Source: Alistipes sp. (GTDB lineage: Bacteria; Bacteroidota; Bacteroidia; Bacteroidales; Rikenellaceae). Taken from it: a stretch of 54,157 nt of DNA. The stretch covers positions 1 through 54,157 of the forward strand of contig JAFQOR010000018.1 of the NCBI GenBank assembly GCA_017403125.1. Direction: 5' to 3'. How positions within the stretch are numbered: position 1 is the first letter of the stretch; every line of letters starts with the position of its first letter. A model generated the notes under the pieces. The model did no database searches and was not told where the DNA came from. It saw nothing but the letters and a program-made list of their open reading frames with translations. Both the position numbers and the translations under genes were made by a program. This document shows, piece after piece, positions 1 to 54,157 of the stretch.

Positions 1-152
1 AGTTTTTGGGCTTGATTACGACCTCCATGTAGTCTTCTATGTAGGATTTCGCAATTTTCGTAAAAACTAACACTGAAAATCAATCAGTTAAAAATTAAAA
101 GACCTATCCATCCCGACCATCCCCCAAATTCACAACTTTGTATGATACCCTA

Positions 153-656
153 TTAGAAACCGTAGCCGCTCAAAATGTCGTTAGCCATGTTCTGGGCGTT
201 GTTGTAAACGTCATTTGCATAAGCCTCTGCATTCTCATATACGTCCTCTGCGTAGTCGTATGCATTCTCATATACGTCCTCTGCATAGTCGTATGCATTC
301 TCATATACGTCCTCTGCATAGTCGTAAGCAGCCCCATAGGCTTTCTCTGCATCCTCATACATATCATTGTACATGTTCTCTGCATCCTCGTACATATTCT
401 CATACAAGTCACCAGCCTTCTCATACATGTCCTTTGCATAAGCCTCTGCATTTTCATACATATCCCCTGCATAGTCATAAGCATCAGCTGCGTAGCCGTA
501 AGCCTCATCAGCGTAGTCGCCGAACTCTTCCTCGATGCCTGCGAAAGCATTCTCCAAAGCGGCTGCAGCCTTCTGCTCCTCGGCCTTCTTGTCACCACCA
601 CCACCGCATGCTACGAACAATGCGCTAACTGCCAAAATAGTAAAAATCTTCTTCAT
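153..656 (-). CDS. Lipoprotein built of 11-residue repeats
   Basis: The 167-residue product starts at MKKIFTILAVSALFVACGGG, a lipoprotein signal peptide with its lipobox Cys in VACG, so it is probably attached to a membrane facing the periplasm or surface. After an Ala/Glu/Lys-rich stretch, the body is tandem 11-residue units of the type YDYAEDVYENA and MYEDAENMYND, rich in Tyr, Asp, Glu and Ala. The most regular units are encoded by near-identical 33-bp DNA repeats at about 220-340. Such units should form an acidic amphipathic helix. An upstream in-frame Met (689) is rejected because it would put 11 charged residues before the signal peptide. The promoter is at 766-773, leaving a leader of roughly 100 nt that contains a hairpin at 728-750. 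Function is unknown. A smaller lipoprotein with a similar Lys-Lys-Ala-Glu-Glu-Ala start lies at 27023-27187. Confidence 0.8.
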   Translation of the reverse strand: MKKIFTILAVSALFVACGGGGDKKAEEQKAAAALENAFAGIEEEFGDYADEAYGYAADAYDYAGDMYENAEAYAKDMYEKAGDLYENMYEDAENMYNDMYEDAEKAYGAAYDYAEDVYENAYDYAEDVYENAYDYAEDVYENAEAYANDVYNNAQNMANDILSGYGF

Positions 657-765
657 AACTGAAATCTGTTTTTTGGATTTGTGGGGCAATCCGGGTTAAT
701 AAATTAAGTTTTGTTTTTTTTGTTTTAGCTCCATCCCTCACACATGGAGCACAATTTTCGTAGCA

Positions 766-773
766 CAAATGTA
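766..773 (-). promoter_or_regulatory. -7 promoter box of the repeat lipoprotein
   Basis: TACATTTG on the minus strand fits the Bacteroidota -7 consensus TAnnTTTG. It lies about 110 bp upstream of the lipoprotein start. The transcribed leader contains the hairpin GCTCCAT/ATGGAGC at 728-750. Confidence 0.5.
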
Positions 774-868
774 TCATAAATATTTTATTTCGACAAGTCC
801 AATTAGTGCCAAACCATATCAAATAGATTCAAAATATATGAAAAATAAGTATATATAAAAAATTTTCT

Positions 869-876
869 TAATTTTG
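869..876 (+). promoter_or_regulatory. -7 promoter box of the regulator-kinase pair
   Basis: TAATTTTG matches TAnnTTTG. Transcription should start near 883, which rules out a TTG start at 874 (inside the box) and supports the ATG at 898. No clear -33 box is visible. Confidence 0.5.
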
Positions 877-897
877 CATAACGAATTTTGGGATATA

Positions 898-1470
898 ATG
901 AGCCACAGTAGCGAAATAAACAACTTGTTGCGTTGTGTAGAGAGAAGGATAGGACGACCTCTGAAATCTCCTATCGATTTCGATTTATTGTCGTTGCGTA
1001 TCTCGGAGTCTTTAACCGAGCAGTTGTCGCCAACGACATTGAAGCGTATCTGGGGTTATATACATACCGAGCATGTTCCTCGCTATTCTACGCTTTCGAC
1101 GCTTGCGCGTTTCGTGGGGTATGAGGATTGGGATGATTTCTGTTCTACTATGAATACCGACACCGAAGGTGAGTCGAGTTTCTTGTCCAGCAAGCAGATT
1201 GACCCCGAATTTCTGGCTGTTGGTGATCGCATCGAGTTGCGTTGGCGCCCTGATAGACGTGTTGTTGTGATATACAATGGGAACAATGGATTCACGGTAC
1301 AGGAGTCTGTGAATTCGAAGATTGTGGCAGGCGATACGTTCCGTGCCATGAACTTTATGTTGGGGCATCCGTTATATATCAACGAGTTGCGTCATGGCGG
1401 TAACCCGCCCCAAACCTACGTAGCGGGTCGCATACATGGATTGAGCAGCATTGTGTTGCTTCGAAAATAA
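898..1470 (+). CDS. Small HTH-like protein upstream of a Ser/Thr kinase
   Basis: The product has 190 residues and no signal peptide or membrane segment. Residues about 1-85 (from MSHSSEINNLLRCVERRIGR through RIWGYIHTEHVPR to LARFVGYEDWDDFC) look like a compact helical domain found in many Bacteroidota proteins of uncertain function, possibly nucleic-acid binding. The C-terminal half, including GDRIELRWRPDRRVVVIYNG, looks like a beta-rich sensor or ligand domain. Its TAA stop directly abuts the ATG of the kinase gene, so the two are translationally coupled and probably work together. A plausible reading is a kinase substrate or partner that relays a signal to DNA, but this is inference. The start is the ATG at 898, because an earlier TTG start lies inside the promoter. 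Confidence 0.7.
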   Translation: MSHSSEINNLLRCVERRIGRPLKSPIDFDLLSLRISESLTEQLSPTTLKRIWGYIHTEHVPRYSTLSTLARFVGYEDWDDFCSTMNTDTEGESSFLSSKQIDPEFLAVGDRIELRWRPDRRVVVIYNGNNGFTVQESVNSKIVAGDTFRAMNFMLGHPLYINELRHGGNPPQTYVAGRIHGLSSIVLLRK

Positions 1471-2697
1471 ATGAGTGAAGAGTTGCCGACATTAAAGCAG
1501 TCGTATGACTGCTCGGATTCGGGCTTCGTCGATAATGAGCAGGGGGTTATATCCTCTGAATTTGTCGGCGTGGAGTCTTATTGTCATAACTCAACATCAC
1601 ATACCGAGCTTCATACGGCAACTCGCATGGGCAAGCGCTTTGTGCTCAAATCGCTTAAAGAGGAGTATCGCGATTTTCCGTCGTACCGCAGTCTTCTGCA
1701 CAAGGAGTTCGAGATAGGCTATCATCTGTCGCATCCCAACATTGTGCAGACAATAACAATGGAACATGTCGAGGGCTTGTCCGACACCATCGTCATGGAG
1801 TATATAGATGGCATTACGCTAACCGAGGCAATGTCGCGTGGTATGATAACGCGCGATGTGGCACGCAAGGTCGTATGCCAGATATGCGATGCGCTGCAAT
1901 ATATTCACTCTCTGCAACAGATTCACCGCGACCTGAAACCCGATAATATAATGCTTACGCACAACGGGTTGAATGTCAAAATCATAGACTTTGGGCTCTC
2001 GGATAGCGACTCTCATGCTATATTCAAGCATCCGGCAGGCACGCGGCGATATGCCTCTCCGGAGTTGGTGAGTGGCGAGAAGATAGATAATCGCTCCGAC
2101 CTCTTCGCTTTGGGCGTAATAATCCGCAAGCTTACGACGGATAGGCGTATGCTCAAAATTGCCAATCGCTGTTGCGCCGAGTCGCGCAATAAGCGCTACA
2201 AGGATGCAGCAGAGGTGAAGAGTGCGGTGTTGCAACCCAGCACGCTGCGTCGTATGCTACCGTTGTTTGCAGCAATAGTTCTTATGGCTGTATCTGTCCT
2301 TACGACAATATTTGTCATGCGCTCATCGTCGGGCGAGGTTGTGGATAGTGGTGCGAAGTATGCCAATATCTATAATAGTATATCGATGCATGTCGATAGC
2401 GTGGCAAATGCGCGTTACGGTGCCATATATAGCAGACTCGACAATATATCGACGTTCGAGGAGATGAGAGAGTTTACCAACGATGTGGTAGCTACGTACA
2501 ATGAGCTTAACGAGCTATCTATCAACATGCTCGACCAAAGCCTCGATTCAACGAATATCTACTATCGACAATACCGCACGTCCCTATTGCAGAGTGTCCT
2601 CGATATTCATACCTACTACAACAATGCATATGTGGATACGTATGTTGAGGTATCGGCAAGACTTAGCGATACACTGCCAAAATACTATGGCGAGTAA
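1471..2697 (+). CDS. Membrane-anchored Hanks-type Ser/Thr protein kinase
   Basis: The 408-residue protein phosphorylates Ser/Thr on partner proteins by family. The catalytic domain spans about residues 30-250: VAIK-type Lys60 in RFVLKSL, the catalytic loop HRDLKPDN with Asp154, DFG Asp173, and an APE-like SPE before the DRSDLFALG-type helix. The Gly-rich ATP loop is degenerate; no GxGxxG precedes Lys60. A single membrane helix follows at about residues 264-284 (LFAAIVLMAVSVLTTIFVM), with about 120 residues outside. This is the usual layout of a kinase with a cytoplasmic catalytic domain and an external sensor. The external part is not PASTA-like and I do not recognise it. The gene abuts the upstream regulator-like gene, which is the obvious candidate partner. 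Confidence 0.88.
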   Translation: MSEELPTLKQSYDCSDSGFVDNEQGVISSEFVGVESYCHNSTSHTELHTATRMGKRFVLKSLKEEYRDFPSYRSLLHKEFEIGYHLSHPNIVQTITMEHVEGLSDTIVMEYIDGITLTEAMSRGMITRDVARKVVCQICDALQYIHSLQQIHRDLKPDNIMLTHNGLNVKIIDFGLSDSDSHAIFKHPAGTRRYASPELVSGEKIDNRSDLFALGVIIRKLTTDRRMLKIANRCCAESRNKRYKDAAEVKSAVLQPSTLRRMLPLFAAIVLMAVSVLTTIFVMRSSSGEVVDSGAKYANIYNSISMHVDSVANARYGAIYSRLDNISTFEEMREFTNDVVATYNELNELSINMLDQSLDSTNIYYRQYRTSLLQSVLDIHTYYNNAYVDTYVEVSARLSDTLPKYYGE

Positions 2698-2746
2698 CCC
2701 TATGTAACAAAGGCTGTAGGGGCGGGGAAAGGCTAATCCCGATCTC

Positions 2747-4867
2747 TTACTCTATGGGCGTTGTATTCTCCTCTATCATCTTCACCACTTCCTCCTTTTC
2801 CTCGTCGCGCTCGGCGGGGAGGTAGTCGCGATTTACTATGTGCGTGTAGTACTGTTGCAGGTGAGCCTTGATAAGTCTATCCCAATATTTGGTATCTACA
2901 CTATCCATAAGATTATTCTGGCGCAGATAGTCCGTATAGTCGAATATGCCCGTTATCGAGCCGTTGAAGTCGATAAAGTATTGGTCAGTAAGGGCTACAT
3001 ACGTACCCTCGATACCTCCGTTTATCATTGTAAATATCTCGCGTTGCGGCTCGTTAAACACATCGCGCCCCATGGCAAAGTATGGCTCGTTGTTGCCCAT
3101 AAGTCCAAGTGCCGTGGGCATGATGTCTGCCTGTGACACTACGTGGTCGTAGCTCCCTCGTAATCTGCCGTCGGGATGATACATAAAGCCAACGATATGG
3201 TTTACGCCCGGAGTGTGTCGCGACTTATCTGCTACGCGCTCGCTCGACACATGGTCGGCAACAAAGATAAAGAGCGTATTCTTGAACCATGCCTCATCCT
3301 TGAAGCGCTCCATGAAACGACCTATGGCTCGGTCGGTGTATGCTATCGGTTGATGTGCCTTCGTAGTGCCTGTCGGCAACTCTGCCTTGGCATGGTCGGG
3401 AATGACGAACGGGTGGTGCGAGGTGATTGTGAAAATGCTTGCAAAGAATGGCTCACCGAAGCTGCATAGCTCCTCGCCCATGTACTTTATGAATTGCTCG
3501 TCCCAGATGCCCCATTGACCATCGAAGTCGCCGTTGCCATAGCGACTTTCGTAGTTCTCCATGCTGTATAGATGTTCGATGCCGGCAATATGCGCATAGG
3601 CTCCAAAGCCCATTGACCCACTCTCCGAACCGTTGAAGAAGGCGGTATTATAGCCCTTGTTGCCGAGGATTCTGGGTAGCGACGAGCAGTCGGCAATCGA
3701 CTCCGAGAGTAGCAGAAAGCTATGTCCCAACGAGGGCATAGAACTCCATACCGAGGGTGGTGCCATAATCGAGGTCATGCCGTTGGCATAGCAGCGCGAG
3801 AATACCAAACCATCTCGCATAAGATGGTCGAGGTTCGGGGTGTAGCCTTCGCCACTATGCAACTCGGGCATTAGCAATGCCGAGTGTTCGGCAGAGAAGC
3901 TCTCCAAGATAAAGACCACGACGTTACAGTCCTCGCATTTACCAAACATCTCGCTATGATAATCTTCGGGGTAGTGCGACGGAGTGTAGATGCTCTCCAA
4001 CTCCTCCTCATTGTCGAAGTAGCGTGGTACCTCGATGTGGTTCGATATGGTGCGGATGATGCAGAAGGGATTCGAGAGTATCATCACTCCCTTGTTCGTG
4101 TCGGTGGTGTAGAGCATGGCGTTCGACAATGTCAGGGGGCGTGTCATGCGCGTATAGCCTCCGCGAATCGAGCCTATGGCATATAGGGCAAGCAGACATA
4201 CCACCACCATCTGCAACAGATACTTGGCGACTGTCATGCCCAAGCGGCGGCGCATATTGTGGTTGTTTCTAACCTCGCGAAGACGGAGTGGCTCGTCCGG
4301 AAGTTGAATCATGTCATGCGCCTTAAAGCGGCGGCGATAGCCAAAGACGAGGGCGGCTATAATAAGACCATAGACTATGACAAGGTGCCAATTCTCCCAC
4401 ATGAAGCGAAACATGAGCCCCAGCGTATTGCTGTTTTCGGCGAAGAATATCTCCTCGGCGGAGCATCGTTTGCCTGTGTAGTGGAAATAGACGGCATCGC
4501 CCATGTTGGCAGCCAGCATTATGGCAGCGGGGATGATATAGAGCCAGAAGAGTATGCGCTGATATAGGCGCTTGTTCCATACTCTATCCGACATCGGCAC
4601 GAACGACATCAGCAAGAATAGCGACATAGTATAGCATATCGAGGCGCTATCGAACTGCATCGCACCCTTGAAGAGCATCCACACCTCGTCAGAGGCGATG
4701 TCGCCTATGATATCCGCGTTGTAGTAGTAGAACGTGGCTCGGCATATCGACAACGCCACATAAAGCATCATGACACGCCATATGCTTATGGCTATGCGGG
4801 TGTTAAGCAACTGGCATGAACGTTGGCGTAGAGCCATCCATACTCTCTCTATATCAACTTTCGACAT
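2747..4867 (-). CDS. LtaS-like membrane sulfatase / phosphoethanolamine or phosphoglycerol transferase
   Basis: The 706-residue membrane enzyme belongs to the alkaline-phosphatase superfamily, LtaS/sulfatase branch. The N-terminal ~230 residues carry about five membrane helices. The catalytic domain follows outside the membrane: VVFILESFSAEH holds the metal-binding Glu, and the nucleophile Thr is probably in CYANGMTS. Next come FFNGSESGSMGFG, TITSHHPF and FVADHVSSE with the metal-binding Asp-His. Such enzymes move phosphoglycerol or phosphoethanolamine onto lipids or glycans. Gram-negative Bacteroidota lack lipoteichoic acid, so the acceptor here is more likely a surface glycan or lipid; that part is inference. 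It lies 37 bp downstream of the CotH-like gene on the same strand and could be co-transcribed with it. Confidence 0.85.
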   Translation of the reverse strand: MSKVDIERVWMALRQRSCQLLNTRIAISIWRVMMLYVALSICRATFYYYNADIIGDIASDEVWMLFKGAMQFDSASICYTMSLFLLMSFVPMSDRVWNKRLYQRILFWLYIIPAAIMLAANMGDAVYFHYTGKRCSAEEIFFAENSNTLGLMFRFMWENWHLVIVYGLIIAALVFGYRRRFKAHDMIQLPDEPLRLREVRNNHNMRRRLGMTVAKYLLQMVVVCLLALYAIGSIRGGYTRMTRPLTLSNAMLYTTDTNKGVMILSNPFCIIRTISNHIEVPRYFDNEEELESIYTPSHYPEDYHSEMFGKCEDCNVVVFILESFSAEHSALLMPELHSGEGYTPNLDHLMRDGLVFSRCYANGMTSIMAPPSVWSSMPSLGHSFLLLSESIADCSSLPRILGNKGYNTAFFNGSESGSMGFGAYAHIAGIEHLYSMENYESRYGNGDFDGQWGIWDEQFIKYMGEELCSFGEPFFASIFTITSHHPFVIPDHAKAELPTGTTKAHQPIAYTDRAIGRFMERFKDEAWFKNTLFIFVADHVSSERVADKSRHTPGVNHIVGFMYHPDGRLRGSYDHVVSQADIMPTALGLMGNNEPYFAMGRDVFNEPQREIFTMINGGIEGTYVALTDQYFIDFNGSITGIFDYTDYLRQNNLMDSVDTKYWDRLIKAHLQQYYTHIVNRDYLPAERDEEKEEVVKMIEENTTPIE

Positions 4868-4904
4868 TATTGATTTATCTCTTTTAATTCTACTTTACGG
4901 AGTC

Positions 4905-6434
4905 CTATTTCGATGGTATCGACTCTGCCTTAACCTTAAAGAAGTTCATGCTCGACGAGGCATCGAGTATGCGGTAGTCGTACTGATTTCCCCAACCCGC
5001 CGGGCGGTCCTTAATCTCGCAATCCTCTTCGGTGTCGTTTACCACGTAGTCACGTATCATGTCGTGCCATGCTTGAATACGGGGTATCGAGCTGCTGTAA
5101 TGAAATAGTCCATTCTCTTGGGCGCAAAGCTCATGAAGAGCCTCGATATATATAGTACGGTAGTCGTCAAACTCCAAGAGTTTGCCAATCAGCGGGCAAC
5201 GTCCGGTATCTCCCCACTGCAACGGCGACTGACGTCCCGAGTCACTCTGCACGCCGCAATAGTTCGATGTGCCGAGCGTATTGTCGTAGTCGTACGGGAT
5301 AAAGAAGAATTTGTAGTTGTCCTTATCCGACGAGTTGAAGTAGATGTAGAAGTTGTTTGAGTTGTTCCAGTAGTCGTCCCACATACCCACGACGACATTT
5401 GCGGCATAGGTGCGGAGCAGTAGTCTCACGTCACACACCTTGGCTATCCAGTCGTGGAAGTCCTGCCCTGTGCGCTGTGTGAGGTTGCGTGTGAACTCTA
5501 TGAGTTGCTCGCGTGCTGCGTTGTAGTTCTCGATGTTGCTTTTAAGCTCATAGACGTAGCTGTTGCCCGAGTCGTCGTCGTAGCCCATCCATGCGTTATG
5601 TATGTCGTTGTAGTTGAGCGTGGCACCCCAGCGACACTTCCAAAGGTTGTGTTTGTGGTCGCCAAATAGATCTTTGCGCTTCTTGACGTATTTGTCGTCG
5701 ATAGCCTCAATCATCGAATATACGCCATAGTATGCCGGCTTGCTGTCGCCCTCGACATGTATCCACAGGCGACAGTACGAACTATATGTTGCGGTCCAAA
5801 TGCCAAAGCGGCGGAAGAGGTCGAAGCAATACAACTCACGACAGTAGGCGCGGTCGTCTTTGAACCATTTCAGATGCAACTTGCGCACGTTGTGCAACTC
5901 GTGTGCATCATCCTTCTGGTACTTATGCAGGTTTAGCATGAAGTGGCAGTGGTGCCAGTCGGTGTTGTCGGTGCGGTGGTCCTCGCCTCCGTTGCCCTCG
6001 GGACGGCGGCGCGACGTGTTACCACGAAGGCGTAATCCTGCATCCACAAAGTCGTGTGTCTCGCCCTTCGACTCGAATTTAACGTCGCAATGCACATACT
6101 CGTTGGTGTTGCTGTCGCGGTCATAGGCATCGAGTAACTGATTCCACTGGTCGAGCGAAACCTCGATATGAATCTCTGGTAAAACATTCATGTCGAAGAC
6201 CCAGTCCAACTCGCCTGCCGCCCAACCTGTATCTGGATAGTCGGGATTAGGATTGGGTGTTGGCTCCGGCTCCGGATTGGGTTCCGGCTCCGGATTGGGT
6301 TCCGGGTTGGGATTAGGCTTCGGCTCCTCGCTACCCCCACTATTGGGCAATACAAGAGGCGTATCCTCAACGCATCCTGCAAATAGCGTCATGCACGCTA
6401 TCACGAGAGGTAATATTTTTGCTATTCGTTGCAT
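4905..6434 (-). CDS. CotH-like kinase-fold lipoprotein
   Basis: The 509-residue protein starts with a lipoprotein signal (MQRIAKILPLVIACMTLFAGC) and a Pro/Asn/Glu-rich linker, PNPEPNPEPEP repeated, encoded by 18-bp repeats at about 6255-6310. The rest matches the CotH family, whose spore-coat members are secreted protein kinases with a minimal kinase fold: GLRLRGNTSRRR, MLNLHKYQ, YYGVYSMIEAIDDKYVKKR and FFIPYDYDNTLG with the metal-binding Asp residues. The family predicts ATP-dependent phosphorylation outside the cytoplasm, but the bacterial lipoprotein members are mostly uncharacterised. The gene is just upstream of the LtaS-like sulfatase on the same strand. Confidence 0.85.
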   Translation of the reverse strand: MQRIAKILPLVIACMTLFAGCVEDTPLVLPNSGGSEEPKPNPNPEPNPEPEPNPEPEPTPNPNPDYPDTGWAAGELDWVFDMNVLPEIHIEVSLDQWNQLLDAYDRDSNTNEYVHCDVKFESKGETHDFVDAGLRLRGNTSRRRPEGNGGEDHRTDNTDWHHCHFMLNLHKYQKDDAHELHNVRKLHLKWFKDDRAYCRELYCFDLFRRFGIWTATYSSYCRLWIHVEGDSKPAYYGVYSMIEAIDDKYVKKRKDLFGDHKHNLWKCRWGATLNYNDIHNAWMGYDDDSGNSYVYELKSNIENYNAAREQLIEFTRNLTQRTGQDFHDWIAKVCDVRLLLRTYAANVVVGMWDDYWNNSNNFYIYFNSSDKDNYKFFFIPYDYDNTLGTSNYCGVQSDSGRQSPLQWGDTGRCPLIGKLLEFDDYRTIYIEALHELCAQENGLFHYSSSIPRIQAWHDMIRDYVVNDTEEDCEIKDRPAGWGNQYDYRILDASSSMNFFKVKAESIPSK

Positions 6435-6543
6435 GTTTGGTATGTGCTATGTTGCTTGTTAGAAAGAGAAACAACCAGGCAAAGATACGAATTTATCCCT
6501 AATTTGTGGTATTAAAATGCAACTTATTGCATTGAGTCGGCTA

Positions 6544-8046
6544 CTACGCCACGTTGCGGCGTGAAAATATCCACATGCCAACGAACATTATTGCGGCATT
6601 GACAATGAGTATTTCGTAGCTGAAACTATACCCTGCGAGCCACTCCTCGGAGTGTGAGGCAAGGACGTAGCAGAGTGTGGGAGCTGCGACTGCAAGAGTG
6701 GGTATTGCCCAACCTCGTACCCGGCGTTTTGTGGTTAGACCAAACGTAAACATGCCGAGGAGCGGACCATAGGTGTAGCTCGCCATGGTGAAGACCAGCG
6801 TTATAACGCCCATCGAACTCCACTTGCCGAAGGTGATGATAATTAGCATCATGGTTGCGGCTATCAGTAGATGTGCCATACGTCGTGTACGTGCGATTTT
6901 AACTTCGCTCCATGTCTTACGACCACGCAATATATCGAGTGTAAACGATGTTGTAAGTGCTGTGAGTGCAGAGCCCGCTGACGAGTATGTCGATGCCACC
7001 AATCCCAGCAAGAAGATGATGCCTGCCATGAGAGGTAATCCCGCCTCGGTGGTGACGTAGCCAAAGAGGTCGTCGCCACGCACTACGACTGCCTCGCCCG
7101 AGGCATCAATAAGCGGGAATCCCCCATCCGCAGATGGCACTATGCCTCGACTCGATAGATAGATGTAGAAGAGAACGCCCAAAGCGAGGAAGAGCAAGAT
7201 AACAAACATCTGCACAACAATCGAGAGTAGTAGTCCGCGCTGCGACTCCTTAACATTGCGGCACGAAAGTGCGGTCTGCATCATATCTTGGTCGAGACCC
7301 GTCATTGCCACCACGAGGAAGATGCCCGCCAAGAACTGTTTCCAGAAGTAGCGACCATCCATGGGGTCATCCAAGAATAGTGTTTCGGAGTAGTCGTGGT
7401 TGGCAATGGCTCCCATGGCGTCACCAAAGCTCATATCAAGATTGCTGATAATGAATACGATACATATTACTATGCTGCCTACCATGAGTATTGTTTTCAG
7501 CATCTCGGTCCACACCACCGTTTTCACGCCTCCCCGCCACGTGTAGAGACCTACGAGCGACATCATAACAAAGGCATTCACCTCAAAAGGAATATCATAG
7601 CGGTCGAAGAGCAAGCTCTGCAATACGATGCACACTACGTAGGCGCGCAGCGATGCCGAGAGGAGCTTCGAAATGACGAAAAACCAAGCTCCGGTGCGAT
7701 GTGCGGCGATGCCAAAGCGTCTATCTAAATATTCGTAGAGCGAGACCACGCCCAAACGATAGTACAGAGGTACGAGGACAAAGGCTATGATAAGATACCC
7801 CACGAAGAAGCCGAGTGTTGTTTGCAGATAGGAGAAGTGGTCTGTAAGCACACTCCCCGGCACCGAGATATATGTCACGCCCGACATTGCAGCACCTACC
7901 ATGGCTATTGCTGCAACTATGCGGTGTGTGTTGCGACCGCCGGTAAAAAAGGTGCGATTGTCGCTATGTCGCGCCGAGAGATGTGCGACAATAAATAGCA
8001 GTGCAATGTATGCAGCAATAGTGAGTATAATCGCTGTGGCGGACAT
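6544..8046 (-). CDS. Sodium:solute symporter (SSS family)
   Basis: The 500-residue protein has about 13 hydrophobic helices typical of SSS transporters, which couple solute uptake to Na+ entry across the inner membrane. Family signatures include the N-terminal FFTGGRNTHRIVAAIAMVGA, followed by SGVTYISVPG, and GLDQDMMQTALSCRN in the middle. The substrate cannot be read from the sequence. The ATG at 8046 is chosen over an upstream TTG. The gene starts 12 bp after the stop of the FAD oxidoreductase gene, so the two form an operon. Confidence 0.88.
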   Translation of the reverse strand: MSATAIILTIAAYIALLFIVAHLSARHSDNRTFFTGGRNTHRIVAAIAMVGAAMSGVTYISVPGSVLTDHFSYLQTTLGFFVGYLIIAFVLVPLYYRLGVVSLYEYLDRRFGIAAHRTGAWFFVISKLLSASLRAYVVCIVLQSLLFDRYDIPFEVNAFVMMSLVGLYTWRGGVKTVVWTEMLKTILMVGSIVICIVFIISNLDMSFGDAMGAIANHDYSETLFLDDPMDGRYFWKQFLAGIFLVVAMTGLDQDMMQTALSCRNVKESQRGLLLSIVVQMFVILLFLALGVLFYIYLSSRGIVPSADGGFPLIDASGEAVVVRGDDLFGYVTTEAGLPLMAGIIFLLGLVASTYSSAGSALTALTTSFTLDILRGRKTWSEVKIARTRRMAHLLIAATMMLIIITFGKWSSMGVITLVFTMASYTYGPLLGMFTFGLTTKRRVRGWAIPTLAVAAPTLCYVLASHSEEWLAGYSFSYEILIVNAAIMFVGMWIFSRRNVA

Positions 8047-8058
8047 TCTGTGTGGCAA

Positions 8059-9624
8059 CTAATAGTTGTGTGCTATACAGTAGCGAGCTACGGCATCGGC
8101 CACACGTTCGCCGTCGAGCGCTGCCGAGATTATACCTCCTGCATATCCTGCTCCCTCGCCCGAGGGGAATAGCCCTTCGATTTCGACATGCATAAGGGTC
8201 TCGTTGTCACGAGGAATACGCACCGGTGTCGATGTTCTTGACTCCACGCCCACAACAATAGCCTCGTCGGTAACAAAGCCCTTCATCCTGCGACCGAATG
8301 TAGCAATGCCACTGCGCAGACGCTCCGATATAGCATCGGGCATCCATCTATCCAGACGCGATGGTGTGATTCCGGGGATGTATGATGTCGCGGGGAGGCT
8401 CTTCGACTCTTTGCCGGCAACAAAATCCGATACGCGCTGCGCTGGTGCCACCTGTTTCAATCCGCTATGGGCACGCGCCAACTCCTCGAATTGTTGTTGA
8501 TAGCGCAGACCGGCAAGCTCGCCCCACTCAGCGCGAAGGTGTGCAAAGTCCTCCAAGCGCACCTCCGTGACAAGTCCCGAGTTTGCAAATGCCGAGTTGC
8601 GACCACTTGGCGACATGCCGTTTACTACCGTCTGTGACGAGTCGGTCATGGCAGGTACGATGAAGCCTCCGGGACACATGCAGAATGAATATACACCTCT
8701 ACCAGCCTCTTGATTTACAAGCGAGTAGCTCGCTGCCGGCAGCCATTCACCACGCTCCTCGCGGTGGTATTGTATGCTGTCGATAAGGCGCTGTGGGTGC
8801 TCTATGCGCACGCCCATGGCAAAGGGCTTTGCCTCGATGGCGATACCCGACGAATAGAGCAGTTCGTATATGTCGCGTGCCGAGTGTCCCGTAGCCAAGA
8901 CTACGGCTGCACCCTCCACCGTATTATCTCCAACACGTACGCCCGTGATGCGCTTGTTCTTGACCACAAAGCCCGAGACCTTGCTCTCGAAGAGCACCTT
9001 GCCACCATGCTCGGTTATGGTGCGGCATATGTTGGATATGATACGTGGCAGCTTGTCGGTGCCTATGTGTGGATGTGCCTCGTAGAGTATCGCGGGGTTT
9101 GCACCATGCCAAACGAGGGTTTGTAGAGCCTTGTTGTAGTCGCCACGCTTCTTGCTGCGCGTGAAGAGTTTGCCGTCGGAGAAGGTCCCGGCGCCACCCT
9201 CGCCAAAGGCGTAGTTCGAGTCGGGGTCGATGTTGCCACCGCGATTTATCTGCGCTATGTCGTGCTTGCGCGAGAGAACGGACTTGCCACGTTCGAGCAG
9301 TATAGGTTTGTATCCCAACTCTATAAGTCGCAGCGACGCAAAGAGTCCGGCAGGACCCGAGCCTACTACAATAACCTCCGTGGTATTCTCCACGGTGGGG
9401 TAGTCGAAGTGTAGCGGTTCGGGCTGTGGCTCGTTGTCGATATATACTTCGAGCGTAAGATTCACCTTTGCCATGCGTTGACGTGCATCTATCGAACGCT
9501 TGGTAACACGCGCCAGTGCGATATCGCTCTGACGTATGCCGAGCCTCTGTGCCACTTGTGCTATGTAGAATTTCTCGTCTGCCGCCTGCTTGGGCGACAA
9601 TTGCAAAGTTACGGTTTTTGGCAT
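8059..9624 (-). CDS. FAD-dependent oxidoreductase (COG2509-type)
   Basis: The 521-residue flavoprotein has an N-terminal extension of about 90 residues and then a Rossmann FAD-binding motif, VIVVGSGPAGLFASLRL. This is followed by LLERGKSV, GEGGAGTFSDGKL and the C-terminal GLFPSGEGAGYAGGI. It belongs to the uncharacterised bacterial FAD-dependent dehydrogenase family; the redox substrate is unknown. The start at MPKTVTLQL (9624) is preferred over an upstream Met because a -7 box (TATATTTG, minus strand, 9644-9651) lies just before it. The symporter gene follows directly. Confidence 0.85.
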   Translation of the reverse strand: MPKTVTLQLSPKQAADEKFYIAQVAQRLGIRQSDIALARVTKRSIDARQRMAKVNLTLEVYIDNEPQPEPLHFDYPTVENTTEVIVVGSGPAGLFASLRLIELGYKPILLERGKSVLSRKHDIAQINRGGNIDPDSNYAFGEGGAGTFSDGKLFTRSKKRGDYNKALQTLVWHGANPAILYEAHPHIGTDKLPRIISNICRTITEHGGKVLFESKVSGFVVKNKRITGVRVGDNTVEGAAVVLATGHSARDIYELLYSSGIAIEAKPFAMGVRIEHPQRLIDSIQYHREERGEWLPAASYSLVNQEAGRGVYSFCMCPGGFIVPAMTDSSQTVVNGMSPSGRNSAFANSGLVTEVRLEDFAHLRAEWGELAGLRYQQQFEELARAHSGLKQVAPAQRVSDFVAGKESKSLPATSYIPGITPSRLDRWMPDAISERLRSGIATFGRRMKGFVTDEAIVVGVESRTSTPVRIPRDNETLMHVEIEGLFPSGEGAGYAGGIISAALDGERVADAVARYCIAHNY

Positions 9625-9652
9625 AACGCAGATATTTACCCGACAAATATAG

Positions 9653-9684
9653 TGAAAAAAACGCATAAGAGCCAACGTTATGCG
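9653..9684 (-). terminator. Orphan rho-independent terminator
   Basis: On the minus strand ACGCATAA and TTATGCGT form an 8-bp stem with a 9-nt loop, followed directly by seven T. It lies just upstream of the promoter of the FAD oxidoreductase gene. No minus-strand gene is visible in the 200 bp that would feed it, up to tRNA-Leu. Confidence 0.6.
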
Positions 9685-9821
9685 TTTGTAAGACGCTAAA
9701 ATTTAGAATTGGGTTGCACGATTGTGCACTATGCAATGTGTAAAATACTACGGTCTATGAGAGTTTAATGTTGCGTTAATTGGTAATTTAGCTTGTTTTT
9801 CAAAAAAATATTTCGGAATAG

Positions 9822-9853
9822 TTTGTATTAAGCGGAAAAAGTTTTTACCTTTG
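9822..9853 (+). promoter_or_regulatory. Promoter of tRNA-Leu
   Basis: TTTG at 9822-9825 and TACCTTTG at 9846-9853 with a 20-bp spacer form a textbook Bacteroidota -33/-7 pair about 45 bp upstream of the tRNA. Confidence 0.65.
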
Positions 9854-9897
9854 CCACGCAAAACGGCACTCGGAGGGAGTGTTATAGTTTAGATCCT

Positions 9898-9979
9898 GCG
9901 GATATGGTGTAATTGGTAGCCACGTCAGACTTAGGATCTGATGCCGAGAGGCGTGGGGGTTCGAGTCCCTTTATCCGCA
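9898..9979 (+). tRNA. tRNA-Leu (anticodon TAG)
   Basis: The acceptor stem GCGGATA pairs with TATCCGC (9972-9978), with A73 at 9979. The anticodon loop CTTAGGA carries TAG, and a class-II variable arm (TGCCGAGAGGCG) and the T-arm GGTTCGAGTCC are present. CCA is not encoded. A strong terminator follows, and an AT-rich accessory segment starts right after it. Confidence 0.93.
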
Positions 9980-9980
9980 C

Positions 9981-10225
9981 CTCATTTGAGACGAGCGACT
10001 TTCTAAGTCGTTCGTCTTTTTTTGTGTTCTCTTATTTGAGCGAGCTCCAAAGAGAACAAAAAAAGACGAAGCCATTGGCTACTCGTCTCAAATGAGCAAC
10101 CAAAGGACTCGAACTTTAGTCGGGGTTGAGCCGATATGATAATGATTTATTGCTCGACCTTCGGTCTGCGCTATTTTCTAGGTATCGGCTCTACGACTAA
10201 AGTCGTTCGAGTCCCTTGGGTTTTG
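9981..10225. repeat. Nested long inverted repeats next to tRNA-Leu
   Basis: Two palindromes lie side by side. The first has perfect 15-bp arms CTCATTTGAGACGAG (9981-9995) and CTCGTCTCAAATGAG (10082-10096), with further inner pairing of GTTCTCT and AGAGAAC. The second is an imperfect ~40-bp inverted repeat, 10098-10136 against 10183-10223, including GACTCGAA/TTCGAGTC, CTTTAGTCG/CGACTAAAG and GAGCCGATA/TATCGGCTC. Its right arm carries GTTCGAGTCCCTT, the T-arm sequence of the adjacent tRNA-Leu. No ORF explains it. It may be a decayed tRNA-derived or structured mobile element. Confidence 0.6.
9989..10023 (+). terminator. tRNA-Leu terminator, left copy of a 34-bp direct repeat
   Basis: GACGAGCGACTT and AAGTCGTTCGTC form a 12-bp stem with a 3-nt loop followed by seven T. 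The same sequence with a changed loop recurs at 13838-13871, at the other end of the AT-rich segment. The bases around it (CTCATTTGAGACGAG, 9981-9995) also recur inverted at 10082-10096. Confidence 0.8.
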
Positions 10226-10521
10226 TGCGGGCAAAGGGACTCGCGAAGCTTTGCTTCGCAACTCCTGTCATATTTACAATCCCTCCAAACCTCCCTTTGA
10301 GAAGGGAGGCTTGTGGCAAGTGTCCCACTTGCTTACCTTCGGTGAACACATACTATCAACACTCTGCTCTCGCTCTGCTGACCGCAGTTCGAGTCTGGTT
10401 ATGCTATCCGTTAGATGTTGTTGGGTATAGCAATGACAAATTCGGTGGAGGATATTGAAATGGCGTTGGAGAAGTTAAGAGGATAAAAAATCCGCCTAAT
10501 GGTAGTTAAGCGGATACTTTG
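10226..10521. other. Gene-free stretch with small hairpins
   Basis: No convincing gene is visible. Three perfect short hairpins occur close together: GCGAAG/CTTCGC (10243-10259), CCTCCCTTTG/GAAGGGAGG near 10290-10310, and GCAAGTG/CACTTGC near 10315-10335. Another T-arm-like GTTCGAGTC lies near 10388. The MBL-fold gene begins its 3' end at 10522. Confidence 0.45.
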
Positions 10522-11622
10522 TTATGGGAGGTTATAGGTAAACATCTGTTTGGTCATTGAATCCTCTGTAACAATTATAGGAATGCTCTGTTTTGCAATT
10601 ATAGTATCAATAGTAATCCTATCTGGATGATTAAATTTATCATGCACGCCTACTGACATTATGCAAAGTTTCTCTGGGGTATATAAATCAGCATTTAGAT
10701 TATGTTCAGACCCATGATGCGGAACTTGTAGCAACCTTATACCATCCCAATAGTTTTTATAAAAATCCTTCAAATTAAAACAATTGAAATTTTGTTTTGG
10801 ATAGTTTGGGTTTGCTTCAAAATCGCCCATATATAGACAATTACGACAATGGCAATCAAGAATATTATAGCATTCTTTACAATTATTACACCCTAACCCC
10901 GAGTATAATGCCATTGAGTAGCTATTGTGGCTATTCTTGTATACGCTTTCATATATCTGCTTACAATATACAAAATTTGATTTGATAAGGTCTTTTAATT
11001 TACCTATAAGCACTTTGTCTTGCCCAATGAATGCGGTTTTAAATATATTATCATTTTTTAGACATTTAATTAAGTCTTCAGCTGATGTGTTCTTAATATT
11101 ATATGGAATGTATTGCCATCTTTTGTATGCAGGATTTAATATTATTGGGGCTTTAATTGTCCCTGGAAGTATCTTATCATAGGGGATTGACTCAATATCA
11201 TCATCCTCCATGTTAAATTCCTTAATCTTAACTATATTATAGTTTTTCCCTTTACCACCCCTACATTTACTAATAAACCGATTAGCTACGCAATAAATAG
11301 AATGATTGATGGCATTAAACATCAATGACTCAACTAAAATCGCATCTGTTAATACAGGAATGAAAATACGCTCAATATCAAATTTTTTAGAGAGATAATC
11401 TATGCCACTTGTATGGTCGGTGTGGAAATGTGATATAAATAAAGCGTCAATTCTATCTGTAATCTGCCGTAACACATCAATTTGCTCATACAAATACTCT
11501 CGCTTAGATAGTGTACCACAATCATAGACTACGGTCTGGATGACTTCTCCCTTATCATCATAAAGCACTTCTGAATAAAATGCCCCATGTCCTACGGGAT
11601 GAAATGTTCGTACTAATCTCAT
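10522..11622 (-). CDS. MBL-fold metallohydrolase with a Cys-rich insertion
   Basis: The 366-residue soluble protein has the metallo-beta-lactamase fold. The zinc motif HFHTDH lies at residues 65-70, a metal-binding Asp is in MGDFEANPN (Asp267), and VPHHGSEHN sits near residue 300. The last motif is typical of the ComEC/Rec2 C-terminal branch, whose members include nucleases. An insertion at residues 245-262 carries six Cys (pattern CxxCxxCx5CxCxxC), suggesting an extra metal site. The gene overlaps the end of the upstream PLD/LRR gene by 4 nt, so the two are co-translated. Base use is clearly more AT-rich than in the flanking genes, which suggests acquisition by transfer. It is likely a nuclease or nucleotide-processing hydrolase; the substrate is unknown. 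Confidence 0.75.
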   Translation of the reverse strand: MRLVRTFHPVGHGAFYSEVLYDDKGEVIQTVVYDCGTLSKREYLYEQIDVLRQITDRIDALFISHFHTDHTSGIDYLSKKFDIERIFIPVLTDAILVESLMFNAINHSIYCVANRFISKCRGGKGKNYNIVKIKEFNMEDDDIESIPYDKILPGTIKAPIILNPAYKRWQYIPYNIKNTSAEDLIKCLKNDNIFKTAFIGQDKVLIGKLKDLIKSNFVYCKQIYESVYKNSHNSYSMALYSGLGCNNCKECYNILDCHCRNCLYMGDFEANPNYPKQNFNCFNLKDFYKNYWDGIRLLQVPHHGSEHNLNADLYTPEKLCIMSVGVHDKFNHPDRITIDTIIAKQSIPIIVTEDSMTKQMFTYNLP

Positions 11623-13604
11623 ATTTCTTTCTCGTTTTCAAAGTCGTATCCAATAATTTGGTCAGCATATTCTTTCCATACTTCTGCATTTTTATATGCA
11701 TCTACAGACTCTACTGGTACATATATCGCTTTTAATGTATCAGGGAATACATTATCTCCATATGAATTGCCACCTAAGAATGGTGGCTTTGTTGCCTTAC
11801 AAAAAATTTCTTTTACATTACTATAACTAAAAACATCCCATCCGATTGAAATTACATTATCGCCAATTTTAATACAGGAAAGCTCAAAACAACCGCAAAA
11901 CGCATCATCCCAAATATTTGCGACATTATTTGGTATAATATATGTAGGCCCCGATGCTTCCGCATATGCTATTAGTGTATAATCCATAATTAAGCAACGA
12001 CCATCATCTGCTGAGTATTTCCCATTAAATTTCTTGAGATTGCGACAACCATAGAATGCACCACTTTCGATATCTGTTATATTTTCAGAGAGAGTGATGC
12101 TTGTGAGTGAAGAACAAACATTAAATGAATCATTTCTAATTGTAGTTACACTATTTGGTATAGTATAAGTAGCACCAGACGCATTTGCATATGCAACAAT
12201 TGTATTATTTATAATTAAACAACGTCCATTATCTGCTGCATACTTACCTGTGAATTCCTTTAGACTACTACAGTCATAAAATGCTCTATGGCGAATTTCG
12301 GTTACACCTTTGCCTATAGAAATAGTTATAAGGCTTCTACAATCAGAGAATGCATACCACCCAATACTCACTACACTATCTGGAATGTTAATATCTTTGA
12401 GACTGAAGCAATTCCTGAATGCTCTATTCCCAATTATCTTTACTCCATTACCAATAATTGCTCGTGAAAGACTTGTGCAACGTTCAAAAGCTTCATTCCC
12501 AATTGAGGTTACACTGTTGGGGATACTAATGCTAGTTAAGGAACTACAAAACTTGAAGGCTGAATCTTCAATTATTGTTACACTGTTTGGAATGGTTATA
12601 TCTATAAGTTCTTTGCAACTTGCAAATGCCTTACCAATTGCTGTGACAGTTTTGTCAAATATAACAATACCAATTCCATTATTAAATGTCATAGATATTA
12701 CTTGGGCATCAAATTTATTTGGCAAGGACAGTTTGTTAATATATGTTCTCGATTTATACACAATTATCCTATTGCTATCAATACGAACACCGCTATTATC
12801 ATATATGCAAAGTTCGTCATTGCCTAAATATGCCTCAATGAAGTTATTATCTCGCCAGTGAATAGACTTGTGTTGAAATGGGATTATCTCCGTTCCGTTT
12901 TTGTCAATTGCACCAAAATAGTGACCTAAGCAAACGAATGACAATCCGCCATGGAACTCTTCAACGCTATTGTATCTACACGGAATAACCTCCTCATCTT
13001 GTTCATTAACAAAACCCCATAGGCGACTATTACCTATGGTGCGGCACACCTTAGCGAGACCATCAATATATTCTCCTATCTCACAATATCTCGCTTGAAG
13101 TTGCTGAATTAAATCTATTGTTTGCTCCTCCTTATGCTCCGTTCTCTTGACTTCTCCTTTTGATTCTGGCAACTGTGCTGCTAACTTGTCAAAAATATCA
13201 GAGTAGTGTTTTGTGGTCTCTGACTCTTCGGAATATACTGTAATATCTTCATCGTTATACTCTGCACCATTTGTCCAGTTATAAGAACCTGATATAACTA
13301 CACTGTCATCTATAATGCAAAACTTATGGTGGAGCAATCTGCTTTTATCGCCCCTCTCGTTCCAATATATACAACCACCACGCTGGATAAATTCATCAAA
13401 GTCCACATCATTGGTATCTGCGAAATTTATCTCATCCTTGTTCGTTATAATCGTGACTTCAACACCCGCATCGAGTTTAAGAAGCAGGGGTTGAAATAAT
13501 AAGTCGTTTGTGAACCACGCCACACAAATCTTAATAGAGTGTTTAGCGGCAAACAACTCCTTCTGGATGACATTTTGAATCTTATATGAATGATGCTTAA
13601 TCAT
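11619..13604 (-). CDS. PLD-like nuclease fused to WG-like and BspA leucine-rich repeats
   Basis: The 661-residue protein has no signal peptide. Residues 1-150 form a single-HKD phospholipase D/Nuc-type domain: HxKxxxxD at His92-Lys94-Asp99 in HHKFCIIDD, then SGSYNWT. Single-HKD proteins usually pair as dimers to make one active site and often cut DNA. Residues about 190-290 resemble WG repeats (LWGFVNEQDEEVIPCRYN, FGAIDKNGTEIIPF). Residues about 310-650 are BspA-type LRR_5 units such as TIPNSVTIIEDSAFKFCSSL. The layout, a nuclease-like effector plus a large repeat scaffold, recalls immune sensors, but the role is inferred. The stop overlaps the MBL gene start by 4 nt. The AT-rich composition and isolated position beside tRNA-Leu suggest horizontal gain. 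Confidence 0.8.
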   Translation of the reverse strand: MIKHHSYKIQNVIQKELFAAKHSIKICVAWFTNDLLFQPLLLKLDAGVEVTIITNKDEINFADTNDVDFDEFIQRGGCIYWNERGDKSRLLHHKFCIIDDSVVISGSYNWTNGAEYNDEDITVYSEESETTKHYSDIFDKLAAQLPESKGEVKRTEHKEEQTIDLIQQLQARYCEIGEYIDGLAKVCRTIGNSRLWGFVNEQDEEVIPCRYNSVEEFHGGLSFVCLGHYFGAIDKNGTEIIPFQHKSIHWRDNNFIEAYLGNDELCIYDNSGVRIDSNRIIVYKSRTYINKLSLPNKFDAQVISMTFNNGIGIVIFDKTVTAIGKAFASCKELIDITIPNSVTIIEDSAFKFCSSLTSISIPNSVTSIGNEAFERCTSLSRAIIGNGVKIIGNRAFRNCFSLKDINIPDSVVSIGWYAFSDCRSLITISIGKGVTEIRHRAFYDCSSLKEFTGKYAADNGRCLIINNTIVAYANASGATYTIPNSVTTIRNDSFNVCSSLTSITLSENITDIESGAFYGCRNLKKFNGKYSADDGRCLIMDYTLIAYAEASGPTYIIPNNVANIWDDAFCGCFELSCIKIGDNVISIGWDVFSYSNVKEIFCKATKPPFLGGNSYGDNVFPDTLKAIYVPVESVDAYKNAEVWKEYADQIIGYDFENEKEI

Positions 13605-14066
13605 GGCTTGTATTGATATATCCGATGAGATATGTTGTCTCTACAAAATTAAAAATAATTTCCGAAACGAACAACACTCTTCGGGGGACATTGCAAGAAA
13701 CATTAACACCATTTTTCTAATTTAGGGGGGGGACTTTATCGGGATGATATTCTCTGACCCACTGGGAGAACTCCACGAGTTTCAGAAAGCCAGTCTTAAA
13801 AGTTCGATAATCTGTCAGGTTGAGGCACGAAGTTTTTAGACGAGCGACTTTTCAAGTCGTTCGTCTTTTTTGGGGTGGTCTCTAATCTTATATAAGTAGG
13901 CTCACACGAGAAAATACCTCCGAATAATTATTGAAATTATGGTGGTACGAAGCAAATATTTCGTAATAATTATGCATAAGTCACCCACGAATGGCGCTAT
14001 TTTAACAACGAAAAAGTTGATTTGTAAAATAAATGAAGAAAATTTTTTTCGGTAAATTTTATTTAC
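13605..14066. other. Intergenic stretch between PLD/LRR gene and OmpA gene
   Basis: No complete gene is visible. On the minus strand, 13721-13850 is an open frame of about 42 codons without a usable start codon that reads like a protein C-terminus (LVEFSQWVREYHPDKVPPLN then stop). It may be a gene remnant at the segment edge. The terminator repeat at 13838-13871 and the OmpA promoter follow. Confidence 0.35.
13838..13871. repeat. Right copy of the terminator direct repeat
   Basis: AGACGAGCGACTT, a 3-nt loop, then AAGTCGTTCGTC and six T repeats the terminator after tRNA-Leu (9989-10022), differing in the loop and the final base. The two copies bracket the 3.8-kb AT-rich segment with the MBL and PLD/LRR genes. 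On the plus strand it also works as a terminator stem. Confidence 0.65.
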
Positions 14067-14074
14067 TACTTTTG
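14067..14074 (+). promoter_or_regulatory. -7 promoter box of the OmpA-family gene
   Basis: TACTTTTG fits TAnnTTTG and lies about 70 bp upstream of the ATG. The -33 region is only T-rich. Confidence 0.5.
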
Positions 14075-14145
14075 CCGCGCCTTAAAAATGCCGCGTGATG
14101 GCATCTTATTTGGAGTGGATAGTGTAACATATTAAACTTTGTATT

Positions 14146-15345
14146 ATGAAAAAAATATTACTTTGTGCTTTAACAGTGGCGTGTCTGCTCTCGGCATCTA
14201 CGCTATATGCGCAGAGCGAGGGCAAAGAGAGGTTGCGTTGGAGTGGTGTTGAGACCAACCGCTTTTGGGATAACTGGGAGATCTCTGCGGGTTTTGGTAG
14301 CTCGACGCTCGATATTGCTACAAAGGCATCGAGCAAGAACCCCGGAAAGTTCTTCGATCGCAACAGCTGGAATGCCAACTTTGCAGTCACCAAGTGGTTC
14401 TCACCTATCGTAGGTGCGCGTGTGCAGCTCGATGGTGGTCAGTATCAGAACTATGCATTCAACAAGCAACTTTTCGGCAGCGACCTATATCAGACGCCCT
14501 ATGTCTTTGTACATGCCGATGCTATGCTTAACCTCTCGAATTGGATTGGTGGCTATCGCGAAGACCGCGTATATTATGCTGTTCCCTATGCGGGTTTCGG
14601 TTATACGGCAATGTCGTGGACCAAGGAGTCGGTAGGCGGATACAATGGCGAGTTTGCTGTGACAGCAGGTCTTTTGAACAAGTTTCGTGTGTGCCGTCAG
14701 ATAGACATACAGCTCGACGTACGCACATGGCTCTTCCCCGAGCAGGGTCTTCCACAGCAGGTGCAGAGCGGAGGTCGTTATGCCTTTGCCTTCTCGGCAT
14801 CGGTGGGCGTAGCATATCGTTTCAATAACCGTGGTTGGTCAAAGGCATATAGCCAGAAGGAGGTTGATGGCTACCTCGGTGAGATTGAGCGCATGAAGGA
14901 GGTGGCAGCAATGGCGGATAACACTCTTGCTGCGGCAAACGACAAGATAAGCGACTTGGAGGATGCAAATGCTCGTTTGCTCGAAGAGCTCGATGCATGT
15001 CGCAAGCAGCCCAAGCAGTATGTTGTTGCCGTTGATCAGATACTCTTCTTTGCCATCGGCGAGGCAACTCTCGATAACTACGCAAAGGCGACTCTCGACA
15101 GCTATATTGCAGCTGTCAAGGATACCAATACCGATATGACCATTACCGGATATGCCGACCGTGAGACAGGTTCGGCAAAGCGTAATGAGGAGATTTCGAA
15201 GTTGCGTGCAGAGGCTGTTGAGAGCTATATCGTCAATGCCGGCATAGATGCCGACCGCATTACCGTGAAGTGGGTGGGAGATACCGAGGTTGCATTCGAC
15301 GAGCCTCATGGTGCAGCGGTTAATAGATGTGTAGTCATCAAGTAG
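14146..15345 (+). CDS. OmpA-family outer-membrane protein
   Basis: The 399-residue protein begins with a Sec signal peptide (MKKILLCALTVACLLSASTL, cleaved near YAQ). Residues about 35-230 look like an outer-membrane beta-barrel of alternating aromatic strands. A short coiled-coil linker follows (about 240-290, MADNTLAAANDKISDLEDAN). The C-terminal ~110 residues are an OmpA-like peptidoglycan-binding domain (ITGYADRETGSAKRNEEISK, LRAEAVESYIV). By family it anchors the outer membrane to the cell wall. It is a single-gene unit followed by a tandem repeat and a shared terminator. Confidence 0.9.
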   Translation: MKKILLCALTVACLLSASTLYAQSEGKERLRWSGVETNRFWDNWEISAGFGSSTLDIATKASSKNPGKFFDRNSWNANFAVTKWFSPIVGARVQLDGGQYQNYAFNKQLFGSDLYQTPYVFVHADAMLNLSNWIGGYREDRVYYAVPYAGFGYTAMSWTKESVGGYNGEFAVTAGLLNKFRVCRQIDIQLDVRTWLFPEQGLPQQVQSGGRYAFAFSASVGVAYRFNNRGWSKAYSQKEVDGYLGEIERMKEVAAMADNTLAAANDKISDLEDANARLLEELDACRKQPKQYVVAVDQILFFAIGEATLDNYAKATLDSYIAAVKDTNTDMTITGYADRETGSAKRNEEISKLRAEAVESYIVNAGIDADRITVKWVGDTEVAFDEPHGAAVNRCVVIK

Positions 15346-15361
15346 TTGATAGCGGATATAC

Positions 15362-15640
15362 AGGCGAATTGCTGCGTTACGCTTGTCCTCAAAATCCTCA
15401 TTTACATCAAGTAAACTGCGGTTTTTCGGACTGCGCAAGCCTTGCACTTCAACCTTTATATCCGCGATTAGCTTTCGCACAAGGCGAATTGCTACGTTAC
15501 GCTTGTCCTCAAAATCCTCATTTACATCAAGTAAACTGCGGCTTTTCGGACTGCGCAAGCCTCGCACTTCAACCTTTATATCCGCTATTAGCTTTCGCAC
15601 AAGGCGAATTGCTGCGTTACGTTTGTCCATAAAAATCCTC
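15362..15640. repeat. 120-bp intergenic tandem repeat, about 2.3 copies
   Basis: Units begin at 15362, 15482 and 15602, each starting AGGCGAATTGCT. The two full copies differ at four positions by eye (G/A, T/C, T/C, G/T); the third is cut after about 35 bp. The unit length is a multiple of three and at least one frame is open on each strand, but neither frame has a start or upstream signals fitting a gene. It lies right behind the OmpA stop codon. Confidence 0.85.
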
Positions 15641-15661
15641 CCCAATAGAGGATGTATAAAT

Positions 15662-15703
15662 AAAATAGTTCGTTGCGATTTACATCCGCAACGAACTATT
15701 TTT
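15662..15703. terminator. Bidirectional terminator
   Basis: AAAATAGTTCGTTGCG (15662-15677) pairs perfectly with CGCAACGAACTATTTT (15687-15702), giving T-runs on both strands. It ends the OmpA unit and the convergent transglutaminase-like gene. Confidence 0.85.
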
Positions 15704-15722
15704 CTACCATCTACTATCTGGG

Positions 15723-16928
15723 CTACTCTGCAAGGAAGATATTTACCGTGATAGGCTCCTCTTTCAGGGTAACGCTTTTGCGGTGCAGGTTCCCTTCGGC
15801 ATCGTAGTAGCGTAGCTCGTAATCTTGGTTTTTGGGCAGCAACACCGAGAACATATCGTTCATGTCGCGCAATGGTCCCGCTGTAAGACCGCCTCCCATT
15901 TGCTCCGTACCATGGAACACATCTACGCCCATAGCTACGCGGTCGCCGGAGTGCTCTGTGTGTTGGCTATTGGCGTAGCCCGCAATGCGCAGGAAGGTGT
16001 GTGTTCCTGCCTCGATGTGGCGAGTATATTGCTCATAGGCGAGGTCGATATATCGTTGTGTAACGTTCTCTCCGCCAATGGTCATAGGTAGCCCTACGAG
16101 AGGGTTTGTTTCGTCGGGAGCTGCCCAAATCATCGGGAACCAATCGTCGGCCTTGCCAAAGCGTGTGGCATATATGGCATATAGTCTGTCATCGACCTTT
16201 GCCTTCGAGGCATCGGGCATAAACCATAGATGGTCGAGCTTCGAGGGTAGATAGTACTCCGTAACGCGCCACTCGCCATTGAGCCACACTTCGGTCCAGC
16301 TATGGTTGCCGCGGTTGTCGTGCCACGATAGCGTTCCGGCAAAGCGTGCGGGGATGCCTACGGCACGATAGGCATCAACAAGCAGTATTGCAAGACCCGT
16401 GCACGATGCCATGCCCTGGCGCATCGACTCCTTGGGACTCTGGTTTGTCTTCTCGCGCAACGTGTTGTAATCTACGCCCGTAAGACGCGGGATGTTTCCA
16501 TTTACTACGCGTATGGCGCTCTCCATGGTGCTACATGTATCCACCGTGGGGGCGAAGAGCTCATATAACTCCTTGCGCCACGAGTCGCGCACCTCATCTA
16601 CGACAAAGTAGGGGAGCACGTCGTTCATATATACCTCTTCGGGCAACTCGCCTGCCCATGCAAATCGCTCTTTTGCAATATTGGCATACTTCACGTTCTC
16701 TACCAACAGGTCGAGCGACATGGTGTCGCGGTCGGCCGCAGGCATGTTTTCGAGTAGATACTCCATATCGCGACGCTCATCTTCGGCAAGGTTTGCCAAC
16801 ATCTCCTCTATTGCCTCTTCGCGCGTGAGTGATGTCGCCTCATCTGTCGATTTACTCTTGTTGCCTCCGCCACACGATATGAGTGCTGTGGCGCCAAGAG
16901 CCATGCAAATCTGATAAAATCTCTTCAT
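15723..16928 (-). CDS. Transglutaminase-like lipoprotein
   Basis: The 401-residue protein starts with a lipoprotein signal (MKRFYQICMALGATALISC GGG). The central part is a transglutaminase-core domain of the cysteine-protease fold: the nucleophile Cys is in QGMASCTGLAILLVDAYRA and the His in NRGNHSWTEVWLNGEW. GIPARFAG between them is typical of the family. Bacterial members act as proteases or crosslinkers outside the cytoplasm. The C-terminus looks like a beta-sandwich. It is monocistronic and convergent with the OmpA gene; the substrate is unknown. Confidence 0.85.
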   Translation of the reverse strand: MKRFYQICMALGATALISCGGGNKSKSTDEATSLTREEAIEEMLANLAEDERRDMEYLLENMPAADRDTMSLDLLVENVKYANIAKERFAWAGELPEEVYMNDVLPYFVVDEVRDSWRKELYELFAPTVDTCSTMESAIRVVNGNIPRLTGVDYNTLREKTNQSPKESMRQGMASCTGLAILLVDAYRAVGIPARFAGTLSWHDNRGNHSWTEVWLNGEWRVTEYYLPSKLDHLWFMPDASKAKVDDRLYAIYATRFGKADDWFPMIWAAPDETNPLVGLPMTIGGENVTQRYIDLAYEQYTRHIEAGTHTFLRIAGYANSQHTEHSGDRVAMGVDVFHGTEQMGGGLTAGPLRDMNDMFSVLLPKNQDYELRYYDAEGNLHRKSVTLKEEPITVNIFLAE

Positions 16929-17084
16929 AATTAACGGGTATAATGTAGGTTAATACTCTATTATATTCAGGGAGGTCCTATAAAATTCAAAAGCGACCGA
17001 AACTATATCTTCCAACAACGCAATAATTTTTTACTAATTTTTATATAACGGCCCATAAGTTTGTTAGGTGCGATTGTCGCATGT

Positions 17085-17837
17085 TCACCCTTTTATGATG
17101 GTTACAATCTCGTCAATCTCCGCCTCGTTCACGGCGCGTAGCGCATACTCATCTACTGCCGAGCTGCCGCCCATCGAGATGCGTGGGTTGCGATACTTCA
17201 TGCCTCCTGCGACCATACGTTTTGCGCTGAAATGGAGGGCATCGACACCCACCTCTGCCAGCTGTTTAACATTCGCAGGCGTAACACCACTACCCGCCAT
17301 AATCTCTATGCGTCCTGCGGCAACTGTCACGGCATGTGCAATGTTGTCTATGCCGTCTATTGCCTTATCGTAGCTCCCCGACGTAAGGATGCGCTTACAG
17401 CCTGTGGTTATGACATCCTCCACGCTACGCAGATAGTCTTCGGTCATGTCTATTGCGCGATGGAACGTCGTCTCCATGCCCTGTGCAGCCTCAACCAGCA
17501 TCTTGGTGCGTTCGATATCGACCCTGCCATCGGCGGTGAGAATGCCAAACACCACTCCCGAGGCGCCTGCACGGCGGGCAAGCTCTATGTCGCGGAGCAT
17601 CGTAGCCACCTCTTCGTCGTTGTACAGGAAGTCGCCTCCTCGCGGACGTATCATGACGCTGGCACCGAGGCCCTCGATGCCTGCTACTTGTTCAATTACG
17701 GCGAGCGATGGGGTGATGCCTCCGTCGGCAGGTGAGGCACAAAGTTCTACGCGCTCTAAACCCTTTGCTGCGGCTATGCGACATGCCTCGATGGAGTAGG
17801 CGCACAGCTCCAATTTAATTCGATTAAAGTTGTTCAC
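17085..17837 (-). CDS. cutC: CutC family protein
   Basis: The product is a TIM-barrel protein of the CutC family, about 250 residues, historically linked to copper homeostasis although the enzymatic role is unsettled. Signatures: KLELCAYSIEAC at the start, RVELCASPADGGITPS, SVMIRPRGGDFLY, TFHRAIDMTED, ILTSG and EIMAGSGVTPANV. The GTG at 17837 gives MNNFNRIKLELC and a 14-nt overlap with the upstream regulator; an ATG at 17864 is possible but overlaps it by 41 nt. It is the last gene of the hemerythrin/LuxR/cutC operon. Confidence 0.85.
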   Translation of the reverse strand: MNNFNRIKLELCAYSIEACRIAAAKGLERVELCASPADGGITPSLAVIEQVAGIEGLGASVMIRPRGGDFLYNDEEVATMLRDIELARRAGASGVVFGILTADGRVDIERTKMLVEAAQGMETTFHRAIDMTEDYLRSVEDVITTGCKRILTSGSYDKAIDGIDNIAHAVTVAAGRIEIMAGSGVTPANVKQLAEVGVDALHFSAKRMVAGGMKYRNPRISMGGSSAVDEYALRAVNEAEIDEIVTIIKG

Positions 17838-18396
17838 TGTCAATAAGTTTATTAAGTACGGCATATACCGTAAGACCTGCTACCGAACGAATTCCGGTCT
17901 TGTGTACTATGTTCTTTCGGTGCGATATAACGGTGTGTGGCGATATGTTTAGCTCCGAGGCTATCTCCTTGTTTGTATATCCGCGGGCTACGAGTACCAA
18001 TACATCGCGCTCGCGCTCCGAGAGTTCATGGCTCTCGGCGTAGCTCCTTTCCGAGGGTGTTGCTACAACCTCACGTATAGCACTCTTTACCGCCTCGGCA
18101 GACGAGAAGGTGGTAATGGTGTGTGCAAAACGGTTTTGTGTGGCGGGGGCTACAATGGCGCTCTGTATGCCTATGGTGGGAATGCTCTCCAACTCTTCGC
18201 AGCTATCCATGAGGTGAGCTACCGACATGTTTATAAGCACTACGTCGGGCTCGGTGATGCGTAGTTGGTGTGCAATATCGGCATTAGGCTCAATACAACT
18301 TACACGCTCCACATCGGGGTATGCTGCGAGAATAGCCTGCAAACCCTCTGCAATGAGTGTTGCCGGCTCAATGATTACTACTCGATATCTGTTCAT
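17824..18396 (-). CDS. LuxR/NarL-type regulator with a degenerate receiver domain
   Basis: The 190-residue protein has an N-terminal receiver-like domain (residues 1-115) and a C-terminal LuxR/NarL DNA-binding domain (ELSERERDVLVLVARGYTNK, then EIASELNISPHTVISHRKNI). In the receiver, the position of the phosphorylated Asp reads Asn (DVVLINMSV instead of the usual LLDxxMP), and the acidic pair after the first strand is Glu-Pro. It probably does not take a phosphate in the standard way. The gene overlaps the upstream hemerythrin gene by 4 nt, and the pair likely acts as an oxygen or NO-responsive switch; that is inference. Confidence 0.88.
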   Translation of the reverse strand: MNRYRVVIIEPATLIAEGLQAILAAYPDVERVSCIEPNADIAHQLRITEPDVVLINMSVAHLMDSCEELESIPTIGIQSAIVAPATQNRFAHTITTFSSAEAVKSAIREVVATPSERSYAESHELSERERDVLVLVARGYTNKEIASELNISPHTVISHRKNIVHKTGIRSVAGLTVYAVLNKLIDSEQL

Positions 18397-19097
18397 TGGT
18401 GGCTACCCGTTTTAAGTTTGGCGATTAGTGGTTTGAGTATATATGTTTCGAGGTTGCTGTGGCGACGTAGGTCATCGCGTAGCGCGTATATGTCGTATAG
18501 CATTGCACAGCGCGCCTTCGTGGGAGCCTGCTCGGGCAGATATTTTATAATGAGCGATGCAATGTCGTTCGTACGATCATTGATGTCGTCGTGTGGCGTA
18601 TCTAACGTATCGAGGTTGGTGCTCGGTGTGGTGTGGCTGTCGATATTGGCAAATACGGTTGCCTCCTCCTCGGCGAGGTGCTCGGTAAGGCACTTTGCAT
18701 AGTCGTCGTAGAAACGTCGCAGTGTTGCTCGCGATAGGTTATCGCAGTGGGTGAGTATCTCGTCGAGGTGTGACGCCACATGCGGGAGCATATAGTTTAG
18801 ATAGTAGTTGTGTGATGCACGCAAGTACGACACCACGTGAGGTATCATCTCCGTTGTCAGCATATCGAGGTTAGGGCGATGAGATAGGTCGATATGCATA
18901 TTGCAGAACTCGATAAAGAGCTCTGCGGGGTATCCATCTCTTTGGCACATCTCACTTAGCGACATGTCGCCAAAGGGGAGTTTTATGTCGAGGCGGTCGA
19001 ATATCGATAGCAGCGAAGAGTTGCAGTCGATAAGTTCGACAATCTTCATGTCGAGCGAAAGACGCGATGTGTCGTGTGTGTATGTTATCTTGTTCAT
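18393..19097 (-). CDS. Hemerythrin-domain protein (ScdA/YtfE-like)
   Basis: The 234-residue protein has an N-terminal helical domain resembling the DUF542/ScdA_N region (MKIVELIDCNSSLLSIFDRL) and a hemerythrin-like four-helix bundle. Its di-iron ligands are visible as spaced His/Glu: RASHNYYLNYMLPHVASHLD, LTEHLAEEEATVFANI and the C-terminal HSNLETYILKPL. ScdA/YtfE/RIC proteins repair Fe-S clusters after NO or oxidative stress. It is the first gene of an operon with the LuxR-type regulator. A TATATTTG box lies at 19127-19134 on the minus strand. Confidence 0.82.
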   Translation of the reverse strand: MNKITYTHDTSRLSLDMKIVELIDCNSSLLSIFDRLDIKLPFGDMSLSEMCQRDGYPAELFIEFCNMHIDLSHRPNLDMLTTEMIPHVVSYLRASHNYYLNYMLPHVASHLDEILTHCDNLSRATLRRFYDDYAKCLTEHLAEEEATVFANIDSHTTPSTNLDTLDTPHDDINDRTNDIASLIIKYLPEQAPTKARCAMLYDIYALRDDLRRHSNLETYILKPLIAKLKTGSHQ

Positions 19098-19264
19098 TGA
19101 TTGTCAAGCTGTTGCATTGTGTATAACAAATATATTACTATTTTACATGCAAATATACATATAATTTTACAAATTGACAATCCCCAATAATAGGGGGTAG
19201 AACATGTTGATTTTACCTAAAATAGGCTATTGTACACCTTGTAAAAAAGCTCCATCTTTGCACC

Positions 19265-19423
19265 ATGAAAATTGGTCATCCAATGGAGGGTATCTTCATG
19301 ATGACGCTACAATTTGTAAATAGTTCGATCTTTTTAGTTTTTATTGGGTGTTCTTCGCATTAGCCCATTAGGAGCGAAGTGTGAAGCAGAGGGGTTGTCG
19401 GATGCCATCCGGCAACCCTTTTT
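19265..19423 (+). ncRNA. Candidate small transcript with its own promoter and terminator
   Basis: A promoter-like pair (TTG at 19230-19232, 20 bp, CATCTTTG at 19253-19260) precedes a 160-bp stretch ending in a strong terminator. The terminator stem GGGTTGTCGGAT/ATCCGGCAACCC (19392-19418) is followed by five T. Inside are two smaller hairpins: ATTGG/CCAAT and CTTCGC/GCGAAG. A 32-codon ORF starts at 19265 but would be leaderless. No protein family is recognised. Confidence 0.4.
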
Positions 19424-19440
19424 GTTGGTGTCGTGGTAGT

Positions 19441-19488
19441 AAAAAAGGCATTGTGCAAGTGTCCATAGAGATAACACCTGCACAATGC
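19441..19488 (-). terminator. Terminator of the methionine operon
   Basis: On the minus strand GCATTGTGCA pairs with TGCACAATGC (19448-19457 and 19479-19488), extended by GTGT/ACAC, and six T follow. It lies 29 bp after the stop of hom. Confidence 0.8.
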
Positions 19489-19516
19489 ACACCATGCCGA
19501 TAGACTGCTTCTTGCT

Positions 19517-20698
19517 CTAATCAAACGGATAGGCGGCAACGAAGCACTCCGGAGTGCGTAGAGCCTCCTGACACGCTTTGAGGTTGGCAAGCGACACATC
19601 GCCAACGATGTAATTATACTCATCCGAGGTGTACTGTTCGCGTATCTGGTGGAAGGTCAGCAGGTCGCGCTGCTCGGCGGTTTTATAACGGAAGTATATG
19701 CGGAAGCGGTGGTCGTTAGTATAGGTCGGTAATACCGAGTCGTTGCGCTTCTTATACTCGTAGCGATAGTTATAGGCGCAAGCTGTGATGTCACTCAACA
19801 CCGCCGAGCCTGTGGGGTGTCCGCCGGCACCACGTCCAAACATAAACTGCTTGTCGTAGAACAGCCCTTTGATAACCACACCGTTGAACTCATCCTCGAC
19901 GCTATAAATATACTTGTTGCGCGAAATGAGCTGCGGGATGACACACATAAAGAGTTTGTCATCAACCTTTTCGACATGTGCAACGAGCTTTATGCGGCGC
20001 TCTTTCTCGCGCGCAAAACGAATGTCCGAGTCGTTCATTGTTGATATGCCGTATGTAAAAATCTCGTCCGGAGCAACATAAACACCAAAGGCGTGCATTG
20101 TGACGATGATAAGTTTGAAGAGCGAGTCCCAACCATCTATATCGAGCGTGGGGTTGCTCTCGGCAAAGCCGAGGTCCTGCGCGAGTTTTAGGGCGTCGTT
20201 GTAGGACATGTGCTCGTTGAAGATCTTCGACAGGATGAAGTTCGACGAGCCGTTAAGGATGCCCTTTACCGAGCACAATAGATCGTTGTCGTAATACTCT
20301 TCGAGGTTGCGTATTACGGGGATGCTGCCGCATGCCGAGGCGTCGTAGAGTAGCGCGGTGTTGTACTGCTCTTGCAGATCGATAAGCTCGATAAGGTGGT
20401 GACCGAGCATCTTCTTATTTCCGGATACTACGGGTATGCGGCTCTTCAAGGCTCGCTTTACGATGTCATAAGCAGCTTCGGCATCGTCGATGAGTTCGAC
20501 GATAAGGTTGATATCCTTATCGCAGAAGACATCGTCGGGGTTATCCGTGAAGTCGGCATCTACGCTACGCCTCTTGTGTATATCGCGTACGCATATACGT
20601 TTGATATGCACGTTATCCGAATCGATGCGTTTCAAGACATCGTAGAGACCCTGTCCTACGGTGCCGAATCCAAAAAGTCCTATGTTAAGATGTTTCAT
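19517..20698 (-). CDS. hom: Homoserine dehydrogenase
   Basis: The 393-residue enzyme reduces aspartate semialdehyde to homoserine with NAD(P)H, the branch point to methionine and threonine. The N-terminal Rossmann motif GLFGFGTVGQGLYDVL is clear. VVSGNKKMLGHHLIEL, GILNGSSNFILSKI and the family signature region LAQDLGFAESNPTLDIDGWD follow, with the catalytic Lys in the usual place. There is no fused aspartokinase. It is the third gene of the metY-metX-hom operon, 15 bp after metX, which gives one transcript for homoserine supply, acetylation and sulfhydrylation. Confidence 0.95.
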   Translation of the reverse strand: MKHLNIGLFGFGTVGQGLYDVLKRIDSDNVHIKRICVRDIHKRRSVDADFTDNPDDVFCDKDINLIVELIDDAEAAYDIVKRALKSRIPVVSGNKKMLGHHLIELIDLQEQYNTALLYDASACGSIPVIRNLEEYYDNDLLCSVKGILNGSSNFILSKIFNEHMSYNDALKLAQDLGFAESNPTLDIDGWDSLFKLIIVTMHAFGVYVAPDEIFTYGISTMNDSDIRFAREKERRIKLVAHVEKVDDKLFMCVIPQLISRNKYIYSVEDEFNGVVIKGLFYDKQFMFGRGAGGHPTGSAVLSDITACAYNYRYEYKKRNDSVLPTYTNDHRFRIYFRYKTAEQRDLLTFHQIREQYTSDEYNYIVGDVSLANLKACQEALRTPECFVAAYPFD

Positions 20699-20713
20699 AT
20701 TTAGGTTGCTGTT

Positions 20714-21733
20714 TTAGTGTGCTAAAAAGTTCTTAATAATCGCATTTAGTTTATCGTGTTCGACCAGAAAACCATCGTGTCCAAACTCCGACTCGATGAT
20801 GTGAAACTCCGCTCCGGCGATATACTCTTTCAGGGGTTGGTGCGCCTCGACAGTGAAGAGAATGTCGGAGGATATGGCTACGACCAATGTTCGTGCCTTA
20901 ATGCGTTGCAAAGCCTCGGCTATGGAGCCTCTGCCTCGCGCTATGTTATGTGAATCGACCGCTTCGGAGAGGCGGTAGTAGGAGAGGGCGTTGAAGCGTC
21001 GTCGTAGCTTCTCGCCCTGATACTGTTGGTAGCTGTGTGCGCGACGCTCGAACGAAGCCTCCTCGACATTGGTGAGCTCTTGCTGCGTAGCGTTGTAGGC
21101 AGCGCCACCCCGATAGCTTATCAGGGCTATGCTTCGAGCGACTGCCATGCCGTCCAAACCTGCGTCATCGCGTAGCTCTCCCCATGTTGGATCAAGACGT
21201 ATTGCCATGCGTTGTGACTCGTTGAAGGCTGCTGCCCATGGCTCCGAGCAGGGGGTTGTGGCGATGAGTGCCAGCGACTCGGCGAAGTCGGGCTCCATGA
21301 TTGCCCACTCCATGCACTGAAAGCCACCTATTGAGCTGCCTATGAGTAGTTTAACGTGCTCGATACCCAAATGGTGGGCAAGCACCTGATGGCAGCGTAC
21401 CATGTCGCGTACCGAGATGCGTGGGAAGTCGTAGTACCACTTCTTGCCAGTTTGTGGATTTATGGCGAGAGGCGACGTCGTGCCGTAGTGCGAGCCAAGG
21501 AAGTTGGCGCACACGATGAAGTAGCGGTTGGGGTCGAGGAAGCGCCCCTCTTCGACGGTGTGTGGCCACCAATCTGCCACGTCGGAGTTTGCCGTGAGAG
21601 CGTGGCATACCCATATCACGTTATCCTTTGTCGGGGAGAGCGTGCCGAAGGTGTCGTAGGCTATATCAAGCTCCGGAAGCCTTTCGCCCGACTCCAATTC
21701 GAAGGGGTGTGGATGGTGATAAAGTTGGCTCAT
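20714..21733 (-). CDS. metX: Homoserine O-acetyltransferase
   Basis: The 339-residue alpha/beta-hydrolase transfers the acetyl group of acetyl-CoA to homoserine. The nucleophile elbow reads LIGSSIGGFQCMEW. The Asp is in ISSDILFT and the His in SEFGHDGFLVE near the C-terminus. It lacks the CBS tail seen in some family members. The gene starts 2 bp after the metY stop, so translation is coupled. Its product is the substrate of MetY. Confidence 0.94.
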   Translation of the reverse strand: MSQLYHHPHPFELESGERLPELDIAYDTFGTLSPTKDNVIWVCHALTANSDVADWWPHTVEEGRFLDPNRYFIVCANFLGSHYGTTSPLAINPQTGKKWYYDFPRISVRDMVRCHQVLAHHLGIEHVKLLIGSSIGGFQCMEWAIMEPDFAESLALIATTPCSEPWAAAFNESQRMAIRLDPTWGELRDDAGLDGMAVARSIALISYRGGAAYNATQQELTNVEEASFERRAHSYQQYQGEKLRRRFNALSYYRLSEAVDSHNIARGRGSIAEALQRIKARTLVVAISSDILFTVEAHQPLKEYIAGAEFHIIESEFGHDGFLVEHDKLNAIIKNFLAH

Positions 21734-21735
21734 CG

Positions 21736-23016
21736 CTACACGTTTTTAAGTGCTTGTTCGTAGTCGGCAATAATATCCTCCACATTCTCCAAACCGAGTG
21801 ATACACGCAGTAGTGTTGGGGTTATGCCCGCAGCGCGCTTTGCCTCGTCGGACAACTGCTTGTGGGTGGTTGATGCGGGGTGCGTAACGACCGATATCGA
21901 GTCGCCAATCATGGTCATGTTAGCCGACAGTTTTAGGCTCTCAACAAAGCGTACGGTGCTCTCTAATGTCCCTTTAAGTTCTATGGTCAGCACTGCCGAT
22001 GCCCCAAAGCGGAAGTACTTCTTCGCTAACTCGTGGCTTGGATGGTCTTCGAAGCCAACGAAGCTGACGCGCTCCACCTTTGGGTGGTTGCGGCAGAACT
22101 CTGCAAGACGATATGCCGACTCCACTTCGTGCTTTACACGTAGCGATAGTGTTTCGAGTCCGAGCAGCATCAAATATGAGTCAAACGACGAGGGGCAACA
22201 TCCGAAGTCGCGCATGCCATCAACTCTACACTTGACAATAAACGCTTGGCTACCAAACGTCTTGTGTAGATTAAGACCATGGTATCCCTCCGAGGGACCA
22301 TCAATTGCGGGGTACTTGCCACATCCCCAGTCAAAGGTTCCGCCATCGACGATGATGCCTCCCATGGCGGTGCCGTGACCATTTATCCACTTTGTAGCCG
22401 AGTCGGTGATGATGTCGGCGCCCCACTCAAAGGGGTTGCACAGGTAGCCACCCGCACCAAACGTATTATCCACGATCAGAGGCACATTATTGGCATGTGC
22501 AACCTTTGCGAGAGCCTCGATGTCGGCCACGCGGCATGTGGGGTTGCCCATCGACTCAACAAATACAGCACGCGTATTATTATCTATGAGTGCTGCAATA
22601 TCCTCTTTCGAGTCGCTTTTTGCCATGCGACAGTCTATGCCAAGGTTGCGCAGCGAGATTACAAATTGGTTGTGCGTACCACCATATAGGTAGGGCGATG
22701 TTACGATGTTCTGTCCGGCTTGTGCAAGGGCGGTAACGGTGAGTAGTATCGCCGACATTCCCGATGCTGTTGCCAAGGCTCCAACACCACCATAGAGGGC
22801 TGCTATGCGCTCCTCATAGGCCGAAGAGGTGGGGTTGTGCAGACGTGTGTAGATGTTGCCTGCCTCGCTGAGTGTGAATAGGTTGGCGGCATATTCGCAT
22901 GTGGGGAAGTGGTAGGCGGCTGTTGGATGTATGGCTATGCCGCGTGAGTTTGTGGCATCGACGTGATAACCGCCGTGTATTTGAAGTGTCTCGAATTGTA
23001 AATTACTCTTTTTCAT
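21736..23016 (-). CDS. metY: O-acetylhomoserine sulfhydrylase (aminocarboxypropyltransferase)
   Basis: The 426-residue PLP enzyme makes homocysteine from O-acetylhomoserine and sulfide. Family signatures: FETLQIHGGYHVD at the start, YTRLHNPTSSAYEERIAAL, FVESMGNPTCRVADI, and the PLP-Lys motif SATKWINGHG. The start at 23016 (MKKSNLQFETLQIHGG) is chosen. The frame is open back to an ATG at 23145, but that 43-residue extension is unlike the family and lies in the regulatory leader. It is the first full gene of the operon, downstream of the Met-rich leader peptide. Confidence 0.94.
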   Translation of the reverse strand: MKKSNLQFETLQIHGGYHVDATNSRGIAIHPTAAYHFPTCEYAANLFTLSEAGNIYTRLHNPTSSAYEERIAALYGGVGALATASGMSAILLTVTALAQAGQNIVTSPYLYGGTHNQFVISLRNLGIDCRMAKSDSKEDIAALIDNNTRAVFVESMGNPTCRVADIEALAKVAHANNVPLIVDNTFGAGGYLCNPFEWGADIITDSATKWINGHGTAMGGIIVDGGTFDWGCGKYPAIDGPSEGYHGLNLHKTFGSQAFIVKCRVDGMRDFGCCPSSFDSYLMLLGLETLSLRVKHEVESAYRLAEFCRNHPKVERVSFVGFEDHPSHELAKKYFRFGASAVLTIELKGTLESTVRFVESLKLSANMTMIGDSISVVTHPASTTHKQLSDEAKRAAGITPTLLRVSLGLENVEDIIADYEQALKNV

Positions 23017-23160
23017 TGCTATATAATATGTTCTATAAATAATCTGCCTATGCCGACATGCCCCATAGTCGTAGGACATGTCGTTGTTGTGTTTTTGGTT
23101 GGAGAGTTCGCTCCCGATAGGAGCAGGTGGCACGTAGCTACCCATCGATAGATTTGGTGC
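23017..23160 (-). promoter_or_regulatory. Structured leader between leader peptide and metY
   Basis: The transcript holds three similar arms: GTGCC in the last codons of the leader peptide, GGCAC right after its stop, and GTGCC about 25 nt further on. Thus 1:2 and 2:3 hairpins exclude each other, as in attenuators. Further hairpins are GCTCC/GGGAGC (about 23113-23128) and GACATGTCC/GGCATGTC (about 23050-23080). No obvious U-run terminator is seen, so control may be translational or Rho-based. Confidence 0.5.
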
Positions 23161-23325
23161 CTAACGGCACATTCGCATATACATAGTCGCCATATATGCC
23201 ATCATTTCCGATGCCATAGCCATGCGTCGTGTTGTTCGATGGGTCGTTACACAAGCACCATTACCCTGTGCCGACTCCTCTGACAACATCGCAACCGGGT
23301 CTATTATGTTATTGCGTCTTCTCAT
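23161..23325 (-). CDS. Methionine-rich leader peptide of the metY operon
   Basis: A 54-codon ORF starts just after the operon promoter and ends 144 nt before metY. The peptide has 10 Met; eight fall in residues 35-52, the stretch RMAMASEMMAYMATMYMRMC just before the stop. Such a run of control codons is the hallmark of ribosome-mediated attenuation, as in the trp, his and leu leaders. Stalling at Met codons when charged Met-tRNA is scarce would change downstream folding. The stop codon lies inside the first hairpin. The biosynthetic product of the operon is methionine, matching the control codon. I know of no standard annotation for it. Confidence 0.75.
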   Translation of the reverse strand: MRRRNNIIDPVAMLSEESAQGNGACVTTHRTTRRMAMASEMMAYMATMYMRMCR

Positions 23326-23343
23326 TTAGATTGGTTGGTAATG

Positions 23344-23375
23344 CAAAAATAGATATTATTTCTTAATTATGCAAA
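23344..23375 (-). promoter_or_regulatory. Promoter of the methionine operon
   Basis: On the minus strand TTTG (23372-23375), a 20-bp spacer and TATTTTTG (23344-23351) form a full -33/-7 pair. Transcription should start near 23337, about 12 nt before the leader-peptide ATG. Confidence 0.7.
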
Positions 23376-23582
23376 TATCTGCCTCGGGTTTCTATCCTGA
23401 GAGGTTGTCGTTTGTGGTCATTATTGCTTGAAATATGGTAAGCGGAGCAGCTTGAAGTGGAATAATTGCAAAAATAATTAGCAATGCGTAATTGCCTATT
23501 GCGAATAGTTTTGTATCTTTGCAGCGTATAGTGCTATAATATATTGTGTGGTGCATACGTTAGAGTGCAAAATTGTTAGACT

Positions 23583-24056
23583 ATGACACATCTGAAACTT
23601 ATATTTTATGGTTTGCTTGCGTTTATCGAGCGTAACCCTATATTTTGTTTAATATTGGTGCTGTTGGCCATCTTCGCTCCGGTGGTGTTCGAGGTTGTGG
23701 GTTGGATTATCCTTGGTATTATCGCTCTTCTGCTTCTCGGCCTTGGCCTATTGGCATGGAAGGTTTATAAGATGAAGCGTGAGATGAAGCGTCGCTTCGA
23801 GCAGGCTGCAAATGCCGGAGGCTTTGATGCCCGAGGTTTTAATGCCGGAGGGGCACAAGGTTTTTCGGGCTTTGGCTTCTCGGGTAACATGTCGTTGGAG
23901 GACTTGGTGCGAATGATGCAGCAACAGGCCGATATGCGCCAGCAGCAGGCAAAGGGCGGTGGTGCAGCAAACTCTTCGACACATACATCGGGTCAGCCCA
24001 ACAAGCGTGTAAACGATAAGGTTGGCGACTATGTCGATTTTGAGGAGGTTGATTAG
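23583..24056 (+). CDS. Small two-helix membrane protein of unknown function
   Basis: The 157-residue protein has two adjacent hydrophobic segments at about residues 19-55 (FCLILVLLAIFAPVVFEVVG, then WIILGIIALLLLGLGLLAW). A basic stretch KMKREMKRRFEQ and a Gly/Gln-rich disordered tail ending in NKRVNDKVGDYVDFEEVD follow. This layout is common in small Bacteroidota membrane proteins; I do not assign a function. The promoter is TTG (23492-23494), 19 bp, TATCTTTG (23514-23521). It precedes mlaE by 55 bp on the same strand and could share its transcript. Confidence 0.75.
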   Translation: MTHLKLIFYGLLAFIERNPIFCLILVLLAIFAPVVFEVVGWIILGIIALLLLGLGLLAWKVYKMKREMKRRFEQAANAGGFDARGFNAGGAQGFSGFGFSGNMSLEDLVRMMQQQADMRQQQAKGGGAANSSTHTSGQPNKRVNDKVGDYVDFEEVD

Positions 24057-24111
24057 CAAGTTCCGAACTTTGAGCTCTAACACATAGAGTCTATAAAACT
24101 GAACATATAAG

Positions 24112-24855
24112 ATGATTTCGTTGTTTAATAACATAGGGCGCTACTTTATGCTTCTCGGAAAGGTCTTTTCGCGACCCGAGAAGATGAGTATTTATCGACG
24201 TCGTATATGGTTCGAGGTTGAGGCTCTGGGTTTCAACTCAATATCGCTTACGGCGATTATCTCGGCATTTATCGGCGCTGTTGTGGCGTTGCAGATGGCC
24301 ATTACGTTGGAGTCTCCATTCATCCCGCAGTATATGATTGGTTTCGCTACGCGTGAGGTTATGATTTTGGAGTTCTCATCTACGGTTGTGGCTCTCATCC
24401 TCGCCGGTAAGGTCGGCTCGAATATCGCATCCGAGATTGGTACCATGCGTATCACCGAGCAGATTGATGCTCTTGAAATCATGGGTGTAAATTCGGCGGC
24501 ATACCTTATCTTACCGAAGATTGTGGCTACCGTAATATTCTTCCCGCTGCTCACGCTGTTCAGCATTGTTGTGGGTATCATTGGCGGATATGCCATTGCT
24601 CACTTTACGGGTATTATGCTCACGGGCGACTACATCGAGGGCCTGTTCTACTGCTTCGAACCCTTCTCCATAACCTATGCGTTGGTCAAGGGTGCAGTCT
24701 TTGCCTTCATCATCACCTCTATATCGGCCTACTGTGGCTACTATGCCAAGGGCAATTCGTTGGAGGTGGGACGTGCTTCGACGCGTGCCGTTGTCGTAAG
24801 CTCCGTTACAATTATGATATTTGACCTTATCCTAACACAAATCATGCGCGTATGA
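24112..24855 (+). CDS. mlaE: MlaE-type lipid ABC transporter permease
   Basis: The 247-residue inner-membrane permease belongs to the MlaE/YrbE family, which moves phospholipids between the inner and outer membranes. An N-terminal amphipathic segment is followed by about five membrane helices. The family core is clear: GSNIASEIGTMRITEQIDAL and EIMGVNSAAYLILPK. The gene overlaps the ATPase gene by 4 nt. The substrate-binding MlaD is not next to it, so it must be encoded elsewhere. Confidence 0.93.
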   Translation: MISLFNNIGRYFMLLGKVFSRPEKMSIYRRRIWFEVEALGFNSISLTAIISAFIGAVVALQMAITLESPFIPQYMIGFATREVMILEFSSTVVALILAGKVGSNIASEIGTMRITEQIDALEIMGVNSAAYLILPKIVATVIFFPLLTLFSIVVGIIGGYAIAHFTGIMLTGDYIEGLFYCFEPFSITYALVKGAVFAFIITSISAYCGYYAKGNSLEVGRASTRAVVVSSVTIMIFDLILTQIMRV

Positions 24856-25610
24856 TTAGGGCAGACCATATTTCAAAATCGTTCGAGGGACGTACCGTGC
24901 TCAACGACATTACGGTTGAGTTCGAGACCGGTAAGACAAACCTTATCATAGGCCGTAGCGGATCGGGTAAGACGGTGTTACTTAAATCACTTGTAGGTCT
25001 GCACGATGTGGATTTGGGTAAGATTTACTATGACGATATTTGCTATACCGACCTCAATTTCAAGGAGCGTAAGTCGGTGCGTAAGCATATAGGAATGATT
25101 TTTCAGGGTGGAGCGTTGCTCGACTCCTCTACGGTGCGCGAGAATGTGCGTCTGCCTCTCGACCTGTTTACGACGATGGGTGAGGGTGAGAAGCGCGACC
25201 GCGTGGACTTCTGTTTGGAGCGTGTACGCCTTACGGGTGCCGACCACCTCTATCCCTCGGAGTTGAGTGGTGGTATGGTTAAGCGAGTGGCTATTGCGCG
25301 AGCCATAGTGCTCAACCCCCGCTATCTCTTCTGCGACGAGCCCAACTCGGGTCTCGATCCCCAGACGTCTGTCGTTATCGACAACCTAATACACGATATC
25401 ACCGAGGAGTTCAACATCACGACGATTATCAATACGCACGATATGAACTCGGTGATGGAGATTGGCGAAAAGATTGTATATATCCACGAGGGCCACAAGT
25501 GGTGGGAAGGCACGAAAGATGATATATTGTTGGCAGAGAACAAGGAACTCAACGATTTTGTATTTGCCTCGGCAATGGCAAAACGCGCCAAGAGTTCGGT
25601 AAAGAGGTAG
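24852..25610 (+). CDS. mlaF: MlaF-type ABC transporter ATPase
   Basis: The 252-residue ATPase powers the MlaE permease. Walker A is GRSGSGKTVLLKS, the Q-loop is in IGMIFQGGALLDSSTV, the signature is LSGGMVKRVAIARAI, and Walker B is LFCDEPNSGLDP with the H-switch in NTHDMNSV. The ATG overlaps the mlaE stop by 4 nt, so the two are co-translated. An imperfect hairpin (TTATTGCTTGA/TCAAGCAATAA) follows at about 25614-25644. Confidence 0.93.
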   Translation: MIRADHISKSFEGRTVLNDITVEFETGKTNLIIGRSGSGKTVLLKSLVGLHDVDLGKIYYDDICYTDLNFKERKSVRKHIGMIFQGGALLDSSTVRENVRLPLDLFTTMGEGEKRDRVDFCLERVRLTGADHLYPSELSGGMVKRVAIARAIVLNPRYLFCDEPNSGLDPQTSVVIDNLIHDITEEFNITTIINTHDMNSVMEIGEKIVYIHEGHKWWEGTKDDILLAENKELNDFVFASAMAKRAKSSVKR

Positions 25611-25645
25611 TAAATTATTGCTTGATAAAAATTCTCAAGCAATAA

Positions 25646-26783
<1,138 letters not shown>

Positions 26784-26808
26784 TCTTTCGAAGATAGATA
26801 ACTTTTGG

Positions 26809-26842
26809 TTTAGGGCTGCTCCAATCGGGAGTAGCCCTAAAT
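26809..26842. terminator. Stem-loop after gap
   Basis: TTAGGGCTGCTCC pairs with GGGAGTAGCCCTAA around an AATC loop. No T-run follows, so it may stabilise the gap mRNA 3' end rather than act as a classical terminator. Confidence 0.5.
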
Positions 26843-26966
26843 GCATTATAAGTAGCTCGCTACAATGTAGCTTGCACCTTTTGTTTGTGGACATTTGGTT
26901 GCCAAAGAGCAGGGGTAGGAGCTTATGATGCGATGTGGAATGGAAATGCACTCCCTTGCAACGGGA

Positions 26967-26997
26967 ATAAAAAAGGCACACCCCAAAGGTGTGCCTG
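26967..26997 (-). terminator. Terminator of the small lipoprotein gene
   Basis: On the minus strand GGCACACC and GGTGTGCC pair (26975-26982, 26988-26995) and six T follow. It lies 26 bp after the stop codon of the 54-residue lipoprotein. Confidence 0.8.
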
Positions 26998-27022
26998 AAT
27001 CCAAATGGACAGCAAGGGTCTA

Positions 27023-27187
27023 TTACATGTAATCCTGCATCATGTCCATACCCTGCTGGTAAGCATCCTGGCTCATCTGCATACCCTGCTGCATAGCGGC
27101 AGCAGCAGCCTCCTCGGCCTTCTTCTTGTCATCGTTACAAGCAACAGCAACAGCACAAACTGCCAACAAAACGAAAAGCTTTTTCAT
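27023..27187 (-). CDS. 54-residue lipoprotein
   Basis: This is a short gene easily missed by length filters. The peptide begins MKKLFVLLAVCAVAVACNDD, a lipoprotein signal with the lipobox Cys at residue 17, then DKKKAEEAAAAAMQQG and a Met/Gln/Tyr-rich tail ending GMDMMQDYM. It has its own -7 box (TATCTTTG on the minus strand, about 27228-27235) and its own terminator, so it is very likely real. The start of the mature part resembles the repeat lipoprotein at 153-656. Function is unknown. Confidence 0.75.
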   Translation of the reverse strand: MKKLFVLLAVCAVAVACNDDKKKAEEAAAAAMQQGMQMSQDAYQQGMDMMQDYM

Positions 27188-27653
27188 AATTTTAGTTTTT
27201 AGTTAGGTTTAACAATATTTGTCAATACAAAGATAGGTAAAAAATTTATATCCGCAATGAACGTTGTGTTATTTGAACCGAAATGGCACAAAATGGTATG
27301 CCGGCTACTCGTTTTGGTAGAGACTAAATTCAAGCGGCGCAAGAGTTTAGTAGCGAGATTGTATGAAAAAGTCGATTTTCGTGATGAAATGACACAGCGA
27401 AATAGACTTTTTACAAAATCGCCTTTTAGGTGTGATTTTATACAGCGAAAAGGGCACTTCGTACAGGCGGCACAAAAAGGCTTGCACACCTCATTTTTAC
27501 CCCATAAATTCGCACCAGAATTAAACATCAAAACATGTCGAACTATGAAACGACTATTTAACCACGAACCATATAAATACGATGACGACACCTTGAAGCA
27601 GGGACACCGAGGCGTTCTTGGAGCAATCTTATGCTAATTTAATACTAACAACT
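27188..27653. other. Gene-poor stretch before a lipoprotein gene
   Basis: Beyond the small-lipoprotein promoter, open frames exist on both strands (about 126 and 130 codons, overlapping), and neither looks like a known protein. The sequence carries short repeated pieces such as ACAGCGAAA (twice) and partly inverted AAAAAGTC/GACTTTTT and GCCTTTT/AAAAGGGC. It looks like a decayed or repetitive intergenic element rather than a gene. Confidence 0.35.
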
Positions 27654-28529
27654 ATGAAACACCTAACACTAATTTTTACGATGCTCCTTAGCGTGGCGTG
27701 CGGAGCGCAAACACCCAAAGAGAAGCAGGATAAGACGCCATGGCCCATTGAGCCTAAAAACGATAAGGTCGAGTATATGCTGATGCTTGATAGTGTAAAA
27801 TGCGAGATAGTCGGTCAATGTCGCGATTATGATCAAACGACTATTGAGGCATTAGCAGAGATTAACGAAGAGGTGCGCAACGCCGATGATGTACAACAGA
27901 TGCTCTCGCAAACATTTGCCGATGCCGAGGAGTTATGGCATAAGTTCGTGTGGCTCTGCAATGAAGGACGCGAGGAGGAGGCTGTCAAGCTGTATCGCGA
28001 CAACCGATTAAATATCGACCTCGCACTATATGATAGTGAGGTGCGTATGGCTTTCCACGATGAGGTGCTCGGCTTCTTGGCATACGATCATCTGCCCGAG
28101 ACCGATGCCATAGAGTTGATGATTCAGTGTTTCCACTTCGATTTTACGATGATCGGAGCGCAACTATCGTTAACGGGCAATGAAGATAGATATAATAATA
28201 TATTCGACTACGCCTTTAACATTCTCGATACACTATACGAAAAAACAGATCACTATGGGGATATGCTCCATATAATTGATAGCTGGGCAGAGATTGTAAA
28301 TGGGGTTAGGTATCATCCATCAGTAGATGTCACTGCGCTTGCACAAAAGGGCTATGTCTATAATGCTATTGGTGACTACGCGAATGCCGTATCCGCATAT
28401 AGCGATGCTAAAAAGATAGTTGAGCAACAAATTGATAGTGGCGATGACAATCCAGTGCTTTCCAAATGGCTCGATATGCTTAATAACTCTATTGAGGAGA
28501 GTAGTGCCGCAATAAGCCTCCAAGAGTAG
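27654..28529 (+). CDS. Hypothetical lipoprotein or secreted protein
   Basis: The 291-residue protein starts at MKHLTLIFTMLLSVACGAQT, a lipoprotein signal peptide with Cys in VACG. The body is largely helical; the later part (AQKGYVYNAIGDYANAVSAY) looks like a TPR-type helix pair. I do not recognise a family or catalytic motif. The start is taken at the signal peptide and not at an upstream in-frame Met (27618). It is flanked by an unusual repetitive region upstream and by tRNA-Cys on the opposite strand. Confidence 0.65.
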   Translation: MKHLTLIFTMLLSVACGAQTPKEKQDKTPWPIEPKNDKVEYMLMLDSVKCEIVGQCRDYDQTTIEALAEINEEVRNADDVQQMLSQTFADAEELWHKFVWLCNEGREEEAVKLYRDNRLNIDLALYDSEVRMAFHDEVLGFLAYDHLPETDAIELMIQCFHFDFTMIGAQLSLTGNEDRYNNIFDYAFNILDTLYEKTDHYGDMLHIIDSWAEIVNGVRYHPSVDVTALAQKGYVYNAIGDYANAVSAYSDAKKIVEQQIDSGDDNPVLSKWLDMLNNSIEESSAAISLQE

Positions 28530-28581
28530 TGCACTGCACCAACGGTATTACAAATGCATGACCGCTGCCGTACAAACCAAA

Positions 28582-28621
28582 ATAAAAGAGACCGACCAAA
28601 AATCTCTTTTTAGTCGGTCTC
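28582..28621 (-). terminator. Terminator of tRNA-Cys
   Basis: On the minus strand GAGACCGAC and GTCGGTCTC pair, followed by TTTTATTTT. It lies 15 bp after the tRNA 3' end and also stands between the tRNA and the convergent lipoprotein gene. Confidence 0.75.
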
Positions 28622-28636
28622 CTCTGCATTTATTTG

Positions 28637-28707
28637 AGGTCTGAAGCGGATTCGAACCGCTGTACGAGGTTTTGCAGACCTCTGCCTAGCCACTCGGCCA
28701 TCAGACC
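28637..28707 (-). tRNA. tRNA-Cys (anticodon GCA)
   Basis: On the minus strand the acceptor stem GGTCTGA pairs with TCAGACC, with U73 as usual for tRNA-Cys. The anticodon loop CTGCAAA carries GCA, and the T-arm is GCGGTTCGAATCCGC. CCA is not encoded. Confidence 0.93.
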
Positions 28708-28822
28708 ATCTCTTCGGATATTGCGCTATATCACGCAAATCGGAGTGCAAATATAGATATTATTTATTTAATCCCCAAATTTTTTGTAAAAAATTGTAAA
28801 ATAATCCTCGCTTGTCGAATGA

Positions 28823-30688
28823 TTATGCCCTATCTATGCTTGCTAATAGCGCCTCTTCGTCGTAACCACACTCTGCGTGCAGCTCCGAAGGCTTGCCGTG
28901 CTCTACGAAGTGATCGCCTATGCCGAGTGTCGTAACCTGTGGATGTAGGTTGTGGCGTGCCATGACAGCTATTATCGCCTCGCCAACACCCCCTCGTATC
29001 GCTCCATCTTCGATTGTTACGATGCGTGAGAAGCGACTACCTATGTCGATAATAAGAGCCTCGTCTAACGGTTTTACGTAGCGAATATCATAGACGGCGA
29101 CGCTCTTGTGGCTACGTTGTGCGGCTCGCAATGCTGTGCCGGCTGTTGTTCCCACGGCTACTATTGCTACGTCGTCTCCCTCGCGTAGGCATTCGCCGCG
29201 ACCCTCATCAATTGTGCAAAATTCGCTGTTGCGCCACTCTACGCCTTCGCCCGTGCCTCGTGGATAGCGGATGACGGTGGGGTGGTTGGCGCACGATGCG
29301 GTGTACATCATCTGTCGCAACATCCACTCGTTGCGAGGTGCTGCAATTGTGAGGTTGGGTACGCATCCAAAGTATGCCATGTCGAAGGCGCCGTGGTGTG
29401 TTGCGCCGTCCTCGCCCACGATGCCACCGCGGTCGAGGCAGAATACTACCGGAAGATTTTGTAATGCTACATCGTGTATGACGTTGTCGTAGGCACGTTG
29501 CATAAACGACGAGTAGATGTTGCAGAAGGGGCGTTGTCCGGCTGCGGCAAGACCTGCCGAGAATGTCACGGCGTGGCCCTCGGCTATGCCAACATCAAAG
29601 CATCTATCGGGCATCTCCTTCATCATGATGCTCATCGAACACCCCGAGGGCATGGCTGGCGTGATGCCTATAATTCGCTCGTCGCGCTTGGCAAGTTCCA
29701 ACAATGTCTCACCAAAGACATCTTGGTAGCGCGCTGCTTGGTATTCGCTCTTGATTCGTTCGCCGCTCGATGGGTCGAACTTTCCCGGTGCATGCCATAC
29801 TGCGGGATTAGCCTCTGCCGGTGTATAGCCCTTGCCCTTCTTTGTCTTTATATGTAGCAGTTTAGGCCCGCCTATCTCCTTTAATGCCTGCAATGTTCGT
29901 ATCAGCTCCTCGATGTTGTGCCCATCTACGGGGCCGAAGTAGCGGAAGTTGAGACTCTCGAAGAGGTTGCTGTTTTGCAGCAATCCCTGCTTTATGGCGT
30001 TGCCGGTTTTGCGTATGGCGCGATGCAAGGGTGGCACTACGCCTAATCCCTTCCACAGTGTACGTTTCAGGCTATTGTACCAACGTGATGTGGACATGCG
30101 CACAAGGTAGCGGTCGAGGGCTCCCGTAGGCTTGTCTATCGACATCTCATTGTCGTTGAGCACAACCAAAATATCGGTCTTGGTCGATGCTCCTGCGTTG
30201 TTCAGCCCCTCGAAGGCGAGACCTCCGGTCATAGCGCCATCGCCGATGATTGCCACGACATGCTCCTGACGACCCTGCATCTCCTTGGCTTTGGCTATGC
30301 CGAAGGCTGCCGAGATGCTTACCGACGAGTGCCCTGCACCAAACGAGTCGTAAATGCTCTCCTCCATGCGGGGGAATCCGCTAATGCCCCCTTTTGTGCG
30401 GTTGCCCTTGAAGGCGTCGCGACGCGATGTTATAATCTTGTGGGCGTACGCCTGATGTCCGACATCCCAGATGATGCTGTCGTTAGGCGTGTCATATACG
30501 TAGTGAAGAGCTACGGTGAGCTCTATGGCCCCAAGGCTCGATCCCAGATGTCCGGGGTTTGTAGCACAGCACTCTATAATATATTGGCGCAACTCGCCGC
30601 AATACGCCTTTATCTCGGCGAGCGATAGCTTGCGGAGATCTTCGGGAGTGTCCACCCTATATAGGTATTTGTATTGAGCGTCAGCCAT
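28823..30688 (-). CDS. dxs: 1-deoxy-D-xylulose-5-phosphate synthase
   Basis: The 621-residue thiamine-diphosphate enzyme condenses pyruvate and glyceraldehyde-3-phosphate in the first step of the MEP isoprenoid pathway. Signatures: NPGHLGSSLGAIELTVALHY, the ThDP motif GDGAMTGGLAFEGLNNAG through LNDNEMSI, and the Pyr-domain Glu in DVGIAEGHAVTFSAGLA. FCLDRGGIVGEDGATHHGAFD follows, and GGVGEAI in the C-terminal transketolase domain. Length is normal. It is a single-gene unit in this window. A polyprenyl synthase that uses the pathway's products lies at 35.3 kb. Confidence 0.96.
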   Translation of the reverse strand: MADAQYKYLYRVDTPEDLRKLSLAEIKAYCGELRQYIIECCATNPGHLGSSLGAIELTVALHYVYDTPNDSIIWDVGHQAYAHKIITSRRDAFKGNRTKGGISGFPRMEESIYDSFGAGHSSVSISAAFGIAKAKEMQGRQEHVVAIIGDGAMTGGLAFEGLNNAGASTKTDILVVLNDNEMSIDKPTGALDRYLVRMSTSRWYNSLKRTLWKGLGVVPPLHRAIRKTGNAIKQGLLQNSNLFESLNFRYFGPVDGHNIEELIRTLQALKEIGGPKLLHIKTKKGKGYTPAEANPAVWHAPGKFDPSSGERIKSEYQAARYQDVFGETLLELAKRDERIIGITPAMPSGCSMSIMMKEMPDRCFDVGIAEGHAVTFSAGLAAAGQRPFCNIYSSFMQRAYDNVIHDVALQNLPVVFCLDRGGIVGEDGATHHGAFDMAYFGCVPNLTIAAPRNEWMLRQMMYTASCANHPTVIRYPRGTGEGVEWRNSEFCTIDEGRGECLREGDDVAIVAVGTTAGTALRAAQRSHKSVAVYDIRYVKPLDEALIIDIGSRFSRIVTIEDGAIRGGVGEAIIAVMARHNLHPQVTTLGIGDHFVEHGKPSELHAECGYDEEALLASIDRA

Positions 30689-30973
30689 ATATGCTATTAT
30701 GTTTGCTATTTGCTGCCTCGAAGGCGTTCTACAAAGATACTATATTTTTATTGATTGAATACGCAGTGCCTTAAAAAATATCTTCGAGAGGGTTGTTTTC
30801 GTTCGTGGTTATGCAAGTAGCATACCTCGTAAAAAGTTTATGCTGCGCGGAAAAGTCTCGATGAGAGCGAAATGTAAAAAATAGCTTGGTGGGTTATAAA
30901 AAGGGATAAAAAATTGTGGTTTTTGTAGAAAAATTACTATCTTCGCAAAAATTATATATACTTTGTAGTGGAT

Positions 30974-31690
30974 ATGGCAACAGCAAAATATAAGAAGATA
31001 TTGTTGAAGCTCAGTGGCGAGTCTTTGCAGGGCTCGCAGAACTATGGTCACGACGTTGAGGTATTGCGTTCGTATGCCGAGCAGATTAAATGTATTGCCG
31101 AGATGGGCGTGCAGATAGGTATTGTCATTGGTGGAGGCAACATCTTCCGCGGAATACAGGGTGCAGGGCGAGGCTTTGACCGTGTTAAGGGCGATCAGAT
31201 GGGTATGCTTGCAACAATCATAAATTCGTTGGCGTTGCAGTCGGCGTTGGAGTCGGAGGGCGTAAGGTGCAAGGTGCTTACGTCGATACGTATGGAGCCT
31301 ATCGGGGAGTACTATTCGAAGGCGAAGGCTTTGGAGTATCTCGATGCAGGATATGTTGTAATTATTGGTGGCGGAACATCGAACCCTTACTTCTCGACCG
31401 ATACGGCTTCGGCGTTGCGAGGTATTGAGATCGAGGCGGAGGTTATGTTCAAGGGTACGCGTGTAGATGGTATCTACACTGCCGACCCGGAGAAGGATCC
31501 CACTGCAACGAAGTTTGATACCATAACCTTTGATGAGGTGTTGGCACGTCGGTTGAAAGTTATGGACCAAACGGCATTTACGTTGTGTAGAGAGAACCAC
31601 TTGGGGCTTATAGTCTTTGATATGGATACCGTGGGCAACCTCGAAAAGGTTGTTAAGGGAGAGAGTATAGGAACGCTTGTTACCGAGTAG
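30974..31690 (+). CDS. pyrH: UMP kinase
   Basis: The 238-residue amino-acid-kinase-fold enzyme phosphorylates UMP to UDP with ATP. Signatures: KYKKILLKLSGESLQG, IVIGGGNIFRGIQGAG, RVKGDQMGMLATIINSLAL, and GGGTSNPYFSTDTASALRG. The ATG at 30974 gives the usual MATAKYKK start; a GTG two codons earlier is possible. It is the first gene of a forward cluster with the thioredoxin-like gene and frr. The pyrH-frr link is common in bacteria, here with the thioredoxin gene between. Confidence 0.96.
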   Translation: MATAKYKKILLKLSGESLQGSQNYGHDVEVLRSYAEQIKCIAEMGVQIGIVIGGGNIFRGIQGAGRGFDRVKGDQMGMLATIINSLALQSALESEGVRCKVLTSIRMEPIGEYYSKAKALEYLDAGYVVIIGGGTSNPYFSTDTASALRGIEIEAEVMFKGTRVDGIYTADPEKDPTATKFDTITFDEVLARRLKVMDQTAFTLCRENHLGLIVFDMDTVGNLEKVVKGESIGTLVTE

Positions 31691-31748
31691 TTGGGGCGAT
31701 GAGAATACCGAATTTAATGGTTGTTAATAATAGTTAAATATTTTGCGT

Positions 31749-32351
31749 ATGGCACAGAAAACAAAACATAAGAAGCGAGGTTCGACATCGATGTTGGTCA
31801 TCATGTTGATAATATTTATCGCGCTGGTAGGCGTTGTAATTTTCTGGCCTGTAGATAGCAGTGCTGCGGACGCTGTGCCGCAAAGCACCTCGGGACAGGA
31901 TGATGTGGCGGCTACGACCTTGATTCATGAGGGTGATGTGGCTCCCGACTTTACGGTTACGATGCTCGATGGCAGAGAGGTTACGCTGTCGGAACTTCGT
32001 GGCAATGTCGTAATGGTTAATTTTTGGGCTACGTGGTGTCCTCCGTGTCGTCAAGAGATGGCTCATATGCAGGAGGGTATAATCGACCGCTTCGAGGGAA
32101 GCGAGTTTGTGGTGTTGCCCATATCGCGTGGTGAGGAGCGTGAGACGGTTGTTAATTTCTTGGATAAGATGGGTTATGAGTTTGCGGTGGGTCTCGATCC
32201 CGAGCAGGCTATCTATAAACTATATGCCACGAACTACATCCCTCGCACCTTTATCATCAATAAAGAGGGTGTGGTATGTTATGTTGTCGTAGGTTACGAC
32301 AGCGAGGTTGCCAACGAGATGGTGGCAGCTATCGAGGCGGCGTTGAAATAG
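31749..32351 (+). CDS. Membrane-anchored TlpA/ResA-like thioredoxin
   Basis: The 200-residue protein has a basic N-terminus and one membrane helix at about residues 15-35 (MLVIMLIIFIALVGVVIFW). The thioredoxin fold is on the outer side of the inner membrane. The active site is WATWCPPCRQEM, and the cis-Pro is in TNYIPRTFIINK. Such proteins reduce disulfides in exported proteins or in cytochrome c maturation. The ATG at 31749 is chosen over an upstream TTG. It lies between pyrH and frr on the same strand. Confidence 0.88.
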   Translation: MAQKTKHKKRGSTSMLVIMLIIFIALVGVVIFWPVDSSAADAVPQSTSGQDDVAATTLIHEGDVAPDFTVTMLDGREVTLSELRGNVVMVNFWATWCPPCRQEMAHMQEGIIDRFEGSEFVVLPISRGEERETVVNFLDKMGYEFAVGLDPEQAIYKLYATNYIPRTFIINKEGVVCYVVVGYDSEVANEMVAAIEAALK

Positions 32352-32389
32352 TTGTTGTGCAGAGAACAAATCAATAAGTAGATAAGAGT

Positions 32390-32947
32390 ATGGATACCAA
32401 GACAATTTTAGGTGAAGTTACGGATCGCATGCAGCGCGCAGTCGATCATCTTGTAGAGGAACTTCTTAATATTCGTGCCGGTAAGGCGTCGGTAAATGTC
32501 CTCAATGGCGTATTTGTGGATTATTATGGCTCGCAGACCCCCGTGTCGGGAGTTGCCAGTGTTACGGTTCCCGATGCGAAGACGGTTCTTATTCAGCCTT
32601 GGGATAAGAATATGATTCGTATGATAGAGAAGGCCATCATCGACTCGAATATCGGTCTTACACCCTCGAATAACGGTGAGCATATCCGTTTGTCGATACC
32701 CCCTCTTACCGAGGAGCGACGCAAGGAGATTGTGAAGAAGGTTAAGGCGGAGGGCGAGACGGCTCGTATTAGCTTGCGTAACGCGCGTCGCGATGGTGTT
32801 GAGGCGTTCAAGAAGGCGCAGAAGGATGGCATGTCCGAGGATGAGCAGAAGGATGGCGAGGCACAGATTCAGAAACTTCTCGAAAAGTACAACAAGTTGC
32901 TCGATGTAGAGTTGGAGAAGAAGGAGAAGGAGGTTATGACCGTGTAG
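32390..32947 (+). CDS. frr: Ribosome recycling factor
   Basis: The 185-residue factor works with EF-G to split the post-termination ribosome. Signatures: LLNIRAGKASVNVLNGVFVD, YYGSQTPVSGVASVTVPDA, IQPWDKNMIRMIEKAI and IRLSIPPLTEERRKEIVK. Length is standard. A strong terminator follows at 32974, closing the pyrH-thioredoxin-frr cluster. Confidence 0.97.
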   Translation: MDTKTILGEVTDRMQRAVDHLVEELLNIRAGKASVNVLNGVFVDYYGSQTPVSGVASVTVPDAKTVLIQPWDKNMIRMIEKAIIDSNIGLTPSNNGEHIRLSIPPLTEERRKEIVKKVKAEGETARISLRNARRDGVEAFKKAQKDGMSEDEQKDGEAQIQKLLEKYNKLLDVELEKKEKEVMTV

Positions 32948-32973
32948 GGTTGGACCTGTGCGAAAGGTTGAAG

Positions 32974-33006
32974 CTGGCTGAAATTTTGTTTCAGCCAGTT
33001 TTTTTT
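32974..33006 (+). terminator. Terminator after frr
   Basis: CTGGCTGAAA (32974-32983) pairs with TTTCAGCCAG (32989-32998) and eight T follow. Confidence 0.9.
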
Positions 33007-33071
33007 GTGTCCTATCTGTCTCTTTCGAATATTAAAAATAGTTCAATATTATATGCTATGATGAAAATAGG

Positions 33072-33101
33072 TTGTACGCATAATTATTTTTGCTATCTTT
33101 G
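33072..33101 (+). promoter_or_regulatory. Promoter of the AraC-type gene
   Basis: TTG (33072-33074), 19 bp and TATCTTTG (33094-33101). Spacing and -7 sequence are identical to the pair found in each CRISPR repeat, so this serves as an internal reference for that claim. Confidence 0.65.
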
Positions 33102-33161
33102 TATTGTATAAATAGGATATATGCGCCTATTTTTAGTGCAAATAGTAAAATCAACAAGTTT

Positions 33162-33788
33162 ATGAAGGAGGATAATAATCTCCCAGGGTACTCTATGAAC
33201 ACAGTGTTCGAGTATGTGAAGCGTAGAGGCGGCTCAATGTCGGAGTGTATCACGGAACGATACACCATTGGTTATATTATTAAGGGGAGTTGCCGTGTGC
33301 GTAGCAACGAGAAGTGGCGCGAGTGCCCCGAAAGTTGTCTTTATCTGTTGAATCGTGGGCGACATCTCATTGAAAATCACTCGAATTTGGATGGAGTGTT
33401 TGAGCAGGTCGTGATACATTTCGATGGTAGTATCTTCGGGGATAAGAACGAGGATGGTATGACCGATGAGGAGCGTCGTTTCGAGCGGGTAGTGCTCTCG
33501 GCGATAATGACCAATACGACCATTAGCGAGCTTGCTGCGCAGTGTTTCCTCTCGGTATCAACCTTTAAGCGCCGCTTTGTGGCTCGCTATGGCATGCCTC
33601 CACACAGATGGCTCTTGCAGCAGAGGCTTGCCCTTGCGCGTCATATTCTGTCCACTACGTCGATATCGACGGGCGATTTAGCGGCGGCGTGTGGTTTCTC
33701 GAATGTGTCGCACTTCATACAGAGTTTCAAGTCGCACTTCGGTACTACGCCACAGAGTGAACGTCGTATCATTCAGTTGGGTCAATAA
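33162..33788 (+). CDS. AraC-family transcription regulator
   Basis: The 208-residue protein has an N-terminal region of about 110 residues that looks like a reduced cupin-type sensor (YTIGYIIKGSCRVRS, LYLLNRGRHLIEN). The C-terminal AraC DNA-binding domain has two helix-turn-helix units: ISELAAQCFLSVSTFKRRFV with ARYGMPPHRWLL, and TGDLAAACGFSNVSHFIQSF with KSHFGTTPQ. The start at 33162 follows the promoter. It is a single-gene unit; the target is unknown, although the convergent sugar transporter is a neighbour. Confidence 0.9.
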   Translation: MKEDNNLPGYSMNTVFEYVKRRGGSMSECITERYTIGYIIKGSCRVRSNEKWRECPESCLYLLNRGRHLIENHSNLDGVFEQVVIHFDGSIFGDKNEDGMTDEERRFERVVLSAIMTNTTISELAAQCFLSVSTFKRRFVARYGMPPHRWLLQQRLALARHILSTTSISTGDLAAACGFSNVSHFIQSFKSHFGTTPQSERRIIQLGQ

Positions 33789-33840
33789 TAATAGAGTGGC
33801 TCTTGCCTGCGTAATTTGCAAGAGCCACTCTATTATTTTT
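33787..33840. terminator. Bidirectional terminator
   Basis: AATAGAGTGGCTCTTGC pairs with GCAAGAGCCACTCTATT around an 11-nt loop, with T-rich flanks on both strands. It separates the AraC gene from the convergent transporter gene. Confidence 0.85.
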
Positions 33841-33897
33841 TGGGGGAGGGATAGGTCAAGCTGACGACCCTCCCCTTGTTATTCTATTGTCCGTTAG

Positions 33898-35187
33898 TTA
33901 TTCAACGGGGATGTCTCTATTTACGTTCTTCGAGCCTATGAGGGCGTAGTAGAGCAGGAATGCCAGACCGGCAACAATTACCCAGTAGCTGGTGAGGTAG
34001 CTCTCTGTCATATCCACGATGCCGTTCTGCAAGAGCGGAAGGATGCCGCCGCCACATACCATTGCCATGAAGATACCCGAACCGCGCTCGGTATATTTGC
34101 CAAGACCTTCAACGGCGAGGTTGAAGATGCCGCCCCACATTACCGATGTGCACAAGCCACACAACACCAACAATGCGGCATTGATGGGTACCTCTGCCAT
34201 GCCGAAGCCCTCGGTCTTCATGAATACGGGGAGATTAACGCTTGTTGCGGGGTCGAGGAATATAGCTCCGAGAACAAGGCAAATACCTATGGTCGAGACT
34301 GTTGCAAGCATGCTCTTTGCCGACACTTTTGCGCCAAGTGCTGCACCTGCCAATCGGCCAAAGAACATGAGTAGCCAGTATGTGGCTGTTACGGTCGAGG
34401 CGATAGTCTCTGCGTCGGAATTTGCGCCCAGCCCTCCATTCTGTAACCACTTCTGCAATACGTTAGGAATACCCACCTCAACGCCTACATATACGAAGAT
34501 GGCAATTGCGCCGAGTACGAAGTGGCGGAATGACATGGGGCCATACTTCGACCTCTTCTCTTTGGCTGCATCAACCTTCGGATTCTCGGGAATGTTGGTA
34601 AACATAATCACGATGAAGGCTATGGCGAAGATGGCCAAGGCGATGAACATCAAGGGGAATACCTGCTTAATCTGCGCATCGGCGATGCGGGGTACGAAGA
34701 TACCTGTGAGGAAGATTACGGCAGTGCCCATGAATGAGTTGAATGAGCCGCCCACCTGCAAGAGTTGGTTACCGCGATTGCCACCACCGGCGAGCTTGTT
34801 AAGCATGGGGTTTACAACTATGTTAAGCATACACATAGAGAATCCTGCGATGAAGGCACCGAGGAGATAGACTCCGAATGCGGTATTGCCCTCTAACAGA
34901 CCGGCAATGGTCTGCACGCCAACGCCCGCAAAACCGACGGCTACGGCAGCCAACGCCGTAAATTTGTAGCCTCGCTTTTGGAGAAGGTTGCCGGCGGGGA
35001 TACCCATACATGCGTATGCAATGAAGTTGGCAAATACGCCAAGTGTACCCATCCAGTTAGCAACGTCGAACTGGTTTTTAAGCACATCGCCCATGGGAGA
35101 TGCGAGGTTGGTTACAAACGAAATCATTCCGAAAAGCAGAATCATTACGATGATAGCCAACAGATTACTTTTCTTTTGTGCGCTCAT
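33898..35187 (-). CDS. FucP/GluP-type MFS sugar transporter
   Basis: The 429-residue protein has 12 predicted membrane helices and the look of the fucose:H+ / glucose-galactose symporter family. Signatures include FGMISFVTNLASPMGDVLKN, GIPAGNLLQKRGYKFTAL, and NIVVNPMLNKLAGGGNRGNQ followed by LLQVGGSFNSFMG. It imports a hexose with protons; the exact sugar is not readable. It stands downstream of the polyprenyl synthase gene, with a 73-bp gap containing a C-run, so co-transcription is possible. Confidence 0.88.
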   Translation of the reverse strand: MSAQKKSNLLAIIVMILLFGMISFVTNLASPMGDVLKNQFDVANWMGTLGVFANFIAYACMGIPAGNLLQKRGYKFTALAAVAVGFAGVGVQTIAGLLEGNTAFGVYLLGAFIAGFSMCMLNIVVNPMLNKLAGGGNRGNQLLQVGGSFNSFMGTAVIFLTGIFVPRIADAQIKQVFPLMFIALAIFAIAFIVIMFTNIPENPKVDAAKEKRSKYGPMSFRHFVLGAIAIFVYVGVEVGIPNVLQKWLQNGGLGANSDAETIASTVTATYWLLMFFGRLAGAALGAKVSAKSMLATVSTIGICLVLGAIFLDPATSVNLPVFMKTEGFGMAEVPINAALLVLCGLCTSVMWGGIFNLAVEGLGKYTERGSGIFMAMVCGGGILPLLQNGIVDMTESYLTSYWVIVAGLAFLLYYALIGSKNVNRDIPVE

Positions 35188-35260
35188 AAATTAACTGTTT
35201 TATTGTTTTGTATTTGTTGCGTTTGTTTGGGGTCATATCTTCCCCCCCCCTCTTATGCTG

Positions 35261-36277
35261 CTATCTATCGCGTTCGGCTATATAGGTGCAGAGGTCAATC
35301 ATCGATTGCTGATATGGTGTCTTGGGGTATTTCGATACAAGGTGCAGGGCGCGTGAGATGTATGCCTTCATGGTCTCTGCGGCAAATTCCGGACCATTGC
35401 CCTCAACTATCTTTTGATGGAGCTTGTTCAACGCCTCGTTATCCTCGTGGCAACGCTTCAACAACTCGATCATCTCCTCGCGCTCCTCGGCCGTGCAACG
35501 CTCCATAACCTCTATCATCGGCAGGGTTATTTTGTGCTCACGCAGGTCGTTGTTGGTGGGTTTCCCGGTGTTGTTTAGGCGGTTGTAGTCGAGAATATCG
35601 TCCTGAATCTGGAAGGCTATGCCCACCGCTTCGCCAAATTTGCGCATGCGGTCCACATCTTCGTGCGATGCGCCTACGGATATTGCTCCGAGAGCAGCAC
35701 TTACGCCGAGCAGGCTTGCCGTCTTTTGGTATATTATGCGGAAGTAGTCGTCGCGCGTTGTGTCGAAACGTTGAGCATGCTGGCTTTGCAGAATCTCACC
35801 CTCGCAGAGTGTTCCCATGGCGGTTCCAACGTATGATACCAGGTCGTATTGTGCGCTTGCCATGCCGATAGACATGGTGCGAGCGAGGATGTAGTCGCCA
35901 AGGATTATCGCCATGTCGCTCTGCCACTTGGCATTTACCGAGGGGCGTCCGCGGCGCTCGTCTGCCGAGTCGAGGACGTCGTCGTGAATGAGCGATGCCG
36001 TGTGTATCATCTCTATGAGCATGGCGGCAAGGTAGGTGCGCTTTGAGCAGTGGCGCTCTTGGCCACACTTCGTGGTAATGTCGCTGCTCTGTGAGCTGCA
36101 AATCGATGCCGATAGCATGGTGAGAATGGGGCGTATGCCCTTTCCACGCGATGAAAGTGCGTAGGTCAGCATCTCCTGCAAAAGGTCGCCCTCGGCGCTG
36201 AAATTGTCCGCAACAAATGCGTCAAAGGCCACGAGATCGGCGGCGATGGGTTGGCGTATTGAATCGATTGTAACCAT
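35261..36277 (-). CDS. Polyprenyl diphosphate synthase
   Basis: The 338-residue trans-prenyltransferase has both Asp-rich motifs: the first in SLIHDDVLDSADERRGRPSV and the second in FQIQDDILDY. KTASLLGVSAALGAISVGAS is typical of the long-chain (IspB-like) branch. It builds the isoprenoid tail, probably of menaquinone, from IPP supplied through the MEP pathway (dxs at 28.8 kb). Chain length cannot be set from the sequence alone. Confidence 0.9.
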   Translation of the reverse strand: MVTIDSIRQPIAADLVAFDAFVADNFSAEGDLLQEMLTYALSSRGKGIRPILTMLSASICSSQSSDITTKCGQERHCSKRTYLAAMLIEMIHTASLIHDDVLDSADERRGRPSVNAKWQSDMAIILGDYILARTMSIGMASAQYDLVSYVGTAMGTLCEGEILQSQHAQRFDTTRDDYFRIIYQKTASLLGVSAALGAISVGASHEDVDRMRKFGEAVGIAFQIQDDILDYNRLNNTGKPTNNDLREHKITLPMIEVMERCTAEEREEMIELLKRCHEDNEALNKLHQKIVEGNGPEFAAETMKAYISRALHLVSKYPKTPYQQSMIDLCTYIAERDR

Positions 36278-36463
36278 AAATATGGGTTTGTATTATGCAA
36301 AGATAACGTTTTTTTGCGAAAAGTTGTTATGTGGTGCAAAGATTTGTATTTAACGACTATGCCATAGCTCGGTTTATTGTTCGGTTTGGATTTTGAAAGT
36401 TGCTGAAAAATTACTAATTTTGCACCGATTGTACGCTTGCGCGTAACCTTTTAATTGAGGGAG

Positions 36464-37627
36464 ATGAAACAGAACCACTGCATAGGATTTGACGCTGAGT
36501 ATGCCTATATCGGCAGTAGCGAACTTGGAAGCTATGGCAGATATGTCGTTGGAGCCTTGGCGGCAGCATGCGAGAAGACTACCTATCTCAGGATGTATGC
36601 CCCGCAGGAGGAGCCAAATGTCGATTACGAGGCTCTTAAAGAGCTGCCAAACGTGGAATCTATGGCGCCTGATGGCACTTGCTGGCGCAAGATGTCGTCG
36701 CTGTGGCACCTATTCAAGGTGTCGTGGGATGCTCGCAAGGGTGGCGTGGAGTTATATCACGGACTCGCCAACGAGTTGCCGTGGGGATTGTCGCATAACA
36801 ACATTCGAAGCATTGTTACAATCCACAATCTCGGCTTTTTGCGTGCTACACACAATAATCCCGTAATGCGCCAGATACGTCGTTTGCGTCTCAAATCGTC
36901 GTGCCACCGTGCCGACCGCATCATCGCCATAAGTGAGAATACCAAGCAGGATATTGTAGAGTGGCTCGACATCGACCCCGATAAGATTGATGTTGTATAT
37001 CATGGTTGTCATTCCCGCTTCGGAGTGCCTGTTCAAGCATCGGATATAGCGGAGGTTAAGGCGCGTTACCATCTGCCCGAGAGCTATCTTTTATATGTCG
37101 GGGCGCACAAGGGTTACAAAAATATCGAGCTTGCGTTGGAGGCTCTTGCCGTGTTGCCCAAGGATATGCGTTTAGTTGTCGTGGGCAACCATACGCCCTA
37201 CACAGAGCGGCTACGTGAGCAGATCATCTCGCTCGATATCGAAGATAGGGTGGATATGTTGTCGGGTGTTGCCGACGAGGATATGCCGGCGATATACGCA
37301 GCGGCAGAGATGCTGCTATGTACATCGCGCCACGAGGGATTCTCGATCCCAATAGTCGAGGCTATGACGGTGGGTATTCCGGTTATTGCTGTGCACGGCA
37401 CATGTCATGAGGAGGCCGGTGGCGAGGCTGCGATATATGTTTCGCCCGACGATAGCGAGGAGCTTGCCGATAATGTGCAGATAGTGCTGTCGAATCCCGA
37501 CCTGCGCAACCGTATGATTGCAATGGGTAAGGAGCGGGTGTCGAGATTTCGTCCGGAGGTTACGGCATACAACATCCTAAACTGCTATAAGCGTATAGGT
37601 ATTGACCTCACGGAGTTGAGGCGTTAG
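36464..37627 (+). CDS. GT4-family glycosyltransferase
   Basis: The 387-residue protein has the GT-B fold of GT4 enzymes. Signatures: VTIHNLGFLR and RADRIIAISENTKQDIVEWL in the first domain, then LYVGAHKGYKNIELALEAL and the EX7E-type HEGFSIPIVEAMTVGIPVIA in the second. It transfers a sugar from a nucleotide-sugar to a glycan or lipid. No glycan cluster surrounds it, so the acceptor is unknown. The promoter is TTTG (36392-36395), 19 bp, TAATTTTG (36415-36422). The ATG at 36464 is preferred over an upstream TTG. Confidence 0.9.
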   Translation: MKQNHCIGFDAEYAYIGSSELGSYGRYVVGALAAACEKTTYLRMYAPQEEPNVDYEALKELPNVESMAPDGTCWRKMSSLWHLFKVSWDARKGGVELYHGLANELPWGLSHNNIRSIVTIHNLGFLRATHNNPVMRQIRRLRLKSSCHRADRIIAISENTKQDIVEWLDIDPDKIDVVYHGCHSRFGVPVQASDIAEVKARYHLPESYLLYVGAHKGYKNIELALEALAVLPKDMRLVVVGNHTPYTERLREQIISLDIEDRVDMLSGVADEDMPAIYAAAEMLLCTSRHEGFSIPIVEAMTVGIPVIAVHGTCHEEAGGEAAIYVSPDDSEELADNVQIVLSNPDLRNRMIAMGKERVSRFRPEVTAYNILNCYKRIGIDLTELRR

Positions 37628-37832
37628 TGTTGTGGTGATGAAAAATTGGCAAATTTTATAATTGCATAATGCGTTGGTTTTTAGCTTTTTGATAAAAGCG
37701 TGCGAAAAATCATAACGAAAAAGATGCCTATTTAGTCAAAAAGTGCTATCTTTGGCAGCAATTACGCCTCATGCGTTGTGGGCGCGAGGCACAAGAGAAC
37801 GAAACGAAGAAACATACATAACTGATAAAGTG

Positions 37833-38708
37833 ATGGAAAAAGTAACTAAAATTGTAGTCTTGGCAAAGCAGGTGCCCGACACTCGCAATGTCGGCAAGGA
37901 TGCCATGACTCCGGAGGGTACGGTTAATCGTGCAGCTTTGGCTGCTATTTTTAACCCCGAGGATTTGAACGCCCTTGAAATGGCGCTTCAAATGAAAGAC
38001 CGTATTGGCGCAGCCACGGTGTATGTTCTGACAATGGGACCGCAGCGTGCTGCCGATGTTATTCGTGAAGCTATGTTCCGTGGTGCCGATGGCGGTTATC
38101 TGCTGTCGGGCAAGGAGTTTGCCGGTTCGGATACGCTGGCAACGTCGTATGCTTTGGCATGCGCACTTCGCAAGATTAATCCAGATATTGTAGTTGCCGG
38201 TCGTCAGGCTATCGATGGCGATACAGCGCAGGTAGGTCCGCAGGTTGCCGAGAAGTTGGGTATGCCGCAGGTTACCTATGCCGAGGAGCTTATCAACATC
38301 GAGCCCACCGAGATTACTATCAAGCGTCGTTTGGAGCGCGGTTCGGAGGTTGTAGTATCGCCTCTGCCCGCTGTAATCACTGTAAATGCCTCGGCAAAGG
38401 AGTGCCGTCCGCGCAATGCAAAACGTGTCATGAAGTTCAAGTATGCTCTTGCCACGTCGGAGCTTGCAAATGCGAGCGACGAGCGCAAGGCATTTATTGA
38501 CGAGCGTAGCTATCTGCATATTATCGAGTTCTCGGCTGCTGATGTGAATCCCGATCCTGCGCAGCTTGGTTTGTCGGGTTCGCCCACCAAGGTTAAGAAG
38601 ATCGAGAATGTTGTTTTCCAGGCAAAGGAGGCAAAGAGTCTTACTGCCGATGATGCCGACATCGAGAGTCTTATGGTTGAGTTGATTTCGAGCCACACGC
38701 TCGGTTAA
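37833..38708 (+). CDS. etfB: Electron transfer flavoprotein, beta subunit
   Basis: The 291-residue subunit pairs with EtfA to carry electrons from acyl-CoA dehydrogenase. It starts MEKVTKIVVLAKQVPDTRNV; GRQAIDGDTAQVGPQVAEKL is the nucleotide-binding part. The in-frame extension upstream of 37833 overlaps the promoter (TATCTTTG, 37747-37754) and is rejected. It is the first gene of the etfB-etfA-acyl-CoA dehydrogenase operon, 15 bp before etfA. Whether this Etf is bifurcating cannot be told by eye. Confidence 0.93.
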   Translation: MEKVTKIVVLAKQVPDTRNVGKDAMTPEGTVNRAALAAIFNPEDLNALEMALQMKDRIGAATVYVLTMGPQRAADVIREAMFRGADGGYLLSGKEFAGSDTLATSYALACALRKINPDIVVAGRQAIDGDTAQVGPQVAEKLGMPQVTYAEELINIEPTEITIKRRLERGSEVVVSPLPAVITVNASAKECRPRNAKRVMKFKYALATSELANASDERKAFIDERSYLHIIEFSAADVNPDPAQLGLSGSPTKVKKIENVVFQAKEAKSLTADDADIESLMVELISSHTLG

Positions 38709-38723
38709 TAATGGAGTTGGATT

Positions 38724-39743
38724 ATGAATAACGTATTTGTATATATCGAGATAGAGGAGCAGCAGATAGCAGACGTTTCGTTGGAGCTTCTCACCAAGGG
38801 TCGCGAGCTTGCCAATACGCTTGGCGTAAAGCTCGAAGCTGTTGTCTTGGGTAAGGATGTCAAGGGTTTGGCTCCGGAGTTGGCGAAGTATGGTGCCGAC
38901 ACGGTGTGGTATGCCGATGACGAGATTTTTGCTCCGTTCCGCACCTTGCCTCATACGGCTGTTATGGTTGGTCTTATCAAGCAGGAGCAGCCCCAGATAG
39001 CACTCTTTGGTGCTACACCTGTTGGTCGAGATTTCGCTCCGCGTGTATCGTCGGCGTTGCATAGCGGTCTTACGGCCGACTGTACAGAGCTTGTCATTGG
39101 TGAGCATAAGGATCCCAAGAGTGGCAAGGAGTACGATTCGTTGCTCTACCAGATTCGTCCCGCTTTTGGTGGTAACATCATTGCTACTATCGTAAACCCC
39201 GAGTGCCGTCCGCAGATGGCTACCGTGCGCGAGGGTGTGATGCGCAAGGAGGCGTTGGCTACGCCCGCTGCGGGTGAGCTTCGCGAGATTGAGTGGAAGC
39301 CTATGGTCAGCGATACCGACCTCGCGGTGCGTATCGTCGAGCGCCATATCGAGGAGCGCAAGATTAACATCAAGGGTGCGTCGGTGATTGTTGCCGGTGG
39401 CTATGGTGTCGGCTCAAAGGAGGGCTTTCAGCTTGTCCACGAGCTTGCAGACGTGTTGGGCGGTGAGGTTGGAGCCTCGCGTGCCGCTGTCGATGCCGGC
39501 TTTACCGAGCATGAGCGTCAGATAGGACAGACGGGTGTTACGGTACGCCCCAAGCTCTATATCGCATGCGGTATTTCGGGGCAGATTCAGCATACGGCAG
39601 GTATGGATGGCTCGGCTATGATTGTGTCTATCAACACCGATCCTGCCGCCCCCATCAACAAGATTGCCGACTATGCCATTACAGGTTCGGTTGAGGAGGT
39701 TATCCCCAAGATGATTAAGTATTATAAGCAGAATTCAAAGTAA
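38724..39743 (+). CDS. etfA: Electron transfer flavoprotein, alpha subunit
   Basis: The 339-residue FAD-binding partner of EtfB. The C-terminal FAD domain is clear: VIVAGGYGVGSKEGFQLVHE, GASRAAVDAGFTEHERQIGQ, TGVTVRPKLYIACGISGQIQ, and SINTDPAAPINKIADYAITG. It lies between etfB and the acyl-CoA dehydrogenase gene (8 bp gap), giving a matched electron-transfer set. Confidence 0.94.
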   Translation: MNNVFVYIEIEEQQIADVSLELLTKGRELANTLGVKLEAVVLGKDVKGLAPELAKYGADTVWYADDEIFAPFRTLPHTAVMVGLIKQEQPQIALFGATPVGRDFAPRVSSALHSGLTADCTELVIGEHKDPKSGKEYDSLLYQIRPAFGGNIIATIVNPECRPQMATVREGVMRKEALATPAAGELREIEWKPMVSDTDLAVRIVERHIEERKINIKGASVIVAGGYGVGSKEGFQLVHELADVLGGEVGASRAAVDAGFTEHERQIGQTGVTVRPKLYIACGISGQIQHTAGMDGSAMIVSINTDPAAPINKIADYAITGSVEEVIPKMIKYYKQNSK

Positions 39744-39751
39744 GAAGAGCC

Positions 39752-41464
39752 ATGGCAAACTTTTTTTCAGATAATAAAGATTTACAGTATCACCTCTCAC
39801 ATCCGTTGATGAAGAGGATTATAGAGCTGAAAGAGCGCAATTTTGCCGATGCGGCAGACTACGACTATGCTCCCCAGAATGTCGAGGATGCATTGGATTC
39901 GTATCAGCGCGTTTTGGATATTGTAGGTGAGGTATGTGGCGAGGTTATCGCAGCCAATGCCGAGAGCGTGGACCACGAGGGACCGCGTGTTGTTGATGAC
40001 CATGTTCAGTATGCTTCGGGCACGGTGCGCAATATCGAGGCTTTGATCGAGGCAGGTTTGGGTGGTATGACCCTTCCGCGTAAGTACGACGGCTTGAATA
40101 TGCCCGTTACATGCTTTGCTATGGCAAACGAGATGGTTGCACGTGCCGATGCCGGTTTCGAGAATATCTGGGGCTTGCAGGACTGCGCCGAGACCATCAA
40201 CGAGTTCGCTTCGGAGGAGATAAAGATGCGCTTCTTGCCTCGCGTCTCTGCCGGCGAGACATGCGCAATGGACCTTACCGAGCCCGACGCAGGTTCGGAT
40301 CTTGGTGCCGTTATGCTCAAAGCATCGTGGGACGAGGCTGCCGGCGTATGGCGCTTGAATGGATGTAAGCGTTTCATTACCAATGGCGATGGCGATATAT
40401 CGTTGGTGTTGGCTCGTACCGAGGATGGCACAAAGGATGCACGTGGTCTGTCGATGCTTATCTACGACAAGCGCGATGGCGGTGTTAAGGTGCGCCGTAT
40501 CGAGAACAAGCTGGGTATTAAGGGCTCGCCCACATGCGAGTTGGTGTTCAACAATGCCCCCGCAGTCTTGGTTGGCGACCGCAAGATGGGTCTTATCAAG
40601 TATGTTATGTCGTTGATGAATGCAGCTCGTTTGGGTATCGCAGCTCAATCTACGGGTCTTTGCGAGGCTGCCTATCGCGAGGCGTTGAAGTATGCCGGCG
40701 AGCGTGAGCAGTTTGGTAAGCCTATTATTCAGTTTGCTGCCGTTTCGGAGATGCTCAAAAACATGGAGGCAAAGACCTTGGCGTCGCGTGCCATGCTCTA
40801 CGAGACAGCGCGTTTTGTCGATATCTACAAGCAGCTTAACCACATCTCGCACGAGCGTTCGTTGGAGGCCGACGAGCGTCAGGAGATGAAGTTCTACAAC
40901 CGTCTTGCCGATGGTTTCACGCCGCTTGCCAAGATGTTCGCTTCGGAGTATGCCAACGAGGTTGCCTACGACTCTATTCAGATTCATGGTGGCTCGGGTT
41001 ATATGAAGGACTACGCTTGTGAGCGTCTCTATCGTGATGCGCGTATTATGAATATATATGAGGGTACTACGCAGTTGCAGGTTGTTGCGGCCATCAACCA
41101 CGTAACCAAGGGCACCTACCTCGAACAGATTATGCGTTACGAGGAGCAGGAGCGTACCGAGGCTACAAAGGCATTGGCAGAGCGTCTTGTGGCTCTTCGT
41201 GAGTGCTATGTCAAGGCTGTTGAGCGCGTCGAGGCTATCGACAAGGAGGCTCCCGGATACAAGGACTTCCACGCACGTCGTTTGGTCGAGATTGCGGGCT
41301 ACATCATCCTCTCGCATATCATGCTTCGTCAGGCTGGCGAAGACGAGCAGAGCTATCTCGCTCCCGCAACTATCTTCTTGAAGTATGCTGCGAAGAAGAT
41401 TACCGAGGCTGCTTCGTATATCGAGGCTTCGGAGGCGAGCGACGTAGAGTTGTTTCGTGCCTAA
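39752..41464 (+). CDS. Acyl-CoA dehydrogenase
   Basis: The 570-residue flavoenzyme introduces a double bond into an acyl-CoA (or runs in reverse, as in fermentative enoyl-CoA reduction) and passes electrons to EtfAB. Signatures: MDLTEPDAGSDLGAVMLKAS, IENKLGIKGSPTCELVFNN, the helical domain YAGEREQFGKPIIQFAAVSE, and IQIHGGSGYMKDYACERLYR, followed by YEGTTQLQ. A C-terminal extension of about 130 residues (from VTKGTYLEQIMRY) makes it longer than classical ~380-residue enzymes. The substrate chain length is unknown. Confidence 0.93.
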   Translation: MANFFSDNKDLQYHLSHPLMKRIIELKERNFADAADYDYAPQNVEDALDSYQRVLDIVGEVCGEVIAANAESVDHEGPRVVDDHVQYASGTVRNIEALIEAGLGGMTLPRKYDGLNMPVTCFAMANEMVARADAGFENIWGLQDCAETINEFASEEIKMRFLPRVSAGETCAMDLTEPDAGSDLGAVMLKASWDEAAGVWRLNGCKRFITNGDGDISLVLARTEDGTKDARGLSMLIYDKRDGGVKVRRIENKLGIKGSPTCELVFNNAPAVLVGDRKMGLIKYVMSLMNAARLGIAAQSTGLCEAAYREALKYAGEREQFGKPIIQFAAVSEMLKNMEAKTLASRAMLYETARFVDIYKQLNHISHERSLEADERQEMKFYNRLADGFTPLAKMFASEYANEVAYDSIQIHGGSGYMKDYACERLYRDARIMNIYEGTTQLQVVAAINHVTKGTYLEQIMRYEEQERTEATKALAERLVALRECYVKAVERVEAIDKEAPGYKDFHARRLVEIAGYIILSHIMLRQAGEDEQSYLAPATIFLKYAAKKITEAASYIEASEASDVELFRA

Positions 41465-41503
41465 TATGCGCGTGTAGGTTTTTAGCCTGCATGGCGGTAA
41501 GTT

Positions 41504-41537
41504 GGGGCAGACCTTTGTGGGTCTGCCCCTCTCTTTT
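41504..41537 (+). terminator. Terminator after the etf operon
   Basis: GGGGCAGACC (41504-41513) pairs with GGTCTGCCCC (41520-41529) and a T-rich run follows. Confidence 0.8.
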
Positions 41538-41780
41538 TTATTGGCATGAGGGGGCGTTAATGGGGTGGTTAAAGGGTAGCGAAAGTGTAGCAGAAGGGTG
41601 GCGAAAGGGTGGTTTGTGAGTTACATAATCGACATCGGTTGTGCTGCCAAGTGCTATGTGTCCTATTGCGCAGACGGAATAATTTTTTTTCAAAAAATGA
41701 ATAAAATCTTGATGATTTGGAATATTATTTCTAACTTGCAATAGAAAAGATGGTTAAACCAATTAAATTTACAGTGAGCT

Positions 41781-43187
41781 ATGCGAAAGATTTATCTATC
41801 TTATTTGATGTCGCTTCTCGTTTTAGGGGCATGTCAGCGCGATGATGAATATATGACATCGCAAATGTCGTTAAATGAGAGTGAACAACAAGAGGTTAGT
41901 GTTATCTCTGTAAGTGCAGCAGAGAGAGGGCTAAATTTTGTCCTTGGCGACCTATATGCCGACACGCGCAGCGGTGCGGTGCCAACAATTATTCAGACAG
42001 AACTAATCAGTGTTTCGGATTTTATTGAGGAGGAGTATCGCGATAATGTTCCGGGCTACGATAACAAGTTCTACTTGGCAAAAATTGACGAGGGTGGTGG
42101 AGTATATGGTACAGCCATAATGGGCGCTACGCCAAATCTGCCATCTATTCTTGCTATTATCAACAATACGGAGTTCACGTTGGAGGATTGTCGTGCTGCA
42201 TGGCTAAATATCTGTTCTGAATATGGCGTAAGCTACGAGGATGACACACGTGGCACGATTATCGACCCTACGGATGGTCCTCTACCTCTTACACCTACGT
42301 CGGATGATGTTATTGGATTGATTATTGGCACACTAAACCCTTATCGTGGTCAGCTTCTTGATACGCAGATTGACACCTTGTCGTGCATACATAATGTACA
42401 TGTCAATATCCCTCCAATATTAAAAAGTAAGTTTAGTCAAGAATCTCCTTATAATGATCAGTATAAATACTATGGGTATGGAAGAAATTATTATGCCGGC
42501 TGTGTCATAATAGCTTTGGCACAAATAATATGTCACAATAAGATAGAGTATGGCAAAGATCCCGCACTACCAGGTATTGATTGGGAAAGTATTGAGTCTG
42601 CAATAGAAAAACAAAATGGTGCTGTTTTATCGAAAAATATAAAATATGAACCAAACGAGGCCCAAGCTTTGGCATTATTGTGTATAAGCATTTGTAATAA
42701 GGTTTACATAGGGCAGGATTCTGATACTGGAGCTACTTCATCAAGAATAGGAAAAGCAAGAAAATTTTTAGAGGATCATGGCTATCAAAATGTCGATAAG
42801 CGAGAATATAATGGTGATTATGTATATGCAATGGTGGCGCAGGGACTACCTGTCTATGTGCGTGGGGGCTGTACGGAATGTACGGGTGCACACGCATGGG
42901 TTATAGATGGATACTATCAGTATGATGAAATATGTGAAATTAGAACTACGAATACATATCAATATGGGAATCCAGTAGTAACTGAAGAGGTTGTTGTTAA
43001 AGAGTACGAGACACTGGTTCATTGCAATATGGGCTGGGGAGGTCAGAAAGACGGCTATTATTACCACAAGATCTTTGATACGGAGGATGACAAACTGCGA
43101 GGACCTGATGCTGCTGATAACGTGACCCGCTCATGTACAGAAGATAATTACTCGCAAAATAACAAAATAATAACTTATAATTTATAA
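41781..43187 (+). CDS. C10 (streptopain-like) cysteine protease lipoprotein
   Basis: The 468-residue protein starts with a lipoprotein signal (MRKIYLSYLMSLLVLGACQR). Residues about 30-200 look like a propeptide; the C-terminal half is a C10 peptidase. The nucleophile Cys241 lies in YYAGCVIIALAQII and the His371 in GAHAWVIDGYY, with CNMGWGGQKDGYYY near the end, as in SpeB and the Bfp proteases. C10 enzymes are secreted papain-like proteases made as inactive zymogens. Three small lipoprotein genes follow closely on the same strand, in the place where C10 inhibitors often sit. The region is more AT-rich than the core genes around it. Confidence 0.88.
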   Translation: MRKIYLSYLMSLLVLGACQRDDEYMTSQMSLNESEQQEVSVISVSAAERGLNFVLGDLYADTRSGAVPTIIQTELISVSDFIEEEYRDNVPGYDNKFYLAKIDEGGGVYGTAIMGATPNLPSILAIINNTEFTLEDCRAAWLNICSEYGVSYEDDTRGTIIDPTDGPLPLTPTSDDVIGLIIGTLNPYRGQLLDTQIDTLSCIHNVHVNIPPILKSKFSQESPYNDQYKYYGYGRNYYAGCVIIALAQIICHNKIEYGKDPALPGIDWESIESAIEKQNGAVLSKNIKYEPNEAQALALLCISICNKVYIGQDSDTGATSSRIGKARKFLEDHGYQNVDKREYNGDYVYAMVAQGLPVYVRGGCTECTGAHAWVIDGYYQYDEICEIRTTNTYQYGNPVVTEEVVVKEYETLVHCNMGWGGQKDGYYYHKIFDTEDDKLRGPDAADNVTRSCTEDNYSQNNKIITYNL

Positions 43188-43645
43188 TGGGTATGAAACA
43201 TAGATATATCAATTTTTTAAGGGTTGTAGCATTGGGTGTTGTTGCGATATTTGCATTGAGTTGTGAAAGAGGCGATACTCAATATATTGCGTTTGAACAG
43301 AAGAAGATCGAGGTTGGCCCAGAAGGTTGTAGTGAACTTATAATTCCAATTAGAGCGACAGGAGGTGATCTTACCGCATATATTAAGACCAGATACCAAT
43401 ATGATTATGACTGGGATGAAAATGGACATAGAATACCTCGCGAGCCTTGGGTGAAGATTATAAAGATTATTGATGAGTATGATCCTACACGAGCATTTCC
43501 GCCAGAAGAAGATTCCGCAATAGTGGTGGAGATAAAGCCTTACAACGATCCAGGCTATATTAGAACGGCTTCCCTTTGGGCAGAATCATGGGGCGTCGAA
43601 GACTGGATAAGGATTGAACAAAGTGGAGGAGAGAAAAATCAATAA
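43187..43645 (+). CDS. BACON-like small lipoprotein 1
   Basis: The 152-residue lipoprotein starts MGMKHRYINFLRVVALGVVA and has its lipobox Cys in ALSCERGD. One beta-sandwich domain follows, with the BACON-type ending DWIRIEQSGG and a Trp-containing strand (EPWVKIIKI). The ATG overlaps the last base of the protease stop codon (TAATG), so translation is coupled; a second ATG lies two codons on. Its position directly behind a C10 protease suggests an inhibitor or partner; that is inference. Confidence 0.75.
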   Translation: MGMKHRYINFLRVVALGVVAIFALSCERGDTQYIAFEQKKIEVGPEGCSELIIPIRATGGDLTAYIKTRYQYDYDWDENGHRIPREPWVKIIKIIDEYDPTRAFPPEEDSAIVVEIKPYNDPGYIRTASLWAESWGVEDWIRIEQSGGEKNQ

Positions 43646-43691
43646 CTTTTTCAGAGAATAACGAAATTTTAACTTATAGTTTGTGGTAAAT

Positions 43692-44150
43692 ATGAAAAAG
43701 ATATTTTTAATGTTGTCGCTTATGATTGGCGTACTATTATGCGGTTGTAAGGATGAAGAGATTGGAATTGGGGGGTGCCCAAGAGATCATGCCTTTGTTC
43801 CACAGGGGGAGATAGAGAATAGTGGCGTAGCTGCTGAATATCTTTTTTACACCGTAGATGAAGATATTAGAAGCGTGTACTGTCAGATATCAATCAAAAG
43901 TGGAGAAGATGGAAAAAGCATTTGGAGAACTTCTAAGGATTTAAGAGAGGAAGATGGAAGACTTGTTGGCGATTGGTACGAGATAGAGTTTGTTGATAGT
44001 CGTACTTTAAGAGTACGAATAGATGATAATCCCACAGAACATTGGAGATTGATAACCATAGCACCAGATTTTTGTATTGCTCCAATATTCTCTTATATAC
44101 GTCAGAGTCCCAAGAATTTGGGAGAGGAGAGTGAAAACAGTAATTACTAA
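43692..44150 (+). CDS. BACON-like small lipoprotein 2
   Basis: The 152-residue lipoprotein starts MKKIFLMLSLMIGVLLCGCK. One domain follows with GDWYEIEFVDSRTLRVRIDD and an ending IFSYIRQSP, the BACON-like pattern of a Trp strand, a 'vRIDDNPTE' strand and a final Q-S strand. It is a clear paralogue of the next gene (GDWYEIE and the following RIDD/SIDD segment in both). The GTG at 43683 is rejected because it precedes the signal peptide. Confidence 0.7.
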   Translation: MKKIFLMLSLMIGVLLCGCKDEEIGIGGCPRDHAFVPQGEIENSGVAAEYLFYTVDEDIRSVYCQISIKSGEDGKSIWRTSKDLREEDGRLVGDWYEIEFVDSRTLRVRIDDNPTEHWRLITIAPDFCIAPIFSYIRQSPKNLGEESENSNY

Positions 44151-44162
44151 TACCATGAGGCT

Positions 44163-44600
44163 ATGAGATATATACATATTACACTATTTTTGTTTATCCT
44201 TTTGGTATCATCCGCGTGCGAGAAGGAACACAGTTGTAACCACCACCCTATATGCACTAATTCCAATATACTTGAAAATGACGGATATGCAGAGCAATAT
44301 ACATTTGAGGTTATATCGCCCGAACGCGATGTTATCGCTGGCATCTGTTATACTACGTACGACTACAAAAGTGGCGATACATATACAACCACTTTTTACG
44401 AAGGTTCGGTTTCGGGTGATTGGTATGAGATAGAGATTTTGGACGACAGAAGACACGTAGTGGTTAGCATAGATGATAATAATACGGATTCTCCGCGTTC
44501 TTTGAGTTTGCACTCAATTTTCGAATGTCCCGAAAGTATTGCGTCATGGTATGCAACACGCATATTCCAGTATCCTATCAGTCATAAATCTCAACCATAA
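44163..44600 (+). CDS. BACON-like small lipoprotein 3
   Basis: The 145-residue lipoprotein starts MRYIHITLFLFILLVSSACE. It shares GDWYEIEILDDRRHVVVSID with the preceding gene's product, so the two arose by duplication. It begins 12 bp after the preceding stop. Directly downstream lies a copied 3' end of the C10 protease gene. Confidence 0.7.
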   Translation: MRYIHITLFLFILLVSSACEKEHSCNHHPICTNSNILENDGYAEQYTFEVISPERDVIAGICYTTYDYKSGDTYTTTFYEGSVSGDWYEIEILDDRRHVVVSIDDNNTDSPRSLSLHSIFECPESIASWYATRIFQYPISHKSQP

Positions 44601-44603
44601 TAA

Positions 44604-44739
44604 CGGCTATTATTACCACAAGATCTTTGATACGGAGAAAGGCATACAGCGAGGACCTGATGCTGCTGATAACGTGACCCGCTCATGTGAAGATGATAAT
44701 TACTCACAAAATAACAGAGTAATAACATGCACATTATAG
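44604..44739 (+). pseudogene. Duplicated 3' end of a C10 protease gene
   Basis: This 136-bp stretch repeats the last 136 bp of the C10 protease gene (43052-43187): translated, GYYYHKIFDTEKGIQRGPDA and the tail DNYSQNNRVITCTL match the protease C-terminus closely. It has no start, no catalytic residues and begins 3 bp after the third lipoprotein stop. It marks a past tandem array of protease-lipoprotein cassettes from which a middle part was lost. Confidence 0.8.
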
Positions 44740-44760
44740 GTATTAGAGTCTTATGACAAA

Positions 44761-44793
44761 CAGGGGTGGCTAATCTACTTTTAGTCACCCCTG
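44761..44793. terminator. Stem-loop closing the C10 cluster
   Basis: CAGGGGTGGCTAA pairs with TTAGTCACCCCTG around a 7-nt loop. No long T-run follows on the plus strand. Confidence 0.6.
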
Positions 44794-44894
44794 CTCTATG
44801 TTTGGTGCTATGCGTAAATTTGACCAATAGCCGAAGTGGTATTTGGCGATAAAACGCTAATTGTTGTAGTGTTAAAAAGATAACAGCAAAAATC

Positions 44895-45055
44895 TTGTGA
44901 TTTTTCGTGCGAAATAACTACCTTTGCAGCGGTTTTTGCCAAAATTGTAGCGAGTGGCTAACATTGGCACACGTAACCGTATGCCCGCGTCGGAGTGTCG
45001 CTCCCCATGGGGAAGGACGCCACAAGGGCTATTAGGATGAATAACAAACTAAAAG
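44895..45055 (+). promoter_or_regulatory. Promoter and structured leader of the PFOR gene
   Basis: TTG (44895-44897), 21 bp and TACCTTTG (44919-44926). Transcription should start near 44933, leaving a GC-richer leader of about 120 nt with possible stems GTGGC/GCCAC, GCGTC/GACGC and GGAG/CTCC that close on one another. No known riboswitch consensus was recognised. A 19-codon ORF (from ATG near 44982) ends just upstream of the gene. Confidence 0.45.
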
Positions 45056-48000
45056 ATGATGAATATGGCAGAAAAGAGATTTATCACTTGTGATGGTAAC
45101 TACGCCGCAGCACATATCGCGTATATGTTCTCGGAGGTTGCAGCCATCTATCCCATTACACCCTCATCGACCATGGCAGAGCTCGTGGATGAGTGGTCGG
45201 CACAGGGGAAAAAGAACATTTTCGGTGATACTGTTAAGGTCGTTGAGATGCAGTCGGAGGCGGGTGCCGCAGGTGCGGTGCATGGCTCGTTGCAGAGTGG
45301 CGCCCTGACATCAACATTTACTGCATCACAGGGCCTATTGCTCATGGTGCCCAACATGTATAAGATTGCGGGCGAGCTTCTCCCCGGCGTTTTCCACGTG
45401 TCGGCACGTGCTTTGGCGGCGCAGGCACTCTCGATTTTTGGCGACCATCAGGATGTCATGGCTGTGCGCCAGACAGGATTTGCCATGCTTGCAACATCGT
45501 CGGTACAGGAGGTTATGGACCTCGCCGGCGTAGCACACATTGTGGCATTGAAGGCGCGCATACCCTTTGTGCACTTCTTCGATGGCTTCCGCACATCGCA
45601 CGAGATTCAGAAGATTGAGCTTATCGACGAGGCATCGCTTGCTGCGATGTTCGACCGTGAGGCATTGAAGGCATTCCGCCAGCGTGCTCTCAACCCCGAG
45701 CACCCCGTGACTCGCGGTACGGCACAGAATCCCGATATCTACTTCCAGACGCGCGAGGCATCTAACAAGTTCTATGATGCTGTGCCCGATATGGTTGCCG
45801 AGTGCATGACCAAGATTTCGGCAATCACGGGTCGCGAATATAAGCCCTTCACATACTATGGTGCCGAGGATGCCGAGGAGATTATTATCGCCATGGGCTC
45901 GGTTACCGAGACTATCAAGGAGTGTGTGGACTATCTACGCACACAGGGCAAGAAGGTGGGTGTCATCACCGTACACCTCTATCGTCCCTTCTCGGCGAAG
46001 TACCTCTTCAATGTTCTCCCCAAGAGCGTGAAGCGTATCTGCGTATTGGATCGCACCAAGGAGCCCGGCTCGAACGGTGAGCCTCTGTTGCTTGACGTGA
46101 AGGATGTATTCTACGATGTGGACAATCGCCCGATGATTATCGGAGGTCGCTATGGCCTCTCGTCAAAGGATACTACACCTGCCCAGATGTTGGCCGTATT
46201 TGAGAACCTTGCATCGGCAAACCCCAAGAATCACTTTACCGTAGGTATCAACGACGATGTAACGATGTTGTCGTTGCCCGTGGGTAAGGAGATCTCGATG
46301 GCAAAGGAGGGTACGTTCGAGGCACTGTTCTTTGGTCTTGGCTCGGATGGTACGGTAGGTGCCAATAAAAACTCTATAAAGATTATCGGCGGTTCGACAG
46401 ATAAGTATTGCCAGGCCTACTTCTCGTATGACTCGAAAAAGTCGGGTGGCTATACCTCGTCGCACCTCCGTTTTGGTGACAAACCCATTACATCGCCCTA
46501 TTTGGTGACAACCCCCGACTTCGTAGCGTGCCACGTGCCCTCGTATGTCGAGAAGTATGATGTGTTGAAGGGCTTGAAGCATGGTGGATCGTTCCTGCTT
46601 AACTCTGTGAACGATGCAGCTACGACGTGCGCTACGCTGCCCGACGCCATGAAGTCCTATATCGCAAAGCACAACATCAACTTCTACATAATCAATGCGA
46701 CGAAGATTGCCGCAGACCTCGGCTTGGGCTCACGCACAAACACCATCATGCAGGCTGCGTTCTTCAAGATTGCCGATATCATTCCTATCGAGCAGGCTGT
46801 TGAGCAGATGAAGAAGGCTATATATAAGTCGTATGGTAACAAGGGTGAGGATATTGTAAATATGAACTATGCGGCTGTCGATGCAGGCTGCGAGGCTGTG
46901 ACGAAGGTCGATGTCCCTGCCGAGTGGGCATCTATCGAGAGCGTGGAGGCTGTCAAGGAGCAGAATCTCGCGGTGCCGGCATTCGTACGCGAGGTGTGCG
47001 AGCCTATCGATGCCTTGAAGGGTGATCAGCTCCCCGTATCGGCATTTAACGGCCGCGAGGATGGTACGTGGGATAATGGTACTGCCGCCTATGAGAAGCG
47101 TGGTATCGCAACCAACGTTCCGGAGTGGAAAATCGAGAATTGTATCCAGTGTAACCAGTGTGCCTATGTATGTCCTCATGCTGCAATTCGTCCGTTCCTT
47201 GCAACCGACGAGCAGGCGGCGGCATCGGGCGTGGAGTGGAAGCAGGGCTTGGGTGAGACCAAGGCTTTGAAGTTCCGCATCCAGCTCTCGCCTCTGGATT
47301 GTACGGGCTGTAGTAACTGTGTTGATGTATGTCCCGCCAAGGAGAAGGCGCTCGTTATGCGTCCCTTGGCAGAGCAGATTGGTCAGCACAAGAATTGGGA
47401 ATATATCACCAAGAATATCGGCTATACGGAGTATGTAGATAAGACCAAGTCGGTTAAGAACTTGCAGTTCTCGCAGCCTCTGTTCGAGTTCTCGGGTGCA
47501 TGCGCAGGTTGTGGTGAGACGCCCTATATCAAGGCTATTACCCAACTCTTTGGCGACCGCATGATGGTTGCTAACGCCACGGGTTGTACCTCAATCTATT
47601 CGGGCTCGGCGCCCTCTACCCCCTACTGCACTAACGCCAAGGGTCAGGGCCCCGCGTGGGCAAACTCGCTCTTCGAGGATAATGCGGAGTTTGGTTTGGG
47701 TATGCGTGTAGGTGTTGAGAAGATTCGTCAGGGCCTTGAAGATGTTATGAAGGCTGCTATTGCCGAGTGCAACTGCTGCTCGGAGGAGTTGAAGGCAACC
47801 ATGCAGGAGTGGATTGATGCACGTCATCTCGCAGCACGTTCGGCAGAGGTTACTGCGCGTCTTCTTCCTATGGTCGAGGCGTGCGATTGCAGCTACTGTC
47901 GCACAATCTTGGAGTATAAGGATTGGTTGGTCAAGAAGTCGCAGTGGATTATAGGTGGCGATGGTTGGGGTTACGACATCGGCTTTGGTGGCGTAGATCA

Positions 48001-48586
48001 CGTCTTGGCTTCGGGCGAGGATGTCAATATCCTTATCGTCGATACTGAGGTCTATTCAAACACGGGTGGTCAGTCGTCAAAGGCTACGCCTGTGGGTGCT
48101 GTTGCCAAGTTTGCTTCGGCAGGTAAGCGTATCCGCAAGAAGGATATCGGCGCTATCGCTATGACCTATGGCTATGTATATGTAGCACAGGTATCTATCG
48201 GCGCATCGCAGACGCAGCTTATGAATGTTTTGAAGGAGGCAGAGGCTTATCCCGGACCTTCGCTCATCATTGCTTATGCCCCATGTATCAACCACGGCAT
48301 CAAGGGTGGTATGACTCGCACACAGACAGTTGGTAAGCAGTCGGTTGAGTGCGGTTATTGGCACTTGTGGCACTATAATCCCCAGCTCGAGGAGGAGGGC
48401 AAGAATCCGTTTGTTATGGATTCGAAGGAGCCAGACTGGACGAAGTTCCGTGACTTCCTCATGAAGGAGGTGCGTTACACTTCGCTCAAAAAGGCGTTCC
48501 CTGCCGAGGCAGAACAGCTCTTCGAGGCAGCGGAGGAGAATGCTAAGTGGCGCTACAACTCATATATCAAGCGCTCGAATATGTAG
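45056..48586 (+). CDS. nifJ: Pyruvate:ferredoxin (flavodoxin) oxidoreductase
   Basis: The 1176-residue single-chain enzyme oxidises pyruvate to acetyl-CoA and CO2 and reduces ferredoxin, a core reaction of anaerobic fermentation. Domains in order: the pyruvate-binding domain with AAHIAYMFSEVAAIYPITPS, the gamma domain, and two [4Fe-4S] ferredoxin motifs, CIQCNQCAYVCPHAA and CTGCSNCVDVCPAKEKA. The proximal cluster follows (CAGCGETPYIKAI), then the TPP domain GGDGWGYDIGFGGVDHVLAS and VYSNTGGQSSKATPVGAVAK. Length is full. Two further ATGs lie within the first four codons (45059, 45065), so the exact start is uncertain. A strong terminator follows. Confidence 0.97.
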   Translation: MMNMAEKRFITCDGNYAAAHIAYMFSEVAAIYPITPSSTMAELVDEWSAQGKKNIFGDTVKVVEMQSEAGAAGAVHGSLQSGALTSTFTASQGLLLMVPNMYKIAGELLPGVFHVSARALAAQALSIFGDHQDVMAVRQTGFAMLATSSVQEVMDLAGVAHIVALKARIPFVHFFDGFRTSHEIQKIELIDEASLAAMFDREALKAFRQRALNPEHPVTRGTAQNPDIYFQTREASNKFYDAVPDMVAECMTKISAITGREYKPFTYYGAEDAEEIIIAMGSVTETIKECVDYLRTQGKKVGVITVHLYRPFSAKYLFNVLPKSVKRICVLDRTKEPGSNGEPLLLDVKDVFYDVDNRPMIIGGRYGLSSKDTTPAQMLAVFENLASANPKNHFTVGINDDVTMLSLPVGKEISMAKEGTFEALFFGLGSDGTVGANKNSIKIIGGSTDKYCQAYFSYDSKKSGGYTSSHLRFGDKPITSPYLVTTPDFVACHVPSYVEKYDVLKGLKHGGSFLLNSVNDAATTCATLPDAMKSYIAKHNINFYIINATKIAADLGLGSRTNTIMQAAFFKIADIIPIEQAVEQMKKAIYKSYGNKGEDIVNMNYAAVDAGCEAVTKVDVPAEWASIESVEAVKEQNLAVPAFVREVCEPIDALKGDQLPVSAFNGREDGTWDNGTAAYEKRGIATNVPEWKIENCIQCNQCAYVCPHAAIRPFLATDEQAAASGVEWKQGLGETKALKFRIQLSPLDCTGCSNCVDVCPAKEKALVMRPLAEQIGQHKNWEYITKNIGYTEYVDKTKSVKNLQFSQPLFEFSGACAGCGETPYIKAITQLFGDRMMVANATGCTSIYSGSAPSTPYCTNAKGQGPAWANSLFEDNAEFGLGMRVGVEKIRQGLEDVMKAAIAECNCCSEELKATMQEWIDARHLAARSAEVTARLLPMVEACDCSYCRTILEYKDWLVKKSQWIIGGDGWGYDIGFGGVDHVLASGEDVNILIVDTEVYSNTGGQSSKATPVGAVAKFASAGKRIRKKDIGAIAMTYGYVYVAQVSIGASQTQLMNVLKEAEAYPGPSLIIAYAPCINHGIKGGMTRTQTVGKQSVECGYWHLWHYNPQLEEEGKNPFVMDSKEPDWTKFRDFLMKEVRYTSLKKAFPAEAEQLFEAAEENAKWRYNSYIKRSNM

Positions 48587-48610
48587 TTGCGCGATAAACT
48601 ACATACATAA

Positions 48611-48649
48611 TCAAAGGGATACCGCACTGCGGTATCCCTTTGATTTTTT
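48611..48649 (+). terminator. Terminator after PFOR
   Basis: TCAAAGGGATACCGC pairs with GCGGTATCCCTTTGA around a 3-nt loop and six T follow. Confidence 0.9.
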
Positions 48650-48814
48650 GAATAATAGTCCGCCTATCTCTAACCTCTTCCCAATTCAAACATAAAAAAT
48701 AAAACCCCTACCGAAGCAGGGGTATAGGTACAAGACCTTCGGCATATAGCCTTATTGTGGTAAGATGTAGAAACTTGTTTGCTGCAAATAGGAAGATGAC
48801 CTCTTGGATATGAT

Positions 48815-48891
48815 AAAAAAAAGGGCGAGTTGCCCCACCCTAAATGTTTTCACAACGGAAAAATCCTTATTGTGATTTGCTCTTAAATTTG
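48815..48891 (-). ncRNA. tracrRNA
   Basis: The minus-strand transcript begins with an anti-repeat (48870-48893 on the plus strand reads TTGTGATTTGCTCTTAAATT, nearly the first 24 nt of the CRISPR repeat). It continues with AAGGATTTTTCCGTTGTG and ends in a terminator stem GGGTGGG/CTCGCCC with a GCAA loop and eight T (48815-48840). Such RNAs pair with crRNA and load Cas9. The gene is divergent from cas9, about 80 bp upstream of it. Its own -33/-7 promoter sits immediately before the anti-repeat. Confidence 0.85.
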
Positions 48892-48896
48892 TACTG

Positions 48897-48928
48897 CAAA
48901 TGTATGATTTAATTCGCAAAATAGCAAA
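48897..48928 (-). promoter_or_regulatory. Promoter of tracrRNA
   Basis: On the minus strand TTTG (48925-48928), 20 bp, TACATTTG (48897-48904). The expected start near 48891 coincides with the first base of the anti-repeat. Confidence 0.7.
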
Positions 48929-48936
48929 TTTTTCAG

Positions 48937-48944
48937 TATATTTG
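48937..48944 (+). promoter_or_regulatory. -7 promoter box of cas9
   Basis: TATATTTG fits TAnnTTTG, giving a start near 48951 and a short leader of about 19 nt before the cas9 ATG. It lies about 33 bp from the divergent tracrRNA -7 box, so the two promoters may interfere. Confidence 0.55.
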
Positions 48945-48969
48945 TGATATTCTATTAAGTTTGTCCAAT

Positions 48970-51900
48970 ATGAAGCGCATATTAGGTTTGGATCTCGGCT
49001 CGGCAAGTATCGGTTGGGCGGTTATCGAGGAACATAGCACAGAGGTTATTGATAATAAAGAGCAACCTGCAAAAGATGTTATATTAGGTCTTGGTAGTAG
49101 AATTATCCCGTTGAGTCTCGACGAGAGCACGCAGTTTTCAAAAGGTCAGGCGCTAACGAAAAACGCAGATAGAACTGCAAGAAGAACACAACGCAAGGGC
49201 TATGATCGCTATCAATTGCGCCGAAAATTGCTGTTAGACGAGTTGACCCGTTTGGGTATGTATAGTGGAAATACGCTCAAATATGCAAAACTTGAACTTT
49301 GGGGTATGCGAGCAAAGTCCGTTGGCGAGCAAATCTCATTGTTGGAGTTAGGGCGTGTGTTATGCCATATCAATCAAAAGCGAGGCTATCGTACAACTAA
49401 ATCTGATTTTGGAGACAAAAAAACAGGAGTCTATGTCTCACAAGTTGTAGAACGTTATCGCGAGCTCCAAGAGCGCAATTTAACCATAGGTCAATTGATG
49501 TTCGATAACCTCACAAAGAACGAGGCATATCGTTGCAAAGAACAGGTATATCCCCGCATAGCTTATATGGAGGAATATGATAAGATTATGGCATGTCAGC
49601 AGGCCTTTTATCCAGAGGTACTGACAAACGAAGTTGTTGCGCATATCAGAGACTATATCATATTCCATCAACGACCACTTAAATCGTGTAAGCATCTTGT
49701 GGGCAGGTGCGAAATGGAAAGTCGTTACGTACAACAAGGAAATAGGCTTGTTAACTATGGGCCCAAGGTTGCACCTCGCAGTTCGCCGTTGTTCCAAGTA
49801 TGCAAAATTTGGGAGAGTATCAATAATCTTAATATTAAGAATAAAGTAAACGACACTCTCTATCTTACTTTGGAGCAGAAGCAGGCGATTTTCGATTATC
49901 TTAATAGCAACGATAAACTCAAAGCTACGCAGTTATCAAAGGTTATCGGCGTGAAGCCTAAAGAGTGGCTGATTGGTAAGTCTATTGGTGCTGGATTGCC
50001 GGGTAATACAACTTATTGTGTTATCGCTAATATTCTTAAAGATTATCACAAGCGTGATGAGTTGTTGCAATTCAATATGAATATAGTGGTGGGGAGTAAG
50101 GTCAATACGGAAACTGGTGAGTTGACAAAAGAGATTGACGCTACTGTTGAACAGGAGCCGCTATATCGTTTGTGGCACGCCCTTTACTCTATCTCTGATA
50201 TTGATGAGTTGCGCTCGGTGTTACGTAAAAATTTTGCTATCGATGACGATTCGATTGTAGAGGCTTTATGTCAGATAGACTTCATTAAGAGTGGTTACTG
50301 CAATAAGTCTTCGCGTGCAATGCGTAGAATACTACCATATTTGATGGATGGTATGCAATATTATGATGCCAAATTGGCTGCGGGCTACGATGACACTTCG
50401 CTAACCAAGGAACAAAATGTGGCGCGAGAGTTGGCCGAAAAGTTAGAGCCTATACATAAGGGGAAGTTGCGCCAACCCGTCGTAGAGAAGATTCTCAACC
50501 AACTCGTCAACTTGGTTAATACGCTTATGTCGGATTATGGCCGTTTCGATGAGATTCGCGTGGAGCTATCGCGCGAATTAAAACAGAGTCGTGAGGAGAG
50601 GGAGAAGGCGACCAAGGCCATAGCGAGCAATCAAAGGGAGAATGATATTATTGCAAAACGCATAGAAGAGGAGTACCACCTGCACCCCACCCGCTCGCGC
50701 ATCCAAAAGTATAAGATGTGGGAAGAGTCGGAACATATGTGTATGTATTGTGGCGCAGTGGTCAATGTCACCGAATTTTTGCATGGCTTTGGTGTTGAGG
50801 TGGAGCATATCATACCACGCTCGGTACTCTTCGATGATAGCTTCTCGAACAAGGTATGTTCGTGTAGCAAGTGTAATAAAGAGAAGAACAATCGTACGGC
50901 TTACGACTTTATGGTTAGTCGTGGCGAAAGTGATTTTGATGCATATATTGAGCGTGTTAATGACCTTGCAGAGCGCAAGAGAATATCGAACGTTAAACGA
51001 CATAAGCTGTTGATGAAGGGTGTGGATATACCCGCCGATTTTATCGAACGACAATTGCGCGAAAGCCAATATATTGCCAAGTTGGCAAAACAAATGTTGC
51101 AGTCGGTTTGTTATAATGTCTATTCAACAAGTGGCAGTATAACCGATTTTATTCGACATATGTGGGGGTGGGATGATGTGCTACATTCCCTCAATTTTGA
51201 ACGGTATAAGGCGCATGGTTTAACAGAGATTGTTGAGCGTGAGGTTGACGGACAAAAGATAGCAGTTGAGCGCATTACCGGTTGGTCGAAACGAATGGAT
51301 CATCGTCATCATGCAGTTGATGCGCTTACGATAGCTTGCACTAAACAGGGGTATATTCAGCGCATAAACAACCTTAATTCGTTAAGGGATGTAGTATCCC
51401 TATCATTTACCGATGGTAAACAAGACGGCTCTACGCGACAGCGTCTTTCGCGTTTGGAGCGCTATATTGCTATGCAACCCCACTTCTCCGTAGCTGAGGT
51501 TGCCGAGGCTGTTAAGCAGATTGCCGTATCGTTCAAGAGTGGTAAAATAGGAGCGAGCGTTGGTAAACGATATATCCATAAGGGAGGCAAGCGTATTTGC
51601 GTTCAAACAGGTGTGATTATTCTTCGTGGTGCTTTGAGCGAGGAGAGCGTATATGGTCGTATTCGTAATAGCGAAAGCGGCGGCGAGGGGTATGTTATTA
51701 AGTACAAAATAGGCTCTATTACTAAAAAGGATGTTGCTTATGTCGTTGATAAAGGTATTCGTGAGATTCTACGCACCCGTTTAGATAAATTTGAAGGTAA
51801 GCCTGAAAAGGCATTTGCCGAGCCTGTTTTGGATCATCAGGGACGTGAGATTCGCAGTGTTAGATGTTATACAGGATTAAACTCTACTGTGCCATTGCAT

Positions 51901-52455
51901 TACAATGAACGTGGCGAGGCTATATCGTATGTAAAGCCAGGCAATAACCATCATGTAGCTATTTATGTAGATCAAGATGATAGGTTGCAAGAACATATCG
52001 TAACGTTTTGGCATGCTGTCGAGCGTAAGAAGTATGGTTTGCCTACCATTATTAAAGATGTAGCAAAGGCATGGGATAGTGTCACCGATGCTATGCCCGA
52101 GTCATTCCAAGAACAGCTCCCGAGGTCTGCAACCTGGCGATTTAAGTTTTCTATGCAGCAAAACGAGATGTTTATTCTTGGCATGAAAGAGGAGCAATAC
52201 CAAGAAGCCATGCGTAGTGAGGATTATGCATTGTTGAGCAAGCATCTGTATAGGGTTCAGAAATTGTCAAAAGGCATCTACTATTTTAGACACCATCTGG
52301 AAACTACGGTTGATGACAAATATAATGGGGTTAGGGATGAAAACCTATCGATATATATGGGTAAGTTAATACGAACTGCAAGCTTGGGGGCTCTACAAAG
52401 TATGAACCCTCATAAAGTCCATATTAGTGTTACGGGCAAAATTACGGAGCTATGA
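48970..52455 (+). CDS. cas9: Cas9, type II-C
   Basis: The 1161-residue RNA-guided DNA endonuclease. RuvC-I: GLDLGSASIGWAV with Asp8; the Arg-rich bridge helix follows (RTARRTQRKGYDRYQLRRK). RuvC-II: IRVELSREL with Glu532. HNH: EVEHIIPRSVLFDDSFSNKV with His613, flanked by CMYC and CSKC, which probably bind zinc. RuvC-III: HRHHAVDALTIACT with Asp784. All catalytic residues are present, so it should be active. It is compact compared with some Bacteroides Cas9 proteins of about 1400 residues. With only cas1 and cas2 next to it and no csn2 or cas4, this is subtype II-C. It starts at the ATG 48970, not the TTG at 48961, and overlaps cas1 by 4 nt. Confidence 0.97.
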   Translation: MKRILGLDLGSASIGWAVIEEHSTEVIDNKEQPAKDVILGLGSRIIPLSLDESTQFSKGQALTKNADRTARRTQRKGYDRYQLRRKLLLDELTRLGMYSGNTLKYAKLELWGMRAKSVGEQISLLELGRVLCHINQKRGYRTTKSDFGDKKTGVYVSQVVERYRELQERNLTIGQLMFDNLTKNEAYRCKEQVYPRIAYMEEYDKIMACQQAFYPEVLTNEVVAHIRDYIIFHQRPLKSCKHLVGRCEMESRYVQQGNRLVNYGPKVAPRSSPLFQVCKIWESINNLNIKNKVNDTLYLTLEQKQAIFDYLNSNDKLKATQLSKVIGVKPKEWLIGKSIGAGLPGNTTYCVIANILKDYHKRDELLQFNMNIVVGSKVNTETGELTKEIDATVEQEPLYRLWHALYSISDIDELRSVLRKNFAIDDDSIVEALCQIDFIKSGYCNKSSRAMRRILPYLMDGMQYYDAKLAAGYDDTSLTKEQNVARELAEKLEPIHKGKLRQPVVEKILNQLVNLVNTLMSDYGRFDEIRVELSRELKQSREEREKATKAIASNQRENDIIAKRIEEEYHLHPTRSRIQKYKMWEESEHMCMYCGAVVNVTEFLHGFGVEVEHIIPRSVLFDDSFSNKVCSCSKCNKEKNNRTAYDFMVSRGESDFDAYIERVNDLAERKRISNVKRHKLLMKGVDIPADFIERQLRESQYIAKLAKQMLQSVCYNVYSTSGSITDFIRHMWGWDDVLHSLNFERYKAHGLTEIVEREVDGQKIAVERITGWSKRMDHRHHAVDALTIACTKQGYIQRINNLNSLRDVVSLSFTDGKQDGSTRQRLSRLERYIAMQPHFSVAEVAEAVKQIAVSFKSGKIGASVGKRYIHKGGKRICVQTGVIILRGALSEESVYGRIRNSESGGEGYVIKYKIGSITKKDVAYVVDKGIREILRTRLDKFEGKPEKAFAEPVLDHQGREIRSVRCYTGLNSTVPLHYNERGEAISYVKPGNNHHVAIYVDQDDRLQEHIVTFWHAVERKKYGLPTIIKDVAKAWDSVTDAMPESFQEQLPRSATWRFKFSMQQNEMFILGMKEEQYQEAMRSEDYALLSKHLYRVQKLSKGIYYFRHHLETTVDDKYNGVRDENLSIYMGKLIRTASLGALQSMNPHKVHISVTGKITEL

Positions 52456-53387
52456 TAAAGCGCACATTGTATTTTGGTAATCCGGCATACCTGTCCGTAC
52501 GCCTTGCTCAACTTGAGATTCGTTTGCCCGAAGTTGAGAAAAACAAATCACTATCGGATAGCTTCAGAGATTCGACAATTAAGCGAGTACCAATCGAGGA
52601 TATTGGTGTAATAGTGCTTGACAATAAACAGATAACCATTACACAAGGCGCATTGTGCGCATTGCTCGATAACAATGTTGCCGTGGTAACTTGCGACGAT
52701 CAGCGTATGCCATCGGGGCTGATGCTTCCGCTCTCGGGCAATACTACGCAGTCGGAACGTTTTCGCTACCAGATAGAGGCCTCGTTGCCTCTTAAAAAGC
52801 AGCTGTGGCAGCAGACGATACAAATCAAGATTCTTAATCAATCAGCTGTACTTCGCAGCCAAAGAGGTATGGAGTGTGGCAATATGGAGGCGTGGGCCAA
52901 GCAAGTAAAGAGTGGTGATGCAGATAATCTTGAAGGTAGAGCTGCTGCGTTTTATTGGCAAAATTTGTTTGGCAATATTGATGGATTTCGCAGAGCTCGT
53001 GAGGGTGTTGCGCCAAACAATCTGCTTAACTATGGTTATGCTATTTTGCGAGCCGTTATTGCAAGGTCGTTGGTAGGTAGTGGACTTCTGCCTACATTGG
53101 GCATACATCACCACAATCGCTACAATGCCTATTGCTTGGCTGATGACATTATGGAGCCGTATCGCCCATATGTTGATAGGATGGTAGCAGAGATTGTTGA
53201 TAGTGGAGTTGATATATCGACACTTTCCGCGGAACTTAAGAGTAGATTGCTTTCCATTCCCGTTCTTGATGTAGTGATAAATGGTCGTCGCAGTCCTCTT
53301 ATGATCGGTGTGGGTAAGACAACGGCATCGCTATTTAGATGTTATAGTGGCGAGATTCGTAAGATAGCCTATCCATTGATTGAATGA
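52452..53387 (+). CDS. cas1: Cas1 integrase
   Basis: The 311-residue Cas1 inserts new spacers with Cas2. The metal-site residues are in [16 protein letters not shown] (Glu), [20 protein letters not shown] (His and Asp). [17 protein letters not shown] at the start is typical of type II Cas1. Its ATG overlaps the cas9 stop by 4 nt and its stop overlaps cas2 by 4 nt, giving a tightly coupled operon. Confidence 0.96.
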
Positions 53388-53719
53388 TAGAACGATTTAG
53401 TGAATACCAGGTAATGTGGATATTTGTCTTCTTTGACCTTCCAACCGAGACAAAGAGTGAGCGTAAGAGATATGCCGAGTTTCGTAAGCAGCTCATACGC
53501 GATGGGTTTACAATGTTTCAATTTTCGATATATCTGCGCCATTGCCCGAGTCGAGAAAATGCGGATGTTCATATTAGGCGAGTTAAACAGTTGCTTCCCA
53601 GGGATGGCTATGTCGGCATCCTAACAGTAACAGATAAGCAGTTTGGACAGATGGAATTATTTCGTGGATGTCAGCGCTTAAAGCAGGATCAGCCCGTACA
53701 ACAACTTGAGATGTTTTGA
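53384..53719 (+). CDS. cas2: Cas2
   Basis: The 111-residue ferredoxin-fold protein bridges two Cas1 dimers in the spacer-integration complex. It shows [20 protein letters not shown] with the conserved Asp after the first strand, and [20 protein letters not shown]. It is the last gene of the cas operon; a terminator hairpin and then the repeat array follow. Confidence 0.95.
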
Positions 53720-53740
53720 TTATGAAGCATCTATTCAGAA

Positions 53741-53773
53741 AAAGGATTTGCCATTTCATATGGCAAATCCTTT
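53741..53773. terminator. Terminator between cas2 and the array
   Basis: AAAGGATTTGCCAT (53741-53754) pairs perfectly with ATGGCAAATCCTTT (53760-53773). It can end the cas operon on one strand and the array transcript on the other. Confidence 0.75.
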
Positions 53774-53800
53774 AATCAAACACTGTGATTTTTGTTTTCT
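53774..53800. other. Inverted, scrambled repeat fragment at the array end
   Basis: ATCAAACAC (53775-53783) equals positions 36-44 of the crRNA-sense repeat, and the following TGTGATTTTTGTTTT resembles its positions 3-16. Both lie in opposite orientation to the array. On the array transcript they form a weak second anti-repeat. Origin and function are unclear. Confidence 0.35.
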
Positions 53801-53846
53801 AATAATCCATATAACCACGTCAGAAACAGTGACATATGCGGTTTGT

Positions 53847-54157
53847 GGTGTGTTTGATATGTCAAAGATACAAATTTAAAAGCAAATCACAACTCCACAC
53901 TCCTCGACAAGACGTTTCATGCCGGTGTGTTTGATATGTCAAAGATACAAATTTAAAAGCAAATCACAACAGGAAAGAAATTTTTGGGGAAGTGTGTGCG
54001 GGTGTGTTTGATATGTCAAAGATACAAATTTAAAAGCAAATCACAACTTTAATTTACACGGTAAACATCGACAACAAGGTGTGTTTGATATGTCAAAGAT
54101 ACAAATTTAAAAGCAAATCACAACTAGTAACGGAGAACATAGAAACTACACCAGGTG
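53847..54157 (-). CRISPR. Type II-C CRISPR array, continues past the right edge
   Basis: Four full identical 47-nt repeats lie at 53847-53893, 53924-53970, 54001-54047 and 54078-54124, and a fifth begins at 54154. Spacers are 30, 30, 30 and 29 nt. The strand is set by the tracrRNA anti-repeat and by likeness to other Bacteroidota II-C repeats: crRNA sense starts GTTGTGATTTGC and ends ATCAAACACACC, so transcription runs leftward toward cas2. The leader end must then lie beyond the window. Each repeat carries a promoter (next entry). No spacer could be matched here. Confidence 0.95.
53863..53892 (-). promoter_or_regulatory. Promoter embedded in each CRISPR repeat
   Basis: In crRNA sense, the repeat has TTG at positions 2-4, a 19-bp spacer and TATCTTTG at positions 24-31. 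For repeat 1 the -7 box is 53863-53870; copies lie at 53940-53947, 54017-54024 and 54094-54101. Transcription would start near repeat position 37-38, about 10 nt before the spacer. The same pair with the same spacing precedes the AraC gene (33072-33101). Confidence 0.65.

Follow-up and report, generated by a model that had tools for sequence, protein, structure and literature searches.

Candidate methionine-sensing leader ORFs ahead of metY-metX-hom in Alistipes and behind SAM-I riboswitches in other Bacteroidales

Methionine regulation in bacteria is usually described in terms of SAM riboswitches, T-boxes or repressors, and ribosome-mediated attenuators of the Yanofsky type are familiar from the trp, his, leu, thr and ilv operons. 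Mycobacteria possess leaderless short ORFs with polycysteine tracts, for which we know of no equivalent of the two hairpins (P1 and P2) or of the SAM riboswitch described below. According to the excerpts of the following sources, long 5' untranslated regions of B. thetaiotaomicron contain short ORFs that resemble leader peptides (PMC7366714), conserved RNA structure is absent before the Met operons of Actinobacteria (PMC1262725), the SAM-II element has few occurrences in the Bacteroides group (PMC1273637), a SAM-I riboswitch from Xanthomonas also binds uncharged initiator tRNA, directly at its expression platform (PMC7270179), and tandem riboswitches are treated without the word leader (PMC12452182). 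Among the matches listed from full-text literature, which lay largely outside subscription journals and preprints and included PMC9373788, PMC4833913 and PMC3766115 in excerpt, no description of attenuation through a Met-codon leader, or of a SAM riboswitch combined with a Met leader, was recognised, in keeping with the suggestion of an earlier note on this DNA that a Met-codon attenuator in Bacteroidota would be new or little known.

The leader of metY-metX-hom

The window, by which we mean the whole 54,157-nucleotide stretch of Alistipes sp. DNA that was analysed, carries on its minus strand genes for an O-acetylhomoserine sulfhydrylase (metY, 21736..23016; TIGR01326, 557 bits, passing the cut-off of 495), a homoserine O-acetyltransferase (metX, 20714..21733; TIGR01392 as best match, 338 bits, below the cut-off of 500) and a homoserine dehydrogenase (hom, 19517..20698; NF004976, 302 bits, passing the cut-off of 205), profile matches that bear out the metY-metX-hom assignment of the earlier note. 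Upstream of metY and on the same strand, the ORF list gives the proposed leader ORF of 54 codons followed by TAG (23161..23325), which ends in MAMASEMMAYMATMYMRMCR and then the stop and has Met at positions 1, 13, 35, 37, 41, 42, 45, 48, 50 and 52. Counting confirms eight ATG among the 18 codons 35-52, just ahead of the stop (the Met-codon tract, 23170..23223, minus strand); over codons 33-51, ATG occurs seven times in frame and not at all in the other two frames. The probability of at least eight Met in 18 is 2e-8 for an assumed Met frequency of 3% and a stretch that was picked post hoc; a chance Met run was rejected on the in-frame ATG excess across 53 homologous leaders, presented in the next section.

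The promoter that had been read upstream was also found, with a -33 element TTTG (23372..23375, minus strand) 20 nt ahead of the -7 element TATTTTTG (23344..23351, minus strand) and a spacing of 18 nt from the latter to the leader ATG. The TAnnTTTG motif of the -7 element is kept in homologous leaders, being present upstream of 51 of 53 against 6.6 expected, and in 46 of these 51 the first in-frame ATG follows it by 15-30 nt. Judged from sequence only, the motif and the order of the parts fit co-transcription of the leader ORF with the operon. The region 23018-23360 folds with a z of -2.8 relative to the average of 100 shuffles. Neither the window nor its own genome (about 88% complete) contains a match to the SAM riboswitch family RF00162, and no T-box match to Rfam was found in the window or in the 58 relatives' loci that were scanned. 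Elsewhere in the window, a lipoprotein-like ORF of 54 residues (27023-27187, minus strand) has a Met- and Gln-rich C terminus (MQQGMQMSQDAYQQGMDMMQDYM) and no Pfam match.

Homologous leaders and their hairpins

Regions upstream of metY were compared in 110 loci of the family sample (30 + 80), in the best 80 of 193 named loci, 78 of them labelled Alistipes or Rikenellaceae and many from ruminant metagenomes, and in 61 loci of the order sample; many of the genomes compared are metagenome assemblies. Leaders of the window's type (type B) were defined by the string CGAATGTGCC, which misses divergent relatives, and an automatic second class (Met-run) by at least four ATG within 15 codons ahead of a stop. 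The family set comprised 28 loci with the type B core, 11 with a Met run only and 71 with neither (one of 110 on the reverse strand), the named set (best 80 of 193) 51, seven and 22 (none on the reverse strand), and the order set none, five and 56 (one on the reverse strand); L089 and L090, counted as neither by the automatic rule, belong on closer analysis to the type A leaders discussed below. Deduplication reduced type B from 79 to 71 loci and then to 53 non-redundant ones.

The inspection of relatives' metY upstream regions for Met-run ORFs had been recommended with the original reading. Over the 20 codons before the core, the 53 type B leaders contain 145 ATG in 1060 in-frame codons, a count that may include the leader's own start ATG, against eight in 1007 and none in 1007 in the +1 and +2 frames; in 300 shuffles the in-frame count averaged 38.7 and never exceeded 57. 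Across these 60 nt no stop interrupts the reading frame in 52 of 53 loci, and the other two frames stay open in 14 and 21. Two leaders (L056 and L070) have no ATG in these 20 codons and 12 of the 53 have a single one; the core itself encodes two Met, also in loci that are poor in upstream ATG. Together, the in-frame ATG excess, the open frame and the promoter spacing give the anatomy of a translated leader in which Met codons matter, and on this comparison we consider it highly probable that the ORF is translated and that its Met codons are under selection. That it might encode a functional Met-rich small protein, as Met and Cys at its C terminus could hint, is hardly credible: the leader peptide has zero matches in Pfam, its N-terminal part is conserved, by eye, in close relatives only, RNA structure overlaps the stop, and in the type A relatives a terminator lies right behind the ORF.

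The ORF ends within a near-invariant core, ATGCGAATGTGCCGNTAGGCAC (23157..23178, minus strand), which encodes MRMCR and the stop. A search of the family genomes found 76 core sites in 75 of 268 Rikenellaceae genomes, representing six of 22 genera, and all 30 of the 30 sites read (L118-L147, the window's own included) precede metY. In samples with few Rikenellaceae genomes the core was found in the window's own genome only (one of 395 in the phylum sample and one of 198 in the order sample); within that genome, the window leader is the single exact site and six others have two mismatches. The core was rejected as a DNA operator of a regulon, the search with up to two mismatches having given one site per genome except in G789, which alone has two (on contigs C26 and C70).

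The core contains the hairpin P1, GTGCC-GTTA-GGCAC (23157..23170, minus strand), and the stop TAG (23163-23161) overlaps its loop, an arrangement absent from the earlier note. Loop variants include GCTAA with a TAA stop (L012), TCTAG (L184) and CTT in place of CGN (L056), and in L063 TAG is lost and the frame terminates four codons later. The hairpin and a stop are thus conserved, the stop also in L012 and L184, and the loop letters vary. A second hairpin, P2, GGTAGC-TACGT-GCCACC (23126..23142, minus strand), starts 14 nt after P1 and has a conserved pentaloop. A loop of the form YA[CTA]GN with at least five of seven pairs was found in 45 of 53 type B loci. The distance from P1 to the start of this loop is 18-22 nt in 44 of the 45, and the stem varies on both sides; the paired fraction of 0.92 versus 0.65 is inflated, the 45 loci having been preselected for at least five of seven pairs. 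The P1-P2 region folds with a mean z of -2.9 across the 53 loci, against 0.12 for the 80 nt ahead of 26 metY genes hand-picked as leaderless controls, and the 60 nt preceding the core are also better folded than shuffles (mean z -1.07, 53 loci). A loop-loop contact of P2 (UACGY) with core GCG, noticed by eye, was discarded since it fails for the loops CAAGU, UAAGC and CACGA.

Such conservation raises the alternative that P1-P2 is a metabolite- or protein-binding RNA, that is, a new riboswitch type, to which the ORF would be incidental. The position of P2 is nearly fixed and its loop conserved, and 71 of 76 core sites match all 21 fixed bases exactly, a count biased by the two mismatches that the search tolerated; the wobble positions are fixed as well (CGA, TGC), which goes beyond the needs of codon sensing. 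We nevertheless regard this alternative as unlikely, given that the ATG enrichment spans 20 codons 5' of the core and is confined to the frame, that the stop is kept where the P1 loop varies (L012, L184), with L063 still ending soon after its lost TAG, and that an Rfam scan of the window leader returned no family at gathering score and, at E values up to 10, three chance-level matches.

The earlier note had suggested that arms GTGCC/GGCAC/GTGCC form mutually exclusive hairpins. All three are present in the window (23170-23166, 23161-23157 and 23133-23129), but the third is exact in only four of 53 loci, and as a general mechanism the three-arm switch did not survive 11 duplex tests on type B, which gave mean z values from -0.54 to 0.18 and no strong alternative pairing. 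Five of the 11 tests lie 2 to 3.6 standard errors below zero, and 17 of 53 loci have some 5-bp match to GGCAC past P1 where 9.0 would be expected, which is a weak excess; a weak or lineage-specific pairing switch may exist in type B. Pairing of the 5' arm of the core with upstream sequence is not above shuffles (z -0.16, 53 loci), and in the window an upstream CGGCACA is complementary to the core. Intrinsic terminators were found in one of 53 type B loci against 0.4 expected, a chance-level count on which a hidden terminator in type B was rejected. A switch of the trp type, built from these arms and a hidden terminator in the window leader, is therefore very doubtful.

Between P2 and metY lies a C-rich, G-poor stretch (23074..23106, minus strand); across the 71 type B loci, the 20-60 nt behind P1 have C fractions of 0.27-0.39 and G fractions of 0.10-0.20, a composition that makes this tract a possible Rho loading zone. 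Just ahead of metY stands a 12-bp hairpin (23054..23083, minus strand) that is not followed by a U tract. The P2-to-metY region has a mean z of -1.2 in the 53 loci versus 0.12 in the 26 leaderless controls, and several other type B leaders were seen to have a hairpin in the zone shortly before metY.

Relatives with terminators and riboswitches

Thirteen relatives (L029, L030, L038, L040, L043, L052, L082-L085 and L088-L090), designated type A, have a Met-run ORF without the core, for example MMMMMVMCNRTCRV. Their final 25 codons contain 79 ATG in frame against zero and one off frame. An intrinsic terminator follows the ORF in 13 of 13 (0.7 expected by shuffling), those of L040 and L084 having been located by a separate terminator search since other hairpins were top-scoring there, and the last codons (GCCGGGU and variants) are complementary to the 5' arm of the terminator, with a mean z of -2.3. 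The last Met codon lies 24 nt before the stop in nine of the 13 and 39 nt before it in L089 and L090; in L040 and L084, Met is the last codon. Six of seven further named Met-run loci share the type A terminator, and in L213 it was not found by the pattern used for these loci. The anatomy of type A is that of a textbook attenuator, with a Met run, a predicted antiterminator and an intrinsic terminator: a ribosome that had reached the stop would mask the antiterminator strand, keeping the operon off, and one stalled at the Met codons would free that strand and turn the operon on. The claim that the window leader is a Met attenuator thus stands as regards a coding-conserved Met leader with fully equipped relatives, and falls short in type B itself at the three-arm switch and the terminator.

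In three type A leaders (L038, L082 and L085), a small hairpin, possibly a pause site, was seen by eye just 5' of the Met run. L284 and L265, from two other families, each have two tandem Met-rich ORFs within 450 nt of a metY-like gene, with a terminator-like hairpin and U run after each ORF, by eye; complementary strands picked out in the same way, GUAUUACC/GGUAAUAC in both and GCAAAGG/CCUUUGC in L284, are candidate antiterminators.

A coupling of such leaders to SAM-I riboswitches across the order, which the earlier note did not contain, emerged from the RF00162 matches, present in five of 268 Rikenellaceae genomes and in 64 of 218 order-sample genomes under stricter filters that may lose weak riboswitches. 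In G014 (L056) and G021 (L070) the riboswitch lies directly 5' of the MRMC leader of metY, placing both candidate sensors in one leader; these are the two type B leaders whose 20 codons preceding the core hold zero ATG. In the order, 70 of 73 SAM-I sites were read (L294-L363, which overlap with L235-L263). Six aptamers lie 12-20 nt ahead of a long ORF that starts like MetH (L301 was tested and is MetH-like), 54 precede a short ORF and 10 have no ATG in the first 34 nt. Leader ORFs were assigned by the ATG nearest +13, which biases their offsets; in a separate, unselected count an ATG occurs 9-15 nt behind the aptamer in 51 of 70 sites, compared with eight at 24-30 nt and four at 39-45 nt. Leader ORFs and MetH-like starts share their spacing to the aptamer, which points to control of leader-ORF initiation by the riboswitch.

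The short ORFs behind the aptamers also tend to end in Met codons. In the 45 ORFs of at least 14 codons, a count that omits the nine shorter ones of the 54 and the 10 loci lacking an early ATG, the last 12 codons contain 88 ATG in frame versus four and five; after deduplication (n = 43) the figures are 83 versus four and five, with a shuffle mean of 19.5 and a maximum of 31. At least one Met codon is present in 39 of 45 and at least two in 32, the six without being L298, L331, L332, L344, L354 and L363. Tails include MDMRGMRM, SMDMRCMR, MPLMPMCMRR and SMRMRPCAQ, and the DNA of the L314 tail, RRMRMCRVNRMR, holds the first 14 bases of the type B core. In L303, L308 and L319, a MetH-like gene lies 96-137 nt past the aptamer, after a short ORF without a Met tail. 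Genes following the SAM-linked leaders include, by motif labels, metY, aspartate kinase and kin of cystathionine synthase/lyase, with gene identity tested for L297, L298, L299 and L310. RNA around the leader stop has a z of -0.99 compared with -0.07 to -0.60 at eight neighbouring positions, and intrinsic terminators in SAM-linked leaders are at chance level (one of 45 against 0.9 expected).

The window has the Met-codon ORF and lacks the SAM-I aptamer, so that it does not have the architecture of an aptamer followed at 9-15 nt by an ORF; by comparison with these loci, its leader looks like a riboswitch-less descendant of the SAM-linked arrangement. The same comparison bears on whether the MRMCR tail could act as a nascent-peptide arrest sequence like TnaC, the stall at the stop being triggered by a small molecule (SAM or Met, for instance) and not by a lack of Met-tRNA. 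Type B, itself chosen by the core string, shows almost no variation in the peptide tail and the stop. The 13 type A leaders and most SAM-linked leaders, however, keep their Met codons without MRMCR, and the fixation of synonymous positions is not predicted by peptide sensing, making arrest of this kind a quite improbable explanation.

Proposed mechanism and known systems

What comparison of sequences shows is the reading frame and the selection on its Met codons, the order of promoter, ORF and metY, the two hairpins P1 and P2 and, among relatives, the predicted complete attenuators. We propose that the leader is very probably a ribosome-mediated methionine sensor of metY-metX-hom, and that its signal is very probably the charging of Met-tRNA, a shortage of Met switching the operon on. 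Translation of the leader ORF would begin close to the 5' end of the transcript, and the ATG tract at its C terminus would serve as a string of control codons. A ribosome short of Met-tRNA would park in this tract, just before and inside P1, and the parked ribosome would turn the operon on; with ample Met, the ribosome would reach the stop in the P1 loop and depart. As type B lacks an intrinsic terminator, we tentatively place the off-step in Rho-dependent termination or in decay of the leader RNA that the departing ribosome leaves unprotected, an assignment to which we give somewhat less than even weight.

For the order as a whole, a two-signal leader has slightly the better of the argument: a SAM-I riboswitch would gate a short ORF ending in Met codons, SAM and Met-tRNA would be read serially, and ribosome parking, not an intrinsic terminator, would be the output. 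The ancestral leader ORF probably came immediately after a SAM-I riboswitch, by which its start codon was gated; within the Rikenellaceae, the lineage of the window would have lost this riboswitch and enlarged its Met tract, and one branch would have re-evolved a terminator attenuator.

If true, this proposal would have the ribosome reading Met codons for methionine control in a phylum in which leader-peptide attenuation is merely hinted at in the excerpted text of PMC7366714, and many families of a gut-rich order would have a riboswitch and a ribosome sensor joined in a single leader. The leaders with both sensors, with the Met leader only, and with the Met leader and a terminator would form a natural series from which to learn how regulators interconvert, type B posing the problem of an expression step that has no terminator to explain it. 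Leader ORFs of this kind would also give a purpose to short ORFs that annotation may overlook.

The window leader resembles the Yanofsky attenuators in that its ORF lies close to the 5' end, that the control codons match the product of the pathway and that a biosynthetic operon follows, a likeness that in the type A relatives extends to antiterminator and terminator. It differs from them in that Met would be sensed, in having neither an intrinsic terminator nor a strong conserved switch pairing, and in placing the stop inside a near-invariant hairpin. The polycysteine ORFs of mycobacteria likewise carry a run of sulfur-amino-acid codons in a leader ORF, although for cysteine and in another phylum. 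With a Met-specific T-box the leader would share the sensing of Met-tRNA charging, the proposed sensor here being the ribosome. SAM-I riboswitches (S-box, RF00162) also control methionine genes, whereas the genome of the window has no match to them and only five of the 268 family genomes do. In the Xanthomonas SAM-I riboswitch, the sensing of SAM and of Met-tRNA is joined in one leader, as we propose for the Bacteroidales; the excerpted text mentions no leader ORF (PMC7270179), and in the leaders described here the sensing would be achieved by translating Met codons.
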